NCBI GenBank assembly: GCA_015063235.1
Contig: SUSW01000002.1
Location: 1 to 56,561 of the forward strand
Origin: Thermoplasmata archaeon
Lineage (GTDB): Archaea > Thermoplasmatota > Thermoplasmata > Methanomassiliicoccales > Methanomethylophilaceae
DNA: 56,561 bases
Direction of reading: 5' to 3'
The stretch's first letter is position 1; each line of letters begins with the position of its first letter. The translations under genes were made by a program, and so were the position numbers. Shown one piece after another: positions 1 through 56,561 of this stretch. The notes beneath the pieces are model-generated. The model had not been told where the DNA came from, ran no database searches, and worked only from the letters and a program-made list of their open reading frames with translations.

Positions 1-288
1 GTGCTCTACTCTGCTGGCAAAGAAATCACCGAGGACGCAGTTAAGGCAGTTCTCACAGCCGCCGGAGTTGACGCTGACGCAGCAAAGATCAAAGCATTGG
101 TTGCATCCCTTGAGGGAGTGGACATCGCAGATGCTATCGCGAACGCAGCAGTTGCCGCGCCCGCAGCAGCACCCGCAGCCGGAGCCGCCCCCGCAGCAGC
201 CGCAGCACCCGCAGCAGCCGAGGAACCCGAGGTTGAGCAGGTCAGCGAAGAGGATGCAGCAGCAGGTCTCTCTGCACTCTTCGGATGA
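1..288 (+). CDS. rpl12: 50S ribosomal protein P1 (archaeal L12), 5' end cut by window
   Basis: This is the acidic stalk protein of the large ribosomal subunit, which recruits translation GTPases. The visible part starts inside the N-terminal dimerisation region ([17 protein letters not shown]). It continues into a long Ala/Pro hinge and ends in the charged tail with the ALFG-type C-terminus typical of archaeal P1. Family members normally begin about 7-9 residues earlier (MEY-like start), so the GTG at position 1 is probably an internal codon and the true start lies outside the window. It ends in TGA and is followed by a hairpin with a T-rich tail. Confidence 0.93.
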
Positions 289-315
289 ACGTCAGTTGAT
301 TCTAAGAGTCAATAC

Positions 316-350
316 AAACCACTTACCACACCCTTGTGGTTTCTTTTCTT
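316..350 (+). terminator. Terminator after rpl12
   Basis: A perfect 7-bp stem (AAACCAC at 316-322 with GTGGTTT at 336-342) is followed by TTTCTTTTCTTCTT. A nested CCACA/TGTGG stem is an alternative fold. Its place 25 bases after the P1 stop suits a transcription terminator closing the ribosomal operon. Confidence 0.7.
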
Positions 351-391
351 CTTATTAATCGGATGAATCTCGCTGTCATTTGGGAACATGC

Positions 392-399
392 AATTATAT
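392..399 (+). promoter_or_regulatory. TATA box of the FtsZ-like gene
   Basis: AATTATAT is centred about 25 bases before the ATG at 421, the spacing expected when transcription starts on the start codon itself. This supports a leaderless start at 421 over the upstream in-frame ATGs at 388 and 409, one of which precedes the TATA box. Confidence 0.5.
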
Positions 400-420
400 C
401 TCGTAAGCATGCACATAGAC

Positions 421-1185
421 ATGGGTGACGTAGTGCTTGTTGCATGCGGAGGGGCGGCTTACAATGTCGTCCATGATTCCGAAGATCTGCAGACTACGCC
501 GCAGGTGCACCTTTCCAACAAGGAATCGACAATGCCCCTTGACGATCCGGAGGCCATCAGCAAGGCCATCGGGAATTACCGCATCGTCATCCCCTTCTGT
601 ATCCTCGGCGGTGAGCTGGGAACCGATATCGTAAGGACCGTTATCAAATGTGCCAGGGACTGCAGCTGTAAGGTCGTATCCGTATTGGGGATGCCTATGG
701 AGATAGAGGCAGAGCGCCGCGAGAGGGCATCCAAGACCCTGTCGGATATCACGTCGATCTCTGACGTCAGCCTGGTATTCGATATGACCAGATCGATGGA
801 GGTATACGATGATATTAGGAACCGCAGATTGGATGATTTCCTGAAGATGATGAACAGGCTCGTGATGAAATCCATAGAATCCATCATCGAGACTATGGAC
901 GGTCCTTTTTTCACTACATTCCAGGAGAGGATGTACGCATTCTCTTCAGCAACTGATGTACTCCCGATAGATGCGGTACAAAAGGCATGGGATACCATGC
1001 TGTTCGACAACAACACGGAGAAGCAGAGCTGCATCATACTCGTTGGCAACCGTACGTCTACCGCAGAGATGGATTATCTCAAGGACAGGATGGTCATGGA
1101 GCACGGAATTATGCCCGAGGTCATCAGGAGATCGGACAAAGATGATTCAAAAGTGATAGTCTTCAAAGCGGTAAGTTCCTTTTGA
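421..1185 (+). CDS. Divergent FtsZ/CetZ-like tubulin-superfamily protein
   Basis: The 254-residue product resembles a shortened, degenerate FtsZ. The N-terminal strand-loop VLVACGGAAYNVV (5-17) sits where FtsZ has its first glycine loop. ILGGELGTD (61-69) occupies the place of the tubulin signature GGGTGTG, and KVVSVLGMPMEIEAERR resembles the following FtsZ strand and helix (TMPMxFEGRxR). The signature has Glu and Leu where glycines and threonine are expected, so GTP binding or hydrolysis may be altered. It is also shorter than FtsZ (about 350). I infer an accessory cytoskeletal or regulatory paralogue rather than the main division FtsZ. The start was chosen from the TATA spacing. Identification rests on motif order only. 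Confidence 0.55.
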   Translation: MGDVVLVACGGAAYNVVHDSEDLQTTPQVHLSNKESTMPLDDPEAISKAIGNYRIVIPFCILGGELGTDIVRTVIKCARDCSCKVVSVLGMPMEIEAERRERASKTLSDITSISDVSLVFDMTRSMEVYDDIRNRRLDDFLKMMNRLVMKSIESIIETMDGPFFTTFQERMYAFSSATDVLPIDAVQKAWDTMLFDNNTEKQSCIILVGNRTSTAEMDYLKDRMVMEHGIMPEVIRRSDKDDSKVIVFKAVSSF

Positions 1186-1300
1186 ACGTGTCGGTTATTT
1201 AAATTATTTATAAATTATGGTAACATCGGTGCATTTTCAGTATTTTTAACATTTTTATTATATCTCGTTAAGAGGTAGTTCAAACGAAGGAGGAAACGCC

Positions 1301-1504
1301 ATGTTGGGTAAAGGAGGAGGGCCGGGAGGCCTAGAAACTGCATCTTCTGATGAAGATGGGAGAGTGGAAGAGTATACAAGGACCGTCAGGAGTGTCAAAG
1401 ATCACTTCGACACTTCGGTGGTTGAAGCAGTGCTGATCTGTAAAGTGCCGGAAGACATCCGTGAGAAAGTGACCAATAATCTTTATCCGGAAGAGGTACA
1501 ATGA
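1301..1504 (+). CDS. Small conserved-looking acidic protein, unknown function
   Basis: A 67-residue protein with a glycine-rich N-terminus (LGKGGGPGG) followed by a charged, helical-looking part (EEYTRTVRSVKDHF) and one cysteine. I do not recognise the family. The start has a strong ribosome-binding site (AAGGAGGAAACGCC before ATG). An AT-rich stretch with several TATA-like runs lies at 1195-1262, so it has its own promoter. It ends in TGA and converges on the TrmJ-like gene with only 22 bases between them. Confidence 0.6.
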   Translation: MLGKGGGPGGLETASSDEDGRVEEYTRTVRSVKDHFDTSVVEAVLICKVPEDIREKVTNNLYPEEVQ

Positions 1505-1526
1505 AACCCGGTGGGCCCTTGAGGGC

Positions 1527-2258
1527 TCATCGATTCTTCTTTTTCTCCCAGGGCTTTCCGTATTTCAGGAATTTGGAAGCATCTCCAAAGACACCCATTA
1601 TCGTGTTGTACTCGTGTTTGGACGGTACTGCGCGGCCCATCATTCTTCTGAACATCACGGTAGTGTTGGCTCTTCTTTCCTTTGGATACTCTATCGCATC
1701 GAGAAGGTCGCCGAAGTACGAGAACATCATCTCCTTCTCCCTTTTGTCTGCGGGCTCTGATCTCCTGGGCTCGCTGTGCATTGCCATGAAGAATTCGTAG
1801 AGAACGGTATGAGTTGCGTGGGACAGGTTGAGGATCGGATATTCCTCGCTTGCGGGTATCGTTATAAGCACGTCGCAGTAGTTCAACTCGTCCTGCAGGA
1901 GTCCGATGTCCTCCCTTCCGAAAACGACTGCGATCTTCTCGGTATAGCCTCTGCAGTGTTCTGCGAATTCCCTTACTGGTACAGGTACCCTTGTGTAGTT
2001 GCTGTCGCCTTTGGTGACAACTCCGCTGGTACCCACCACAAGGAAGCAGTCGGCTGTTGCCTCCTCCAACGAATTGACTATGACAGCGTTGTCCAGAAGG
2101 TCCGCTCCGTGCTTGGATCTGCGGTATGCGTCGTCTCCGATCTCGCAGGGATTGACGAGATAGAGTTCCTTCACATCGAAGTTCGCCATCGATCTGGCGA
2201 TCGCTCCTACGTTTCCCTCGTACTTCGGGCCTACGATGACTACACGGATTTCGGGCAT
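1527..2258 (-). CDS. trmJ: TrmJ-family tRNA 2'-O-methyltransferase (SPOUT class)
   Basis: A SAM-dependent 2'-O-ribose methylase, probably acting on the tRNA anticodon loop as archaeal TrmJ does. The 243-residue product starts MPEIRVVIVGPKYEGNVGAIARSM, the motif 1 of the SpoU/TrmJ fold. Motif 2 is VVFGREDIGLLQDEL, and motif 3, IPASEEYPILNLSHA, forms the trefoil knot that holds SAM. A charged C-terminal extension follows (from about 165), as in TrmJ. I chose the ATG at 2258 because MPEIRVV is the usual N-terminus and a TATA-like TTTATGTA lies about 28 bases upstream (leaderless). The reading frame stays open to 2327. Confidence 0.85.
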   Translation of the reverse strand: MPEIRVVIVGPKYEGNVGAIARSMANFDVKELYLVNPCEIGDDAYRRSKHGADLLDNAVIVNSLEEATADCFLVVGTSGVVTKGDSNYTRVPVPVREFAEHCRGYTEKIAVVFGREDIGLLQDELNYCDVLITIPASEEYPILNLSHATHTVLYEFFMAMHSEPRRSEPADKREKEMMFSYFGDLLDAIEYPKERRANTTVMFRRMMGRAVPSKHEYNTIMGVFGDASKFLKYGKPWEKKKNR

Positions 2259-2432
2259 GCTGATTGGACAGAGCGGATTCTGTACATAAAGGGTTGCGAC
2301 TTCCAATAGACATATTTTTGAGGACATTCGTGTTACTCATCTTCATGGTCCCGCACTCGAACAGTATATGAATCACATACACGGTGGGGGTATCATAGTA
2401 TCCGTCTTAGAAGCGGATGAGAGGAAGATTGA

Positions 2433-3191
2433 ATGGATATACCAAAGGATCACCCTAGATACAAGTCCCTGATGACAAGGGAATATCTGGTACAGATGGT
2501 GAACGAGGGTCTAGTGACCCCTACCGGACTGATCTCCCACGGAAGAGGAGAGGCCTATGACTACCTGATGGGAGAGAAGAGCATTCCTCCTGCATTAGAG
2601 GCCGAGAAGGCAGCGGCAGCCTATCTTCTCAGGGCCAAGAATCCCGTTGTATGCGTGAACGGTAACGCAGCAGTTCTGGATCCGGAGAACCTCATAGCGC
2701 TGGCCAACGCAGTTCCCGCCAAAATGGAGGTCAACCTGTTCCACAGGACCCCGGAGAGGATGGAGGGACTCATCTCCTTCCTCGAATCCAAAGGGGCCGA
2801 CAATGTTTTGGGAAGGGAGCCCGAATGCAGGATCCCCGGACTCAATCACGACCGCGCCTTGTGCACCAAGGAAGGCATCTTTGATTGCGACGTCATAGTC
2901 GTACCGATCGAGGACGGCGACCGCGCCGAGGCTCTGGTATCCATGGGGAAAATCGTCATTTCTATAGATCTCAACCCGCTCTCCCGTACGTCATGCAAGG
3001 CCACTGTGCCGATATCCGACGAATTGTCCCGTGCATTGGAAAATATAATCAGATTCATCTCGGAATTAAGGGGTGACGAGCAGGCAATTCTTAAAGTAAT
3101 TAACGAATATAGTAGCTATAATAACCGTCGTGAGACCGTCAGATACATTTGTGATTCGTTGATGTCGGCCTTTGAAACGGGAGATGATTGA
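2433..3191 (+). CDS. 4-phosphopantoate--beta-alanine ligase (archaeal phosphopantothenate synthetase)
   Basis: Joins 4-phosphopantoate and beta-alanine with ATP in the archaeal coenzyme A pathway, replacing bacterial PanC. The 252-residue length is normal. The N-terminus (IPKDHPRYKSLMTREYLV) and the TPTGLISHGRGEAYDYLMGE block are signatures of this archaeal family (formerly DUF137). NHDRALCTKEGI and the DLNPLSRTS stretch are also typical. A GAGAGGAAG site precedes the ATG. It is the first gene of a tight operon: its TGA at 3189-3191 directly abuts the ATG of the SAH hydrolase gene. Confidence 0.9.
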   Translation: MDIPKDHPRYKSLMTREYLVQMVNEGLVTPTGLISHGRGEAYDYLMGEKSIPPALEAEKAAAAYLLRAKNPVVCVNGNAAVLDPENLIALANAVPAKMEVNLFHRTPERMEGLISFLESKGADNVLGREPECRIPGLNHDRALCTKEGIFDCDVIVVPIEDGDRAEALVSMGKIVISIDLNPLSRTSCKATVPISDELSRALENIIRFISELRGDEQAILKVINEYSSYNNRRETVRYICDSLMSAFETGDD

Positions 3192-4430
3192 ATGGAAGAC
3201 CTTCTTAAACAGGGATCGCTGAAGCTGCACTGGGTCGAGACCCATATGCCTGTGCTTCAGGAGATCAGAAAGAGATTCATCAGAGAGCAGCCCCTTGCAG
3301 GGCTGAAGATCGGTATGGCCCTCCATACGGAGGCTAAGACCGGAATGCTCGCCATCACCCTCGCCGATGCGGGTGCGAACATCCGCCTGGCCAGCTGCAA
3401 TCCTCTGTCGACAGACGACTCTGTCGCACTCGCCCTCCGCGACGAGTACGGACTCGACGTGTATGCGAAGAAATGGGAGACATCCGAAGAATACTACAAC
3501 AATCTGAACACGGTCCTCAACATGGGGCCGGATTTCATAATCGATGACGGTGCGGACCTCATCACGATGCTGCATACCAGCAGGAAGGATATGCTGTCCA
3601 ATGTAAAGGGAGGGAACGAGGAGACCACTACCGGTGTGACCCGTCTCAAGGCGATGGCAGAGGATGGGACCTTGAAGTTCCCCGTCATGGATGTCAACGA
3701 TGCGAAGATGAAGTTCCTCTTCGACAACAGGTACGGTACCGGACAGTCCGCCTTCGACGGATGGATGAACGCCACCAACCTGCTCGTGGCAGGAAAGATC
3801 CTGGTCGTCGCCGGATACGGATGGTGCGGGAAGGGAATCGCCATGAGGGCCAAGGGTCTCGGTGCGCAGGTAATCGTCACAGAGGTCGATCCGGTAAAGG
3901 CCATCGAGGCGAAGATGGACGGATTCGAGGTCATGAGGATGATCGATGCCGTCAAGGTCGCAGACATGGTCTTCACAGTAACAGGATGCAAGGACATCCT
4001 CACTCTGGAGCACTTCGAGGTCATGAAGGACGGATGCGTCGTAGGTAACGTGGGACACTTCGACAACGAGATCAACAAGGACCACCTCTACGCGCTTTCG
4101 GAATCATGCACCCGTGTCCGCGAGTTCATCGACGAGTACAAGATGAAGGACGGACGCAGGATCTACCTCATCGGAGAGGGAAGGCTCATGAACCTCGCGG
4201 CTGGACAGGGACACCCCGCGGAGATCATGGACATGAGCTTCGCCACCCAGGCGCTGGGGATAGAGTACATCTCGAAGTACTATTCGGATATGGAGCCGGT
4301 GGTCCACAGAGTGCCCGATTTCATCGATTCAAGGATAGCCTCCATAAAGCTGGAGTCCATGGGGGTCAAGATCGACCACCTTTCCGAAGAGCAGCTCAAA
4401 TACACCACAGGATGGCAGGAAGGCACATGA
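3192..4430 (+). CDS. ahcY: S-adenosylhomocysteine (or S-inosylhomocysteine) hydrolase
   Basis: NAD-dependent hydrolase that clears the product of SAM methylation, giving homocysteine plus adenosine (or inosine in some methanogens). The 412 residues match the archaeal family. LHTEAKTGML (about 44-53) is the substrate site, and the DDGADL segment near 116 and TGVTRL loop are present. The Rossmann glycine loop GYGWCGKG lies near 208-215 and VGHFDNEI near 285. It starts immediately after the preceding stop, and its TGA overlaps the next ATG (ATGA), so the three genes are translationally coupled. Homocysteine made here would feed the methionine genes elsewhere in the window. Which nucleoside is released cannot be told from sequence. 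Confidence 0.93.
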   Translation: MEDLLKQGSLKLHWVETHMPVLQEIRKRFIREQPLAGLKIGMALHTEAKTGMLAITLADAGANIRLASCNPLSTDDSVALALRDEYGLDVYAKKWETSEEYYNNLNTVLNMGPDFIIDDGADLITMLHTSRKDMLSNVKGGNEETTTGVTRLKAMAEDGTLKFPVMDVNDAKMKFLFDNRYGTGQSAFDGWMNATNLLVAGKILVVAGYGWCGKGIAMRAKGLGAQVIVTEVDPVKAIEAKMDGFEVMRMIDAVKVADMVFTVTGCKDILTLEHFEVMKDGCVVGNVGHFDNEINKDHLYALSESCTRVREFIDEYKMKDGRRIYLIGEGRLMNLAAGQGHPAEIMDMSFATQALGIEYISKYYSDMEPVVHRVPDFIDSRIASIKLESMGVKIDHLSEEQLKYTTGWQEGT

Positions 4431-5347
4431 GCCAGCCGTTCCTGTCCGTGTACGGACATGTCACTGTCGACCAGATAATGACGGTCAGGAAGTTCCCCGC
4501 AGACAACACCACGGAGGATATCGTCACGAAGATGACGACCCTCGGCGGAACGGGAACGAACATAGCTGTCGCAGCTGCCAAGCTGGGCTGTCCTACTGCT
4601 CTCTGTGCCTTCGTCGGGAACGATTTTCCGGGAATGTATGAGAAGCAGATCAGGGAATCCGGGCTGATCATGGATGAGTTCCTGCATGTCGACAAGTACG
4701 AGACGTCCGGAGCGATAGTCGTGAACGACCCCAACATGGTCCAGAAGGTTGTATTCTACCAGGGGCCTCAGGGTTTCGCGGACGACATCGGGATCAGGCT
4801 CACATCCAATGCGAAGAAGTCCAAGTACACCCACTTCTGCACCGGCCAGCCGTCGTATTACATCAGTCTGATGGACGATATCAGAGGAAGCACCAGCATC
4901 GCTATCGATCCGGCACAGGAATCCCACAGGATTTGGAACACGGAATGGTTCACTAAGGCGTTGGAGAGATCGGATTCGCTGTTCTGCAACAATTTCGAGG
5001 CCGAATCCCTGAAGAAGTATGCAGGCGTCGGCGACATCATGGATATCGATCTGGACCTGGTCGTCTGCACGCAAGGTGCCGAAGGCAGCTTGGCGAAGAT
5101 CAATGGTGAGAGGATCGCCATCCCTGCGGTCAAGGCGGACAGGGTCGCCGACCCTACCGGATGCGGCGATACGTACAGGGCGGGATTCTACACCGCGCTC
5201 TGCAAGGGGTTCGACATCCCGGAGGCGCTGACGCTCGCGTCGACCGTTTCATCGTTCGTAGTTCAGGAGACCGGTGCACTTACGAATATTCCAACATGGG
5301 ATATGGTGCTGGAGAGGGCCGAGCCCTATCTGAGAGAGATCGGATGA
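4427..5347 (+). CDS. PfkB-family kinase, likely nucleoside/adenosine kinase
   Basis: A ribokinase-family kinase of 306 residues. The first PfkB signature is near 37-52 (LGGTGTNIAVAAAKLG), and the second is DPTGCGDTYRAGF near 242-254, with the catalytic Asp in GCGD. The product resembles archaeal nucleoside kinases more than sugar kinases, and its place directly after the SAH hydrolase (ATGA overlap at 4427-4430) suggests it phosphorylates the released adenosine or inosine. That role is inferred from context. The frame is open further upstream, but that part is a shadow of ahcY. The stop overlaps the next gene by ATGA. Confidence 0.85.
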   Translation: MSQPFLSVYGHVTVDQIMTVRKFPADNTTEDIVTKMTTLGGTGTNIAVAAAKLGCPTALCAFVGNDFPGMYEKQIRESGLIMDEFLHVDKYETSGAIVVNDPNMVQKVVFYQGPQGFADDIGIRLTSNAKKSKYTHFCTGQPSYYISLMDDIRGSTSIAIDPAQESHRIWNTEWFTKALERSDSLFCNNFEAESLKKYAGVGDIMDIDLDLVVCTQGAEGSLAKINGERIAIPAVKADRVADPTGCGDTYRAGFYTALCKGFDIPEALTLASTVSSFVVQETGALTNIPTWDMVLERAEPYLREIG

Positions 5348-5877
5348 CGCTTTTTGCGATAACCGGCACGCCGGGAACAGGCAAGACATCCGTTTCAGCG
5401 GAGCTCCGCTCCAGAGGATATGATGTCATCGATATGAACGAGCATATCCGTGCCAACGGTTTGCTGGGAGAACTGGACTCCAAGAGGGACACTCACGAGG
5501 TGGATCTCGACGACCTGAACGATTCGCTTCAGAGGTACAGGGATGACGGCAGCCTTCATCTGATGGATTCCCACCTTTCGCATTTCATGGACTGCAGCGG
5601 TATAATCGTACTAAGATGCTCCCCGGAGGTCCTTTACAAGAGGCTGGAGGCCAGAGGCTATGGGAAGGAGAAGATTCTCGAGAATGTGCAATCGGAGGTC
5701 CTGGACGTGATACTCTGCGAGGCCGTCGATTCGGACATACCGGTGTACGAAGTAGACTGCTCTGGAGGAAATGTTGCCGATTCAGCAGACTCCATAGAAG
5801 AAATACTAAAAGGCTGTACTGACAATTACATACCAGGAAAGACCGACTGGTCCCAGGAGATGGAAAGATGGTTCTAG
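5344..5877 (+). CDS. Adenylate kinase 6 / Fap7-type NMP kinase
   Basis: A 177-residue P-loop kinase of the AK6/Fap7 (COG1936-like) type, which phosphorylates AMP and in archaea and eukaryotes also assists small-subunit ribosome maturation. The Walker A is GTPGTGKTS at residues 7-15. VIDMNEHI follows where the NMP-binding region lies, and RCSPEVLYKRLEARGY near 92-107 is the typical lid approach. Start and stop both overlap neighbours: ATGA at 5344 and 10 bases with the phosphotransferase gene. The stop is TAG, rare here. Readthrough would add only about ten residues before a TGA at 5908-5910. Confidence 0.87.
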   Translation: MTLFAITGTPGTGKTSVSAELRSRGYDVIDMNEHIRANGLLGELDSKRDTHEVDLDDLNDSLQRYRDDGSLHLMDSHLSHFMDCSGIIVLRCSPEVLYKRLEARGYGKEKILENVQSEVLDVILCEAVDSDIPVYEVDCSGGNVADSADSIEEILKGCTDNYIPGKTDWSQEMERWF

Positions 5878-6554
5878 ACGGACAGAGAGCGAGGGCGGAC
5901 ATATTTCTGACCCCCGTTGCGAAGAGAATGCTCAATGTCAACCCCAACATCATTTCATGGCTCGGGCTGATTGTTGCGCTCATAAGCGGAGTGATATTCT
6001 ATTTCAGTGGAGCGGACGGTAAAGAATGGCTCCTTCTGGTCGGTGCAGCCGCGGTCATCATCTCCGGATACTTCGATGCCCTTGACGGAAAGATCGCCAA
6101 GCTTGCAGGAAAATGCAGTAAGAAAGGAGATTACCTCGATCACGTCTTCGATAGGTTCGCCGACGTTTTCATGATTGGTGGAATAGCCATATGCGCTTAT
6201 TGGTGCGACCCTCATCTGGGTATGCTGGCTATCATCGGAGTCTTGTTGACATCCTACATGGGGACCCAGGCCCAGGCCATCGGAGCCCCCCGTCTGTATG
6301 CCGGTCTTCTCGGACGTGCCGACAGGGTCGTTCTCTCGACGATATTCCCCATAGTCCAGTATGTTATGATGACATACACAGACTTCGGAAGCTTCACCCT
6401 GGACCTCGGATTCAAGGTATTCGATATTAACTGGCTGGAGATCATGATGCTCTGGTACGCCATTGCAGGAAACTTCACGGCCATTCAGAGGGCTATAGTT
6501 ACCTGGAGAAACCTCAACAAGATGGAAGAGGAAGAGAACCAGAAGAAGGAGTGA
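5868..6554 (+). CDS. CDP-alcohol phosphatidyltransferase (archaeal phospholipid head-group synthase)
   Basis: An integral membrane enzyme that moves a CDP-linked archaeol or alcohol to make polar lipids, probably an archaetidylinositol-phosphate synthase type. The catalytic motif is complete: D70-x2-D73-G-x2-A77-K78-x8-G87-x3-D91-x3-D95, with Lys in place of the usual Arg. About five or six membrane segments follow (near 28-48, 52-68, 102-135, 150-165, 185-205). The C-terminus is an acidic, Lys-ending tail. The ATG overlaps the end of the AK6 gene by 10 bases, so it belongs to the same operon. The exact head group cannot be decided. Confidence 0.82.
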   Translation: MVLDGQRARADIFLTPVAKRMLNVNPNIISWLGLIVALISGVIFYFSGADGKEWLLLVGAAAVIISGYFDALDGKIAKLAGKCSKKGDYLDHVFDRFADVFMIGGIAICAYWCDPHLGMLAIIGVLLTSYMGTQAQAIGAPRLYAGLLGRADRVVLSTIFPIVQYVMMTYTDFGSFTLDLGFKVFDINWLEIMMLWYAIAGNFTAIQRAIVTWRNLNKMEEEENQKKE

Positions 6555-6555
6555 A

Positions 6556-7611
6556 TCACTCTTCTTTCTTTTCAGGGGCCTGAGCGTTCTTCTGCTGGCC
6601 CCTGGCTTTGAACCTGTAGTATTTCAGCGGATGTGTCATCCATTCGTACTCGCAGATCCTATCGGGATTGTAGCATAAGCCGTTCGTTTTCATGGTCTTG
6701 CATTCAGGCGGGGAGTACCCCTCGCCTCCGGATAGCTCGCCCAGGATGTGTTTTATCTGATATTCCGACTTGGATTCATCGAAGTCGGGCGATTCGGAGA
6801 AGACCTTTATTATGTCCTCATAACCGAGTCCCAATGCCTTCAGGAATGTCACTATTGCGAATCTGGCGCTGTGTGGAAGGTTCAGACCGTTCCTGGACAT
6901 CTCCAATATTCTGACGAGGCACGGAGGCAGGTAATCCATCTTCATTCCCTCGCCGTTCGTAGCACTCATCTTCATTTTCGCATCGTTGAGGGCGTTCTTC
7001 ACCGCTTCGACGTCCCGGACCAGGTACTTCTTGTACTCCTCCGGCGTCAGAAGCGGCAGCTCGGACTCGATCTTATCCTGAAGTGCATTCTGCATCAAAC
7101 GGCTGAATTTGTCCTGCGGGAGGTAGACAACACCGTGGTGGATGTCGCTGTTGATGAGCTTCCAATCAGGGCTGTTGATCCTGCTTGCCAGTCTCAGGAA
7201 ATCCGGGAATCCCATGTGGATGGTCCCGTCACGGTCCGCTGTGGAGGTAATTCCGAGTTCCTCGGACACCACCAGGATTGTCGTCTTATCCTCTTTGCTC
7301 AGCAGAGAGTTCATCCTCACAGCCTCGGATAATGCGTATCTCTTAGTGAGGAAACGGTCTCCGATCTGCGACACCAGCATTCTGGCGTAGGGGTAGGACA
7401 TGACTTCGATCAGCCTGTCATAATCGTTCATAAGGTCGGCATGCGATACCTCGGCTTTCTCCAATGCCTGAAGCACCCTCTCCTTCCCCCTTTTCCTCGC
7501 GGGCTCGTAGGAGTCGGAAGTGAGCAGCATATCGAGATCGGCACCGTTCTTCTCCGCGAATTCGGATGATTCCTTGAGGAACGGGTATTTCGCCGCGCGC
7601 TTGGTATCCAT
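6556..7611 (-). CDS. priL: DNA primase large subunit PriL
   Basis: The regulatory, Fe-S carrying subunit of the archaeal/eukaryotic primase, which helps PriS begin primers. The 351-residue length is typical. Four cysteines of the C-terminal Fe-S domain are visible: PPCLVRILE, PPECKTMKTNGLCYN and RICEYEWMTHPLKYY. The helical N-terminal domain (YPFLKESSEF...) matches PriL. A TATA-like TTTATCTA lies about 26 bases upstream of the ATG, in the 31-base gap after the radical SAM gene, so it could be transcribed on its own. It converges on the lipid synthase gene with one base between stops. Confidence 0.88.
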   Translation of the reverse strand: MDTKRAAKYPFLKESSEFAEKNGADLDMLLTSDSYEPARKRGKERVLQALEKAEVSHADLMNDYDRLIEVMSYPYARMLVSQIGDRFLTKRYALSEAVRMNSLLSKEDKTTILVVSEELGITSTADRDGTIHMGFPDFLRLASRINSPDWKLINSDIHHGVVYLPQDKFSRLMQNALQDKIESELPLLTPEEYKKYLVRDVEAVKNALNDAKMKMSATNGEGMKMDYLPPCLVRILEMSRNGLNLPHSARFAIVTFLKALGLGYEDIIKVFSESPDFDESKSEYQIKHILGELSGGEGYSPPECKTMKTNGLCYNPDRICEYEWMTHPLKYYRFKARGQQKNAQAPEKKEE

Positions 7612-7642
7612 AAGCGAATGACGAACATACAGATAGATAAAC

Positions 7643-9256
7643 TCAACCTAGGGTAATGAGGTCCTTCAGCCCGGCCATCACATTGGGGTCCTCGATGACC
7701 TCTGCCAGCTCCTCCATGGACTTGAACGGGCGTGCCATCACGAGCTTGCTGGCCCTTTTCTTGCCGATGCCGGGCAGTGCTTCTAACGATGACATGGGCA
7801 TATGGTTGATGTCGAACGGATATGTGATTCCGGTGATGGAACGGAATCCCCATTCCGTGATGAACACGTCATGGAACTCCTCTGTGTCCAATTTGTAAGG
7901 GATGCCGATGAGCAGGGGATACGATCCTATCTGTCTTCCGAAGGTCACATTTCCGTCGTTGAGCTCCATGTAGACATCCTTGAGGACAGTTCCGTAGGGG
8001 ACGATGCGTTCCAGCATGACACGGTCGATGTCCTCCCTGACATCCTCTTTGAATTTCTTGAATCTCCTCTGGTCCACTCTGACATCGAACTCTCTTCTGA
8101 CCGGAAGTACCTGGCGGATATTGATACGGCGGATCATCAGACCCTCATCCCTCATCTTTTCGAGGATCTCCATGTCCATTTTGTATGTCTTAGGAGTCTC
8201 GCCGTCGAGACCGCAGATTATATTGATTCCCGGAAGGAGCTTGGGCATTCCTCTCGGGCCTCTTTCGGATCCGATTTTGTTGATGAGTCTTACCGCATCG
8301 AGGACCTGTTCGGATGTGCTGTTCAGATTGTTCTCCATCACCACCAGTGGATCGGCAGATTCCATCCCCAGTGCTAGCACATTCCCATCGGTGCAGTTGT
8401 CGGCTATTATTCCGAGAATCTCCTCCGACTCTTTGGGATAAGTCGAGATGACGGCGGGATTGGCATTGTCCACATGGATCGTGTCGAATCCCATCGCTTT
8501 CAGACCCTCGAAGAGTTCTCTCACTGCCGAAGGATTTGGCCTAGGGATTTCAGAATCATCCTCAGATCCGTAGGATACGATACAGGTCTGCCCGCCGATC
8601 CTTATGTTCCTGACTCCCAAATCCTTAAGCTTCCGTGCCTCTGCGAGGATGTCGTCCGGTGACCTTATCAGCGGTCTACCTTTCATCGGTTCGATGCAGT
8701 AGGAGCATCCTCCGGATCTGTAGCGGTGGCATCCCCTGTACGATTCGATCTCTACGACCAGCGGTTCGGGGAAATCCTGATGCTGTGTCACGATGTCGGC
8801 ACCCAGCAGCATCCATCTGTTCCATTCGTCAAGTGTCCTGTATCTCTCCAGGACCTCCTTTCCGGAGATACCGTCATAGAGTGATGCCGCCGGGTCCCTT
8901 TTGACTATGAAGTTGAAGGCCTCGGCTTCTCTCGAATCCGCTGCGGAGCCGCTGATCATCTTCCACCCTTTCAGTTTCGGCGCAATCTCGGACAGCTCCT
9001 TCAGGGACATCGGCATGGACCTGAGATATTTGCCCGGTACGTTGTTTCCGGACAGTACGACGGATACTGCCGCGTCAGGAAGTTTCCTTCCTTTCCTGAT
9101 CATGTCTATGGAGACGTATTCCACTCTATCCGCTCCGGCATCCAGGGCCGCGCCTGCTATGGAACGTATCATGGGGGAAATGTAAGGCGGCACTCCCAGC
9201 GCAGCAGGGTCGTCGATGTAGCCGTCGATTAGAGCGATAACGATCTCCTTTGCCAT
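7643..9256 (-). CDS. Radical SAM protein of the archaeal COG1031 type
   Basis: A 537-residue Fe-S oxidoreductase of unknown substrate. The cluster motif has an unusual spacing, C176-x7-C184-x2-C187 (CHRYRSGGCSYC), which I associate with this archaeal family rather than the classic Cx3Cx2C. The N-terminal 160 residues form a variant alpha/beta domain. The radical SAM barrel runs to about 400, with a GLDGET loop. The C-terminus carries a helix-hairpin-helix (LEALPGIGKKRASKLVMA, near 485-505), which usually binds nucleic acid, so a nucleic-acid substrate is plausible. It lies directly upstream of priL. Confidence 0.8.
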   Translation of the reverse strand: MAKEIVIALIDGYIDDPAALGVPPYISPMIRSIAGAALDAGADRVEYVSIDMIRKGRKLPDAAVSVVLSGNNVPGKYLRSMPMSLKELSEIAPKLKGWKMISGSAADSREAEAFNFIVKRDPAASLYDGISGKEVLERYRTLDEWNRWMLLGADIVTQHQDFPEPLVVEIESYRGCHRYRSGGCSYCIEPMKGRPLIRSPDDILAEARKLKDLGVRNIRIGGQTCIVSYGSEDDSEIPRPNPSAVRELFEGLKAMGFDTIHVDNANPAVISTYPKESEEILGIIADNCTDGNVLALGMESADPLVVMENNLNSTSEQVLDAVRLINKIGSERGPRGMPKLLPGINIICGLDGETPKTYKMDMEILEKMRDEGLMIRRINIRQVLPVRREFDVRVDQRRFKKFKEDVREDIDRVMLERIVPYGTVLKDVYMELNDGNVTFGRQIGSYPLLIGIPYKLDTEEFHDVFITEWGFRSITGITYPFDINHMPMSSLEALPGIGKKRASKLVMARPFKSMEELAEVIEDPNVMAGLKDLITLG

Positions 9257-9435
9257 CGTCTCTCCGTATGAGATGCAGATATATCTGATTGTGTCAGTTA
9301 TTGGTATTGGACATCCGTCCGATTTTCTTTGGATACCGTTGGCCGTCCTTTGATATTAAATATGTATAATCATCATAGGAGTTCGCAATCGGGTACGGCT
9401 GGCAATGGGTATCAGCACGTACCGAGGTGAATAAT

Positions 9436-10785
9436 ATGGCAAACGACCAAGAGATCAGCGTAGAAGAGCGCCTGGCCAAGGCTAAGAAGCCCGGACAGGA
9501 TGCTATGAAGATGCACCCCTACTACGGCGGGAAGATCGAAGTCGTTCCGAAGGCATGCGTAAGGTCCTTCGACGATTTCGCAATCTGGTACTCTCCCGGA
9601 GTAGCGGAGCCTTGTAAGGATATCGCAGCGAACCCTGAGAAGGTTTACGAGCACACATGGAAATGGAATACAGTTGCCGTTGTGTCGGATGGTACCCGCG
9701 TCCTTGGTCTTGGAGACATCGGACCGGAGGCAGCCATGCCCGTCATGGAAGGAAAGGGTATGCTTTTCAAGTACCTCGGAGGAGTGGACTGCGTTCCGAT
9801 CTGTCTTGACACGAAGGATCCGGACAAGATCATAGAGACCGTAAGGCTGCTCGCCCCCTCGTTCGGAGGAATCAACCTAGAGGATATCTCGAACCCCAAG
9901 TGCTTCGATATTCTCGATGAGCTCAGGAGGGACTGTAAGATCCCCGTATGGCATGACGATCAGCAGGGAACCGCTACTGTGGAGGTCGCAGGAGCGATCA
10001 ACGCGATGAAGCTCGTCGGAAAGAAGCTCGAGGATGCTCACATCACAGTCATCGGAGCAGGAGCCGCATCCATTGCGATTGCCAGGCTCCTTCTCGCGAC
10101 AGGATTCAAGCCCGAGCACATGTGCATGTGCGATTCCAAGGGAATTCTCAACCAGTCCAGGAAGGACGTTGAGGGTTCATTCAGGCAGAAGTGGGAGATC
10201 TGCCAGAAGACCAACGGAGCAGGAAAGACCGGAGGAATGAGAGAGGCGTTCGAGGGTGCAGATATCGTCATCGCAGCATCCAAGCCCGGACCCGGAACCA
10301 TCCCTGCGGAGTATGTCGACCTCATGGCAGACGATCCAGTCATTTTCGCGACCGCCAACCCGATCCCGGAGATCTGGCCTTGGGAGGCTAAGGAGCACGG
10401 ATGCAAGATCTTCGCAACCGGAAGGTCCGACTTCCCTAACCAGGTCAACAACTCGATGGGATTCCCTGCGATCTTCCGCGGAGTTCTCGATGTCAGAGCG
10501 AAGACCATCACCGACGAGATGTGTATCGCAGCAGCAAAGTCCCTTGCGGCATCAGCCGAGAAGAAGGGAATCTCGCCTGAATATATCATCCCCACAATGT
10601 CCGAGACCGAGGTTTTCATCGACGAGGCCGTCGCTGTTGGATCCAAGGCACAGGAGCAGGGTGTCGCCAGGCTCAAGCTCTCCAAGCAGGAGATGCACGA
10701 CAGGGCAGAGTTCATGATCAACAGGTCAAGGAACCTCACCGCTCAGATGATGAAGGAAGGCTTCATCAAAGAGTACGTCGAGTGA
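9436..10785 (+). CDS. Malic enzyme (malate dehydrogenase, oxaloacetate-decarboxylating)
   Basis: Interconverts malate with pyruvate and CO2 using NAD(P); in a methanogen this is probably anaplerotic. The 449-residue size is that of the short prokaryotic form. Visible landmarks are YSPGVAEPC, TNGTRVLGLGDIGP-like VSDGTRVLGLGDIG, the metal/substrate run FGGINLEDI, DDQQGTATV and the Rossmann loop IGAGAAS. FATANPIPEIWP and ATGRSDFPNQVNN close the active site. I chose the ATG at 9436 because GAGGTGA lies 5 bases upstream; a GTG at 9427 is in frame but overlaps that site. A TATA-like run (AAATATGTAT) is at about 9358-9367. Confidence 0.9.
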   Translation: MANDQEISVEERLAKAKKPGQDAMKMHPYYGGKIEVVPKACVRSFDDFAIWYSPGVAEPCKDIAANPEKVYEHTWKWNTVAVVSDGTRVLGLGDIGPEAAMPVMEGKGMLFKYLGGVDCVPICLDTKDPDKIIETVRLLAPSFGGINLEDISNPKCFDILDELRRDCKIPVWHDDQQGTATVEVAGAINAMKLVGKKLEDAHITVIGAGAASIAIARLLLATGFKPEHMCMCDSKGILNQSRKDVEGSFRQKWEICQKTNGAGKTGGMREAFEGADIVIAASKPGPGTIPAEYVDLMADDPVIFATANPIPEIWPWEAKEHGCKIFATGRSDFPNQVNNSMGFPAIFRGVLDVRAKTITDEMCIAAAKSLAASAEKKGISPEYIIPTMSETEVFIDEAVAVGSKAQEQGVARLKLSKQEMHDRAEFMINRSRNLTAQMMKEGFIKEYVE

Positions 10786-10798
10786 TCTAAAAACTTTC

Positions 10799-10815
10799 AG
10801 GGGCGTTCAGCCCCT
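10799..10815. terminator. Hairpin terminator between convergent genes
   Basis: AGGGGC, a 5-base loop, then GCCCCT, with TTC-rich sequence on one side and AAAACTTTC on the other. It follows the malic enzyme stop by 13 bases and overlaps the stop of the minus-strand gene, so it could serve both. Confidence 0.6.
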
Positions 10816-11307
10816 TTCATCATTTTCAGTTCTAATCATTTTGAACAGTTTCTTCTGCTGTTTCGGACCGATGGCCCATCCTTGCAGGTCCTCGGGCGAA
10901 TCTATTTCGTGATAATGGTAGCTGCGGATGTACTCAGAGATCTTCTTCAGCCAATCCTCGGACGGTATCCCTGGATCGAAGGTGCGCTCATAAGGGAACG
11001 GCACTCTCTTGAGCAGATTGGACCAGTTCGCATGATCGTCGTATTCCTTGTTGAAGAACGATTTCTTCCATCTGATTCTGACCAGTTCCACTATGATCTC
11101 GTCCTTGGTCGATATCGAGAGCCTGTTGAGGAGATTACTGGCACGTTTGATCGAATAGGAGTTGATATTGACAAAACCGTTGGGCGCGCTGACAGTATTC
11201 TGTAACAGCCAATCTTCGAAGTTAGCTAGCTCCATGGCTTCGTATTCTATGATCTGATAGAGTCTTTGTTTCTTTACTGTCTCCAGTCTCTCCCATTCAG
11301 ATGTCAT
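10807..11307 (-). CDS. Hypothetical soluble protein
   Basis: A 166-residue protein with no membrane segment, rich in aromatic and charged residues (WERLETVKKQRLYQIIEYEA, HANWSNLLKRVPFPYERTF, RSYHYHEIDSPEDLQGW). I do not recognise it. A TATA-like TTTATCTAAATACC lies about 25-30 bases upstream of the ATG, suggesting a leaderless transcript. It stands alone, convergent with malic enzyme. Confidence 0.6.
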   Translation of the reverse strand: MTSEWERLETVKKQRLYQIIEYEAMELANFEDWLLQNTVSAPNGFVNINSYSIKRASNLLNRLSISTKDEIIVELVRIRWKKSFFNKEYDDHANWSNLLKRVPFPYERTFDPGIPSEDWLKKISEYIRSYHYHEIDSPEDLQGWAIGPKQQKKLFKMIRTENDERG

Positions 11308-11761
11308 CCGTTAAGCAACGGCAGGTATTTAGATAAAGGTTTGTTGCGGTAAATAGGCAACTCTTACCGATTTCCATTTTCTTGGATACTTTTTCCTATG
11401 CTGGGTATGTCAGATGTGGTTTATTATCATCCAATACCGCCTGCTCAATTGTTGACGGAGAAAACTCGGTTGAAACCCGGATTGTAATTCCGAGACACGT
11501 AATCGGTTTGTTCGGGTTTCCCCGAGGGGGACATCTCATGGTAATATGGAATCTTGACGCTGTTCTCGTGTCTCGGATGATTCACCATCATACAGATTGT
11601 ATTTAACCCGCGTTATCTGATTATCAGAGCCTATGGAAACTGTTTGTACAAACTCCGACTCAGCTGGTTTTTAAGCAGGGATCTTACGTTTTCAACTGGT
11701 TTCATAAAATTACAATTATTACAAACATTTGTTATTATAGCATCTCCTCCATCTATAAACT
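11308..11761. other. Long intergenic region with interleaved inverted repeats
   Basis: No convincing gene. A short open frame at 11382-11606 has no start signal or protein-like composition. Two perfect inverted repeats interleave: GAAACCCG (11472-11479) with CGGGTTTC (11513-11520), and CCGAGACACG (11490-11499) with CGTGTCTCGG (11566-11575). Pairing both would make a pseudoknot-like fold, so a structured RNA is possible. The last 60 bases are AT-rich and contain the TATA box (TTATTATAG, near 11735) of the next gene. Confidence 0.45.
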
Positions 11762-12529
11762 ATGACGATAGAAGCGGGATTGACCGAATACTATGATCAC
11801 TATGCTAAGGACCTCAGTGTCGAACTGGCCGCACTCATACTGCGTAAGGATGAACTCAGATTCCACGAGGCCGAGAACATCCGTGCCGAATACATGATGA
11901 AGGTCGGAGCGAAGGAGCTGGCCGTATGGCGTAAAAGTATTGAGTACAGGAGGCAGAAGCGTTAGCTCTCGAAGCTTCGCGCATACATCAACCGCGGCGA
12001 GCAGCCAGACGTAGAGAAGGTGGAGACGGAGCTGGAGACGGAGTTCATCGAGTACGAAGATAAAATCAGAGAGAGGACCGAGGAGGTCAGGAAGGCTCTG
12101 TTCAGGCTGGAGGGCGAAGCACTAACCGAAGAGCAGGCTAGTGAGCTCAGGGACATGTACACCAAGATCGTCAAGCGTCTCCATCCGGATCTGAATCCCG
12201 GTGTGGATCAGAAGGATATCGAGACCTTCTACATGGCCGTCAATGCCTACAAGGATGCCGATCTGGATAAGATGAGGGCAATCTACTGGATGGTCATAGA
12301 TGGCCAAGAGGCCGTTATCCCGGAAGTCGATATGAAGGCGAGGATAATGGAGATCAGGGCGGAGATCGAAATGATAGAGCGTTCCTTCCCCTTTGACAAG
12401 AGGGAATTCCTTAAGGATGCCGAGGCGGTCGCAGAGCGCAACAGGGAGCTGGATGAGATGATGGATGACTACATGGAGCAGATCGAGCTGGTGAACGGAG
12501 CGATATCCAAGCTGGGGGTGAGGCCGTGA
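11762..12529 (+). CDS. DnaJ-like (J-domain related) protein with in-frame TAG, candidate pyrrolysine protein
   Basis: One reading frame of 256 codons is interrupted only by TAG at codon 68 (11963-11965). Both halves look like one protein: residues 1-67 are a helical region (LSVELAALILRKDELRF...RRQKR), and the frame continues LSKLRAYINRGEQPDVEKVE into a J-like helix pair with RLHPDLNP (HPD at 141-143). No ribosome-binding site or promoter precedes the second half, and its first ATG (12020) would lose the conserved linker. As I recall, bacterial homologues of this family have lysine at the TAG site (KRKLE-like). Insertion of pyrrolysine is the best explanation; a nonsense mutation is the alternative. 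The start is leaderless, 25 bases after a TATA box. It overlaps the HIRAN gene by 4 bases. Confidence 0.65.
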
Positions 12530-12921
12530 CCCTGCCCAGTATGATCGACGAGGACACGGGTCTGGAGCTTGTGGATCCCGGCAAGCTTCTGGATGATATC
12601 CCGTTCAAGAAGGACATCAGATTGGCCCAGACATACATTGCTGGTACCATGTTCGTAGAGGACATCGAGGATAAGTTGGGAGCCGTAACCTACGGGACCG
12701 ATCTCAAGCTCAGGAGGGATCCTTCGAACCCATACGATAGGAATGCGATAGAGGTCCTGAACGGTTATGGGGATAGAATCGGTTTTCTGCCCAGGAAGAT
12801 CAATCCTATCGCGGCCGGGCTGATGGATTCTGGGAAACATCTGTACTGCAGGGTGACCAGCATGGTATTCGAAATGGACTACACCGAGGTCGATGTGGAT
12901 ATAATGATGGAGGACCTCTGA
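12526..12921 (+). CDS. HIRAN-domain protein
   Basis: A 131-residue stand-alone HIRAN domain, a fold that in helicase-like factors binds single-stranded 3' ends or damaged DNA. The core is visible: YIAGTMFV, LKLRRDPSNPYDRNAIEVL, a GDRIGFLPRKINPIAAGL segment and a final strand HLYCRVTSMVF. The GTG start overlaps the previous TGA (GTGA), so it is translationally coupled to the J-like gene; an internal ATG at 12541 is possible. The pairing suggests a joint chaperone or nucleic-acid role, but nothing specific can be said. Confidence 0.75.
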   Translation: MTLPSMIDEDTGLELVDPGKLLDDIPFKKDIRLAQTYIAGTMFVEDIEDKLGAVTYGTDLKLRRDPSNPYDRNAIEVLNGYGDRIGFLPRKINPIAAGLMDSGKHLYCRVTSMVFEMDYTEVDVDIMMEDL

Positions 12922-12926
12922 CAGCA

Positions 12927-13496
12927 TTATTCTTCTGAGGGCGCTTCGCATACCGTTCCGGTCTCCTCCGGAGTACCTTCTTCACCGTCATAGGTTAGAC
13001 GGTATGATTCGGCGCCGATAAGAGGCGTTGCTATTGCATACATGATCCATCTTTTCAGCGGAGGGACATCGTACATAGGAGGGGTGTAATATCTCCTGAC
13101 AGAAGGAAGGAACATGATGGACATGGCGATCACGAACAAGATGACCGCCACCCATGCGGGGAAGTATTCCATCTTCGCCATTATCCCGGCCTCGTCAAGA
13201 ACATTGGTCAACGCTGCCGTTATCAGAAGGAATATGGAAGAGCGGATCACTTTGCGCCACGATGTTGGTCTGGCCGAGGGGATCCCTATCATCGCATTGA
13301 CGGTCAGGATCGTGACGAACAGTGTGTAGATCAAACTCAGCAGACCTATCACTATCTTGTACACGGGCATCGTATCGCTGAAGATCAGATGATCTATGTT
13401 GTACATGTAGCGAAGCAGGAAGAATGCGAGTATGATCTCGGCCAGTATAAGGATGAAAGGCATCTTCTTACTGCGCAGCTTATCCTTCCTGGCCAT
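12927..13496 (-). CDS. Small membrane protein, unknown
   Basis: A 189-residue protein with a Lys/Arg-rich start (ARKDKLRSKK) and about four membrane segments near 12-30, 45-70, 85-100 and 112-130. A soluble tail ends in an acidic stretch (EEGTPEETGT). I do not recognise a family. GGTGA precedes the ATG by 5 bases. It diverges from the next membrane protein gene, with 50 bases and overlapping promoters between them. One of few TAA stops in the window. Confidence 0.6.
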   Translation of the reverse strand: MARKDKLRSKKMPFILILAEIILAFFLLRYMYNIDHLIFSDTMPVYKIVIGLLSLIYTLFVTILTVNAMIGIPSARPTSWRKVIRSSIFLLITAALTNVLDEAGIMAKMEYFPAWVAVILFVIAMSIMFLPSVRRYYTPPMYDVPPLKRWIMYAIATPLIGAESYRLTYDGEEGTPEETGTVCEAPSEE

Positions 13497-13546
13497 CGTT
13501 TCACCGTTCCCGAAAGTACTATACGAGGATATAGAATTGAGGGGGC

Positions 13547-14434
13547 ATGGGCCGCGAGAGTGCTGACAGATTCCTCAACTGTGTGATGATGCGCAGTGTC
13601 TCTGATGGTATTATCAGCATCTGGAGCATGATCCTGATGATGGGGGTCCTGCCCTTAGCCTTCTTTCTGATGTTCTTTGTGACATCATTCGATATGTCAC
13701 AGCAGGTGTTCAATTTCGATCTGAAGAGGTATGTCGTCATTCCCATCTTCATGGGGATTATTGCCACATTCTTCGTTTTCAGCATGGTGAATTTTTTCGA
13801 CAAGCATCAGCACCGCGACAGGGAATGGGCAAGAGCACTGACGGATTATGCCAAGGATTACGGCCATGAGAATATCATGCTGGACAGGATGTCGGAGATG
13901 CTGATGTTCGGTCATGCCAGGACCATGAAGATGGTGCTCATGATCGTGTTCATAATCATAATCGTGTCCGATGCTATGATCTGTTTCCTGATGGAGATAA
14001 ACGATATCGATTCCGATGCAGCCATCGTCCCTATGACCCTCATGACCCTGCTGATATTCGTCGAATATCAGGTGGTCGGTCTCTATATGTTCCTGGTGAT
14101 CAGGAAGCACGATCTCCGCCAGTTTGCCTTCACCGAGCAGTTCTCCATGATCATGTCCGAGGACCTGCCAGGGATCAAGCCTATGGATACCCGTGTCAAA
14201 CGCAGGAGGATATGGCCGCACGTCATCCTTTTCTTTATCACATTGGGTGCGTATTCGATGCTGTTCATCCTGTGGGTCGCTCTCATCAACAATTTACATG
14301 TACAGCGTCAATGGACATACGAGGAGAGGGTGCTGAAGCTCATCATGGATAAGGAAGGCGCTACAGGGATCGAGGTCATCAACAAGGATTACGGCAAAGG
14401 ATTCATCGGCCTCTGGAAGCGCATGTTCTTCTGA
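13547..14434 (+). CDS. Multi-pass membrane protein, unknown
   Basis: A 295-residue protein with roughly five membrane segments (near 20-45, 62-85, 125-148, 158-185 and 222-247), unusually rich in methionine, and a charged C-terminal cytoplasmic part (YEERVLKLIMDKEGATGIEV). The arrangement recalls DUF4234-like archaeal/bacterial membrane proteins, but I cannot confirm this. The start is uncertain: the ATG at 13547 lacks a clear ribosome site, and an ATGATG at 13586 is in frame. Confidence 0.55.
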   Translation: MGRESADRFLNCVMMRSVSDGIISIWSMILMMGVLPLAFFLMFFVTSFDMSQQVFNFDLKRYVVIPIFMGIIATFFVFSMVNFFDKHQHRDREWARALTDYAKDYGHENIMLDRMSEMLMFGHARTMKMVLMIVFIIIIVSDAMICFLMEINDIDSDAAIVPMTLMTLLIFVEYQVVGLYMFLVIRKHDLRQFAFTEQFSMIMSEDLPGIKPMDTRVKRRRIWPHVILFFITLGAYSMLFILWVALINNLHVQRQWTYEERVLKLIMDKEGATGIEVINKDYGKGFIGLWKRMFF

Positions 14435-14849
14435 AAAATTCCGATCGCCATCTGAAGTAGCTGCGGGGGTCCATCATCATTTTCCCTCCGCATCTCGAGC
14501 ATTGGAAATCCGTTGGGAAATCGGGAAGCCTCCTCATGGGTTTCCTGCATTTGTAGCATCTGTGCTCGCTGTAGAAGTAGATCTCCGGATCGATAGGTCT
14601 CTTACTGTGGATCACCAGCGAGTCATAGCTTGCCGTGTATCCGCATCCGCATTGAAAGACGTCGGCTTGGAAATGGAACAGACAGTGGGGATGTTCTTCG
14701 AGGGCCCTCTTCGCTTTGTTACCGTATTTTCCGCCTGTGATCTCTTCTACGGACTTGCGGTCGCCCCAACCTTTGCAGCTGTACGTCGCAACTGTAAGGT
14801 TCTTGCTCCTTCTGCATTCCCTGCAGACGTATGTGTATTCCTCTCCCAT
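14403..14849 (-). CDS. Zinc-ribbon protein, unknown
   Basis: A 148-residue protein with three likely metal-binding clusters: VCRECRRSKN near the N-terminus, FQCGCGYTA in the middle, and CYKCRKPMRRLPD with FQCSRCGGKM at the end. These resemble rubredoxin-like or zinc-ribbon knuckles. I chose the ATG at 14849, just before the first Cys pair; the frame is open to 14969, but that part has no protein-like features. Its 3' end overlaps the convergent membrane protein gene by 32 bases. Function unknown. Confidence 0.55.
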   Translation of the reverse strand: MGEEYTYVCRECRRSKNLTVATYSCKGWGDRKSVEEITGGKYGNKAKRALEEHPHCLFHFQADVFQCGCGYTASYDSLVIHSKRPIDPEIYFYSEHRCYKCRKPMRRLPDFPTDFQCSRCGGKMMMDPRSYFRWRSEFFRRTCASRGR

Positions 14850-14990
14850 TCCGGACCCCTGCTCAGAGGATTCAGGTTTTGATAGAAAATGGATGTGGTA
14901 ATCTGGTATCGTATGATTTGTGTCAGTTCGTATCAAGTTCTGATTAATTATAAATCGATAAGCCGGCATTTGAATCCAGGAGGTTTCCTA

Positions 14991-16007
14991 ATGGATTCTA
15001 AGATTACAATCGCCATTGTCGCAGCGGTGGCAATCGTGGCTGTTGCAGGAGTTGCTTTCTTCATGATGAACAACAACGACAACGGCGGCGCACCTTCCGA
15101 TGGTATCCTGTATGACGGGAACGGAGGCAAGCTGAGCGATGGCAAGACAACATACATTTCCCACTCTACGAGTGTGGAAACATGCGCCTTCCTGAAAGAC
15201 GGTTATCACTGGGTTGTCTGGAACACCAAAGCTGACGGCAGCGGAACCGACTACAGTGAGAATTCAGTCGCTCCCGCAAAGACTACGCTCTACGCTCAGT
15301 GGTCGAATGCGAATGTTCTGTTCGGTACCGACGAAGGTAGGGATTATGTCTCAATATACGTCGGAGACAGTGCAGGCGGAAAAGAGGTCAATATCGACAA
15401 GGGTTATGCGACGCTTTCTTCCAATGCGACCTTCATCATCAAGCCCAAGGCCGGCGTGACACTCAAGATGCATGTCGATGGACAGAGCATCATCGCAGAG
15501 AAATCCAATGAGAACTGCGACATCCTTTATTCCACCAAAACATCGGGCATCTCGTTCGAGAACGGTACGAAAAAGAGTGACGGTTCTATCGTATTCGAGA
15601 TAAGGCAGACCATCATCAACCAGTCAGTCTTCCTCAATTATGTGAGTTCAGCAGGATTCGATGTCCTGGATATCGGCGGAACGAGAGTTGTTCCCACGGA
15701 TGTTATGACCTTCAGCATCGGCATCACTAAGACCGACGGTATAAACATCGACAGGACTGGATCGGTTCAGCTCGGAGAAGAAGCCAAGATCTTCGTTAAG
15801 GCTGTGAAGTCCGGATCGACCGTCACATACGATGAAGAGGAGTCGGTCATCAAGATTGCTGTTTCCGATAAGGTATACGAAATCAACATCTCATTCTCGA
15901 ACGGAGGAGAGCTGACCGGCGCAACCGTTGATGGCGACACCGCGATCATCTCATTCACATATGAGGATGACAAGGATCCCGTATTCTCCCGTATTATCGC
16001 CAGTTGA
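14991..16007 (+). CDS. Membrane-anchored surface protein with InlB-type B repeat
   Basis: A 338-residue exported protein. Residues 4-25 form an uncleaved N-terminal anchor (ITIAIVAAVAIVAVAGVAFF) followed by an Asn/Asp-rich linker. Residues about 38-102 form one InlB B-repeat / Listeria-Bacteroides type module (ILYDGNGGKLSDG...GYHWVVWNTKADGSG...TLYAQWS), a beta-grasp surface domain often used in host or cell contact. The rest is beta-rich and unrecognised. The ATG has an ideal CCAGGAGG site, and a TATA box (TAATTATAAATC, 14944-14954) lies upstream. The same anchor style is seen in the nucleosidase at 22924 and the protein at 55657. Confidence 0.8.
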   Translation: MDSKITIAIVAAVAIVAVAGVAFFMMNNNDNGGAPSDGILYDGNGGKLSDGKTTYISHSTSVETCAFLKDGYHWVVWNTKADGSGTDYSENSVAPAKTTLYAQWSNANVLFGTDEGRDYVSIYVGDSAGGKEVNIDKGYATLSSNATFIIKPKAGVTLKMHVDGQSIIAEKSNENCDILYSTKTSGISFENGTKKSDGSIVFEIRQTIINQSVFLNYVSSAGFDVLDIGGTRVVPTDVMTFSIGITKTDGINIDRTGSVQLGEEAKIFVKAVKSGSTVTYDEEESVIKIAVSDKVYEINISFSNGGELTGATVDGDTAIISFTYEDDKDPVFSRIIAS

Positions 16008-16015
16008 AACTTTAA

Positions 16016-16034
16016 CAGGGGGCACAGCCCCCTG
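16016..16034 (+). terminator. Hairpin terminator after InlB-repeat gene
   Basis: CAGGGGGC, a 3-base ACA loop, then GCCCCCTG: a perfect 8-bp stem, 8 bases after the TGA stop. Confidence 0.65.
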
Positions 16035-16104
16035 AACATATTCTAAATCATTCGCTGCCCCTCATTTTACCGGGAACAATTCGCTGTAACAGTACGAATA
16101 AATA

Positions 16105-16121
16105 CCTACTAAATCAATAGG
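16105..16121. promoter_or_regulatory. Candidate Rrf2 operator (cluster 1 type)
   Basis: CCTACTAAATCAATAGG lies between a TATA box (AATAAATA, 16097-16104) and the leaderless ATG at 16127. It matches the palindrome between metY and metA (CCTAC-n7-GTAGG, followed in both cases by AATT), so the same Rrf2 regulator probably binds here. Confidence 0.5.
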
Positions 16122-16126
16122 AATTC

Positions 16127-16627
16127 ATGGACGGCAGAGAGCTTCTCTACAGAGTGGTTTCCACGATACAAGAGATGTATCTGAAGATAGGCGATTCCTA
16201 CGGGAGCGTCTCGCTGTACTATCCGTTCGGAGGCGACCCGATGACCATCACCAGGGAGTTCAGGGAAGCCTCCAAGGACGATTATCCGAATATGGAACTG
16301 AGCATCTTCCCGGAACGCCTAAGGGTCATAGTCTCGGAGAAAGACTGCAAGCGTATCTCGAAGCTGCCCGTCAAGGCGACCATGAGGGACATGACCTCGC
16401 TGGTCATGGATCACGCCGGTATCGATGATTTCAGAGAGCTCATCGAGAAGAACTACCCGGGCGCCAGGCTCATCCGTTCCTGCTACATCGATTTCGATTG
16501 GATCCTTGTGTTCCCGGAGGATGTGGACGAGGATGTGTACTGTCTTTCTGAGGAGATGGGCTCCGTAACCTATCACAGATTCTCGAGAGAGGAGTTCGCT
16601 TCGCTGGGGTTCGAGATAGAAGGATGA
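16127..16627 (+). CDS. DUF3877-like protein
   Basis: A 166-residue soluble protein. The N-terminus (LLYRVVSTIQEMYLKIGDS followed by VSLYYPFGG) resembles DUF3877, a family of unknown function from gut Firmicutes; I assign it by recollection only. The C-terminal half is acidic and aromatic. A candidate Rrf2 operator overlaps its promoter, and it converges on the rrf2 gene with four bases between stops, so it may belong to the sulfur regulon. The start is leaderless, 27 bases from the TATA centre. Confidence 0.5.
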   Translation: MDGRELLYRVVSTIQEMYLKIGDSYGSVSLYYPFGGDPMTITREFREASKDDYPNMELSIFPERLRVIVSEKDCKRISKLPVKATMRDMTSLVMDHAGIDDFRELIEKNYPGARLIRSCYIDFDWILVFPEDVDEDVYCLSEEMGSVTYHRFSREEFASLGFEIEG

Positions 16628-16631
16628 GACC

Positions 16632-17033
16632 TCAGATGAGGTCGATGAGTTTCACGGTATCGAGATAATCGGAGATCATGTTATCGAGATTCCTCCAAAT
16701 CGGGAGGGTCTTGCACGTATCCGCTTTCTCGCATACGAAGCCGTTGTTGAGGCAGGCGACGGCGGCCATCTGGTCTTCCGATACACGGAGTATCTCCCCT
16801 ACCGTGTATTCTTCCAGCGGTTTAGCCAGTCTGTAGCCTCCGCCCTTGCCTGCTGAACCGATCACCAGACCGGATTCTTTGAGTTTAGGCATTATCGCCT
16901 CGCAGTATTTCAGCGAGAGATCCTGCCTCTTTGCGATATCCTTCAAAGGGATGGCTGTGCCGTCGCCCTGCTCAGCTATATCGATCATTATGCGCAACGC
17001 ATACCTTCCCTTGGTGGATATCAGATAGCTCAT
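16632..17033 (-). CDS. Rrf2-family transcriptional regulator with Cys triad (cluster 1)
   Basis: A 133-residue winged-helix regulator. LISTKGRYALRIMIDIA is the typical Rrf2 N-terminus, LSLKYCEAIMPKLKESGLV is the recognition-helix area, and GKGGGYRLAKP is the wing. Cys94-x6-Cys101-x5-Cys107 sits where IscR/NsrR-type members bind an Fe-S cluster. It is the last gene of the metY-cysK-rrf2 operon, separated from cysK by one base, and probably autoregulates through the palindrome at 19304. I infer a role as sensor of cysteine, sulfide or Fe-S status. Confidence 0.85.
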   Translation of the reverse strand: MSYLISTKGRYALRIMIDIAEQGDGTAIPLKDIAKRQDLSLKYCEAIMPKLKESGLVIGSAGKGGGYRLAKPLEEYTVGEILRVSEDQMAAVACLNNGFVCEKADTCKTLPIWRNLDNMISDYLDTVKLIDLI

Positions 17034-17034
17034 A

Positions 17035-17961
17035 TCATTCCTCGAACAGTGCTGTGGACAGGTATCTCTCTCCTGTATCTGCGAAGATGGCGACGATGTT
17101 CTTGCCCTCGTTCGCCGGATCCTTAGCGAGCTGGATGGCGGCTGCGAGAGCTGCTCCTGCCGAGATCCCTACGAGGATACCTTCTGTCCTGCCAACGAGT
17201 CTTCCGTTTATGAATGCGTCGTTATCTTCGATGGCGATGACCTTGTCGTAGATCGAGGTATCAAGTGTGTCTGGAACGAATCCTGCACCGATTCCCTGGA
17301 TCTTGTGCGGTCCTGTCTTTCCTTCGGAGAGGAGAGGGGAACCCTTGGGTTCCACTGCAACGACCTTGGTGTTCGGATTCTTCGATTTGAGATATTTCCC
17401 GACACCTGTGATGGTACCTCCGGTACCCACTCCGGCCACGAGGATGTCCACTTTTCCTTTCAGGTCCTCGTAGATCTCGGGGCCTGTGGTTTTGAAATGG
17501 ATCTCCGGGTTCGCAGGGTTCACGAACTGCCCGGGGATTACCGAGTTCGGGATCTCCTTCGCGAGCTCCTCAGCTTTGGCGACAGCCCCCTTCATTCCCT
17601 TGGCGCCTTCGGTGAGCACAAGTTCTGCTCCGTATGCCTTGATGAGCTTGCGTCTCTCGATGGACATCGTCTCGGGCATCACGATCTTGATCTTGTATCC
17701 GCGTGCCGTTGCGATGGATGAGAGGGCGATCCCGGTGTTACCGGATGTGGGTTCGATGAGGACGGTGTCCTTGTTGATCTTCCCTTGTGCCTCCAGTTCG
17801 TCTATCATCGCCTTCGCGATCCTGTCCTTCACGGACCCTGCCGGGTTGAAGAACTCTATCTTTCCGTAGATGTTGGCCTTGAGTCCCAGCTGTTCCTTTA
17901 TGTTCCTCAGTTCTACGAGGGGAGTTCCCCCTATTGTCTTGTCTATAGATGTGTAAAGCAT
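17035..17961 (-). CDS. cysK: Cysteine synthase (O-acetylserine sulfhydrylase)
   Basis: PLP enzyme making cysteine from O-acetylserine and sulfide. The 308 residues match CysK/CysM. Lys45 in NPAGSVKDR binds PLP; PTSGNTGIAL is the substrate loop; GVGTGGTITGVG is the phosphate-binding loop. GISAGAALAAA and ADTGERYLST complete the signature. It lies between metY (8 bases) and rrf2 (1 base) in one operon. A second, different cysK-like gene is at 47885. Confidence 0.93.
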   Translation of the reverse strand: MLYTSIDKTIGGTPLVELRNIKEQLGLKANIYGKIEFFNPAGSVKDRIAKAMIDELEAQGKINKDTVLIEPTSGNTGIALSSIATARGYKIKIVMPETMSIERRKLIKAYGAELVLTEGAKGMKGAVAKAEELAKEIPNSVIPGQFVNPANPEIHFKTTGPEIYEDLKGKVDILVAGVGTGGTITGVGKYLKSKNPNTKVVAVEPKGSPLLSEGKTGPHKIQGIGAGFVPDTLDTSIYDKVIAIEDNDAFINGRLVGRTEGILVGISAGAALAAAIQLAKDPANEGKNIVAIFADTGERYLSTALFEE

Positions 17962-17968
17962 GTGTTCA

Positions 17969-19261
17969 TCACCTTACTGCTTCGAAGCCGTTTTTGAGAT
18001 CGTTTATGATATCGTCGATATGTTCCGTTCCTATGGAGAGACGGATGGTATTGGGTTTGATGCCTCCCGCGAGCAACGCTTCCTCATCAAGCTGGGAGTG
18101 TGTTGTGGACGCGGGGTGGATCACCAGAGATTTGACATCCGCTACGTTTGCCAATAGCGAGAACAGTTTCAGAGATTCAGTGAACTTCTTCGCTTTGTCG
18201 GCATTTCCTTTGATCTCGAATGTGAAGATCGATCCCGCGCCGTTGGGGAAGTATCTGTCGTACAGCTCCTTCTTCTTGCCTGTTTCCAGGGAGGGGTGGT
18301 TGACCTTCTCCACTTGAGGATGGTTCTTGAGGAATTCTACTACCTTCAATGCGTTCTCGATGTGGCGCTCCGTACGGAGGGACAGCGTCTCCAGCCCCAG
18401 CAGCAGGAGGAATGAGTTGAAGGGCGATATGCATGCGCCCTGGTCCCTCATGAGCGTGGTGCGGATCTTCACAACGAATGCAGCCTTGCCGACAGCCTCC
18501 GTGAACACAATTCCGTGGTAGGATGGGTTCGGCTTCGAGAGCGTCGGGAACTTGTCGTTCTGTGCCCAGTCGAAGTTGCCGCTGTCGACTATGAGCCCTC
18601 CCATCGCCACTCCGTGCCCGCCGATGAACTTGGTCGCGGAGTGCACCACGATGTCTGCTCCGTGCTCTATCGGCCTGAAGACCGAAGGCGGACTGAACGT
18701 GCTGTCCACTATGAGGGGTATTCCGTTCTCGTGGGCGATCTTGGATATCGCCTCTATGTCCGCGACATCAGAGTTGGGGTTGCCCAGTACCTCTGTGTAG
18801 AGCAGTTTAGTGTTGGGCTTGATGGCCTTCCTGAAGTTCTCGGGATCCGAAGGGTCCACGAATGTGGTCTCTATACCCTGCTCCTTCAGCGTGTTGGCGA
18901 GCAGATTGGCCGTACCGCCGTATATGTTCGTTGATGATACCACATGGTCTCCGGCGAGGGCAATGTTCTGTATTGCGTATGTAATAGCAGCGGAGCCTGA
19001 GGCCGTGGCCAGAGCGGCCACTCCCCCCTCCAATGCCGTAATCCTCTCTTCGAGCACTGACGAGGTGGGATTCATCAGTCTTGTGTAGATGTTTCCGGGT
19101 TCTGTGAGGGCGAAGCGTCCTGCTGCCGTTGCGGAATCTCCGAATACGTAGGATGTGGTCATGTAGATGGGCACAGCACGCGAGTCGGTAGCGGGATCAG
19201 CCTGTTCCTGGCCCGCGTGCACCTGCAAAGTCTCGAGCTTGTACTCATTCAGGTTCGTCAT
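17969..19261 (-). CDS. metY: O-acetylhomoserine sulfhydrylase
   Basis: PLP enzyme of the gamma-family that makes homocysteine from O-acetylhomoserine and sulfide. The 430-residue length and the long insertions relative to MetB are typical of MetY. Visible motifs are YTRLMNPTSSVLEERI, ALATASGSAA, SSTNIYGGT and Lys211 in [11 protein letters not shown], with [10 protein letters not shown] near the C-terminus. The start has a GGTGAAAC site. It heads the metY-cysK-rrf2 operon and diverges from metA, which makes its substrate. The shared 103-base region holds an Rrf2-type palindrome. A paralogue is at 43615. Confidence 0.92.
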   Translation of the reverse strand: MTNLNEYKLETLQVHAGQEQADPATDSRAVPIYMTTSYVFGDSATAAGRFALTEPGNIYTRLMNPTSSVLEERITALEGGVAALATASGSAAITYAIQNIALAGDHVVSSTNIYGGTANLLANTLKEQGIETTFVDPSDPENFRKAIKPNTKLLYTEVLGNPNSDVADIEAISKIAHENGIPLIVDSTFSPPSVFRPIEHGADIVVHSATKFIGGHGVAMGGLIVDSGNFDWAQNDKFPTLSKPNPSYHGIVFTEAVGKAAFVVKIRTTLMRDQGACISPFNSFLLLLGLETLSLRTERHIENALKVVEFLKNHPQVEKVNHPSLETGKKKELYDRYFPNGAGSIFTFEIKGNADKAKKFTESLKLFSLLANVADVKSLVIHPASTTHSQLDEEALLAGGIKPNTIRLSIGTEHIDDIINDLKNGFEAVR

Positions 19262-19303
19262 TGTTTCACCGAAGGGAAGAATAAACGCATGGATATAAAC
19301 CTA

Positions 19304-19320
19304 CCTACTTAATTGGTAGG
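19304..19320. promoter_or_regulatory. Rrf2 operator between metY and metA
   Basis: CCTACTTAATTGGTAGG is an inverted repeat (CCTAC/GTAGG, 7-base spacer). It lies just upstream of a TATA box for metY (TTTATAT on the minus strand, about 19293-19299) and just upstream of a TATA box for metA (CTAAATAC, about 19326-19333). One bound regulator could silence both promoters. Confidence 0.6.
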
Positions 19321-19364
19321 AATTACTAAATACACGCTGGCCGATGATGCGAACTGGTTAGAAG

Positions 19365-20291
19365 ATGCCAATCAACATTCCCGACGGACTGCCTGCCTTC
19401 TCCGCGTTGGAGGAGGAGAACATATTCGTGATGAAGGAGACAAGGGCCACTTCTCAGGATATAAGGCCTCTTAAGATAGGTATTATGAATCTTATGCCTA
19501 CGAAGATCGAGACCGAGATCCAGATTATGAGGCTTCTGAGTAACACTCCTCTGCAGATAGATATTACCCTGCTGGTCCCCAAGACTCACGAATCCAAGAA
19601 CACGTCGCGGGACTATCTCGATAGGTTCTACAAGAATTTCGATGACATCAGGGATGAGAATCTGGACGGCCTGATTGTCACAGGAGCACCCCTCGAGGAC
19701 CTGGAGTTCGAGGAAGTGGATTATTGGGATGAGCTGTGCCAGATCATGGATTGGTCGAAGCAGCATGTCACTACAACCATGTACATATGCTGGGCCTCAT
19801 TGGCCGGATTATACCATCATTACGGTATACAGAAGCATTCCCTTCCCAAGAAGAAAGCGGGCATCTTCTCATACAGGAACCTCATTCCCAGCGAACCTCT
19901 GATGAGAGGAATAGACGATACGATACGCGTCCCGCAATCCAGATATGCGACGGTAAGCATCGATGATGTCAACTCCAATCCGAAGCTTCACACTCTGGCC
20001 ATTGACAGAGAGAGGGATCCGGCGATCATAATCTCGGAGGATAACGAGGTATTCATCACCGGCCACATGGAATACGACCTGAACACATTGGCCAATGAGT
20101 ACCAGAGGGATGTGGATAAGGGGATAGAGCCTGCCTTCCCGCTCAACTACTATCCGGACGACGATCCCAGGTATGATCCCGTTCTGAGCTGGAGGAGCTA
20201 TTCCACGCTGGTGTTCACCAATTGGCTGAACTACTATGTGTATCAGCTTACGCCTTACGATCTTAACGAATTGAATAAGAATAGGAGATGA
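19365..20291 (+). CDS. metA: Homoserine O-acetyltransferase (MetA family)
   Basis: Activates homoserine for sulfhydrylation. The 308-residue protein starts MPINIPDGLPAFSAL as MetA does. The nucleophile is Cys142 (YICWASLAGLYHHYG), and the catalytic His is in FITGHMEYD. Residue 111 is Glu (GAPLEDLEFE); Glu at this place is known to favour acetyl-CoA over succinyl-CoA, which agrees with the divergent metY. This bacterial-type MetA is probably acquired. It leads into iscS with a 6-base gap. Confidence 0.9.
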   Translation: MPINIPDGLPAFSALEEENIFVMKETRATSQDIRPLKIGIMNLMPTKIETEIQIMRLLSNTPLQIDITLLVPKTHESKNTSRDYLDRFYKNFDDIRDENLDGLIVTGAPLEDLEFEEVDYWDELCQIMDWSKQHVTTTMYICWASLAGLYHHYGIQKHSLPKKKAGIFSYRNLIPSEPLMRGIDDTIRVPQSRYATVSIDDVNSNPKLHTLAIDRERDPAIIISEDNEVFITGHMEYDLNTLANEYQRDVDKGIEPAFPLNYYPDDDPRYDPVLSWRSYSTLVFTNWLNYYVYQLTPYDLNELNKNRR

Positions 20292-20297
20292 GAACAG

Positions 20298-21479
20298 ATG
20301 GAGAAAGTATATCTGGACAACGCAGCGACCTCCCGTATGAGGGAGGGGGTTCTGGAGGCGATGATACCGTATTTCACGGACGAGTATGCGAATCCTTCCA
20401 GCATTCACGCCATGTCCAGGACGCCCAGGGCAGCGGTCAAGAAGGCGAGGGAGCAGATCGCACAGTGTCTGAACGCGGATCCCTCGGAGGTCTTCTTCAC
20501 ATCAGGAGGAACCGAGTCCGACAATTGGGCCCTGATCGGCGGTATGGAGATGCTGGAGAAGAGAGGAAAACACATCATCATATCAACAATCGAGCACCAT
20601 GCTATTCTGGAGACCTCGTACTATCTGGAGAGAAGAGGATTCGAGGTAACGCGTCTCGGAGTCGATTCCGACGGTCTAATAGACCTCGAGAAGCTGAAAG
20701 CGGCCATCAGGCCAGATACCGTGATGATATCCATAATGACGGCGAACAACGAGATAGGTACCATACAGCCGGTTGCTGAGATAGGTGCGCTGGCACACGA
20801 GAAAGGCATAATATTCCATACCGACGCGGTGCAGGCCTTCGGTCACATTCCAATCGATGTGAAGGCGATGAACATCGATATGCTCAGCGCCAGCGGGCAC
20901 AAGTTCGGGGGCCCCAAGGGAGTGGGTTTCCTGTTCGTCAGGAAGGGTATCAGGCTGCCTCCGTTCATGCATGGTGGGGAGCAGGAGGAAGGCAGGCGTG
21001 CCGGAACCACGAACGTCCCCGGAATCGTCGGGATGGGATTGGCAGCGGAGCTTGCCTGCAGGGATATGGAGAAGAATAACGCCCATGTTATCCAGCTGAG
21101 GGACCATCTGATTGACCGCGTCTTGGCGGAGATCCCGTATTCGAGGCTCAACGGCCATAGGACCAAGAGGCTTCCAAGCAATGCCGACTTCAGTTTCCAG
21201 TTCATCGAAGGGGAATCCATGCTGATGAGCCTTGGTATGAAAGGCGTGTACATATCCACCGGATCAGCATGCGCCTCCGGGTCGCTGGATCCTTCCCATG
21301 TCCTTCTTGGGATCGGACTGCCGCATGAGATAGCACACGGTTCGATCAGGGTATCGATCCCAGAGGATACGACGATGGAGCAGATAGATTATGCAGCGGA
21401 CAGCCTCAAGCAGACCGTGGCAACCATGAGGTCGCTGTCGCCGCTGTATGACGACTTCATTAAGAGTAAGGGGGCCTGA
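20298..21479 (+). CDS. iscS: Cysteine desulfurase (IscS/NifS)
   Basis: PLP enzyme that takes sulfur from cysteine as a persulfide for Fe-S assembly and thiolation. The 393 residues have NAATSRMREGVLEAM, the His in STIEHHAILE, Lys202 in SASGHKFGGPKG and the persulfide Cys325 in STGSACASGS. The short SGSLDPSHV loop resembles NifS/IscS group I. AGGAGATGAG precedes the ATG. It is directly followed by iscU (2 bases), forming metA-iscS-iscU, so Fe-S assembly is co-transcribed with methionine synthesis under the same Rrf2 operator. Confidence 0.93.
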   Translation: MEKVYLDNAATSRMREGVLEAMIPYFTDEYANPSSIHAMSRTPRAAVKKAREQIAQCLNADPSEVFFTSGGTESDNWALIGGMEMLEKRGKHIIISTIEHHAILETSYYLERRGFEVTRLGVDSDGLIDLEKLKAAIRPDTVMISIMTANNEIGTIQPVAEIGALAHEKGIIFHTDAVQAFGHIPIDVKAMNIDMLSASGHKFGGPKGVGFLFVRKGIRLPPFMHGGEQEEGRRAGTTNVPGIVGMGLAAELACRDMEKNNAHVIQLRDHLIDRVLAEIPYSRLNGHRTKRLPSNADFSFQFIEGESMLMSLGMKGVYISTGSACASGSLDPSHVLLGIGLPHEIAHGSIRVSIPEDTTMEQIDYAADSLKQTVATMRSLSPLYDDFIKSKGA

Positions 21480-21481
21480 AC

Positions 21482-21910
21482 ATGTACGATGGGGAATACA
21501 GCGATAAGGTCATCGACCATTTTACGAACCCCAGGAATGTGGGTGAGATCGAGAATCCCTCCGGTGTGGGGACCGTTGGGAACGCGAAATGCGGGGATAT
21601 CATGAGGATATACCTCGATATCGATGATAACGGTATAATTAGAGACTGCAAGTTCAAGACGTTCGGTTGCGGAGCGGCCGTAGCAAGCAGCAGTATGGCA
21701 ACAGAGATGGTTAAGGGGAAATCCGTCGAAGAGGCCATGGAGATCACCAATAAAGCGGTGATGGAGGCATTGGACGGACTTCCGGTCATCAAGATCCATT
21801 GCTCTTTATTGGCCGAAGAGGCGATACACGCCGCGCTTTGGGATTACTGTCAGAAGACCGGGAGAACCATCGAAGGTCTGAAGGAGCCCAAGGCAGATAT
21901 CAATGATTGA
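21482..21910 (+). CDS. iscU: Fe-S cluster scaffold IscU/NifU N-terminal type
   Basis: A 142-residue scaffold protein on which IscS sulfur and iron are assembled. The three ligand cysteines are present: Cys37 in NAKCGDIM (with Asp39), Cys63 in FKTFGCGAAVASSS and Cys107 in IKIHCSLLAEEA. The N-terminal YSDKVIDHFTNPRNVGEIE is standard. Last gene of the metA-iscS-iscU unit; a strong hairpin follows. Confidence 0.93.
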   Translation: MYDGEYSDKVIDHFTNPRNVGEIENPSGVGTVGNAKCGDIMRIYLDIDDNGIIRDCKFKTFGCGAAVASSSMATEMVKGKSVEEAMEITNKAVMEALDGLPVIKIHCSLLAEEAIHAALWDYCQKTGRTIEGLKEPKADIND

Positions 21911-21927
21911 AACCTAAAATCATGCCT

Positions 21928-21959
21928 CCCCGCCCTGCCGATGGGATTCGTCGGCGGGG
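21928..21959. terminator. GC-rich hairpin between convergent genes
   Basis: GCCGA/TCGGC forms an inner stem (37-41 with 51-55 of the 219xx block), extended by CCCC/GGGG outside an asymmetric bulge. It lies between iscU and the convergent small gene and could end both transcripts. Confidence 0.55.
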
Positions 21960-21963
21960 CGAT

Positions 21964-22260
21964 TCATTCCCGTTCGATCCCGTATCTGAGTATCTGATTG
22001 TACTCCGAATTCGCTTTCTCGCTTTCCTTTCTCTGTTTCCAGGAATCAATCTGTTCCTTTATCGCCAGCATCTCGTCGACGACGGTCACCGGGTCGGAAG
22101 GCCTCGCCTGCGCTAGATACGATGCCATTCTTCTGATGGCCTTGGGACTGCCGAGGTTTTTTGCTATTTCATATCCGAACTCTTCGGGGAATCCGAGACC
22201 ATCCATCACATCAATTAGCTCGTCCTTCGCAACGGTCCATTCGTTTCTATCTTCCGGCAT
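21964..22260 (-). CDS. Small helical protein, unknown
   Basis: A 98-residue, charged, probably all-helical protein (DELIDVMDGLGFPEEFGYEI, SPKAIRRMASYLAQARPSD, then a Lys/Glu-rich helix). I do not recognise it. I chose the ATG at 22260, MPEDRNEW, preceded by a GGGGATT ribosome site; the frame is open far upstream, but that part lies antisense to the B12-domain gene and is low quality. It diverges from that gene. Confidence 0.6.
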   Translation of the reverse strand: MPEDRNEWTVAKDELIDVMDGLGFPEEFGYEIAKNLGSPKAIRRMASYLAQARPSDPVTVVDEMLAIKEQIDSWKQRKESEKANSEYNQILRYGIERE

Positions 22261-22312
22261 TCCAATCCCCTGTACTGGGAATGAGAACGTAGATATCAAA
22301 CCAAGGGTCGTC

Positions 22313-22849
22313 ATGCGTATAACGTATGGGGTCGATACGGTACCGATGAACCCAGAAATGCAGGACCTCATTGATAGATTCCGCACAGGCAGGGTGCCTA
22401 TGCTCCAGTTCATGAAGTCGATGATCGAGATCAAGGAGAGGGCCGGAGTGCCGTCGGTAGAGCCGGAGCTCGGGAAGGCAGTCGTTGCCGGCAGGGCGAG
22501 GCATACGGAGGGTCGCGATCTCATGGCCATCCTTCTGGGAGCTTACGGCTTCGAGACGATTGTTGTCGATAGGGATTCCTCCATTGAGAATATCATCAGC
22601 ATCTGCAATGACCCTGATGTCTCTGTGCTCTGCATATCCATACAGACAACCTATGACATACCGGATCTTCTTCTTGCCCACAGGCTCATGATAGAGGATG
22701 GGATCAGGGACAGGATAGTCTACAACGCGGGTGGGGTGGCCGTCAGCGAAGAAGTCGCGAAGGCAGCGGGGTGCGACGTTTACGGTTCTACGGCTGTGGA
22801 TTCTGTGGAAGCTGTAAAGGAATGGGTATTGAGGAAGAATCGTAGCTGA
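22313..22849 (+). CDS. Corrinoid (B12)-binding domain protein with altered DxHxxG motif
   Basis: A 178-residue protein resembling the cobalamin-binding half of MtaC/MtbC/MetH-type corrinoid proteins. The alpha/beta fold is readable: GKAVVAGRARHTEGRDLMAI, then TIVVDRDSS, LCISIQTTY and YNAGGVAVSEEVAKAAGCDV. In the B12 lower-ligand motif D-x-H-x-x-G the first Asp is replaced by Ala (ARHTEG) but the His is kept. The four-helix cap domain is reduced to about 45 residues. It may bind a corrinoid in a different state or act as a sensor. It stands alone, not next to a methyltransferase. Confidence 0.7.
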   Translation: MRITYGVDTVPMNPEMQDLIDRFRTGRVPMLQFMKSMIEIKERAGVPSVEPELGKAVVAGRARHTEGRDLMAILLGAYGFETIVVDRDSSIENIISICNDPDVSVLCISIQTTYDIPDLLLAHRLMIEDGIRDRIVYNAGGVAVSEEVAKAAGCDVYGSTAVDSVEAVKEWVLRKNRS

Positions 22850-22923
22850 TCCGGTAATGTCGCTGTACATCTTCTAATCTAATAGCAATTATTGATTTAT
22901 AGGCACAGGGAATTACGACGCTT

Positions 22924-23733
22924 ATGTCGTCTAGGTACACCCTCCCAATCATCGCTGTTGTTGCTGCAGTCATTATAGCTGTGGCAGGATGCGTTGTCAT
23001 CGTCAATAATAATGACTCGGATGACAATGAGATATTCGATAGGATCGGTATAATCGGCGCAATGGCTACCGAGGTGGAGATCCTGAAGGATGCGATGGAC
23101 ACCACCCGTGTTACCAAGATCTCCGGTATGGAATTCTACGAGGGCACTCTGGAAGGACAGAACATAGTGTTGGTGCAAAGCGGTATTGGGAAGGTGAACG
23201 CCGGGGTATGTGCCCAGATGCTCATAACCAAATTCAATGCGACTTCCATTATCAATACCGGAGTGGCAGGAGCGTTGGACGAGACCCTAGATATAGGGGA
23301 TTTCGTGATTTCCGTGGATGCCGCCCAGCATGATTATGACCTGTCTCCTATAGGATATGAAAAAGGCGTGATCCCGGAAGCAGGCACCGCATTCTTCAAG
23401 GCGAATCCGAAACTGATTCTTTTGGCAGAGGAGGCCATTAAAAAATATGCCCCCTCCATCTATGTGCTGAAGGGCACGGTATGTTCCGGAGATCAATTCA
23501 TAGCATCGGACGAGGGGAGGGCGCGTATAATCGAGGAATTCGGCGGGGCCTGCTGTGAGATGGAAGGTGCGGCCATTGCTCAGGTGTGTCACATGGGCAA
23601 AGTACCGTTCGTGATCATCAGGGCGATGTCGGATAAGGCGGATGGTACTGCACCGGAGGATTACTCGGAATTCGAGAAAATGGTCGCTCATCTCAGTTCC
23701 CAAGTTGTCAGGCACATGTTGCAAACCATATGA
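22924..23733 (+). CDS. Membrane-anchored MTA/SAH nucleosidase
   Basis: A 269-residue protein. From about residue 38 it is a complete bacterial-type 5'-methylthioadenosine/S-adenosylhomocysteine nucleosidase: RIGIIGAMATEVE (catalytic Glu), INTGVAGALDETLDIGD, CEMEGAAIAQVC (ribose-binding Glu) and IRAMSDKADGTA (catalytic Asp) are all present. The first 37 residues are an anchor (YTLPIIAVVAAVIIAVAGCVVIV) and an Asn/Asp linker like those of surface proteins here. The enzyme is therefore probably displayed outside the membrane, unlike its normally cytoplasmic family. The start is leaderless, about 27 bases after GATTTATAGG. It may salvage purine or methylthioribose from the surroundings. Confidence 0.85.
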   Translation: MSSRYTLPIIAVVAAVIIAVAGCVVIVNNNDSDDNEIFDRIGIIGAMATEVEILKDAMDTTRVTKISGMEFYEGTLEGQNIVLVQSGIGKVNAGVCAQMLITKFNATSIINTGVAGALDETLDIGDFVISVDAAQHDYDLSPIGYEKGVIPEAGTAFFKANPKLILLAEEAIKKYAPSIYVLKGTVCSGDQFIASDEGRARIIEEFGGACCEMEGAAIAQVCHMGKVPFVIIRAMSDKADGTAPEDYSEFEKMVAHLSSQVVRHMLQTI

Positions 23734-23742
23734 GCGGGGCAG

Positions 23743-24726
23743 TTAAAGGAAATCTTCAAGGCTCATAGACCTCATCCTGCTCTCCCCAGAGCTCTTTGTC
23801 TTGCACACGGGCTTGCCTTCGATATCGACTAGGACTACGTTCTTGCAGGAGCCGCAATCCGTGCAGCCGGAGCAGACGCGTAGATTCGGACAATCCATGC
23901 ACCTGTCGCGGTTGAATACCGGTGTCAGCAGTTCTTCATCCTTCAGAAGATGTCCGTCATGGGGGCTGTAGAGTTTGTATACAGGTTTTCCGAAGAAGAG
24001 CGACAGACCGGTCTTCTGAGCGAGATCTGCCTGTTCCTTAAACGTTCTGGACTCATAGACGGAACCGTCCCAGACGAATACGGATCCGACCATGTTGATA
24101 ACCAGATTCACCTGGTATCTGCTACATTCATCGCTTATATGTTTGATCCACTCGTAACGGCACGGACGTCTGCCATCAAATCCTTCTCCGCTGAGATTCA
24201 CACGCTCTATCTGACCTGAAGCCAATGCCGGTGAGATGTCTATCTCAGAGAGCATCGGTGCGATGTTGATTCCTTTGTGCTTTGCAGGAATCTTCTCGAG
24301 TACCGGCCATCTCTCGTCGAAGGCCCTTTGGTTCTCTACGCTGATGTTCATCATGACGTTCTCGTATCCCTCGCCCCAATCTTCGGGCAGGCACTGCTCT
24401 ACTCTGTGTACGCGCTTGGTGAGGATGTAGAATATCAGATCTGGCCTCTTCCTGATGATCCTCCACATGTCGCCGCGCCAATCATCGGCCTCCTCCAGGA
24501 AGGTGTCCGACGTCATGTTTATGCTTATCTCGAATCCGGAAGGGATCTTGAAATGCCCTTTGGAATCCTTGGCGAGGGGTTTGGAAGCATCCCTGGTCCT
24601 ATAGATGTTGGAGGAATTCTCGGGAACGCCTCTCATCTGATCCAGGTAGAACATGTAGCAGTTCTCGCATCCTTCGCTGTATCTGCGGCAGCCATGCCAT
24701 GGATTCCAGTTACGAGGGTTGGACAA
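23743..24726 (-). CDS. DUF5131 / phage Gp37-Gp68 family protein
   Basis: A 327-residue protein starting NPRNWNPWHGCRRYSEGCENCYM, the hallmark of the DUF5131 (Gp37/Gp68) family often seen in phages. The C-x6-C-x2-C there resembles a variant radical SAM cluster site, and ISVENQRAFDERWPVLEKI with KGINIAPMLSEI are typical. The C-terminus adds a second cysteine-rich patch (RDRCMDCPNLRVCSGCTDCGSC), probably another metal site. Function unknown. It ends with TAA, and its start lies just downstream of a decayed acetyltransferase gene on the same strand. Confidence 0.8.
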   Translation of the reverse strand: MSNPRNWNPWHGCRRYSEGCENCYMFYLDQMRGVPENSSNIYRTRDASKPLAKDSKGHFKIPSGFEISINMTSDTFLEEADDWRGDMWRIIRKRPDLIFYILTKRVHRVEQCLPEDWGEGYENVMMNISVENQRAFDERWPVLEKIPAKHKGINIAPMLSEIDISPALASGQIERVNLSGEGFDGRRPCRYEWIKHISDECSRYQVNLVINMVGSVFVWDGSVYESRTFKEQADLAQKTGLSLFFGKPVYKLYSPHDGHLLKDEELLTPVFNRDRCMDCPNLRVCSGCTDCGSCKNVVLVDIEGKPVCKTKSSGESRMRSMSLEDFL

Positions 24727-24769
24727 AACGCTCTCCTCCAGATATCGAACCGAATCGAAGGGCTATAAT

Positions 24770-25096
24770 TATTATCCGAGCCGGGTCCGATCTTGGAGTG
24801 ATCCCATATTGTTATGGGGCTGTGTCGAGGAAGGTGCAGTCATAGTTCACGATGACATTCTTTCCGATACGGATGTTGAATCCGAGATCGCACCTAAAAG
24901 GGAAAATGACGATGCTGGAACGGTCCACCTCGGTACATGCGAAATCGGCGAAAGCCTCCTGCATTTCGGCGGCAGAGGCCATCGCTTTCGAGTTGTATCT
25001 TTGGACCTTGAGGGCGTACTCAAGGATCGCTTGGTCATACTCTTATCTGACCCCGCCTTCGATCCAATCTCCGGCTTCCAGCGATTCCTTGAGCAT
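24770..25096 (-). pseudogene. Decayed sugar O-acetyltransferase (maltose/galactoside type)
   Basis: Translation of the minus strand from 25096 gives MLKESLEAGDWIEGGVR, a TAA, then in the same frame EYDQAILEYALKVQRYNS and further on FPFRCDLGFNIRIGKNV and VNYDCTFLDTAP before a TAA at 24812-24814. A frame shift then continues ITIWDHSKIGP. These match in order the N-terminal half of LacA/Maa acetyltransferases (YD...L.V...N; PPFxCDYGxNIxIG; NxNCxxLDxAPVTIGDHVxIGP). The left-handed helix C-terminus is missing. Two stops plus a frame shift make it a pseudogene. An intact relative lies at 41402. Confidence 0.75.
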
Positions 25097-25128
25097 TATC
25101 CTTGCGCCCTCTTCATGTTAAGTTTTCT

Positions 25129-26280
25129 TCAGTCGCACAGCTTATCGATCAGCTCATCGATCTCGGCATCAGAGAAACCGAGATAATCCGTGCAGAAGTC
25201 GTACGCTGCGGTGAAGGTATCGGTAGAGCTTGTATTCACATGCTCCCAGTCTATCTCGAATATGTCGGGAATCCTGTCGTAGTTGTCGATCAGGTACATG
25301 TTCCTTTCATATGTGCAGTTCACGATAGTCCTGAATTCCTCCGTTCCCATATCTATGTGATAGAGGTTGCAGAACGCCTTTGCCTCGCAATCCTTCATCT
25401 CGTCAGCAGAGCATCCGCACAGCGCCTGCAGCAGAAGGATTACGAAACCGGTTCTGTCTCTTCCCACGTTGCAGTGGACCAGATATGCACCATCGTTGTC
25501 CAGGATGCTCTGCAGGACCAATGCCGTTTTCTCTTTCTGCTGGAAGTACAGATATCCCATGCCGGGTGCGACGTAATTGCCTTCCTTGCACAGATCGATA
25601 CAGTAGCCTTCCTGACTCTCTATAATCTTCTTGATGGAATCCTCGTTGTAGGACAGAGCGATCTCGAACTGTATGCCCGCCTTCTCTGCGAGTTCGTTCA
25701 CGTAGGCCGATCTGGCCTGCTTGTCAGCAGTATACAGGGGACTGAACGACCTGTAAAGGATGCCGTCCTTCAGGTTTCCGCCGGAGACCTCGTAGAAGTT
25801 GGCGAAGACCTCATCCGAGGCATAATCTGCTCTCTTGTTCGTCGAACCCTCATTGTAATGTGGGGCCTTGAAGTATCTTTCGGAAGTGCCGGTGTGGGTG
25901 ATGGTGATATCGGAGCCTTCTTTCGCTTCGATCAGCTTTCCCACGCATCCTATGGATATGTACCCGTCGGATTCGATGTTGACGAATTTATCGAACATGA
26001 AGATTCCGTTGTAGTTCTTCAGAAGAATAGCGTCAGTGAACGTCGTATTCTCTGTCTCTATCTTGAAGAGGGCACCGGGTTTGATGTCGTGGTCGTAGAG
26101 CGTTTGAGCTTTGATGTCTAGCTTCGGCTGGTTGTAGGAACTCAGCCCTATCACCTCTCCGGTGACGGTGAAGCTGTTATCTTCGGAGCTTTCGGTCGGC
26201 CAGAAGCATACTGCCAACGAGCCTCCGAAGATCACTATGACCATCAGCGCTGCGACTAATGGCTTAGATTCAGAATTCAT
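25129..26280 (-). CDS. Membrane-anchored tyrosine (dual-specificity type) phosphatase
   Basis: A 383-residue exported protein. Residues 7-26 form an N-terminal anchor (VAALMVIVIFGGSLAVCFWP), then comes a beta-rich region and from about 155 a Y_phosphatase3-like domain. The signature HCNVGRDRTG has the nucleophilic Cys and Arg; LYRSFSPLYTADK lies where this family has its first motif. Such phosphatases are usually cytoplasmic or secreted effectors, and here an outside location is implied by the anchor. I favour the ATG at 26280 (about 25 bases from TTATTATT); the ATG at 26295 is also possible. Confidence 0.8.
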   Translation of the reverse strand: MNSESKPLVAALMVIVIFGGSLAVCFWPTESSEDNSFTVTGEVIGLSSYNQPKLDIKAQTLYDHDIKPGALFKIETENTTFTDAILLKNYNGIFMFDKFVNIESDGYISIGCVGKLIEAKEGSDITITHTGTSERYFKAPHYNEGSTNKRADYASDEVFANFYEVSGGNLKDGILYRSFSPLYTADKQARSAYVNELAEKAGIQFEIALSYNEDSIKKIIESQEGYCIDLCKEGNYVAPGMGYLYFQQKEKTALVLQSILDNDGAYLVHCNVGRDRTGFVILLLQALCGCSADEMKDCEAKAFCNLYHIDMGTEEFRTIVNCTYERNMYLIDNYDRIPDIFEIDWEHVNTSSTDTFTAAYDFCTDYLGFSDAEIDELIDKLCD

Positions 26281-26329
26281 GCTTGAGTCACTCATTGCGA
26301 GAATAATAAGCTTATCTGGGTATGTCTTC

Positions 26330-27444
26330 TCAGAATATTTCCTCTTCCTGGACAATTATCTTCGATTTCAGGACCTTTCCGGCCTTCAGAAGAACCTTTC
26401 CGCCGATATACACTATGACGAATGTGGCTCCTACGAAACCGACTATCAGCCACATCTGTTCGTCGAACGTCTGATTCTTCATCATTTTGCCGATGAAATA
26501 GATCTGATAGTAGTTGCTCACATACAGTACCAGCGATGAGGTGGCCAGGAACATCGAGATCTTCTTCAGAATCGGGCGCTCGGTTACGTCGACTGCTAGA
26601 TGTGTTATTCCGCTGCATGTGAGGGTGACCGCTGTGAACATCAGGACGCACATGAAGAGCTCGTACCATTCTCTGGAGAAATGGCCTAACAGATGTCCGT
26701 TGTACAAATCGTTCCATGCGAACATCATCACCACGCAAGCACATAGCAGCCCAGCTCGATGACGGTCAGCAGGATCTTTCCAAAATTGGTGAATTTTATC
26801 TTCTTCAGATTCACAGCGCATTCGTATGAGAAGTATCCTATGCAGATCATTCCTACGGATTCCACCATTCCCTTGGTCACTCCGCCGAAATCCGTGTAGG
26901 GTCCGAACAGTGTGCCTGACAGGCGCAGGGAGACGGCGATGCATATGATTCCGATGATTGGTGCAGCATATTTCGAGAACGAATGTCCGTATCTGGTTAT
27001 CAGCGGGTATGTGACTGCCAGTCCGAGGATCATTCCCGACAGATACCATACCGCCACGTTACCCATGACCAGAGGCATATCGAACATATCCATACAGCTG
27101 ACGTCCGCGAAGAAGGTAAGCAATGAGGACAGGATGGATTCAGACAGGGTGTAATGGTAGTAATCCATCTGGAGAATGGTCATTAGTACGAAGGTCACTA
27201 TCGCTGCCACGATAAGATAGGGAAGGAATGTCATTATCTTCGCTATCAGGAATTGGCCCATGGTCTGACCGTTCGCTTTGCGCTTCTCATAGCTTGCCAT
27301 CGTGAAGTATCCGGTAATACCGAAGAAGAATAGCAGCAGAGGTCCGCAGATGGTCTCGGGAACCATCTTGAGCAGGCCCATGTGAGCGTAAACTATGTAG
27401 AAAGCGAACAATATTCTCAGGAAGTCGATGTTAAAGTTCCTCAT
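26330..27444 (-). pseudogene. Acyltransferase-3 (OafA-like) membrane protein with a frame shift
   Basis: The gene starts MRNFNIDFLRILFAFYIVYAH, a typical acyltransferase-3 N-terminus, and runs through many membrane segments to ELGCYVLAW and a TGA at 26728-26730. The next frame continues without break as CVVMMFAWNDLYNG and further membrane segments to 26330. One extra base in the GTGCTTGCGTGGTGATGATG region would join both parts into a protein of about 370 residues. It is therefore either a recent single-base deletion, a sequencing error, or a programmed shift. The intact family adds acyl groups to extracellular sugars. Confidence 0.7.
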
Positions 27445-27506
27445 GCCGAATTTGCGAATGAATTGTATGTATATTAAAGGCTTTGAATTTGGGTGATGGC
27501 GGGAAC

Positions 27507-29039
27507 TCAGCCGGTGTGTTCGGAAAGAAGATACGCAAGACGGGCTCCTCTGTATTCGTTGTTCAAGCCGATATCGTATCCTGCGCAAATGAACGCGGTA
27601 CCAGCGTAATAGGTATTGTCCCAACGTCCTCCTGCGGTGAGTGAGAACACTCCTTCCTCAGCAGCGTTTACTATGTCGCCCGGGAACGCCGTGTCGGTGT
27701 ACGCATCCCTGTTGGCATCCGCCAATATCGGGGTGTCCCAAACGGCCGGGGTCGTCGATGCGCCGGCTATTACGCGGTGACGCTCTCCGGTCCGGTAGAC
27801 GTCCGCCCACTTCACCATCGAAGAGGGCTGCGTCCTTGTTTCTATCAAATTCTCTCCTCCAAGGTAGTTTCCTGTATGCAGATACATGGCATCATGAGAT
27901 TCCCCTGTGACGAACGCATCGCCGACGAAGACGTTCAGGGATCCCCAGCCGTTCTCGATGAACAGTTTGGCTGCAGTCTTTCCCTTTCCGGTGGAGATTG
28001 TTCCTTCCGCAGTCAGCGTACTTTCCGCCGCCCCTATGAATCCGATGCTGTCGGTGCTGCCGGTGACGGCACAGGATGTGTTCTCTTCTGTAAATCCGGG
28101 GTCGACCATGACCTGGGAGTTCTTCGATCCCATTATAGTGTAGCACATGATCTTGTAGAGGGTCCACTGGTAGTAGTTCCATTGCTGGTAATCAGATCTC
28201 ATCTCCTTGCTGGCGGCGGGGGTCAGTGCATCGGCGAGGGCTTTGAATCCGTCCACATCTATCTTGGCAGCAGGGATTTTACCGCTCTGGGATACGAGCT
28301 TTCCGGCACCGGCCGGATCGCTGTCCTTCGTGGCGTACGATTCGTAGACGCCGATTCCCAGGTAGGGATACACGCTGGTCTCGAAATCGGTCTTCCCCGA
28401 GGTCGTGCTGGCGGAGTGCGCGTATGCCTTCATCCCTTCGATTCTTTCATGCCCTGAAGGGGTGTAAGAGGACGATGAGGAGATGTACAGGACATTGTAT
28501 TCGGTGCCTTTCACCAGGTTGCCCTCGGTGGCATCCGCCACGACCTTGTTGGAGATCCAGTAGACTGTGGGGATCATCAGCATAACGTTGTAGAGGTCCT
28601 GTGTGAACGGGTTTCCAGCAAGCGTCTTGGTGAGGTCGTAGGGGTCTAGGACGTATGCTATGTAGCCTACAGACGTGCTCCTTCTTTTCTCTGTCTGGTC
28701 ATCGGTATCGTATGCTTTGCCGTCATTCATCAGATTGATTGCCGCATAGAATGTTCCGAACGGACCCGTTCCTGTATCCCTGTCGAACTGCCAGAACGGA
28801 TTGATGCCTTCCAGCGATTCCGATGAGCGGTATCTTTGGGTAAGGGAGGTAGCCTTGCCGTCCTCAAAATGAGATTCGTAGACATCGATGATGTCCAGAT
28901 TCTTCTCCGAGTCGGTGTACAGTGCATAGAGGTATCCTTCATCGGGGGTATTTTCGTTGTTCTGAGTGAAATTGAACAACATTCCGCCAGCGGCTATTAG
29001 CGCGGCGGCCGCGATCACGACCATGTACCGTACCTTCAT
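27507..29039 (-). CDS. Large membrane-anchored surface protein, unknown
   Basis: A 510-residue exported protein. MKVRYMVVIAAAALIAAGGML forms the anchor; the rest is extracellular-looking, Ser/Thr/Asp-rich and poor in Cys. The C-terminus reads GGRWDNTYYAGTAFICAGYD and NNEYRGARLAYLL, recalling C-terminal ends of bacterial FISUMP/DUF1566-like surface proteins (GGxW...G.......RGFRL), which I offer only as a resemblance. The start at 29039 is about 28 bases from TAAAATA and is leaderless. It diverges from the acetyltransferase at 29150. Confidence 0.65.
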   Translation of the reverse strand: MKVRYMVVIAAAALIAAGGMLFNFTQNNENTPDEGYLYALYTDSEKNLDIIDVYESHFEDGKATSLTQRYRSSESLEGINPFWQFDRDTGTGPFGTFYAAINLMNDGKAYDTDDQTEKRRSTSVGYIAYVLDPYDLTKTLAGNPFTQDLYNVMLMIPTVYWISNKVVADATEGNLVKGTEYNVLYISSSSSYTPSGHERIEGMKAYAHSASTTSGKTDFETSVYPYLGIGVYESYATKDSDPAGAGKLVSQSGKIPAAKIDVDGFKALADALTPAASKEMRSDYQQWNYYQWTLYKIMCYTIMGSKNSQVMVDPGFTEENTSCAVTGSTDSIGFIGAAESTLTAEGTISTGKGKTAAKLFIENGWGSLNVFVGDAFVTGESHDAMYLHTGNYLGGENLIETRTQPSSMVKWADVYRTGERHRVIAGASTTPAVWDTPILADANRDAYTDTAFPGDIVNAAEEGVFSLTAGGRWDNTYYAGTAFICAGYDIGLNNEYRGARLAYLLSEHTG

Positions 29040-29149
29040 TAAAATTACAATGCGGATGAACATTATTTTACCATCGGTGTTCCGAACACTCATGGTGTAT
29101 GCGGTCATCGGAAGAACCGTCTTTATACAGAGCGCCCGTTGTACCTCTG

Positions 29150-29635
29150 ATGGAGTTCACCGAGATAGATTCTAGATCCGCAGCGGAGCTGTCGGAGTAT
29201 CTTTATCCGATATGGCACGAGGTTTTCGACAGACTGATGCCGTGGGATGAGGCAGAATATGTTTTCAATGCTTGGAACACTCCCGATACCATAGCGAGGA
29301 TGATTTCCGAAGGATACGTCTACGGATATTTATCCGAAGAGGGTCGGCGCATAGGCATGTACTCGTATAGGGTATGCGAAGACGGCAGGTTCTACATCAA
29401 CAAACTGTATCTCGAGAGCGCATTCAGGGGGAAAGGGCTCGGAAGCAGGGCGATAGGCATGATGTTTGATATAGCCCGTTCCGAAGGCTGCAGTGAGGTG
29501 TATCTCAACGTATACTACAGAAACCGCGATGCAATCAAGGCTTATCAGCGTGCGGGTATGACGGGATACAGGCACAAGGAGAGTATCGGTGGCGGTTATT
29601 ACCGTGACGATTACATTATGAGTGCAAGGATATGA
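29150..29635 (+). CDS. GNAT-family N-acetyltransferase
   Basis: A 161-residue GNAT enzyme. The acetyl-CoA loop is present as LESAFRGKGLGSRAIGMMF (motif A, RGKGLG), with INKLYLES before it and YLNVYYRNRDAIKAYQRAGM (motif B) after. The C-terminal GGGYYRDDYIMSA is typical of protein or small-molecule N-acetyltransferases. The ATG at 29150 lies about 28 bases after TCTTTATACA, a leaderless start; the frame is open upstream but without protein-like sequence. Substrate unknown. Confidence 0.82.
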   Translation: MEFTEIDSRSAAELSEYLYPIWHEVFDRLMPWDEAEYVFNAWNTPDTIARMISEGYVYGYLSEEGRRIGMYSYRVCEDGRFYINKLYLESAFRGKGLGSRAIGMMFDIARSEGCSEVYLNVYYRNRDAIKAYQRAGMTGYRHKESIGGGYYRDDYIMSARI

Positions 29636-29674
29636 TCCTAAGCTGATTCGTCAAGCCCTGTTTAGATAAGGGTG

Positions 29675-31600
29675 TCAGGAATTCTCGGTTTTTACATTCT
29701 TTTTGAACGCCTTTATCGCGGATAGGTCATTGAGTCTCTTCTCAGCTTTCTCATCGACTACGTTGGGATCGAATTTCTTTGTGTAGTAGACGAGTGCTAT
29801 TCCCAAGCCGATGGCGCTTATGAAGTTGATGAAGCATTCTATGTAAACCACATCCATGACGGTCGTTGCGAAGACCGCAATGAGAATGAGTCTCAGTACT
29901 CCGAATCCGAGATAGACCGGTGCGGAGATCTCTGATTTCCTGACAACTTGTAGCATGTTGGTGCACATCCTCTGCAGGAGATAGAACGGGATCACGACAG
30001 CATATATACGGGTGGCCGTTATCAACTCCTCCGATATCGTGGTGTTGCCGTTTCCGAATACTGAGACGATGGGCTCGGTGAAGAAGAGGAGAACGAACGT
30101 AGGTATCAGCGACAGCCCCAGCATGAGTTTGAATGAGTATGTCATGGACGATCTCATCACGGATACGTTGTGTGCTCCTGCCTGAGCGGAGCAGACAGGC
30201 TGGGCTCCTGCCGATATCGAATCAGGGATCATGGTCATGAGATAAGGGAAGGAGAATGCCAGTCCCGTGATGGCCAATGCAGTGGAACCCACGGATACCG
30301 ATACAAGGATGGTATTTGCTAACATGATCACTCCTCCCAGAGCTTCCTCGATGGCCTTGGGTCCGCCTATGGTGAGGATTTCCCGGAGTGCAGAGGATTT
30401 GGGAGTGGTGAATCTGATTTTAAAGTGATATTTACCTTTCCTGAAGAAGTAGAATGAGGCTAGCATCGATGCCACCGACCCTAATGCGGTGGCCGCGGAT
30501 GCCCCCAGCATGCCCCATCCGCAGTAGTTTATGAAGACGGGGGTGAGGATAGCATTGACAGGGACGCTCAGCAGAGCGCACACCGTCATAATCTTCATCG
30601 CTCCCTCCGCTTTGAATAAGCTGCCCAGAACTCCCGACAGGATTATTGCGGGACACCCTATGGCAAGAGGCAGCACATACTGCTTGGCCAGCTCTGTGAT
30701 CTCCGGCCCTTGGACCGAGACTATGGGGTCTATCGAGAGAATGAGGAAGAGCGCTGTGGGGATCGACATAAGGATTGAAAGGAAAAGCGACGCGTTGGCA
30801 AGATCCTGAGATCTGGAATAATCTTTCTTCCCCAACGTGTATGATATGCAGATGCAGGCTCCGGTACCTATTCCTACTCCAATGGCGGCCACTACTGAGT
30901 AGATCGGGGAGACGGTGGATATGGCTGAAACGGCTTCATCGCTGATCTTGGATATCCACATCTTATCCAGGAACGAGTTCACCTTTGTGGCGATGAATGT
31001 CATGCTGACTATGAGCGACATGTATACGATGGCGCGTTTCGGGTCGTTGAGCATCAATTCAAGGGAGGCCTTCTTCTCTTTCTTCTCCCTCTCTTTCTCA
31101 TCCTCGTCTTCTCTGTCTAGTTGCGGTTCGTTTTGCTCTTCATTTTCTTCTTTGGCGATCTTTACCTTTTCTCTGAGCAGATTCAGAAGTTCCGTGTAGT
31201 CTATTTTGCTGAGTTTACCGTAAATTCCGTTCTTAATCAGCCATAGTTTCAGATCGATTTCGTATAACTGTATTGTTATGACTATGCTGTACAGCCACAT
31301 ACTGATGTCAGCTGTAAGTATCACTGCATGGATGAGAGGGATGAATACCGATTCGTTCGTGAGAATGAATTCATGGAATGCTGCCTCCAGTACGTAAAGG
31401 GAGGCGGTAATGAGGAAAATCTTCAGACCCCGTCTGGCTTGTCCGAAGTATATTATTCCCGATCCAGGGATTATGACTGATAGCACGAGGGCTATCAGCC
31501 AGTTCTCTGGGGGTTTTACGACCCTGTCTAAGAAACGTTTCAGAGCATCGTCTGATGATTGACGTTGCTGTACCATCTCTATCGTTTCCTGCAGGATCAA
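29675..31600 (-). CDS. TM2-like domain fused to a MATE-family transporter
   Basis: A 641-residue membrane protein. Residues about 30-125 form a four-segment N-terminal domain with IPGSGIIYFGQARRGLKIFL, resembling TM2-type domains. A highly charged linker (EEQNEPQLDREDEDEKEREK) follows near 155-180. From about 190 to 620 it is a MATE-type exporter with about 12 segments (ISTVSPIYSVVAAIGVGIGTG, PDSISAGAQPVCSAQAGA). MATE proteins expel drugs or metabolites using ion gradients. The extra domain is unusual for the family. Its ATG overlaps the stop of the upstream membrane protein gene by 4 bases. Confidence 0.82.
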   Translation of the reverse strand: MILQETIEMVQQRQSSDDALKRFLDRVVKPPENWLIALVLSVIIPGSGIIYFGQARRGLKIFLITASLYVLEAAFHEFILTNESVFIPLIHAVILTADISMWLYSIVITIQLYEIDLKLWLIKNGIYGKLSKIDYTELLNLLREKVKIAKEENEEQNEPQLDREDEDEKEREKKEKKASLELMLNDPKRAIVYMSLIVSMTFIATKVNSFLDKMWISKISDEAVSAISTVSPIYSVVAAIGVGIGTGACICISYTLGKKDYSRSQDLANASLFLSILMSIPTALFLILSIDPIVSVQGPEITELAKQYVLPLAIGCPAIILSGVLGSLFKAEGAMKIMTVCALLSVPVNAILTPVFINYCGWGMLGASAATALGSVASMLASFYFFRKGKYHFKIRFTTPKSSALREILTIGGPKAIEEALGGVIMLANTILVSVSVGSTALAITGLAFSFPYLMTMIPDSISAGAQPVCSAQAGAHNVSVMRSSMTYSFKLMLGLSLIPTFVLLFFTEPIVSVFGNGNTTISEELITATRIYAVVIPFYLLQRMCTNMLQVVRKSEISAPVYLGFGVLRLILIAVFATTVMDVVYIECFINFISAIGLGIALVYYTKKFDPNVVDEKAEKRLNDLSAIKAFKKNVKTENS

Positions 31601-32559
31601 CTCTTCTTCTGGATATTCAGTTCGTGTCCGAATATCAGAGGTAGATTCATGTTCTCCTGTATTTCGTCGTATACGAGGATCTTCATCGCCTTACCGTTGT
31701 CTCCGTAGAACGACACATGGTCATCCGAGAACACTGCCTGGTTGAACTTCATCGTGAGCAGCGTGGACATGAAGATCTTTTCCAAATCACGTATCTCCAG
31801 CAGACGCTCGCCGTTGTCCTTGTTCGTGACGACGAGGTTGAACGATAGAAATTCTCTGCTCCTAACCAGGATCTCCACGGGCTCTTTGCCGTTTGAATCG
31901 ATGTGCTGCTTGAGAGCTTCGGCTTCAGAGGTAAGCATATATGCGTCATCGGTACAGACCATGCGTCTTCTCATCGAGATGATGTTGTCCCTGGCACCGC
32001 TTGCCATGGTCGGCATTTCCATCGATGGATCCATGGTGACGAACACGACGACTGTTGAAATGAGACCAACGGCGATGAGGAAGTGGGCATCTTCCCACCA
32101 CATCCCTACCCAATCCGGGTTATCGATCATATAAAGACGGGCATCGACTATCAGCATCACTGCGCTTCCTATGGCAAGGATCATCATGCACAGCCTTACT
32201 CTGATCACGTTGTAGTCGTATCCGAGCCATATGGTGACTCCGAGTATTACGGAGACGGCACCAAGTGCCGCTGCTATCAGGAAGAATGCCAAGGGTGTAT
32301 TGTCGCCCAATAGTGTCATCAGTCCGATCTTGACTGTCAGGTATACTCCCAGGACGATCATAGCGACCAGCAGTACGCGTTTGAGACCGTATTTCATTGA
32401 ATAAACGCAGCAGAGAACTCCGATCATCATCACTGCCAGGCTCACGAGTTCTTGGGCCTCGAACAGATGGTCTTTACCTAAGACCAACCAGACGTAGAGG
32501 CTGACTCCTATCATCGCTATCATGAGCAGAAGTGCGCGGTGCATTCTTGTGATCTTCAT
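31597..32559 (-). CDS. Membrane protein with C-terminal soluble domain (paralogue set, member 1)
   Basis: A 320-residue protein with about six membrane segments in residues 8-180 and a soluble C-terminal domain of about 130 residues ending in SFYGDNGKAMKILVYDE. That ending matches three neighbours (32556, 33722, 34690), each finishing with an Asp/Gly turn followed by a hydrophobic strand. I know no family name. It overlaps both neighbours by 4 bases, forming an operon with the MATE fusion. Confidence 0.65.
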   Translation of the reverse strand: MKITRMHRALLLMIAMIGVSLYVWLVLGKDHLFEAQELVSLAVMMIGVLCCVYSMKYGLKRVLLVAMIVLGVYLTVKIGLMTLLGDNTPLAFFLIAAALGAVSVILGVTIWLGYDYNVIRVRLCMMILAIGSAVMLIVDARLYMIDNPDWVGMWWEDAHFLIAVGLISTVVVFVTMDPSMEMPTMASGARDNIISMRRRMVCTDDAYMLTSEAEALKQHIDSNGKEPVEILVRSREFLSFNLVVTNKDNGERLLEIRDLEKIFMSTLLTMKFNQAVFSDDHVSFYGDNGKAMKILVYDEIQENMNLPLIFGHELNIQKKS

Positions 32560-33566
32560 GCCTCATCGCCTCCTGCATTCTTTGTGTTGTTGAAAAGGAG
32601 GGGGCCATCCATTTCATCCGCGCCCTTGATCTGGAAAATCGCTTCTCCTCTGTCGGCGCATTGGATCACGAGGGAGTTGTCGATGAATTTCGCTCCTTCC
32701 ACACGGACGGTGCTGGTCCCTATGAACGAGCCCTTGTTGTGGTCGCTCAGTGTCATGTAGATCTCTCCTTCGGGGCCGTTCCACCTCTGGAGACTTGCAT
32801 AGTTGGTTCTGAACTTATCCTGGTAGGGGAAGCAGTATTCGGAGTACACCGGGCCTTCGATGGGGCCGTTGTCGGAAGATGTTTTTCCATCGACGAAGTC
32901 GAGGATCTCCTGAACCGCAGTTGGGGGGATGGATGCCCTCATCATCGTTCCGTCCACTCCTCTGATACCCGAGGAGAGACGGAGGGCTATGGCCACATTG
33001 GTGGACTTGCGCACAGGCTCGGACCACACCAGACCTATGTACATGAGATAGATCGCCAAGCTGATCAGATCATCAATGTTCTCTGCGAAGAAGCTTTCCA
33101 GGTTCTCAGCGTCGTTGAAGCCTATGGCAATCGATATTCCAGTCAGTATCACGAAGGCGGTCGAACCGATAAGAACGAAGATGATGGATCTCGCATTGCC
33201 CCTGAGGTACCTGCTACCGGAGTAAATCAGGTTTCCTCCCATTATGCAGAACGTAAGGGAGATTGCGAATGTTAACATACTGTTGTCGAAGACCCCGGGC
33301 AGGTAATTCATGAATCTCGAAAAACCGATTCCGATTGCATACAGACCGACAGCCCAGAACACGCTTCTGTGCTTATCTAGCAGGATCAGTACACCGCTTA
33401 CAATCGGCATGGTGAATATGACTAATGCGCGTAACAGGTCGTCTCTCAGGTATACTATGCCTGCTACTCCGTAGGCTATGAGGATCAAGGACATCAATAC
33501 GCTCAGATGCTTCAGGAACCAATCGCAGATTGCCTTAATTCCTAGGCGGATGTTTTCTAGACTCAT
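32556..33566 (-). CDS. Membrane protein with C-terminal soluble domain (paralogue set, member 2)
   Basis: A 336-residue protein: about six membrane segments in residues 15-190 and a C-terminal beta-rich domain with WNGPEGEIYMTLSD and SLVIQCADRGEAIFQIKG. The membrane half (ALVIFTMPIVSGVLILLDKHR, VGLYAIGIGFSRFMNYLPG) closely parallels the plus-strand gene at 33722 (YFIVGLYAIILGVSRIIRSF), showing common ancestry. The ATG at 33566 (GGAAG ten bases upstream) is preferred to a TTG at 33590. First gene of the minus-strand operon leading to the MATE fusion. Confidence 0.65.
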   Translation of the reverse strand: MSLENIRLGIKAICDWFLKHLSVLMSLILIAYGVAGIVYLRDDLLRALVIFTMPIVSGVLILLDKHRSVFWAVGLYAIGIGFSRFMNYLPGVFDNSMLTFAISLTFCIMGGNLIYSGSRYLRGNARSIIFVLIGSTAFVILTGISIAIGFNDAENLESFFAENIDDLISLAIYLMYIGLVWSEPVRKSTNVAIALRLSSGIRGVDGTMMRASIPPTAVQEILDFVDGKTSSDNGPIEGPVYSEYCFPYQDKFRTNYASLQRWNGPEGEIYMTLSDHNKGSFIGTSTVRVEGAKFIDNSLVIQCADRGEAIFQIKGADEMDGPLLFNNTKNAGGDEA

Positions 33567-33721
33567 CGGGGTCAACTTCCTTTCCAACAATACGTGGTGT
33601 TTGATCGAAAGATATGTAAAAAAATAAAACCTTTCTAGAAAAAAGAAGACGTTGAAGACTGTTTTGCCTGCTTTAGAGCCGTTTGTATCGTTTATTATAT
33701 CTGAAAATCCGTTCTGTTGTC

Positions 33722-34690
33722 ATGGACACCCGGAGTCGGAGGGAAACCACCAAAACCACATATGCTGCCGTATTTCTTGGCTCGATGATGGTGCTAGTAG
33801 GATTGGGCATGATTATCACGCACATCCTCTTCCCTCCCGATGGCAGCGGTATCATAAAGGTTCAAGATGGTGCCTTCGGGTACATCAGCAGAGGGATCCT
33901 CGTCGTGGGCGGATTGATCATTCTGTTCTACCGCAGGAAAGGGAATTATTTTATCGTGGGTCTCTACGCCATAATATTAGGGGTCTCAAGGATAATCCGT
34001 TCCTTCCCCGGTCTCACAGGTGAGAGCGACTACGGATTCTACGCTTCTATTGTGTTCATCGGCATAGGGGTGAACCTGGTGATCAGCGGTTACAACCATC
34101 TCACCGTCAGGACCAGGAACCCGACGATGATGAGGATAACAGCCATTGCGATGCTGAGCATGTATGTCATCGCGCTTACGTTCGTCTACATCAACCAGTT
34201 GGATCTGTCTTCTGCCGTTAGGAATGCTGCCGACATGCTGTGGTTCGCCCCGCTGTACATCTCGCTCATCGTCATCCTGAGCAGTAGGGAGATTCTAGAC
34301 AACATCCCTATGGGCCGTATCAGAAGGTACAGTGAATCCATAAGCGATACGATGTACATGGGCGATTCCATCACAGTCTCCCCGGAGGATGCGGAGATCA
34401 TAAAGGCAGGTCTCTCAGATACCAGCGGATGGACCGAGAGGGATGTCGCAGGTATGCAGGTAAGGGAAGCGAAGATATCGTTCCGCACCGAGGCAGGGGA
34501 TAGGGATGTGATCCTCGGAAAGGTCTCCGAAAAGGACGGTTTGGTCGTCAGCATTGTAGGTGATTCCACCGATTCGTTCGTGACGGGGAAGAGATTCAAG
34601 GTACAGAGATTCAAAGAATCGGACGGCACTCTGGAGCTGTACGACGGCAATGGGGTCTGCGCAGTATTGAAGGTAGGGGGCGATGAGTGA
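33722..34690 (+). CDS. Membrane protein with C-terminal soluble domain (paralogue set, member 3)
   Basis: A 322-residue protein with about six membrane segments in residues 14-185 and a C-terminal domain with SGWTERDVAGMQVREAKISF and TLELYDGNGVCAVLKVG. The shared VGLYAI-x-LGVSRI stretch links it to member 2. The start is leaderless, 25 bases after TTTATTATAT, and supersedes an in-frame upstream ATG at 33683. Divergent from member 2 across about 155 bases; overlaps member 4 (TGATG). Confidence 0.65.
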   Translation: MDTRSRRETTKTTYAAVFLGSMMVLVGLGMIITHILFPPDGSGIIKVQDGAFGYISRGILVVGGLIILFYRRKGNYFIVGLYAIILGVSRIIRSFPGLTGESDYGFYASIVFIGIGVNLVISGYNHLTVRTRNPTMMRITAIAMLSMYVIALTFVYINQLDLSSAVRNAADMLWFAPLYISLIVILSSREILDNIPMGRIRRYSESISDTMYMGDSITVSPEDAEIIKAGLSDTSGWTERDVAGMQVREAKISFRTEAGDRDVILGKVSEKDGLVVSIVGDSTDSFVTGKRFKVQRFKESDGTLELYDGNGVCAVLKVGGDE

Positions 34691-35673
34691 TGGAGTTCGG
34701 AAAGATACGTCCGGAATACATAGCGATCGCCGTCCTGTTCTTCGGCTTCTTAGTGAAACTGTACACTGTCGTTCCGATCCTTGAGTATCTCGATACCTTT
34801 TCGATTGCAGAGTTCATCTTCATCGAGGCAGTCTATTTGATCGGGATGTTCGCATTGGCCTTGTCCCGTAACAACGATCTGCACAGATGCCTCTTCGTCG
34901 GATCGCTTGTTTACAGCATCATCTATTTCATCACGGCATGGGACATGCTGTTCAAGTCATTCCAGTATTACGACAATCGGTTGGAGGTATTCGTGGAAGG
35001 CATACTGATGATAGCCGTGGGTCTCCTGATGATCTACAACATTGTGATGTACATCAGGAAGCTGTCGTCCAGTACTGCCATGATTTTCTATGCGCTGATC
35101 GCATCTCTGGTCCTCGAGATCATTCTGCTGATCTCATCATACAGGGATCTCAGGGACATCGAGTATGTCATCCGGTTCAATTGGGATAGCCTGCCTAACT
35201 ATCTGCTTTGCATATACCTGCTCGTGATCGTGAACAAGACGGAGATCAAAAGGAATACGCAGCTGTTCTCGGTTAGATCTTCTTTTAGGAAGATCGAGAA
35301 ATCCACATTCTTCCAAGGTCTGACCGTGGACCGTTCGGTGGTCGGAGAGATCAGAGGGCTAGACGGAAGCAACCTTTGGTGCGACAGATACGAGTTCCTG
35401 ATGAACTCATACGAGAAGGACGATTACAAGGCCGTGATGATAAAGGACGGGGACCGTACCCATGTCACGATAACGAACCGGGACGACACCACAGGCATGA
35501 ACGGTTACAGGTTCGATCTCCGCGGAGTGGTCCTCGATACAGGCGACATAGAGACATGCGATACCGTGAGACTGTACGATGAGGACGGTTATTTTGTTCA
35601 GATGATCGTCTCCGAGGAGTATGTGGACAGGAGCAGGGAGCCATCGCTCAAGGAGCGCCTGATGTCCCGCTGA
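34690..35673 (+). CDS. Membrane protein with C-terminal soluble domain (paralogue set, member 4)
   Basis: A 327-residue protein: about six membrane segments in residues 10-180, then a soluble domain with SNLWCDRYEFLMNSYEKDDY, THVTITNRDDTTGMNGYRF and TVRLYDEDGYFVQMIV. The last strand-turn-strand is shared with the other three members. The ATG overlaps the previous TGA. The role is unknown; the repeated layout suggests a membrane complex or sensor set. Confidence 0.65.
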   Translation: MEFGKIRPEYIAIAVLFFGFLVKLYTVVPILEYLDTFSIAEFIFIEAVYLIGMFALALSRNNDLHRCLFVGSLVYSIIYFITAWDMLFKSFQYYDNRLEVFVEGILMIAVGLLMIYNIVMYIRKLSSSTAMIFYALIASLVLEIILLISSYRDLRDIEYVIRFNWDSLPNYLLCIYLLVIVNKTEIKRNTQLFSVRSSFRKIEKSTFFQGLTVDRSVVGEIRGLDGSNLWCDRYEFLMNSYEKDDYKAVMIKDGDRTHVTITNRDDTTGMNGYRFDLRGVVLDTGDIETCDTVRLYDEDGYFVQMIVSEEYVDRSREPSLKERLMSR

Positions 35674-35732
35674 GATTCTTATGCAGACTTCGTGCGGAAA
35701 CAGTTGATATTTCATGACTGTATTTTATCATC

Positions 35733-37637
35733 ATGAACGGAAAGGCAGTCTTGTCAACAGCCGTCGTGCTGCTATTCCTGTTATCCTCATCAGCAGTGCT
35801 TACATCCCCTGCTTCAGCGGATCAGGTGACGGATGATACAGGGCTGCCATCTAGTTTCGATCAGAGGGATCTAGGCATCGTCACGCCTCCCAAATACCAA
35901 TATCCCTGGGACACATGCTGGGCGTTCGCGGGTACAGGTTCTGCGGAGACCGCCATCCTGTCAGCAATGGGCAGCACCTATGGAGAAACAGTATTGGATC
36001 TGTCGGAGAGGCACGTCGCATATTTCTCCAACAATTATGTCGATGATCCCATCACTTATACGCAGCAAGGGGAAGGTCTGCATGCGAGGTCCTCCGATCC
36101 CAACGCCCCGTTGGCAGCAGGAGGGGTTCCTTACAGTTACGCTCAATTCTTCTCTACAGGAGTCAGCCCGGTCCCAGAGACTTCTTATCCTTATCAAGGC
36201 AAGAACGGGGAGACGATGAGTCAATTCTATCAGGACCATGACCGTGCGGAGGTGGTGGTCAGGGAGGACAACAAGGATCTGGAGGATCTTATACCGTTCC
36301 TCATGGATGAGGAGAGGGAGAAGCTCTTCGATTCCTGGATAGAGAAAGGGCTTATTTTCCCCGAAGGAGTTGATGCGGAGAATTTCACCTTCGACGATTT
36401 CGTAGAGGCGGATATCGACTACCTGCAGCGTCAGTATCAGGAGCATGATGAGTACTCCGTGTACGATGATTGGAGCATAGTAATCGAAGGACGCAACGGC
36501 ACCACGGTATACACTATGAAGGACGGCAATAGGATGAGGGATCCGTGCAAGACGGAAGGATCGGCATGGATAGGTATCGACGAGGATGCTATGAATGCGA
36601 TCAAATCGGAACTCATGCTAGGGCATGGTCTGTCGATATCATATGGCGCAGGAAACAGAGGATACAACGATGAGTTCGGGACGTACTATCAGACGACCAC
36701 GATCGCCACCCATGCTGTTCAGATAGTAGGTTGGGACGACAGCATCTCCAAGGACAGGTTCGCATATGTCGTGGAGGATCTCAAGTTCATACCTGAGGGC
36801 GACGGAGCATGGCTCTGCAAGAACAGCTGGGGCTCCGAGACCTACGGGTATGATATCGGCGGAAAGACCTACTACAACGATTGGGGCATCAAGGATGAGA
36901 ACGGCAAACACACCGGATACTTCTGGCTGTCATACTATGACAGGTCCCTGAAGTATGTCGAATCTGTATCGTTCTCCGATAAGCTCAGCGGTGAGAACGG
37001 AAGCACATGTTACGTATACGATTTCCTTCCCGACGATAAGAACAGGTATTGCGAATATGGAACTCCTGCATCGATGTCGAACGTGTTCACAGCGGACAGT
37101 GATATGAAGATCACAGGCATCTCGGTAAGCACGCGCGAATACGGTAGCGATGTAAGCGTCAAGGTGTATGCGGATCCGGAATCCGCGAATCCCTCATCAG
37201 GCAAATTGATCTACGATACGGAATACAGCTATCCCTATGCAGGCATACATGTCATCTATCCCGATAAAACGGTCGAGATAAAGAAGGGTCAGAGATTCAG
37301 CGTAGTCTATGAGGAACACACTCCGGAAGGCAGATACGTCTTAGGCGTTAACTCGTATTCCAAAGAAGGGCTCAAGATCTACGGCGTATCAGTGATCAAC
37401 AGGGGAGAGAGCTTCCTGAATCTCGGAGACGGATGGAAGGATCTCGTCGACGAGATGGAGGGACTGGAGATATACGATCCCGGCCTCGCCATGGATAACT
37501 TCAGCATCAAGGTGTTCTCTGCCGATTTCCATTCGGAAGACGAACATCCGGAGTATATGGCGGTGCTGTTCGGGATCATAGCGGTCGGAGCGATCGTACT
37601 GCTTCTTGTCAGAAGACACCGAACAAAATACAGATAA
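35733..37637 (+). CDS. Surface papain-like cysteine peptidase (C1A) with C-terminal anchor
   Basis: A 634-residue exported protease. Residues 1-29 are a signal peptide (VLSTAVVLLFLLSSSAVL...ASA). The catalytic set is readable: Gln56 and Cys62 in YQYPWDTCWAFAGTGSAE, His in ATHAVQIVGWDD (about 329) and Asn in LCKNSWGSE (about 357). From about 420 to 600 there is a beta-rich region of the lectin-like type often attached to archaeal and clostridial C1 peptidases. A C-terminal membrane helix (AVLFGIIAVGAIVLLLV) and Arg/Lys tail anchor it. It probably degrades or modifies extracellular proteins. One of few TAA stops. Confidence 0.87.
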   Translation: MNGKAVLSTAVVLLFLLSSSAVLTSPASADQVTDDTGLPSSFDQRDLGIVTPPKYQYPWDTCWAFAGTGSAETAILSAMGSTYGETVLDLSERHVAYFSNNYVDDPITYTQQGEGLHARSSDPNAPLAAGGVPYSYAQFFSTGVSPVPETSYPYQGKNGETMSQFYQDHDRAEVVVREDNKDLEDLIPFLMDEEREKLFDSWIEKGLIFPEGVDAENFTFDDFVEADIDYLQRQYQEHDEYSVYDDWSIVIEGRNGTTVYTMKDGNRMRDPCKTEGSAWIGIDEDAMNAIKSELMLGHGLSISYGAGNRGYNDEFGTYYQTTTIATHAVQIVGWDDSISKDRFAYVVEDLKFIPEGDGAWLCKNSWGSETYGYDIGGKTYYNDWGIKDENGKHTGYFWLSYYDRSLKYVESVSFSDKLSGENGSTCYVYDFLPDDKNRYCEYGTPASMSNVFTADSDMKITGISVSTREYGSDVSVKVYADPESANPSSGKLIYDTEYSYPYAGIHVIYPDKTVEIKKGQRFSVVYEEHTPEGRYVLGVNSYSKEGLKIYGVSVINRGESFLNLGDGWKDLVDEMEGLEIYDPGLAMDNFSIKVFSADFHSEDEHPEYMAVLFGIIAVGAIVLLLVRRHRTKYR

Positions 37638-37705
37638 GGAACATCGGAAAAAAGACGGTGTTTTCAGTCCTTCTTCAGTATCGCAGCCGTTCGTATGATC
37701 ATCGA

Positions 37706-38314
37706 TCATTCTGCCTTCGGACCTTTATCCTTACCCGTCCTTCTCTTTCTTCTGTGAGGATAGCTTTTCTTCATCAGAGTAAACAACTCACGTCTAGTTT
37801 TCATCGTCGGTGTTTCGAATAAAGCGAAAGCAATCTCGAATACGTCATCATTCTTCAGATACGGGCTGATGAACTCTTCCTTGAACGAGAAGAGACGGTG
37901 CTGACCGTCAATGACATTTATCGTTCCGGCATACTCCTCATATTCATCAGGCTTGTTCGGGATGCATGTATAATATTGGGTGGTCTGAAACACCTGTCCG
38001 TCCTCTGTCGTTACTTTAACAGATTCGCTTTTTACTTCGATCTTCTTCTTGTATCTGTTAGCCTGTTTTGTAGAGATCATAATATTCGACGGAAGAATAC
38101 CTTTCTCTTCGCCGACATATTTTGCTACCTTTTGCAAATGCTTTCCTTTCAAAGGTCTCTGTGCATCCTGGACGTCGCCGACCTTGATATCATCTGTCAG
38201 ATGCACCAGTATTCTCGGGTCGGCCTTTCCTACATAGAATGTCTTTCCATTCTGTGTTATTTTTGTCAACAATACTTTCTGCACTTCGATCCCTCTTATT
38301 GCCTTCTGCAACAT
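37706..38314 (-). CDS. Truncated DGQHR-domain (DndB-like) protein
   Basis: A 202-residue protein with the signature INVIDGQHRLFSFKE and an N-terminal YVGKADPRILVHL/RPLKGKHLQKVAKYV region as in DGQHR/DndB proteins, which associate with DNA phosphorothioation systems and other defence loci. Those proteins are usually well over 300 residues; this one ends shortly after the DGQHR motif in a very basic tail (HRRKRRTGKDKG). No other defence gene is near, so it looks like a remnant or a minimal form. The ATG at 38314 is leaderless (GATATAAC about 29 bases upstream); the frame is open to 38497. Confidence 0.65.
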   Translation of the reverse strand: MLQKAIRGIEVQKVLLTKITQNGKTFYVGKADPRILVHLTDDIKVGDVQDAQRPLKGKHLQKVAKYVGEEKGILPSNIMISTKQANRYKKKIEVKSESVKVTTEDGQVFQTTQYYTCIPNKPDEYEEYAGTINVIDGQHRLFSFKEEFISPYLKNDDVFEIAFALFETPTMKTRRELFTLMKKSYPHRRKRRTGKDKGPKAE

Positions 38315-38439
38315 GCTGATGCTTTGAACTCTTGTGTTCGTTATATCAAGTACAATGCATTTGATAATTGTCCTGCAGTCGTTCAGGAGGTCGAGATAAT
38401 TCATTCTAAGATAACTAAACAGCTGTGAAAAAATACTGT

Positions 38440-39042
38440 TCAGTTCACCATCTTTTTGAATCCGATACTCACACCGTATTTTTCTTTCAATACCCATCTG
38501 AGACCTGTGTTTATCATGCCGTTGGACATGTTGTTTGCATCCTCCAGAGATATGATGTTGCTGGCTAGACAGTTCAGGAACATATGTACGAGACCTGATA
38601 CAATAACGGACAGGGTCTCTGCGGTCTGTGTATTGGGTTCTTCCACATTAATCTGGAGGTCATTGAACATCCTATCCTCGATATAAGAGCGATATCTCAT
38701 AGAGAACTCTGGATCCTTGTATTCCATGACCAATGGGATCAGGAATTTTTCATTCTCGATGAACAGCTCCTGGAAGCGCGGTAAGAACGATTGGAAATCA
38801 CGATCCTCATTGTTACTGGTCTCGAACAGGTCGTGGATCAGATCCATCTGTTTTTGTTTTATGGAATTCAGAACGTCATCGATATCATTGTAATAATAGT
38901 AGAACGTGGAGCGTGTGATATCTGCATTCCTGCAGACATCCTCTATGGTGACTCTCTTTTTCTCCTGTGATATGTACAGTTCCCAAAACGATTCCTGAAT
39001 GCCCATCATCGTTCTGTTTCTTGCTGCTTTGTAGGTCCCCAT
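38440..39042 (-). CDS. TetR-family transcriptional regulator
   Basis: A 200-residue regulator. The N-terminal helix-turn-helix reads KKRVTIEDVCRNADITRSTFYYYYNDIDDVL, the standard TetR pattern, followed by an all-helical ligand domain. GGAGAACAGCAA precedes the ATG. It diverges from the Cys-repeat precursor across 110 AT-rich bases, so it most likely controls that RiPP locus and possibly itself. Ligand unknown. Confidence 0.85.
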   Translation of the reverse strand: MGTYKAARNRTMMGIQESFWELYISQEKKRVTIEDVCRNADITRSTFYYYYNDIDDVLNSIKQKQMDLIHDLFETSNNEDRDFQSFLPRFQELFIENEKFLIPLVMEYKDPEFSMRYRSYIEDRMFNDLQINVEEPNTQTAETLSVIVSGLVHMFLNCLASNIISLEDANNMSNGMINTGLRWVLKEKYGVSIGFKKMVN

Positions 39043-39152
39043 TTGCTGTTCTCCAATTTCTTACATAATGATTGATTTTGTAGTATTTTATTTAAACTGA
39101 ATGATATTACATTAAATATTAAACAAAAAATTCATAGTTCGAGGTCATAAAA

Positions 39153-39323
39153 ATGGCACTTAAGAATCTATTTGGAACGGATTCCCCTTCATCAGCATGC
39201 GGCAGCGCATGCGGATCGGGTGACAAGAAGAGATCCTCTGCATGCGGAAGTGCCTGCGGCTCGGGTGACAAGAAGAGGTCTTCTGCCTGTGGCAGCGCAT
39301 GCGGTTCAGGGGACAAGAAATGA
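39153..39323 (+). CDS. RiPP precursor peptide with three ACGSACGSGDKKR repeats
   Basis: A 56-residue peptide: a 12-residue leader-like start (MALKNLFGTDSP) and three near-identical 15-residue units SSACGSACGSGDKKR (residues 13-27, 28-42, 43-56, the last lacking Arg). Each unit has two Cys spaced by three residues, six in all, ideal for thioether or similar cross-links. KK(R) at each unit end could allow cleavage into three copies. A radical SAM/SPASM enzyme follows 42 bases downstream. GAGGTC lies 6 bases before the ATG, and a TATA-like ATTAAATATT near 39112-39121. I recall a family called ACGX-repeat peptides with a dedicated radical SAM partner, and this fits; I cannot verify it here. Confidence 0.85.
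   Translation: MALKNLFGTDSPSSACGSACGSGDKKRSSACGSACGSGDKKRSSACGSACGSGDKK
39189..39320 (+). repeat. Three tandem 45-base coding repeats in the precursor
   Basis: Units at 39189-39233, 39234-39278 and 39279-39320 (last 42 bases). They differ mainly at third codon positions (e.g. TCATCAGCA, TCCTCTGCA, TCTTCTGCC), so the peptide, not the DNA, is being conserved. Confidence 0.9.
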
Positions 39324-39330
39324 ATCAAAC

Positions 39331-39352
39331 GGCCCTCTGAATCCAGGGGGCC
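39331..39352 (+). terminator. Hairpin between precursor and maturase (partial terminator)
   Basis: GGCCCT pairs with GGGGCC-type sequence (39331-39336 with about 39347-39352) around a 10-base loop, followed by ACTTTTCG. It may stop most transcripts so the precursor is made in excess over the enzyme, a common RiPP arrangement. Confidence 0.5.
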
Positions 39353-39365
39353 ACTTTTCGATATC

Positions 39366-40406
39366 ATGGATTATTTTGCTTTTCAATTGCACATCACCGA
39401 AGCCTGTGATCAGCGTTGCAAACATTGCTACATCTACTCTCTCGGCAGCCATGCCAGATTCACAGAGATGCCCCTGAAGGATATGGTGGCAGTCTTGGAC
39501 AATATCAAGGAATTCTGCAGGAGGGCTAACCGTCTTCCTTATCTGTACATAACCGGCGGAGATCCGATACTTCATCCTGATTTCTGGTCATTGGCGGATA
39601 TTCTGAGGTCCGAAGGGATCCGTTTTGCGATATTGGGCAATCCGTTCCATCTGACCGAAGATGTATGCAGGAGACTGAAAGATTGCGGTTGCTGTAAGTA
39701 TCAGCTCTCCCTCGACGGTCTGAAAGAGACACACGATGAAATCAGACAGCCCGGATCTTACGATTCCACGATGGATGCGATACCGCTTCTGAGAAATGCA
39801 GAGATAGATGTCGCCATCATGACAACGGTCTCCAAATGGAATGTAAAGGAGATTCCTGAACTTATCGACGAGGTCGTTAGGAACAAAGCGGATATCTTTG
39901 CATTTGCCCGTTACTGTCCGTCGTTGATGGATAGGGATACAACCTGCGATCCCATGGAGTACAGGGATATGATGGATAAATGCTGGAAGAAGTTCGAGCA
40001 GTACAAGGATTTGGACACGTATTTCAATCTGAAGGATCACCTCTGGACTTTGTACAGATACGAGATCGGGGATTTCGATCCTAAAGAGTTCCCTGATGAC
40101 GAATATGTGTATGACGGATGCAACTGCGGCAATTCCCATCTTACCATCCTGTCCGATGGTGCCGTATATGCATGCAGGAGGATGGAGAGCAAGGTGGGCA
40201 ATGCCCTGACAGACGATCTGTACGAACTGTTCACAGGACCCAAAATGGATGCATACAGAGTGTACGAGAATTTTGAGAAATGCTCCAAATGCGAGCTGCT
40301 TCGTTTCTGCAGAGGCTGTCCGGCCGTTGCCAAAGGGTATCATGGGAATATGTATGCAGCCGACCCCCAATGCTGGAAGGTGATTCAGATTGATGAGGGC
40401 AGTTAA
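39366..40406 (+). CDS. Radical SAM/SPASM peptide maturase
   Basis: A 346-residue enzyme expected to modify the adjacent Cys-repeat peptide. The SAM cluster motif is Cys14-x3-Cys18-x2-Cys21 (CDQRCKHCY), followed by ITGGDP near 62-67. The C-terminal SPASM region has eight cysteines (252, 254, 270, 306, 309, 315, 318, 336), enough for two auxiliary Fe-S clusters. This layout is that of sactipeptide/ranthipeptide-type maturases, which join Cys sulfur to a carbon of another residue. The exact bond is unknown. No separate RRE domain is evident. It overlaps the next gene by 14 bases. Confidence 0.88.
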   Translation: MDYFAFQLHITEACDQRCKHCYIYSLGSHARFTEMPLKDMVAVLDNIKEFCRRANRLPYLYITGGDPILHPDFWSLADILRSEGIRFAILGNPFHLTEDVCRRLKDCGCCKYQLSLDGLKETHDEIRQPGSYDSTMDAIPLLRNAEIDVAIMTTVSKWNVKEIPELIDEVVRNKADIFAFARYCPSLMDRDTTCDPMEYRDMMDKCWKKFEQYKDLDTYFNLKDHLWTLYRYEIGDFDPKEFPDDEYVYDGCNCGNSHLTILSDGAVYACRRMESKVGNALTDDLYELFTGPKMDAYRVYENFEKCSKCELLRFCRGCPAVAKGYHGNMYAADPQCWKVIQIDEGS

Positions 40407-41343
40407 GATAGACAGGATAACCCCGGCTGAGGATGTGTCGCTGACGGAAGTTCCCATACCTTCAGTACGTCCGGGATGGGTCCTGGTGAAGGTCAAGGCC
40501 TTCGGGATGAACCATTCTGAGAAGATCCTGAGATTAGGGGAGATTGAGGCCGACTATATCTCCAGACCTGTGATCCCTGGTATCGAATGCGTAGGCGAGG
40601 TAGAGGATCCCTCGGATACCGCTCTGAAGAAAGGGGACAGGGTCATCGCGATGATGGGCGGAATGGGACGTAATTTTGACGGTAGCTATGCAGAGTATGC
40701 ATTGCTCCCTATACATCATATCTTCAAAGTGGAGACGGACCTTCCGTGGGATGAATTGGCTTCTATTCCCGAAACCTATCTTACCGCATGGGGATCCCTA
40801 TTCGATTGTTTACAGCTGAAGAAAGGCGAGACCCTGCTGATCCGCGGAGCGACCTGTGCTTTAGGATACGCAGCAATAGATATTGCGAAAGCATTGGGGT
40901 GCAGGGTCATAGGGACGACCCATCGCGAAAGCAAACTCGGGCTTCTGAAAGGAATCGACGAAGCGATCCTGGATGATGAGAATCTTTCCGATAAGGGTCC
41001 GATAGCCGACAAGGTCCTGGACCTTGTAGGCCCCAAGAGTATTCTGGACTCATTACGTACAGTGAAGAAGGGGGGCATTGTATGCGATACGGGAATTCTC
41101 GGCGGTGTTTTCGAACTGAACGGTTTCGACCCTATCAAAGACATCCCTAACGGAGTCTATCTCACCGGATATTTCAGCAACTATCCTACTCAGGAAATGG
41201 TGGATAGCATCTTCCGGTTCATACATGACTACGATCTTCATCCGACCTATGCAAAGCGCTTTGATTTCATGGACATCCGTGATGCCTGCATAGCATTGGA
41301 CGAGGGCAGGACGAACGGAAAGATCGTCGTCGTCATGAACTGA
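40393..41343 (+). CDS. MDR-superfamily quinone oxidoreductase-like protein
   Basis: A 316-residue NADPH-dependent oxidoreductase of the zinc-free medium-chain type. GMNHSEKILRLGEI, PVIPGIECVGEVED and AWGSLFDCLQLKKGETLLIRGAT show the family, with a Rossmann loop variant GATCALGYAAIDIAKALG. It lacks the zinc-binding cysteines. The ATG lies 14 bases inside the end of the maturase gene, so the two are translationally coupled, and a tailoring role on the RiPP is possible. It may also be an unrelated redox enzyme. Confidence 0.82.
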   Translation: MRAVKIDRITPAEDVSLTEVPIPSVRPGWVLVKVKAFGMNHSEKILRLGEIEADYISRPVIPGIECVGEVEDPSDTALKKGDRVIAMMGGMGRNFDGSYAEYALLPIHHIFKVETDLPWDELASIPETYLTAWGSLFDCLQLKKGETLLIRGATCALGYAAIDIAKALGCRVIGTTHRESKLGLLKGIDEAILDDENLSDKGPIADKVLDLVGPKSILDSLRTVKKGGIVCDTGILGGVFELNGFDPIKDIPNGVYLTGYFSNYPTQEMVDSIFRFIHDYDLHPTYAKRFDFMDIRDACIALDEGRTNGKIVVVMN

Positions 41344-41401
41344 TTGAAGCAATGTCGTACGATCTCTGTGGGATAATCATCTCAAGTGTTTTTTGAAGTC
41401 A

Positions 41402-41986
41402 TCATCTAATAAGTTTGATGACCTTCGTCGGGACTCCTCCGACCACCGTGTTTGCCGGTACATCCCTGTTCACCACCGCGCCCGCGGCAATCACGGCATT
41501 GTCGCCAACATTCACTCCGCGCAGTATCGTGGCGTGTGAGCCTACCCATACATTCTTTCCCAGTTTTATCGGGGAGACATAGTTGTCATGCCTGTGCTCT
41601 GGTTCGAGACCGTGATCTATAGTCGCGAACACAACCTGATGTCCGATGAAACATCCGTCCCCTATGGTTATCCCGCCCTGGTCCTGAAAGCAACACCCTG
41701 AGTTGATGAATACTCCCTTTCCGATGGTAAGGTTCTTCCCGAAATCAGCATAGATTGGAGGGAATAAGCAGAAGTCTTCAGGCACATCCTTCCCGATGAG
41801 TTCTGACATCAACTCGCGCAGTTCATCTTCCTCGTGGAATCCGGTGTTGATCCTGGATGTGACCATCTGTGCTTCCCGAGCATATTTCCTCAGTATGCTC
41901 TGTCCGCTTTCGCTTTTCGTGGTTTTCCCTGCATTCAGATCAGTAAGCAACTTCATAAGTTCAGGGTCGTTGTTTCTGCTGTCCAT
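41402..41986 (-). CDS. Sugar O-acetyltransferase (LacA/Maa type)
   Basis: A 194-residue left-handed beta-helix acetyltransferase. The N-terminal helical part ends in LFPPIYADFGKNLTIGKGVFIN, then hexapeptide repeats (ITIGDGCFIG, VWVGSHATILRGVNVGDNAVIAAGAVV) and the catalytic His in ATIDHGLEPEHR. The end VPANTVVGGVPTKVIKLI is standard. It acetylates a sugar or similar hydroxyl. It converges on the MDR gene, so its link to the RiPP locus is only positional. A decayed relative is at 24770. Confidence 0.87.
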   Translation of the reverse strand: MDSRNNDPELMKLLTDLNAGKTTKSESGQSILRKYAREAQMVTSRINTGFHEEDELRELMSELIGKDVPEDFCLFPPIYADFGKNLTIGKGVFINSGCCFQDQGGITIGDGCFIGHQVVFATIDHGLEPEHRHDNYVSPIKLGKNVWVGSHATILRGVNVGDNAVIAAGAVVNRDVPANTVVGGVPTKVIKLIR

Positions 41987-42118
41987 GTAGGGGTATCGCT
42001 CTGTGTAGGTTATCTTCTTTTCCAGGCAATTATTATGAAGAAGCAGACTGGGAGCATGGCAAAGTCAATCGTATTTGACGGACTCAGGTATTAATAGTCG
42101 TAATGTGTAATAATTTTT

Positions 42119-42970
42119 ATGACAAAAGGAATCTTGGGCTTGATAGCCTGTCCGATGGTTGACGACAATCTGGTCTACAGCCTCAGTAAGGACAGCGAAG
42201 AGAAGAACATAGTGATCATCGACAACGATAACAACACCTCGATCAAGTCCAAACTGGCCAAGGCAGACATCCCATTTTCGATAGTCGCATGGAACGACAT
42301 CCTTTCCCGCAACTACAAGCTGGATGGAGACAGATACACCATCCTGATCTACATGACCAATCTAGGTCTGCATGCGGAACCGGAAAAGCTGAAATCCACC
42401 GTTGAGAACCTTGCCACCGAGATGCAACCGTTCGTCGACGCCATCGGATTCTACCTGGGTACCTGCGGTAACTATGAATGGAGCCCGGCCAGATGGTGCA
42501 AGGAGAAGGGATTCAAGCCGTCCGCCACATTCCACGATTGCAACGGCTGCCTTTGTCATGACTGCGTAGGGATAAACATCGCGGGCGGTCCGAAATACAA
42601 CGAGATGCAGAAGAAGTATGTAGGTTACTTCTACGTATTCCCCGCCATGGCCTCGAACTGGGATGAATTCAACGCCGCGGATTCCAGCAATTCCGCCGCA
42701 ACCGAGGAATCCCTCACTCCGGAGATGAGGGAGGTGTTGGGCATCGAACCAGGGCATGACGGATACATGAGATGGTTGTTCAGTCTCGGAGGATATGAGT
42801 ACATCCTGAAGATCGATACCGGCTTGGGAGATCAGGAACAGTACGAGAAGGATCTCCAGAAGATCTCTGAGAGGATGCGTCTCAAGATTAAGATACCGGA
42901 AGAGAATTGGGCAGACCTCCAGCCAACGAACGATCTCTACAACGAATGTAAATCCTTCCTGCAGGAGTGA
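42119..42970 (+). CDS. DUF1638-like protein
   Basis: A 283-residue protein whose start (GILGLIACPMVDDNLVYSL, then IVIIDNDNNTSIKSKL) resembles DUF1638, a family frequent in methanogens and near corrinoid methyltransferases. A Cys-rich stretch (FHDCNGCLCHDCVG) suggests metal binding. The function is unknown. The start is leaderless, about 27 bases after GTATTAATA. It forms an operon with the Rrf2-type regulator 4 bases downstream. Confidence 0.6.
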   Translation: MTKGILGLIACPMVDDNLVYSLSKDSEEKNIVIIDNDNNTSIKSKLAKADIPFSIVAWNDILSRNYKLDGDRYTILIYMTNLGLHAEPEKLKSTVENLATEMQPFVDAIGFYLGTCGNYEWSPARWCKEKGFKPSATFHDCNGCLCHDCVGINIAGGPKYNEMQKKYVGYFYVFPAMASNWDEFNAADSSNSAATEESLTPEMREVLGIEPGHDGYMRWLFSLGGYEYILKIDTGLGDQEQYEKDLQKISERMRLKIKIPEENWADLQPTNDLYNECKSFLQE

Positions 42971-42974
42971 TGGC

Positions 42975-43472
42975 ATGCACGTAGATTCTGAGTTCACGGT
43001 CGGGATACACATACTGGCCTGCTACGGGATCTTGGCGGATTCAGGAATCACAAGCAGGGAACTAGGGCTCAGCATCGGATGCAACTCTGCGATCGTGCGC
43101 AAGGTCATGGCCAAACTCAACAGAGCTGGGCTTCTGAAGTCGGGGATGGGCAGAGCGCAGACCGTGCTTGGAAGACCTGCGGAGAGCATCACACTGAAGG
43201 ACGTGCTTATAGCTACCGAGGAAGAATCAGCGAGCGATGTGTTCAACATGTATCCTGCTGTGGAGAAGTGCCCTCTGAGCCGCGATTTGCGCAAGGTGTT
43301 GATTCCGTATTTCCAATCAGCTTTCGATGCCATGCTTGGGGAACTTTCGCATGTGACGATAGCCGACATCATGTCCGAATTCCCTAAGGACAAAAGCGAG
43401 TACCCCATCTACGTATTGAAGCAACAGGAGTTGAACCGCAGAGATAATGATGAAGCAAACCATGAGAACTGA
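42975..43472 (+). CDS. Rrf2-family regulator without Cys triad
   Basis: A 165-residue winged-helix protein. HVDSEFTVGIHILACYGIL and NSAIVRKVMAKLNRAGLLKS correspond to Rrf2 helices, and the ALVGRP-type wing reads VLGRPAESITLKDVL. It has a single Cys in the effector region (EKCPLS), as in YwnA-like redox or non-cluster members, so it probably does not carry an Fe-S cluster. It shares a transcript with the DUF1638-like gene and likely regulates it. Confidence 0.75.
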   Translation: MHVDSEFTVGIHILACYGILADSGITSRELGLSIGCNSAIVRKVMAKLNRAGLLKSGMGRAQTVLGRPAESITLKDVLIATEEESASDVFNMYPAVEKCPLSRDLRKVLIPYFQSAFDAMLGELSHVTIADIMSEFPKDKSEYPIYVLKQQELNRRDNDEANHEN

Positions 43473-43498
43473 ACAGTACAGCCGATGAGAATTTACAG

Positions 43499-43585
43499 GC
43501 ATTAGTGCCGACCCCTGAAAGAGAGGTCGGCAGTGATGCTAAGGTGGAGGTAATGCCCCATCCAGGAGGAAAAGAAAGGATGGGG
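43499..43585 (+). other. Two strong hairpins in an intergenic region
   Basis: GCCGACC/GGTCGGC (43507-43513 with 43525-43531, flanked by GCAT/ATGC) is followed by CCCCATCC/GGATGGGG (43556-43563 with 43578-43585). The second loop contains AGGAGG. A GGTGGAGGTA site before an ATG at 43553 could also start a 42-codon peptide running antisense into metY2. These may be terminators for the rrf2 transcript or a small structured RNA. Confidence 0.4.
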
Positions 43586-43614
43586 ATGATCAGTATTTGT
43601 AGGGTTATTTTCTA

Positions 43615-45000
43615 TCACTCCTTCTTTCCGAATATTTTTCCCAGGAATCCTTTCTTTTCTTCTTTCGATTCTTCCTTCTGATTAGTTCGGATCTTTGCGA
43701 ATGCCTGGTCAAGGTCAGCGATGATGTCGTTGATGTGCTCGGTACCGATGGACAGCCTAATGGTGGAGGGTGAGATTCCCTGTTCCTTCAGTTCAGCCTC
43801 GTTCAGCTGTGAGTGTGTGGTGGATGCAGGGTGGATGACCAATGACTTCACATCCGCGACATTTGCCAGGAGAGAGAACAGTTCGAGACTGTCTATGAAC
43901 TTCTTCGCATCCTCCTCAGTTCCATCGATATCGAAGGTGAATATGGATCCGGCACCGTTAGGGAAGTATCTGTTGTAGATTGCGTGTGTAGGCTGATCGG
44001 GGAATGAAGGGTGGCTGATGCTTCTGACCTTCTTGTTGTTCTTCAGGTAGTCCAATACCTTGAGGGTGTTCTCAACATGTCTGTCGACACGCAAGGAAAG
44101 AGTCTCCAATCCCTGCAACAGCACGAATGCTGTGACCGGGGAGATCGACGCTCCGGTATCACGGAGGAGTACTGCTCTGATCCTTGTTACGAATGCTGCG
44201 GGTCCAAGAGCTTTGTAGAAGCTCACGCCGTGGTAGCTCTCATCAGGTTCCGTGAGTCCGGGGAACTTTCCGTTGTCCCAATTGAACTTTCCTCCCTCGA
44301 TGATCAATCCTCCGAGAACGGTTCCATGTCCTCCGATGAATTTCGTTGCAGATTCGACTACGATGTCCGCTCCGTGTTCCAAAGGCCTTATGAGGTACGG
44401 GGTTGCGAATGTGTTATCGACTATCAGAGGGATTCCATGTTTGTGAGCGATCTCTGAAAGCTTCTCGAAATCGGATACATTGGAGTTAGGATTTCCCAGC
44501 GTCTCTGTGAACAGTGCTTTGGTCTTTTCATCTATCGCCTTCTCGATTGCATCGTAATCATCAGGTTCCACAAATTTCGTTGTGATCCCATAGGTAGGCA
44601 ATGTGTGCTGGAAGAGGTTGTATGATCCTCCGTAGATGGTTTTTGAGGACACGATGTTGTCCCCTGCGTGTGTGATGTTGAGGATCGTGTAAGTAATGGC
44701 AGCTGCGCCCGAAGCCAAGGCCAAAGCGGCCGAACCTCCCTCGAGAGCGGCGATACGCTTCTCGAGCACGTCCTGCGTCGTATTGGTGAGACGACCATAG
44801 ATGTTCCCTGCATCCCTCAGACCGAACCTGTCGGCTGCATGCTTGGAGTCATGGAACACGTACGAGGTGGTCAGGTAGATCGGGACAGCCCTGGAGTCCG
44901 TAACTGGATCGGGCTGCTCCTGACCTACGTGAAGCTGGAGAGTCTCGAATCTCTGATTCTTTGCGTTGTTTGGGCCTGTTGGAACGTTATCATTTGACAT
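43615..45000 (-). CDS. metY: Second O-acetylhomoserine sulfhydrylase (MetY paralogue)
   Basis: A 461-residue MetY paralogue of the gene at 17969. It has [29 protein letters not shown], the PLP Lys in [11 protein letters not shown] and [15 protein letters not shown]. It differs by an unusual Lys/Glu-rich tail of about 25 residues ([20 protein letters not shown]), probably for binding partners or membranes. The ATG at 45000 has GGAAGTGA 6 bases upstream. A palindromic operator and TATA box (near 45105-45133) imply a leader of about 80 bases containing GACATttgATGTC. Opposite orientation to metB. Confidence 0.9.
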
Positions 45001-45062
45001 TTGTTTCACTTCCTTTTTTTTTGGGCGGCATCTCCGTCAATATTCTTATCCGAATATTTCAG

Positions 45063-45075
45063 TGACATTTGATGT
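45063..45075 (-). promoter_or_regulatory. Palindrome in the metY2 leader
   Basis: GACAT-TTG-ATGTC is a perfect 5-bp inverted repeat about 65 bases before the metY2 ATG, within the predicted leader. A second palindrome-like run (ATTCTTATCCGAAT, about 45041-45054) follows. Either could be an RNA hairpin or a protein site. Confidence 0.35.
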
Positions 45076-45101
45076 CGCTTCTGAATATCACTAACACACA
45101 A

Positions 45102-45743
45102 CTAGTATTTAATCAATTTCCTATATGAAAATAGGGAAATAGTTTGAAAGAGGCCTTTTGAGCCTCTTTCTGTAAAAAATCGATGAAAAATACTCAAAAA
45201 GTACTGATGTACTCTCGTATCATCTGTGAGCTCGGGATGGAAGGCGGTTGCCACCTGATTATTGTAACGAGCCGCGACTATCTTCTGATTTATTATAGAT
45301 AATGGTTCAACATCACCCCCTATATCAGTGAAGATAGGTGCACGAATGAATTCCATCTCCACATCCTTCAGGTCTCCGAAGTCTCCTCTAGCATTGAAAC
45401 TACCTAGTTGTCTTCCAAAGGCGTTACGCCTAACAGTGACCGGCATTGTCCCCAGGTGAACAGTTTCATCATCTTCGATCTTCTCAGCCAATAGGATCAT
45501 TCCTGCACAGGTGGCCAATACAGGCAGTCCGGCGCCAATCTTTGCTTTCAATTCATCGAGCATGCCGAAGTCCCTTAGAAGCTTCCCCTGGACGGTGGAT
45601 TCGCCACCGGGCAGGATTATCCCATCCATCCCCCGTTTCAGATCGTCCAGCGATCTGATCTCGAACCATTCCTCACCCAACCTGTCCAGAACGGCCTCGT
45701 GTTCTACGAAAGCACCCTGCAATGCCAGTACACCTACGACCAT
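45102..45743 (-). CDS. pdxT: PLP synthase glutaminase subunit PdxT
   Basis: Releases ammonia from glutamine for PdxS. The 213-residue product has LPGGESTVQGKLL, Cys79 in LATCAGMILLA and the His169/Glu171 pair in HPELTDD, a complete triad. Relatives end about 15-20 residues after HPELTDD (VHQYFLSIF); here the frame runs on about 25 residues to a TAG and includes a hairpin and the metY2 operator. TAG is rare in this window, so the tail may be a late extension. TAATG overlap with pdxS. Confidence 0.9.
   Translation of the reverse strand: MVVGVLALQGAFVEHEAVLDRLGEEWFEIRSLDDLKRGMDGIILPGGESTVQGKLLRDFGMLDELKAKIGAGLPVLATCAGMILLAEKIEDDETVHLGTMPVTVRRNAFGRQLGSFNARGDFGDLKDVEMEFIRAPIFTDIGGDVEPLSIINQKIVAARYNNQVATAFHPELTDDTRVHQYFLSIFHRFFTERGSKGLFQTISLFSYRKLIKY
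45117..45133. promoter_or_regulatory. Cluster-2 operator upstream of metY2
   Basis: TTTCCTATATGAAAATA on the plus strand; for the minus-strand metY2 it directly precedes a TATA box (ATTAAATAC). The same order, operator then TATA, is seen at 46669. It lies inside the end of pdxT. Confidence 0.6.
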
Positions 45744-46630
45744 TACTGACCGCGCTCCGCCATACGGATGTTGTTCAATTTGTCTATCTCATCCTTGTTG
45801 ATCCCAACCATTGCTTCACCAAGATCCTCCGAGACCTCGGCCAGAATCTTCGGATTGTTGTAGTTGGTGACAGCCTTCACTATCGCCTCAGCTCTCTTCG
45901 AGGGATTGCCAGATCTGAATATCCCTGAGCCTACGAAAACCCCCTCGGCTCCAAGCTGCATCATGAGTGCTGCATCTGCCGGCGTTGCGACTCCTCCTGC
46001 GGCGAAGTTCACAACAGGGAGTCTTCCGTTATCATGTACATATTGTGCCAATTCTACAGGCACTGCGAGCTTCTTTGCGAATTCGTATACCTCGTCATCC
46101 CTGATCGCCTTGAGCCTGGCGATATCTGAATTCATCGACCTCATGTGGGAGACCGCCTGGACCACATCGCCGGTACCTGGTTCTCCTTTGGTCCTTATCA
46201 TGGATGCTCCTTCTGCGATCCTTCTCAATGCCTCTCCGAGATCCCTCGCACCGCAGACGAATGGTACCTTGAACTGCCTCTTATCGATGTGATAAACATC
46301 GTCGGCGGGAGAGAGGACCTCACTCTCATCGATGTAATCGATTTCGATTGCCTCTAGGATCTGGGCCTCGACGAAGTGTCCGATACGGACCTTTGCCATC
46401 ACAGGAATGGAAACTGCATCCTGTATCCCCTTGATCATCTTGGGATCGGACATCCTCGATACTCCCCCTGCAGAACGGATATCTGCAGGTATCCTCTCCA
46501 GAGCCATCACCGCGCATGCTCCAGCATCTTCGGCTATCGCCGCCTGTTCCGGCGTGGTCACATCCATGATCACTCCGCCTTTCAACATCTGTGCTAATTC
46601 CTTGTTCAGACCGTATCTTTCTTGGGCCAT
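45743..46630 (-). CDS. pdxS: PLP synthase synthase subunit PdxS
   Basis: Makes pyridoxal phosphate from ribose 5-phosphate, glyceraldehyde 3-phosphate and ammonia. The 295 residues are nearly invariant in this family: Asp23 in [20 protein letters not shown], Lys80 in [21 protein letters not shown] and [15 protein letters not shown]. It overlaps pdxT by TAATG. It diverges from metB across a region with the cluster-2 palindrome, placing cofactor supply together with the PLP-dependent sulfur enzymes. Confidence 0.96.
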
Positions 46631-46668
46631 AACAGGTCAATATCTATAGCAGTATAAGAAATTACATA

Positions 46669-46685
46669 TTTCCTATATGAAAATG
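46669..46685. promoter_or_regulatory. Cluster-2 operator between pdxS and metB
   Basis: TTTCCTATATGAAAATG directly precedes the metB TATA box (TAAAATAC, 46687-46694), which is 26 bases from a leaderless ATG at 46716. The site is also upstream of pdxS on the other strand. Confidence 0.65.
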
Positions 46686-46715
46686 GTAAAATACTAAGTT
46701 TGAATACACCTAAAT

Positions 46716-47888
46716 ATGAACAATCTAAGAACCGGCGAGAAATACTCGTTGAATACAACTCTGATCCATGGCGGGAACCAGATCGATGAGCGTACTGGTG
46801 CCGTAAACGTCCCCATCTATCAGACGTCCACCTATAAACAGGACGGTATCGGAAAGAACAGGGGATTCGAATACTCACGTACAGGTAATCCTACCAGGAA
46901 GGTACTGGAGGACCTCATTGCAGATCTTGAAGGCGGATTAGCGGGATTCGCATTCGCCTCCGGAATGGCGGCGATCACAACAGTGCTCTCCCTATACAAA
47001 TCGGGCGACAGGATAATCATCTCCCATAACGTATACGGGGGAACATATCGCGTCCTTGACAAGGTGTTCAAGAACTTCGGAATCAATTATACCATATTGG
47101 AATCTGAGGATCCTGAGTATCTAAGTAAGGTGATAACGGATGATGTGAAGGCATTATTGCTGGAGAGTCCCGCTAACCCCTTGATGTCCATCACCGACAT
47201 TAGGGCCTTCTCGAAAGTAGCGCATGAGAAAGGTGTGAAGGTCATCGTTGACAACACGTTCATGACACCTTACCTGCAGCGTCCTCTTGAACTTGGAGCG
47301 GACATCGTTATCCACAGCGGAACCAAATATCTGGGTGGCCACAGTGATCTCGTTGCAGGATTGGTTGTTGTCAATGATAAGGAGGACGCAGAGAGGCTGG
47401 CATTCCTCCAGAATGCTACAGGCGGAGTACTTCAGCCGTTCGACTCGTTCCTGCTCATCCGCGGTATCAAGACGCTATCCGTCAGACTCGATAGGCATGT
47501 GGAGAATGCCTACAGGATTGCGAGATATCTAGAGTCGAACGATGACGTCTCAAAAGTGTATTACCCTGGTCTGGAAACCGATCCGGGATATGCGGTCAAT
47601 TCAAAGCAGGCGAAGAATGGAGGGGCCATGATATCCTTCGAATTGAAAGACGGACACGACCTCAACAGATTCTTCGAATCCCTCGAGCTGATCAATCTCG
47701 CAGAGAGCCTTGGGGGTGTGGAGTCACTGATATGCCATCCGTCGACCATGACCCATGCATCAATACCTGAGAACATCAGAAAAGCGGTAGGGATCACTGA
47801 CGGATTGATCCGCCTTTCCCCGGGAATCGAGGACGTAGAGGACATCATCAATGACCTGGACCACGCAATAAGGGAGTCTAGAGTATGA
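46716..47888 (+). CDS. Cystathionine gamma-synthase/gamma-lyase
   Basis: A 390-residue PLP enzyme of the transsulfuration family. YSRTGNPTRKVLEDLI, FASGMAAITT, SHNVYGGTYRVL, Lys204 in IHSGTKYLGGHSD and HPSTMTHASIPENIR are all present. With the adjacent CysK2 it resembles bacterial mccB-mccA (reverse transsulfuration, homocysteine to cysteine), so a gamma-lyase role is plausible; synthase cannot be excluded. Leaderless start behind the cluster-2 operator. ATGA overlap with the next gene. Confidence 0.88.
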   Translation: MNNLRTGEKYSLNTTLIHGGNQIDERTGAVNVPIYQTSTYKQDGIGKNRGFEYSRTGNPTRKVLEDLIADLEGGLAGFAFASGMAAITTVLSLYKSGDRIIISHNVYGGTYRVLDKVFKNFGINYTILESEDPEYLSKVITDDVKALLLESPANPLMSITDIRAFSKVAHEKGVKVIVDNTFMTPYLQRPLELGADIVIHSGTKYLGGHSDLVAGLVVVNDKEDAERLAFLQNATGGVLQPFDSFLLIRGIKTLSVRLDRHVENAYRIARYLESNDDVSKVYYPGLETDPGYAVNSKQAKNGGAMISFELKDGHDLNRFFESLELINLAESLGGVESLICHPSTMTHASIPENIRKAVGITDGLIRLSPGIEDVEDIINDLDHAIRESRV

Positions 47889-48796
47889 CGTTGTATGGTT
47901 CGGTAGAAGAACTGATAGGCAACACTCCGCTAATCGAACTGAAGCACATGGGATATCCGGAAGGTGTCAGGGTGTTCGCGAAGCTGGAGCTGAGCAACCC
48001 TGCAGGAAGCGTCAAGGACCGTGTAGGAATGTATATGATCAGAGATGCGGAGGAGAAAGGACTTCTGAAAGAGGGCTCCACTATAGTCGAGGCCACAGCG
48101 GGAAACACCGGGATCGGGATCGCACTGGCGGCCCTGAACAAGGGCTACAAGGTGATATTCACCGTCCCTACCAAATTCTCAGAGGAGAAACAGATAATCA
48201 TGAGGGCGCTGGGCGCGGAGATCGTGAACACCCCGAAGGAAGAGGGGATGCTGGGCGCGGTCGCTGAAGCCGAACGCATCAAAGCGCACATTCCTGATGC
48301 GATATCCCTCAAGCAATTCGAGAACATGAGCAATCCACGCAGTCACTTCGAGACTACCGGTCCAGAGATCTATCGTGACCTTGACGGAAGGATCGACTAC
48401 GCCGTCATGGGTGCAGGGAGCGGAGGCACATTCTCCGGGATTGTCGGATATCTCAAGAGCAGAAATCCGAGCATCCAAGGAGTGCTGGCCGATCCTGTCG
48501 GATCCATTATCGGAGGTGGGGAGAAGGGAGAATACGTGATCGAGGGGATAGGTAACGATTTCATCGCCAAGACGATGGACACCTCTCTTATTGATCGGGT
48601 ATACAAGGTCACCGATAAGGAGGCATACGAGGCGTGCCGTGAGCTGGCGAAGAAAGAGGGTATACTAGCGGGGCAGTCTTCAGGGGCCGCACTGGTGGCC
48701 GTGAGGAGGTTGGCGAACGATGTAGGTACGGGAAACATCGTGACCGTTCTTCCCGATAGAGGTGACAGGTATTTGAGCAAGGGATTGTTCGGTTGA
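47885..48796 (+). CDS. CysK-family enzyme (cysteine synthase or cystathionine beta-synthase, MccA-like)
   Basis: A 303-residue fold-II PLP enzyme. Lys44 in NPAGSVKDR binds PLP; ATAGNTGIGIALA, GAGSGGTFSGIVGYL, GQSSGAALVAVRR and LPDRGDRYLSKGLF complete it. VEGIGNDF and the DPVGS loop resemble MccA/CBS-like members. Translationally coupled to the transsulfuration enzyme (ATGA), so it may make cystathionine from homocysteine and serine or acetylserine. The following regulator gene starts within 70 bases. Confidence 0.9.
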   Translation: MTLYGSVEELIGNTPLIELKHMGYPEGVRVFAKLELSNPAGSVKDRVGMYMIRDAEEKGLLKEGSTIVEATAGNTGIGIALAALNKGYKVIFTVPTKFSEEKQIIMRALGAEIVNTPKEEGMLGAVAEAERIKAHIPDAISLKQFENMSNPRSHFETTGPEIYRDLDGRIDYAVMGAGSGGTFSGIVGYLKSRNPSIQGVLADPVGSIIGGGEKGEYVIEGIGNDFIAKTMDTSLIDRVYKVTDKEAYEACRELAKKEGILAGQSSGAALVAVRRLANDVGTGNIVTVLPDRGDRYLSKGLFG

Positions 48797-48864
48797 ACAA
48801 TTCCCTTCGGAAAATAGGTGAATCTGCATCAACACTAATAAACGAAGAAGTGATTCACACGGTC

Positions 48865-49323
48865 GTGAATGTATCAACCAAGACCAGATATGCGTTGCGC
48901 ATGTTGGTAGACATCGCAGCCTTCCAGGATTCAGGGAAAGTGAAGATCAAGGACATCTCCGCTCGCCAGGATATTTCCATCAAGTATCTGGAGCAGATAG
49001 TCACGATGCTGTCCAAGGCGGATATTGTCAAGGGCGAGAGAGGACCGCAAGGAGGATATGTTCTCTCACGTCCCGCTTCAGAGATCACTGTCGCTGAAGT
49101 GGTCATGAATATCGAGGGAACGATGGCTCCGGTGCCGTGTATCAGGGATGGGAATGTTGACTGTCAGAGGAAGGATCGCTGTACCACATTGGATATGTGG
49201 CTGAGGATAGAGAAGGCCGTCATGGAGATTATGAACGAGACCACCATCCAAGACCTTCTGAACGATGCCAATTCCAAAGGGATCATCAGGATCCAGGATT
49301 CCATGCCTGAGTACGTCATCTGA
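48865..49323 (+). CDS. Rrf2-family regulator with Cys triad (cluster 2)
   Basis: A 152-residue regulator, likely starting at GTG 48865 (VNVSTKTRYALRMLVDIA), 28 bases after ACTAATAAA; earlier in-frame starts exist. ISIKYLEQIVTMLSKADIV is the recognition area, and RGPQGGYVLSRP the wing. Cys92-x7-Cys100-x5-Cys106 is the IscR-type triad with slightly wider spacing than the cluster-1 paralogue. Co-directional with metB-cysK2. I infer that it reads the TTTCCTATATGAAAATA-type sites around it. Confidence 0.83.
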   Translation: MNVSTKTRYALRMLVDIAAFQDSGKVKIKDISARQDISIKYLEQIVTMLSKADIVKGERGPQGGYVLSRPASEITVAEVVMNIEGTMAPVPCIRDGNVDCQRKDRCTTLDMWLRIEKAVMEIMNETTIQDLLNDANSKGIIRIQDSMPEYVI

Positions 49324-49827
49324 CACCAGTTTCTTCGGAGTCGTCGGTGGGAAGATACGACAGGCAATTCTGGAGTTCACCGTTCTCACTCTAGCCGGAA
49401 TCGGTAAGCTAGTGATATCGATTAAGATGTACTGGATATCACCAATTTGAACCGTTAGTTCATCCGTTGTGAGCATGTTCTGTCAGTAGAGGAATTAGAC
49501 ATAAATCTGGGATGATGGCTGAATGGATTCGGACCATCAACCCTGAAGTCGAGGTTGAATACCATGTGGGAAAATTCGATGCAAGCACTTGCAGCATCAT
49601 GGTGGACTGAAACCTGTAGCTATAGAGCTGAAACCAGCTCCTGGTTTTGCAGTGGAGCGCGATACCTTGAACGGAATCTGAAAGCCATGTGGAAGTCTAA
49701 TGCCTCCGCCTAATGCTAGGATTGCTTTCTTCTCTACCAGCTCACTACTGCTGTTTTCCCGATATCGTGCCCTTTGATTATTGATCCGTCGCTCTTAGTT
49801 GGACGTTATTCAATTTATATTAACCTA
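49324..49827. other. Intergenic region without a recognisable gene
   Basis: No convincing coding frame; a plus-strand frame at 49265-49450 has no start signal and is a shadow of the regulator end. A perfect hairpin AAACCAG-CTC-CTGGTTT is at 49631-49647, with repeated CTGAAACC around it (about 49608 and 49628), so a structured RNA is possible. The last 60 bases are very AT-rich. Confidence 0.4.
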
Positions 49828-49844
49828 TATTCATATATGAAATA
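49828..49844. promoter_or_regulatory. Cluster-2 operator upstream of gamma-lyase-like gene
   Basis: ATTCATATATGAAATAT contains the perfect palindrome TTCATATATGAA and matches the other cluster-2 sites. A TATA-like ATGTATTAT follows at about 49844-49852, then an AGGTGA site before ATG 49881. Confidence 0.6.
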
Positions 49845-49880
49845 TGTATTATTATCAAACTACACAATACAGGTGACCAA

Positions 49881-51059
49881 ATGACGAACGAGTACGGTTT
49901 CAGAACCAGAGCAGTACATGTAGGGAACGAGATTGATGAGGGGACAAAGGCCCTCAAGAGGCCCATCAACATGGCAAACAGTTACGAGTTACCTTATGAC
50001 CCCTCATCATTGAACTGGAGCGATGCCGGTTCCAATCTGTATACTCGTAACGGCGGAACCAACCAGAAATATCTTCAAGAGAGACTGGCCTCGTTGGAAG
50101 GTGGAGAGGATTGTATCGTTCTAGCATCAGGAGTATCTGCCCTATCCGCACTTTTCTTCGCCAATCTGAACTCTGGCGATCATATCGTCTTCTCGGACAT
50201 AACCTATATTGCTACATACAGGCTCCTGAATGAACTGTTCAACAACAAGTATGGTGTGGAAACAACCATGGTCGACACTTCCAATCCGGAGAACGTCAGG
50301 AAGGCTTTAAGACCGAACACCAAACTGGTCCATATCGAAACCCCTGGTAACCCCACTCTCAAGATATCGGATATCCGGAAGATTGCCGAGATATGCCATG
50401 CGAACGGTACAAAGCTATCAGTGGACAATACGTTCGCATCGCCTTATAATCAGAGGCCGATAGAACTAGGTGCGGATTTCTGTGTGGAATCATTGACCAA
50501 ATATGTCAACGGACACGGCGATGCAATGGGCGGTGCCATAATAGGGAGGAAATCCGATCTTGACGAGATACGGGCACAGTCGCAGATCAACCTGGGCGGT
50601 GTCATCAGTCCCTTCAACGCTTGGCTGATCATGAGAGGATCCGTTACGCTCCCATTGAGGATGAGGGCACACAACGAGAATGCGATGGAGATCGCAAAGC
50701 ATCTGAAATCCCTTCCCTGTGTCAGCTTCGTCTCCTATCCGGGATTGGATGACGATCCAGGCCACGAGATCGCATCCAGACAGATGTCACCGGGTTACGG
50801 AGGAATGATTTCCTTCGGACTCAAGGCTAACCATGATCAGCACAACGAGTTCGTCAGCCATCTCAAGATCATCGTATCGGCGGTATCCCTCGGACACGAT
50901 GAATCGCTGATTGTCTTCCTGGGGGAGGATGATGAGCGCCAATATCTGTTCGATGACAGGTTTAGCAACGGATTCTTCAGATTTAGTGTAGGTATCGAGG
51001 ATGTCGGGGACTTGATCGAAGACATCGATCAGGCTCTGAAGCAGATCGGCCTTCTTTGA
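49881..51059 (+). CDS. Cys/Met metabolism PLP enzyme (gamma-lyase-like)
   Basis: A 392-residue member of the transsulfuration family, distinct from the three others here. LYTRNGGTNQKYLQERL replaces the usual YxRxxNPT, VLASGVSALSALFF and FSDITYIATYRLL follow, and Lys207 lies in VESLTKYVNGHGD. The C-terminal SLIVFLGEDDER lacks the usual HPASxTH, so substrate choice is likely different (for example another thiol amino acid). In operon with larE, 4 bases apart, suggesting it may free sulfur for that pathway. A GGTGA site precedes the ATG. Confidence 0.85.
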   Translation: MTNEYGFRTRAVHVGNEIDEGTKALKRPINMANSYELPYDPSSLNWSDAGSNLYTRNGGTNQKYLQERLASLEGGEDCIVLASGVSALSALFFANLNSGDHIVFSDITYIATYRLLNELFNNKYGVETTMVDTSNPENVRKALRPNTKLVHIETPGNPTLKISDIRKIAEICHANGTKLSVDNTFASPYNQRPIELGADFCVESLTKYVNGHGDAMGGAIIGRKSDLDEIRAQSQINLGGVISPFNAWLIMRGSVTLPLRMRAHNENAMEIAKHLKSLPCVSFVSYPGLDDDPGHEIASRQMSPGYGGMISFGLKANHDQHNEFVSHLKIIVSAVSLGHDESLIVFLGEDDERQYLFDDRFSNGFFRFSVGIEDVGDLIEDIDQALKQIGLL

Positions 51060-51063
51060 TAAC

Positions 51064-51828
51064 ATGAGCGACTACCTCGATCATCTTCTAGGATATTTGT
51101 CCGAAATTCCTAAGACAGCTTTGGCCTTCTCAGGAGGTACGGACTCTAACTTTCTTCTGTGGGCATGCAGAGAAGCAGGAACGGATGTCGTACCGATATT
51201 CGTCAGAGGGGATTTCCAAACCGAAGAGGAATTCTTACACGCGATCAGTGCAGCATCCTATCTTGGAAAGGATCTGAAGATCATCGAAGTGGATACATTG
51301 TCCTTTGAAGATGTAATCAGTAACACACCAGACAGGTGTTATCTGTGCAAGAGGCGCGTATTCACCCTTATCAAAGATATGTCGGCAGCCGAAGGTTACG
51401 AATGTGTCATAGATGCTACGAATGCATCTGACGACCCGTCCACACGTCCAGGTATGCGTGCTTTGACGGAATTGGGAATCGTCTCCCCTCTCAGGGAATG
51501 TGGTCTGACAAAACCTATCGTCAGGGAACTTTCCAAAAGAGCTGGATTGGACAACTGGAACACACCATCCAACTCGTGTCTCGCAACACGTATCCCAGTG
51601 GGCACCAGGATCACAGCCGAGAATCTCCACATGGTCGAGATAACGGAAAGCAGGCTAAGGTCCTTCGGACTAAAGGATTTTCGTGTTCGCTCTCTGGGAA
51701 ACAAGGCCAGATTGGAAGTCGTTTCAGCTGAGAGAAAAATCCTTGAGGATCACAAATCATCGATAGAGAGGATCGTGCTCGATGAATACGACTCGGTAGA
51801 ATACGGAACAAGACAGCCGGGTCTTTGA
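51064..51828 (+). CDS. larE: LarE-type sulfur transferase, three-cysteine form
   Basis: A 254-residue PP-loop ATPase that in lactate racemase maturation supplies sulfur to the nickel-pincer cofactor. SGGTDS (23-28) is the PP-loop. Cys92 and Cys95 (DRCYLCKRR) and Cys172 (SNSCLATRIPVG) give three cysteines, the form that binds a [4Fe-4S] cluster and does not sacrifice its own Cys; the one-Cys form does. No larB/larC is in the window, so its target may be another cofactor. Coupled to the gamma-lyase-like gene. Confidence 0.88.
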   Translation: MSDYLDHLLGYLSEIPKTALAFSGGTDSNFLLWACREAGTDVVPIFVRGDFQTEEEFLHAISAASYLGKDLKIIEVDTLSFEDVISNTPDRCYLCKRRVFTLIKDMSAAEGYECVIDATNASDDPSTRPGMRALTELGIVSPLRECGLTKPIVRELSKRAGLDNWNTPSNSCLATRIPVGTRITAENLHMVEITESRLRSFGLKDFRVRSLGNKARLEVVSAERKILEDHKSSIERIVLDEYDSVEYGTRQPGL

Positions 51829-52308
51829 ATCAGATCGTTCCGAATGTACAAGCGGATTTCGTTCTTGCGTTCCTTTGCAAGGGGCGATTCTGAACCTATG
51901 ATTAACGCAGACACTGTTGTAAATAGCTAGGACTCTTAGGAAAAGCATCGTGTTCATGACAGAACCGCTAATGCAACCGCTACGCGATACCATTCTTTCA
52001 TCTGTGAGAATGATAGCGTCATGAATCTGGAGAGAGATTCGAATAAGAAACAGATGGCTAACCAGAACCATGGCTTTCCATCTAGCCGGTTAAATGAACA
52101 TTACTTCCCATATGAGCATATAAACCGCGACACTTAGGATGCCTGCAATCATCCTGTGGAAACTAACGAAGAAATAGCAGAAACTGGAACGGTGAAAACG
52201 CACCATCTTTAACGGTACAACTGTTGCTTGATTTTCTCATCGATCGAAGGCTTGTCCTGTTTTCTCCGATGGCAGACTCGTCCTCGATCGATGAAGTTTG
52301 GTTTGTGA
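51829..52308. other. Intergenic region with a degenerate operator and an inverted repeat
   Basis: No good gene. TTCCCATATGAGCATA (about 52106-52121) matches the cluster-2 motif at 13 of 16 places and is followed by CATATAAAC, so a transcript may start near 52145. TCATCGATCGA (52237-52247) and TCGATCGATGA (52284-52294) form a perfect 11-bp stem with a 36-base loop. A tiny frame from 52139 (12 codons to TAG) is not convincing. A small RNA is possible. Confidence 0.4.
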
Positions 52309-52935
52309 TCAGTAGATCCTTTTGATACTGCTGAAACAGACATCTACCATGTCGTCCAGATCTATCTTGCTATGCATATCTTGGACCTTCTCGACCTTAG
52401 CCTCGGTTACAGGTCCGATCGGAACAGCAGCACATCCAGACGTCTTGATGATTGAGATATCGAACGTGCCTATGCGTTTGGCGATGTCGATAACTTCGAG
52501 CTTGTCGAGTCCGATGAGCGGTCTTAGTACAGGGAAGTCCAATCCGTTCTGCTCAGCCCTGATATTCATCAGAGTCTGTGAGGCGACCTGTCCTAGAGAA
52601 TCTCCCATGACGATCCCCGAAGCACCGTTAGCCTGTGCGAACTTCTTTGCGACTCTGTGCATGGTCCGCTTGCATAATACGCACTGGTAATGAGGATCGC
52701 AGTTATCCTGGATGATCTTCTGATTCCTGCCGTGGTCTGCAACGTAGACAGGGAATTCCTTCTTCGTGTAGGACTCCAGCTGCTTGGAGATCATTATCAC
52801 CTTCTCCAGATCCTTCGGATCGCCGAAGTCCCCGTTGCTCATATGGAGTAGGATGACATCCGCTCCGGCCTCGGACATCAGATATGATGCCACCGGTGAG
52901 TCGATACCGCCTGAGATTAATGCAACTACCTTCAT
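52309..52935 (-). CDS. thiI: ThiI catalytic PP-loop domain as a separate protein
   Basis: A 208-residue ATP pyrophosphatase equal to the C-terminal half of ThiI, the enzyme for 4-thiouridine in tRNA and, in bacteria, thiamine sulfur transfer. SGGIDSPVA (8-16) is intact; Cys85 and Cys88 (YQCVLCKR) form the CxxC that archaeal ThiI needs; MGDSLGQVASQTLMN and KTSGCAAVPIGPVTEAK are family marks. It lacks the THUMP RNA-binding part, which is in the gene just upstream (4-base gap). Confidence 0.85.
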   Translation of the reverse strand: MKVVALISGGIDSPVASYLMSEAGADVILLHMSNGDFGDPKDLEKVIMISKQLESYTKKEFPVYVADHGRNQKIIQDNCDPHYQCVLCKRTMHRVAKKFAQANGASGIVMGDSLGQVASQTLMNIRAEQNGLDFPVLRPLIGLDKLEVIDIAKRIGTFDISIIKTSGCAAVPIGPVTEAKVEKVQDMHSKIDLDDMVDVCFSSIKRIY

Positions 52936-52939
52936 TTTA

Positions 52940-53812
52940 TCAGATCCTGTGATACACGATGTCCACAGCGTCCGTTCGATCAGTCCTCATCTGTGTGATC
53001 AGTCTGTTGATGGTTCCGTCATTCATCCCTATTGTGGGCATGAAAACCGGGAGTCCCCCGTTATCTATGTCACCGAGTTGCTCTAGTCTGTTCCCGGATA
53101 CAAATCCGAGAGTCTTATCGGGGACTCCTCTTTCGGAATTGAATGTCTTCAGATGGGGATCATACTTCTTCAGTAGCGATACGTCATAATCGCCGCATAC
53201 GGAGACCTTACAGCCTCTCTTCATCATCAGCCAAGCGGATACTAGGCCGCGGTTGTCGTTCACATATGCGACCACCTTTCCTTGGCTTCCCAGGGGAAGA
53301 CCGGCATGGCACCTGATGTACGATGTGAAGATGTAGGCCTTGTTGGATCTGACCTCTATGAAAATAGTACGATCGGGGTTCGAGAGATTGACCTTCACTC
53401 CTCTGTCTGAATTAGCTTCCAAAACGGCTGCTCCGATTTCCTTCTCCAAATCCATGCTGGTGAAACTGTAGTTCCTTCCATCTCTCCTCGCATCGATGGC
53501 GAACGAATCCCCGATTTGCAGAATATCTCTTGAGACTTGTGTTACCAGCTGCTTTATTGACTCCATGTCTGCCTCGCATATGTTCGCTACGGACAATGAG
53601 GCGATGCCGAATACCTTCTTCAGGGAACGAATGGCACTTTGAATATCCTCAGTTTCGACATACAATCTGGCATTGGCCCGGGTTACGATCGCCTCGACGG
53701 AATCGTTAGCCAGCATGTCGATCATGTTGCGCTTCAGTATTCCTTCGAACCTGCGTCTTACCGGATCGCTCTTCAATCCGATCTCGCAGTACCTAACCAA
53801 TATCGTTTCCAT
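52940..53812 (-). CDS. ThiI-like THUMP protein with inactive PP-loop
   Basis: A 290-residue protein with the ThiI order: N-terminal ferredoxin-like part (ILVRYCEIGLKSDPVRRRF), THUMP domain (about 70-170, FAIDARRDGRNYSF, FIEVRSNKAYIF) and the linker CHAGLPLGSQGKV. Where active ThiI has SGGIDSPVA it has NDNRGLVSA (185-193), so the ATP loop is lost; a remnant of the domain follows. With the separate catalytic protein downstream it probably forms a two-subunit enzyme. The ATG at 53812 has a GGGGTGA site. Confidence 0.85.
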   Translation of the reverse strand: METILVRYCEIGLKSDPVRRRFEGILKRNMIDMLANDSVEAIVTRANARLYVETEDIQSAIRSLKKVFGIASLSVANICEADMESIKQLVTQVSRDILQIGDSFAIDARRDGRNYSFTSMDLEKEIGAAVLEANSDRGVKVNLSNPDRTIFIEVRSNKAYIFTSYIRCHAGLPLGSQGKVVAYVNDNRGLVSAWLMMKRGCKVSVCGDYDVSLLKKYDPHLKTFNSERGVPDKTLGFVSGNRLEQLGDIDNGGLPVFMPTIGMNDGTINRLITQMRTDRTDAVDIVYHRI

Positions 53813-53867
53813 CTGTTCACCCCTATCGGTATCTGAACCCCATTCTGCAATACTACTTATATAATAA

Positions 53868-53884
53868 TTTCCTATATGAAAATA
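53868..53884. promoter_or_regulatory. Cluster-2 operator between ThiI-like and marker 8 genes
   Basis: TTTCCTATATGAAAATA, identical to the site at 45117. It lies between a bidirectional TATA-like run (CTTATATAAT, about 53855-53864) and the ATG at 53903, which has an AAGGTGA site. Confidence 0.62.
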
Positions 53885-53902
53885 GTATAATAAGGTGAGA
53901 AC

Positions 53903-54748
53903 ATGGTCAATCACGGCAGACATGTATTCGATGCCATCGGCATGACACGGGTGATAATAGAGAATGGAGAAGTTGTCTATGTTGGTGAATCCGAACTGGA
54001 ATACTGCCCTCTGTTTAAGAAATTCAGAGGGATGGAGAACATTACGCCGGAGATGGTCAGGGAGAACATCGAGTTCCGCATCAGGGATTTCGGCTTCTGT
54101 ACGGAGAACCGTGTAGTACGTGCCGATGATTACATCACATTTGGTGTCTCAGAGATTCTGAGTACCGCTCTCGAGAACGGCAGGATAGATGCTGCTGTGA
54201 TAGCTGCGGATGGCTGTGGAACGGCCGTGATCACAGACCCTCACATTCTTCAGGGACTGTGCGGAAGAATCTCAGGTCTGGTAGAGACCTCTCCTTTGCA
54301 GGTGGTCCTCAATGCCGTAGGGAGGGACAACGTAGTCGATCCGGAGACTGTTCCGGTCAACATGGTAATGGGTGCGAATCTTGCGGACTCCAAGGGGTAT
54401 CAGAGGTTCTCGGTCACGGTATGCAAACCCGAAGATGCCAAGGCCATCAGGGAACGCTACGGGGACAGGGCGATAATCGTAGGAGTGCATACCAGCCATA
54501 TCAACCGTTGCGGTGTCGGCACCATGTTCGACTGCTGCGATTTCATCACCGCATGCGGATCCAGGTGGACGAGGGAGATAGCGCATGAAAGGAATGCGCT
54601 TGTCGCCGGGAACAAGGTGGAGATCTTCGGAATAACGGATGTCGGAAAGCAGATGGTCCTGGAAAAGCTCAGATCTATAGGAAAGGAACCGTATAACGGG
54701 GAGGAGCTTGATGAGCCCAGACCGTTAATCGAGTATCAATGTGATTGA
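53903..54748 (+). CDS. Methanogenesis marker protein 8 (DUF2099)
   Basis: A 281-residue protein nearly restricted to methanogens, of unknown function. GMTRVIIENGEVVYVGE, YCPLFKKFRGMENITPEMVRENIEFRIRDFGFCT, GRISGLVETSPL and the Cys-rich INRCGVGTMFDCCDFITACGSRW are family hallmarks, the last suggesting metal or Fe-S binding. Placing it under a cluster-2 operator opposite the ThiI pair suggests a link to sulfur chemistry. This is the clearest methanogen marker in the window. Confidence 0.92.
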   Translation: MVNHGRHVFDAIGMTRVIIENGEVVYVGESELEYCPLFKKFRGMENITPEMVRENIEFRIRDFGFCTENRVVRADDYITFGVSEILSTALENGRIDAAVIAADGCGTAVITDPHILQGLCGRISGLVETSPLQVVLNAVGRDNVVDPETVPVNMVMGANLADSKGYQRFSVTVCKPEDAKAIRERYGDRAIIVGVHTSHINRCGVGTMFDCCDFITACGSRWTREIAHERNALVAGNKVEIFGITDVGKQMVLEKLRSIGKEPYNGEELDEPRPLIEYQCD

Positions 54749-54856
54749 CAATAAAGTGGCGGGCCTGAAGGGATATGAAACCTGCCCGTTCCAGATACCT
54801 TCTTGAAAAAGTCTATCAAGCCCGATTCAGCTTGAATAGGACGTTTCGAGTCCCTG

Positions 54857-55284
54857 GTGAAAACTTATTTGACATCGATTCCAAAATCACTCGAACCCTT
54901 TGAGAAGTGTCCGAAGGTTACCCTCTCCGATGTCCTCAGGAACATACCCGCTATCAAGCGCCGTACGAAGGAGTTTGGCTGTTGGCCCTTCGATACCGAT
55001 GACCTCATAATAAAGCTGCTTAAGGGGGAAATGTCATTGGACGATACTCTCCTTCAGGCGATACTTCTTGATTGGATTGAGAGTGAGGACTATAACAAAT
55101 TCCTTAATCTCGAGACAGGCGAGTTCATATACGCCAAATCCGCCAAGGGGGCAATGTGGTTTATGCGACGAGGAAGACCAAGAAGAGGGATGCCCTTAAG
55201 AAAGCCATAGAGGGTAAGGTGTTCTACGACTGTCAGGACTTCCAACACGAACTCGATGTTTGGGCGATATCAATAATGAGTTAG
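54857..55284 (+). pseudogene. Unknown gene split by a frame shift in a G5 run
   Basis: From 54857 the frame reads a plausible protein (KCPKVTLSDVLRNIPAIKRR, LKGEMSLDDTLLQAILLDWI, NLETGEFIYAKSAKG) until a GGGGG run at about 55147-55151. The next frame continues naturally as NVVYATRKTKKRDALKKAIE and YDCQDFQHELDVWAISIMS to a TAG at 55282-55284 that is followed at once by TGA. One added G would give about 142 residues. It may be a pseudogene or a sequencing error. The family is unknown. Confidence 0.55.
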
Positions 55285-55305
55285 TGACTGATCGAGTTTC
55301 TAACA

Positions 55306-55494
55306 TCATGGTTCGAACGGATTGTCTGCAGCATCCTGCTTGACCATCTCGTTGAGCTCATCGAGGGACATGTCATCAAAAACTTGTCTTCTCCAGAGGG
55401 TGTAATCCGGACAACTGGCCCTTACCGAGTTGATGAACTGCTCCGCATTGACATGACCTAGTTTCTCGACCAGACATTTCATTCCGATCATCAT
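55306..55494 (-). CDS. Small helical protein, unknown
   Basis: A 62-residue protein (VEKLGHVNAEQFINSVRAS, CPDYTLWRRQVFDDMSLDEL). I recall many similar short proteins in gut bacteria and archaea with the pattern G.V.AE.FI...R....DYT.W.....MS..E, of unknown role. It converges on the frame-shifted gene with 21 bases between stops, which may hint at a pair. Confidence 0.6.
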   Translation of the reverse strand: MMIGMKCLVEKLGHVNAEQFINSVRASCPDYTLWRRQVFDDMSLDELNEMVKQDAADNPFEP

Positions 55495-55656
55495 GATCGA
55501 GTCTACTGTTCAATCAATTGTGGTGGGTCCTTTGCAGCCACTGTGCCGATGTGACCTGGACTTCCGCTTTGCATTCAGACTAATGCTGTCAAGCATGCAG
55601 ATGGAGCAGGTCTCCGTCGACAGAGGATTCATCGACACGGTAGCCGTAAAGAGTTC

Positions 55657-56556
55657 TCATTTCTCTATTTTTATCATCACATCGATTTGCCATTTGTCCC
55701 CATCGACTTTTCCTGATGTTGATATAATGTACTTTCCGTACACATATACCTTGTAATCCTCGTATTTCTCTATCAGCGATCCATCGTGAACATCACCGTT
55801 CACAGTGTATATCTTGACTTTGAAATCGCCAAGTTTTCCGCTCGATTCCGTGATGGTCGCCCCTTTATACAGATCCGGCGAATACGTGTAGATTACGCTC
55901 GCCTCGAAGAATTTGTCCTTTGTGACGACGTAGTTCTCCGCACCTTCGAATTCCCAGTCCGCATATAGTTTAGAGTCCTTTGTTTTGTAAGAATAAACAT
56001 CCGTGTATTTTTCGTAGTTCTCTTCATCTAATGTGTACGTGTATTCATCGGCGATCTGTCCAGTGACTGATTTAACGGTCTCCGTGCCGTCCGTTGTTAT
56101 GACGAGGTCTTTGAAAGTGTATTTTGTGTAATCAGTATCGTATTCTTCCGTGTATACTCCGTTGATCCTGTAACTGTCCCCTTCCTTGTTTACAGTCACA
56201 CCTTCAGGAATCGCGGAACTGTCTGTATAGTCGAACATGAATTCCGATTTGCTGAAATTATCGAGTTCTATCGAAGTGTCGTCTTTCCATACGCCTTTGT
56301 ATGTACTTGTGTACTTGACATCGTTATCGACCACTTCTTTCACGACGGTTTTAGCTTTGGCATTTCCTTTACCGTCAGAATCGCTGATGTCGTATGTCAT
56401 GGTAAGTCCCTTGACTATGTTCTCGTCCGAATCCAATATGCTCAAATCGCCATGGTCTGCACCGCCATTGTTCTGTGTGGACATAGCAAAATATGCGCCG
56501 ACTCCAATAAGGATTGCAGCAGCACATACGATAATCGCAAGTACAGTTCTGTTCAT
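55657..56556 (-). CDS. Membrane-anchored surface protein, unknown
   Basis: A 299-residue exported protein: anchor at 4-25 (TVLAIIVCAAAILIGVGAYF), Asn/Gly linker, then a beta-rich, Tyr/Asp/Lys-rich extracellular part. The anchor and linker match those of the InlB-repeat protein and the nucleosidase. The start is five bases from the window end, so its promoter is not visible. Confidence 0.65.
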   Translation of the reverse strand: MNRTVLAIIVCAAAILIGVGAYFAMSTQNNGGADHGDLSILDSDENIVKGLTMTYDISDSDGKGNAKAKTVVKEVVDNDVKYTSTYKGVWKDDTSIELDNFSKSEFMFDYTDSSAIPEGVTVNKEGDSYRINGVYTEEYDTDYTKYTFKDLVITTDGTETVKSVTGQIADEYTYTLDEENYEKYTDVYSYKTKDSKLYADWEFEGAENYVVTKDKFFEASVIYTYSPDLYKGATITESSGKLGDFKVKIYTVNGDVHDGSLIEKYEDYKVYVYGKYIISTSGKVDGDKWQIDVMIKIEK

Positions 56557-56561
56557 GAGAA

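Follow-up and report, generated by a model that had tools for sequence, protein, structure and literature searches.

An archaeal Ala-Cys-Gly repeat peptide and its radical SAM/SPASM maturase belong to the ACGX system and may form thiooxazoles

What would an anaerobic archaeon make of a short peptide in which each of the six cysteines lies within Ala-Cys-Gly, and which stands next to a radical SAM/SPASM enzyme? The question is raised by a locus in the window, namely the 56,561-nucleotide stretch of a Thermoplasmata archaeon contig (SUSW01000002.1) that was analysed here. A sequence-only reading of this stretch had described a three-unit Cys-repeat peptide beside an enzyme with a CxxxCxxC site and eight SPASM cysteines, and an ORF and sequence check of the window recovered all parts of the locus at the same positions:

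38440-39042, minus strand: TetR-like regulator gene, an ORF divergent from the precursor operon, with a TetR_N match below the cut-off
39053-39097, no strand assigned: conserved stretch between regulator and precursor, a putative promoter/operator
39153-39323, plus strand: ACGX-repeat precursor peptide of 56 aa (ORF; TIGR04341; synonymous-only differences between units)
39153-39188, plus strand: probable leader MALKNLFGTDSP, with an L[KSR]N-type motif
39189-39320, plus strand: core of three SSACGSACGSGDKK(R) units (39189-39233, 39234-39278 and 39279-39320), from tandem-repeat detection and unit comparison
39366-40406, plus strand: ACGX radical SAM/SPASM maturase of 346 aa (TIGR04340), without an N-terminal RRE domain in the model
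40393-41343, plus strand: MDR oxidoreductase of the quinone/enoyl reductase type, with ADH_N and ADH_zinc_N matches (Pfam)

The precursor lies upstream of the maturase with a gap of 42 nt, and the MDR gene, taken from its ATG at 40393 (the ORF list opens the same gene at TTG 40390), overlaps the 3' end of the maturase by 14 nt. The divergent gene, earlier called TetR, is present as an ORF, but its assignment is weak, with 20.2 bits in Pfam against a cut-off of 24 and a top NCBIfam match far under its cut-off. In the 45-nt upstream stretch, which was chosen from a 127-column alignment with a mean identity of 92%, 44 of the 45 positions are identical in six sequences, and the same alignment retains a GAGGT ribosome-site motif 5' of the precursor. 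Both features fit expression of the precursor.

The precursor consists of MALKNLFGTDSP followed by three SSACGSACGSGDKKR units, the third of which ends at DKK, and its tandem repeat is the top-scoring one among the window repeats listed. Of 39 nucleotides compared between the units, 10 vary, each at a third-codon position, and the three pairwise comparisons show no nonsynonymous change. The earlier argument for selection from such third-codon differences thus holds, and at the level of codon comparison the precursor is shown to be under selection. The ACG-x-ACG pattern, sought in the DNA of the 1.78-Mb assembly, occurs three times, always inside the precursor gene, as against no occurrence of a reversed-pattern control.

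Profile searches leave little doubt as to the family: the locus, carried by a rumen-type methanogen of the Methanomassiliicoccales, is a member of the ACGX system already named in NCBIfam, and not a new kind. The maturase matches TIGR04340 with 590 bits (cut-off 400) and the precursor matches TIGR04341 with 31.5 bits (cut-off 28), so that the comparison with ACGX repeats suggested beforehand pointed to the correct family. The system occurs in gut and rumen archaea, Bacteroidota, Bacillota and others. Of 81 assessable loci, which come from several phyla, 79 have a precursor or its tail upstream of the maturase; one further locus (L086) was left out of this count because it offers 47 nt of upstream DNA. 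The two loci lacking a precursor are L026, although one is present in its close kin L028, and L104, a viral contig with 51% identity and a long branch. Among 398 genomes from the phylum of Sporomusa silvacetica the precursor stands beside the maturase in all nine that bear the latter, one of these nine being the centre of the sample and picked for having the ACGX system. Absence of the precursor from beside the maturase in relatives, named earlier as what would speak against a RiPP-type locus, is not what we observe; the gene pair is conserved, and the earlier view of a RiPP-type locus was right. The system is widespread and has a family name, and we found no paper describing its product or role in the literature searched, which for the most part did not extend to subscription journals; the ACG motif was likewise not found in the available parts of PMC10352776 or PMC9062424.

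The radical SAM site of the maturase (C14-X3-C18-X2-C21) and its eight C-terminal cysteines (252, 254, 270, 306, 309, 315, 318 and 336) are invariant in 58 aligned maturase rows. When non-ACGX profiles are ranked, SbtM comes first with 189.7 bits and the next follows at 122; the SbtM profile matches all 58 rows, and ACGX proteins of 15 other genomes score 171-209 bits with it. Other matches to this profile at E<=1e-20 are seen in only 3 of those 15 genomes, at 77-88 bits, and 3 of 14 control genomes also show matches at this threshold, none above the cut-off. Among 60 relatives only ACGX proteins pass 1e-30. SbtM proteins over the cut-off were found neither in these 60 relatives nor in the 15 other locus-derived genomes, and a search of 199 genomes from the phylum of genome G065 gave none at E<=1e-70. 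The sulfur-to-carbon link proposed earlier as the default chemistry fares less well, with thioether-maturase profiles scoring about 60-63 bits on the window maturase against about 190 for SbtM. A sactipeptide enzyme was rejected on these grounds (TIGR04403, 60.6 bits with a cut-off of 300; NF045574, 62.7 bits with a cut-off of 625).

SbtM takes four hydrogens and yields a thiooxazole, according to the part of PMC11002830 available. It does so on a single Cys/Sec. We propose, with somewhat less than even confidence, that the ACGX maturase oxidises Ala-Cys-Gly to 5-thiooxazoles, giving an intracellular multi-thiol peptide for redox or electrophile stress. The regulator would release the operon under such stress and the maturase, which carries no RRE, would bind the short leader. 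In each Ala-Cys-Gly it would then abstract a hydrogen atom from the cysteine beta carbon and close the alanine carbonyl oxygen onto this carbon, with the loss of four hydrogens in all per cysteine. The predicted product is a row of 5-thiooxazoles, lighter by about 4 Da per Cys, or about 24 Da in total. Remaining in the cell, the modified peptide would react with, or pass electrons to, oxidants, quinones or aldehydes, and possibly metal ions too, and the MDR enzyme (elsewhere a nitroreductase or flavin-ferredoxin protein) would turn over either the product or the compound that it has trapped.

The sequences of 86 precursors bear on the residues concerned. Gly follows 475 of 478 core cysteines, and these Cys-Gly cysteines are preceded by Ala in 428 of 475 cases and by Ser in 37; an L[KSR]N-type leader motif is present in 34 of the 86. 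In a copper-binding MNIO peptide heterocycles also form in Lys-Cys-Gly, their type being debated between thiooxazole and oxazolone-thioamide (PMC12538549, in the part available to us). The default guess of a thioether and an antimicrobial is in this way replaced by a specific and quickly testable one. MNIO enzymes use oxygen, and if the proposal is true, thiooxazoles would arise in an anaerobe from a standalone radical SAM enzyme without that oxygen-using route.

Gene neighborhoods point in the same direction with respect to function. MDR, nitroreductase or PNPOx-ferredoxin genes lie near the maturase in 62 of 74 assessable loci. A strong MDR match (E<=1e-50) is present in 9 of 9 genomes with a maturase over the cut-off and in none of the 51 others among 60 relatives, and MDR genes also adjoin ACGX maturases in bacteria and Methanobrevibacter. 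On this distribution the MDR gene, whose part had been called open, is a real partner of the ACGX pair, an answer which settles the matter only partially. Among the 68 loci with 1.4 kb or more of sequence upstream, 38 have an HxlR-type regulator and 5 have kin of the window's TetR-like regulator near the maturase; by reading of the sequences, 44 of 46 HxlR-type regulators have an early Cys-Pro. HxlR/DUF24 proteins are described, in the accessible part of PMC6943732, as sensors of quinones, diamide, HOCl or aldehydes. These redox neighbors suggest an intracellular thiol peptide acting in redox or electrophile stress.

The best-surviving alternative, possible though we think it rather unlikely, is ranthipeptide-like: the unit-final Cys of CGxxCGxGD would be joined to the side-chain carbon of an Asp/Glu 3-4 residues on, as in PapB, with the first Cys of each pair staying free or binding metal. 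Of 298 cysteines that do not start a pair, 214 have D/E at +4 and 270 an acidic residue at +3 or +4, and PapB has CX3D/E as its substrate motif and also accepts CXnD for n=0-6 (PMC9413430, available part); this CX2-3[DE] pattern leaves room for a PapB-like thioether. The PapB profile, too, matches all 58 aligned rows. Against this, it gives the window maturase far fewer bits than does SbtM (60.9 vs 189.7), 177 of the 475 Cys-Gly cysteines open a pair and lack an acidic residue at +3/+4, and some units carry Ser, Ala or Lys at +4 instead. The structure model (pLDDT 86.7, pTM 0.87) is as near to CteB as to anSME, and with the top rows tied we dropped fold similarity as a judge of chemistry. The modelled radical SAM core starts at residue 3, CteB (5why) aligns only from its residue 91 on, and the model, unlike the fused-RRE enzymes CteB and SkfB, has no N-terminal RRE domain. 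The Cys-X-Cys at 252/254 is invariant in ACGX, whereas CteB and SkfB, and also SuiB, show one Cys there, CteB having an additional Cys near the matching position. The accessible part of PMC8326336 reports CteB and SkfB with an open auxiliary-cluster iron site and SuiB as fully ligated. The ACGX Cys-X-Cys might fill this open site, which is a weak hint against a ranthipeptide-type enzyme because SuiB, though fully ligated, also has one Cys and CteB has its additional Cys nearby. In the same order, long SPASM proteins (L011-L015) match the ACGX profile with 52-142 bits per piece and begin their SPASM region with a single Cys in place of Cys-X-Cys.

A role in handling copper or another metal, with the peptide serving as a metallophore or metal buffer in the manner of thiooxazole bufferins and fontiphorin, appears improbable to us. 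A cluster of six thiols would be expected to bind soft metals, and MNIO-made thiooxazole peptides are called metallophores or copper-binding in the available parts of PMC12668002, PMC12538549 and PMC12452194. However, the neighbor families listed (the 25 commonest out of 51, 42 and 88) include no metal transporter or metal sensor, and what recurs there is redox enzymes and regulators of the thiol-stress type. Still more doubtful is a two-electron oxidation of Cys to thioaldehyde or formylglycine residues, as by anaerobic sulfatase-maturating enzymes, since the anSME profile reaches 57 bits against 190 for SbtM. We hold it very unlikely that the product is an antimicrobial or signal RiPP which is exported and cleaved at KKR to release its units, a reading for which the basic KKR separating units of the window peptide and its close kin speaks. 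As a general reading a KKR-cut bacteriocin is rejected: KKR occurs in 3 of 86 precursors (the window and two close kin) and in same-genus genomes of loci L002-L005 and not in the wider family. Genes for transport or for peptidases are also uncommon among the 25 commonest neighbor families: ABC_transp_aux is matched by 3 of 62 upstream proteins, BPD_transp_1 by 2 and Peptidase_M20 by 1 of 79 other neighbors, and no such family is among the 25 listed for 122 downstream proteins. A cluster that reads as ABC-ATPase-like is seen at 6 of 82 loci.

The proposed redox peptide might be regulated in some bacteria. A SirTM sirtuin and/or a macrodomain is encoded in 22 of 82 ACGX loci, beside oxidoreductases; the macrodomain neighbor scores 347 bits with NF003163 (cut-off 272) and the SirTM neighbor resembles PDB 5a3a. 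The ACGX peptide is perhaps a new SirTM substrate. More specifically, and as a conjecture that we hold to be improbable, ACGX peptides would be intracellular Cys-modified redox handles (poly-thiooxazole or other). In bacteria whose operon encodes both SirTM and the macrodomain, each CGxGD unit would be ADP-ribosylated at its Asp/Glu or its sulfur, a reversible modification that would switch the handle off and on. The methanogen, whose genome gave no SirTM match, would retain a simpler form with the MDR enzyme and a TetR-like switch. The substrates of SirTM/Zn-macrodomain pairs outside the GcvH-L operon are a question left open in PMC11490716, as far as the available part goes, and the ACGX operon is a candidate answer; we found no paper on SirTM together with radical SAM in the literature searched.

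Among known systems, the SirTM/Zn-macrodomain operon with lipoyl-GcvH-L (PMC4518038 and PMC11490716, available parts) shares SirTM and/or the macrodomain with other ACGX loci, and on the above conjecture the ACGX peptide would be the counterpart of lipoyl-GcvH-L and a missing substrate of pairs that lack GcvH-L; GcvH is not among the families matched by at least 2 of 79 other neighbor proteins. PapB (NF047865) has in common a SPASM enzyme, a many-Cys peptide and CX3D-like spacing, and differs in that the window maturase falls well under its cut-off of 340 bits and that ACGX has half-units lacking an acidic partner. SbtM (TIGR04082), which modifies Cys in a small peptide, is the nearest other family by profile; the maturase is under its cut-off of 350, its match covers positions 199-505 of 516 with the N-terminal positions 1-198 missing, and ACGX peptides contain many cysteines each. 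The SbtM thio(seleno)oxazole maturase is known from Geobacter lovleyi. Lewis et al. 2021, cited by PMC12668002 and PMC12538549, reportedly deals with this maturase. Selenocysteine in the ACG motifs was rejected, as the five Ala-Sec-Gly matches within at most 1.2 kb upstream of 82 maturases include, by reading, none in a precursor repeat frame. With the ACGX system itself (rSAM_ACGX, target_ACGX) we found no difference, both proteins being over their cut-offs, adjacent and in the same order.

The genes and motifs reported by the sequence-only reading were all located in the window sequence:

38440-39042, minus strand, TetR-like regulator, divergently oriented
39153-39323, plus strand, precursor peptide
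39366-40406, plus strand, radical SAM maturase
40393-41343, plus strand, MDR enzyme, overlapping the maturase gene by 14 nt

All six cysteines of the precursor lie within Ala-Cys-Gly, and its three units differ in 10 of 39 compared nucleotides, every difference being at a third codon position and none nonsynonymous in the three pairwise comparisons. The 1.78-Mb assembly has three instances of the pattern ACG-x-ACG, all of them in this precursor. The maturase displays a C14-X3-C18-X2-C21 site and eight C-terminal cysteines, which are invariant across 58 aligned rows, and one stretch 5' of the precursor is identical at 44 of 45 positions among six sequences. Of the NCBIfam profiles, TIGR04341 (target_ACGX) matches the precursor with 31.5 bits (cut-off 28) and TIGR04340 (rSAM_ACGX) the maturase with 590 bits (cut-off 400). 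As NCBIfam thus names both proteins, the locus belongs to the ACGX system, and is genuine, conserved and already named; a search of the accessible literature for the ACGX name or the two accessions found no paper.

The locus is adjoined by a gene (35733-37637) whose 634-aa product combines papain-family peptidase with lectin-like domains and looks like a surface protein, and immediately after the TetR-like gene lies one for a DGQHR/DndB-like protein, slightly below the TIGR03187 cut-off (37706-38497). A DUF1638 protein is followed, 4 nt on, by an Rrf2-type regulator (42119-43472), and residues 200-565 of a 641-aa protein (29675-31600) resemble MATE efflux transporters. The window also codes for sulfur amino-acid enzymes, namely O-acetylhomoserine sulfhydrylase (17969-19261), NifS cysteine desulfurase (20298-21479) and a cystathionine gamma-synthase/lyase relative (49881-51059).

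Relatives of the maturase number at least 481 in named genomes, and the best 80 of these (56-93% identical), together with two viral contigs, gave 82 loci for comparison. In 76 of them a frame resembling a precursor carries two motifs or more, and reading of the remainder revealed a short precursor in L031, one interrupted by a run of N in L060 and a precursor tail in L061; none was seen in L026 and L104, and L086 had too little DNA to assess. Conservation of the precursor beside the maturase hence holds in 79 of 81 assessable loci. Among 398 genomes sampled separately from the Sporomusa silvacetica phylum, the precursor accompanies the maturase in all nine genomes possessing it, the centre genome included. 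One ACGX-like maturase without a precursor found nearby (L104, 5001-6017) resides on a 504-kb viral contig, is 51% identical in the alignment and forms a long branch.

Across 86 precursors, 475 of 478 core cysteines precede glycine; of these 475, alanine precedes 428 and serine 37, and each peptide has 2-11 Cys-Gly sites. KKR was found in three of the 86. While 177 cysteines open a CG..CG pair, the other 298 are followed by Asp/Glu at +4 in 214 cases and at +3 or +4 in 270. The Methanobrevibacter precursors (L057, L059, L083, L092) consist mostly of ACGSDINT/ACGSDVTAS repeats, in which the acidic residue has moved from +4 to +3.

In a set made up of the window's genome and 59 relatives, the maturase exceeds the cut-off in 9 of 60, one of which (G012) has two copies. 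G040, which belongs to the same order but is less closely related, has an ACGX maturase with an internal TAA (G040:C11:3371-4395) and no strong MDR match; this maturase is perhaps decaying. The tree holds maturases of Thermoplasmatota, Methanobacteriota, Bacillota, Bacteroidota, Mycoplasmatota and Spirochaetota, and many of them were sampled from gut or rumen. A 22-row set in the 80-row tree (support 100/100) unites the window with four Thermoplasmatota, 12 Bacillota, four Bacteroidota and one Mycoplasmatota; this mixture fits possible transfer between bacteria and archaea, but is no proof of it.

A strong MDR match is found in all nine maturase genomes versus none of the other 51 (Fisher 7e-11, kinship ignored). 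Among the 74 assessable loci of the 82, 62 have nearby genes for MDR (37), PNPOx-ferredoxin (24) and/or nitroreductase (17), and 12 have none. The 68 loci with enough upstream DNA show HxlR regulators in 38, TetR types in five and neither in 25; Pfam tallies of neighbours agree with these partner and regulator counts. An early Cys-Pro is kept in 44 of 46 HxlR-cluster proteins by reading (31 by a stricter pattern), and related DUF24 regulators are described in PMC6943732 as sensing quinones, diamide, HOCl or aldehydes. Few of the neighbour families listed are concerned with transport or peptidase activity, an ABC-ATPase-like cluster occurring at 6 of the 82 loci. On the likeliest reading, the product would be an intracellular peptide that bears thiooxazoles and serves in redox or electrophile stress.

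In the flanking DNA covered, SirTM-type sirtuins and/or macrodomains accompany 22 of the 82 loci (both 10, sirtuin alone 10, macrodomain alone 2); one such sirtuin matches PDB 5a3a at 8e-64, and one macrodomain exceeds the protein-ADP-ribose hydrolase cut-off. In the 398-genome sample ACGX occurs in nine, a SirTM match in 15 and both in five, 1-3 kb apart in four of the five (Fisher 4e-6, or 6e-5 minus the centre genome, with a query from an ACGX locus that may favour such kin). No SirTM match was found in the window genome. PMC11490716 gives lipoyl-GcvH-L as the sole known SirTM target, those of other pairs being unknown, and PMC4518038 links the system to oxidative stress and action with oxidoreductases. 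From this adjacency, the published open targets and the oxidative-stress tie we infer, as a long shot, that the ACGX peptide might be a SirTM/macrodomain target.

Outside ACGX, the best profile for the window maturase is that of the thio(seleno)oxazole maturase SbtM (189.7 bits), followed by TIGR04053 (122) and heme b synthase (119). The SbtM profile matches all 58 rows (best E 2e-61; heme b synthase reaches 6.9e-44 and PapB 1.1e-21). In a 15-genome control, this profile gives ACGX proteins 171-209 bits, and beyond these only three of the genomes have a match at E<=1e-20, a single one each, at 77-88 bits; of 14 named control genomes, three likewise have matches at that threshold, none over the cut-off, and no matches beyond 1e-30 other than ACGX proteins were found in the 60 genomes. 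SbtM is described in PMC11002830 as stripping four hydrogens from Cys or Sec peptides to give a thiooxazole. Since it represents the nearest other family, thiooxazole chemistry would be the first choice for the ACGX maturase, which, compared with SbtM by profile alone, falls under its cut-off and lacks its N-terminal part.

The main rival is a PapB-like thioether; with profiles of thioether maturases the window maturase scores 60.9 (PapB), 60.6 (SkfB) and 62.7 bits (StsB). Its AlphaFold model (pLDDT 86.7, pTM 0.87) starts at the radical SAM core, so no RRE is fused to it; the closest solved folds, anSME (23.9) and CteB (23.1), tied, then ChlB (22.9) and SuiB (22.7), make no choice among chemistries at the level of this predicted structure. 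A review (PMC8326336) ascribes an open iron site to CteB and SkfB and none to SuiB, PqqE and anSME. Set against this site, the cysteine pattern of the ACGX maturase may offer a hint against a thioether, only a hint because SuiB likewise has one cysteine at the relevant position and CteB a further one nearby: where CteB and SkfB have their one cysteine, the ACGX maturase shows an invariant Cys-X-Cys.
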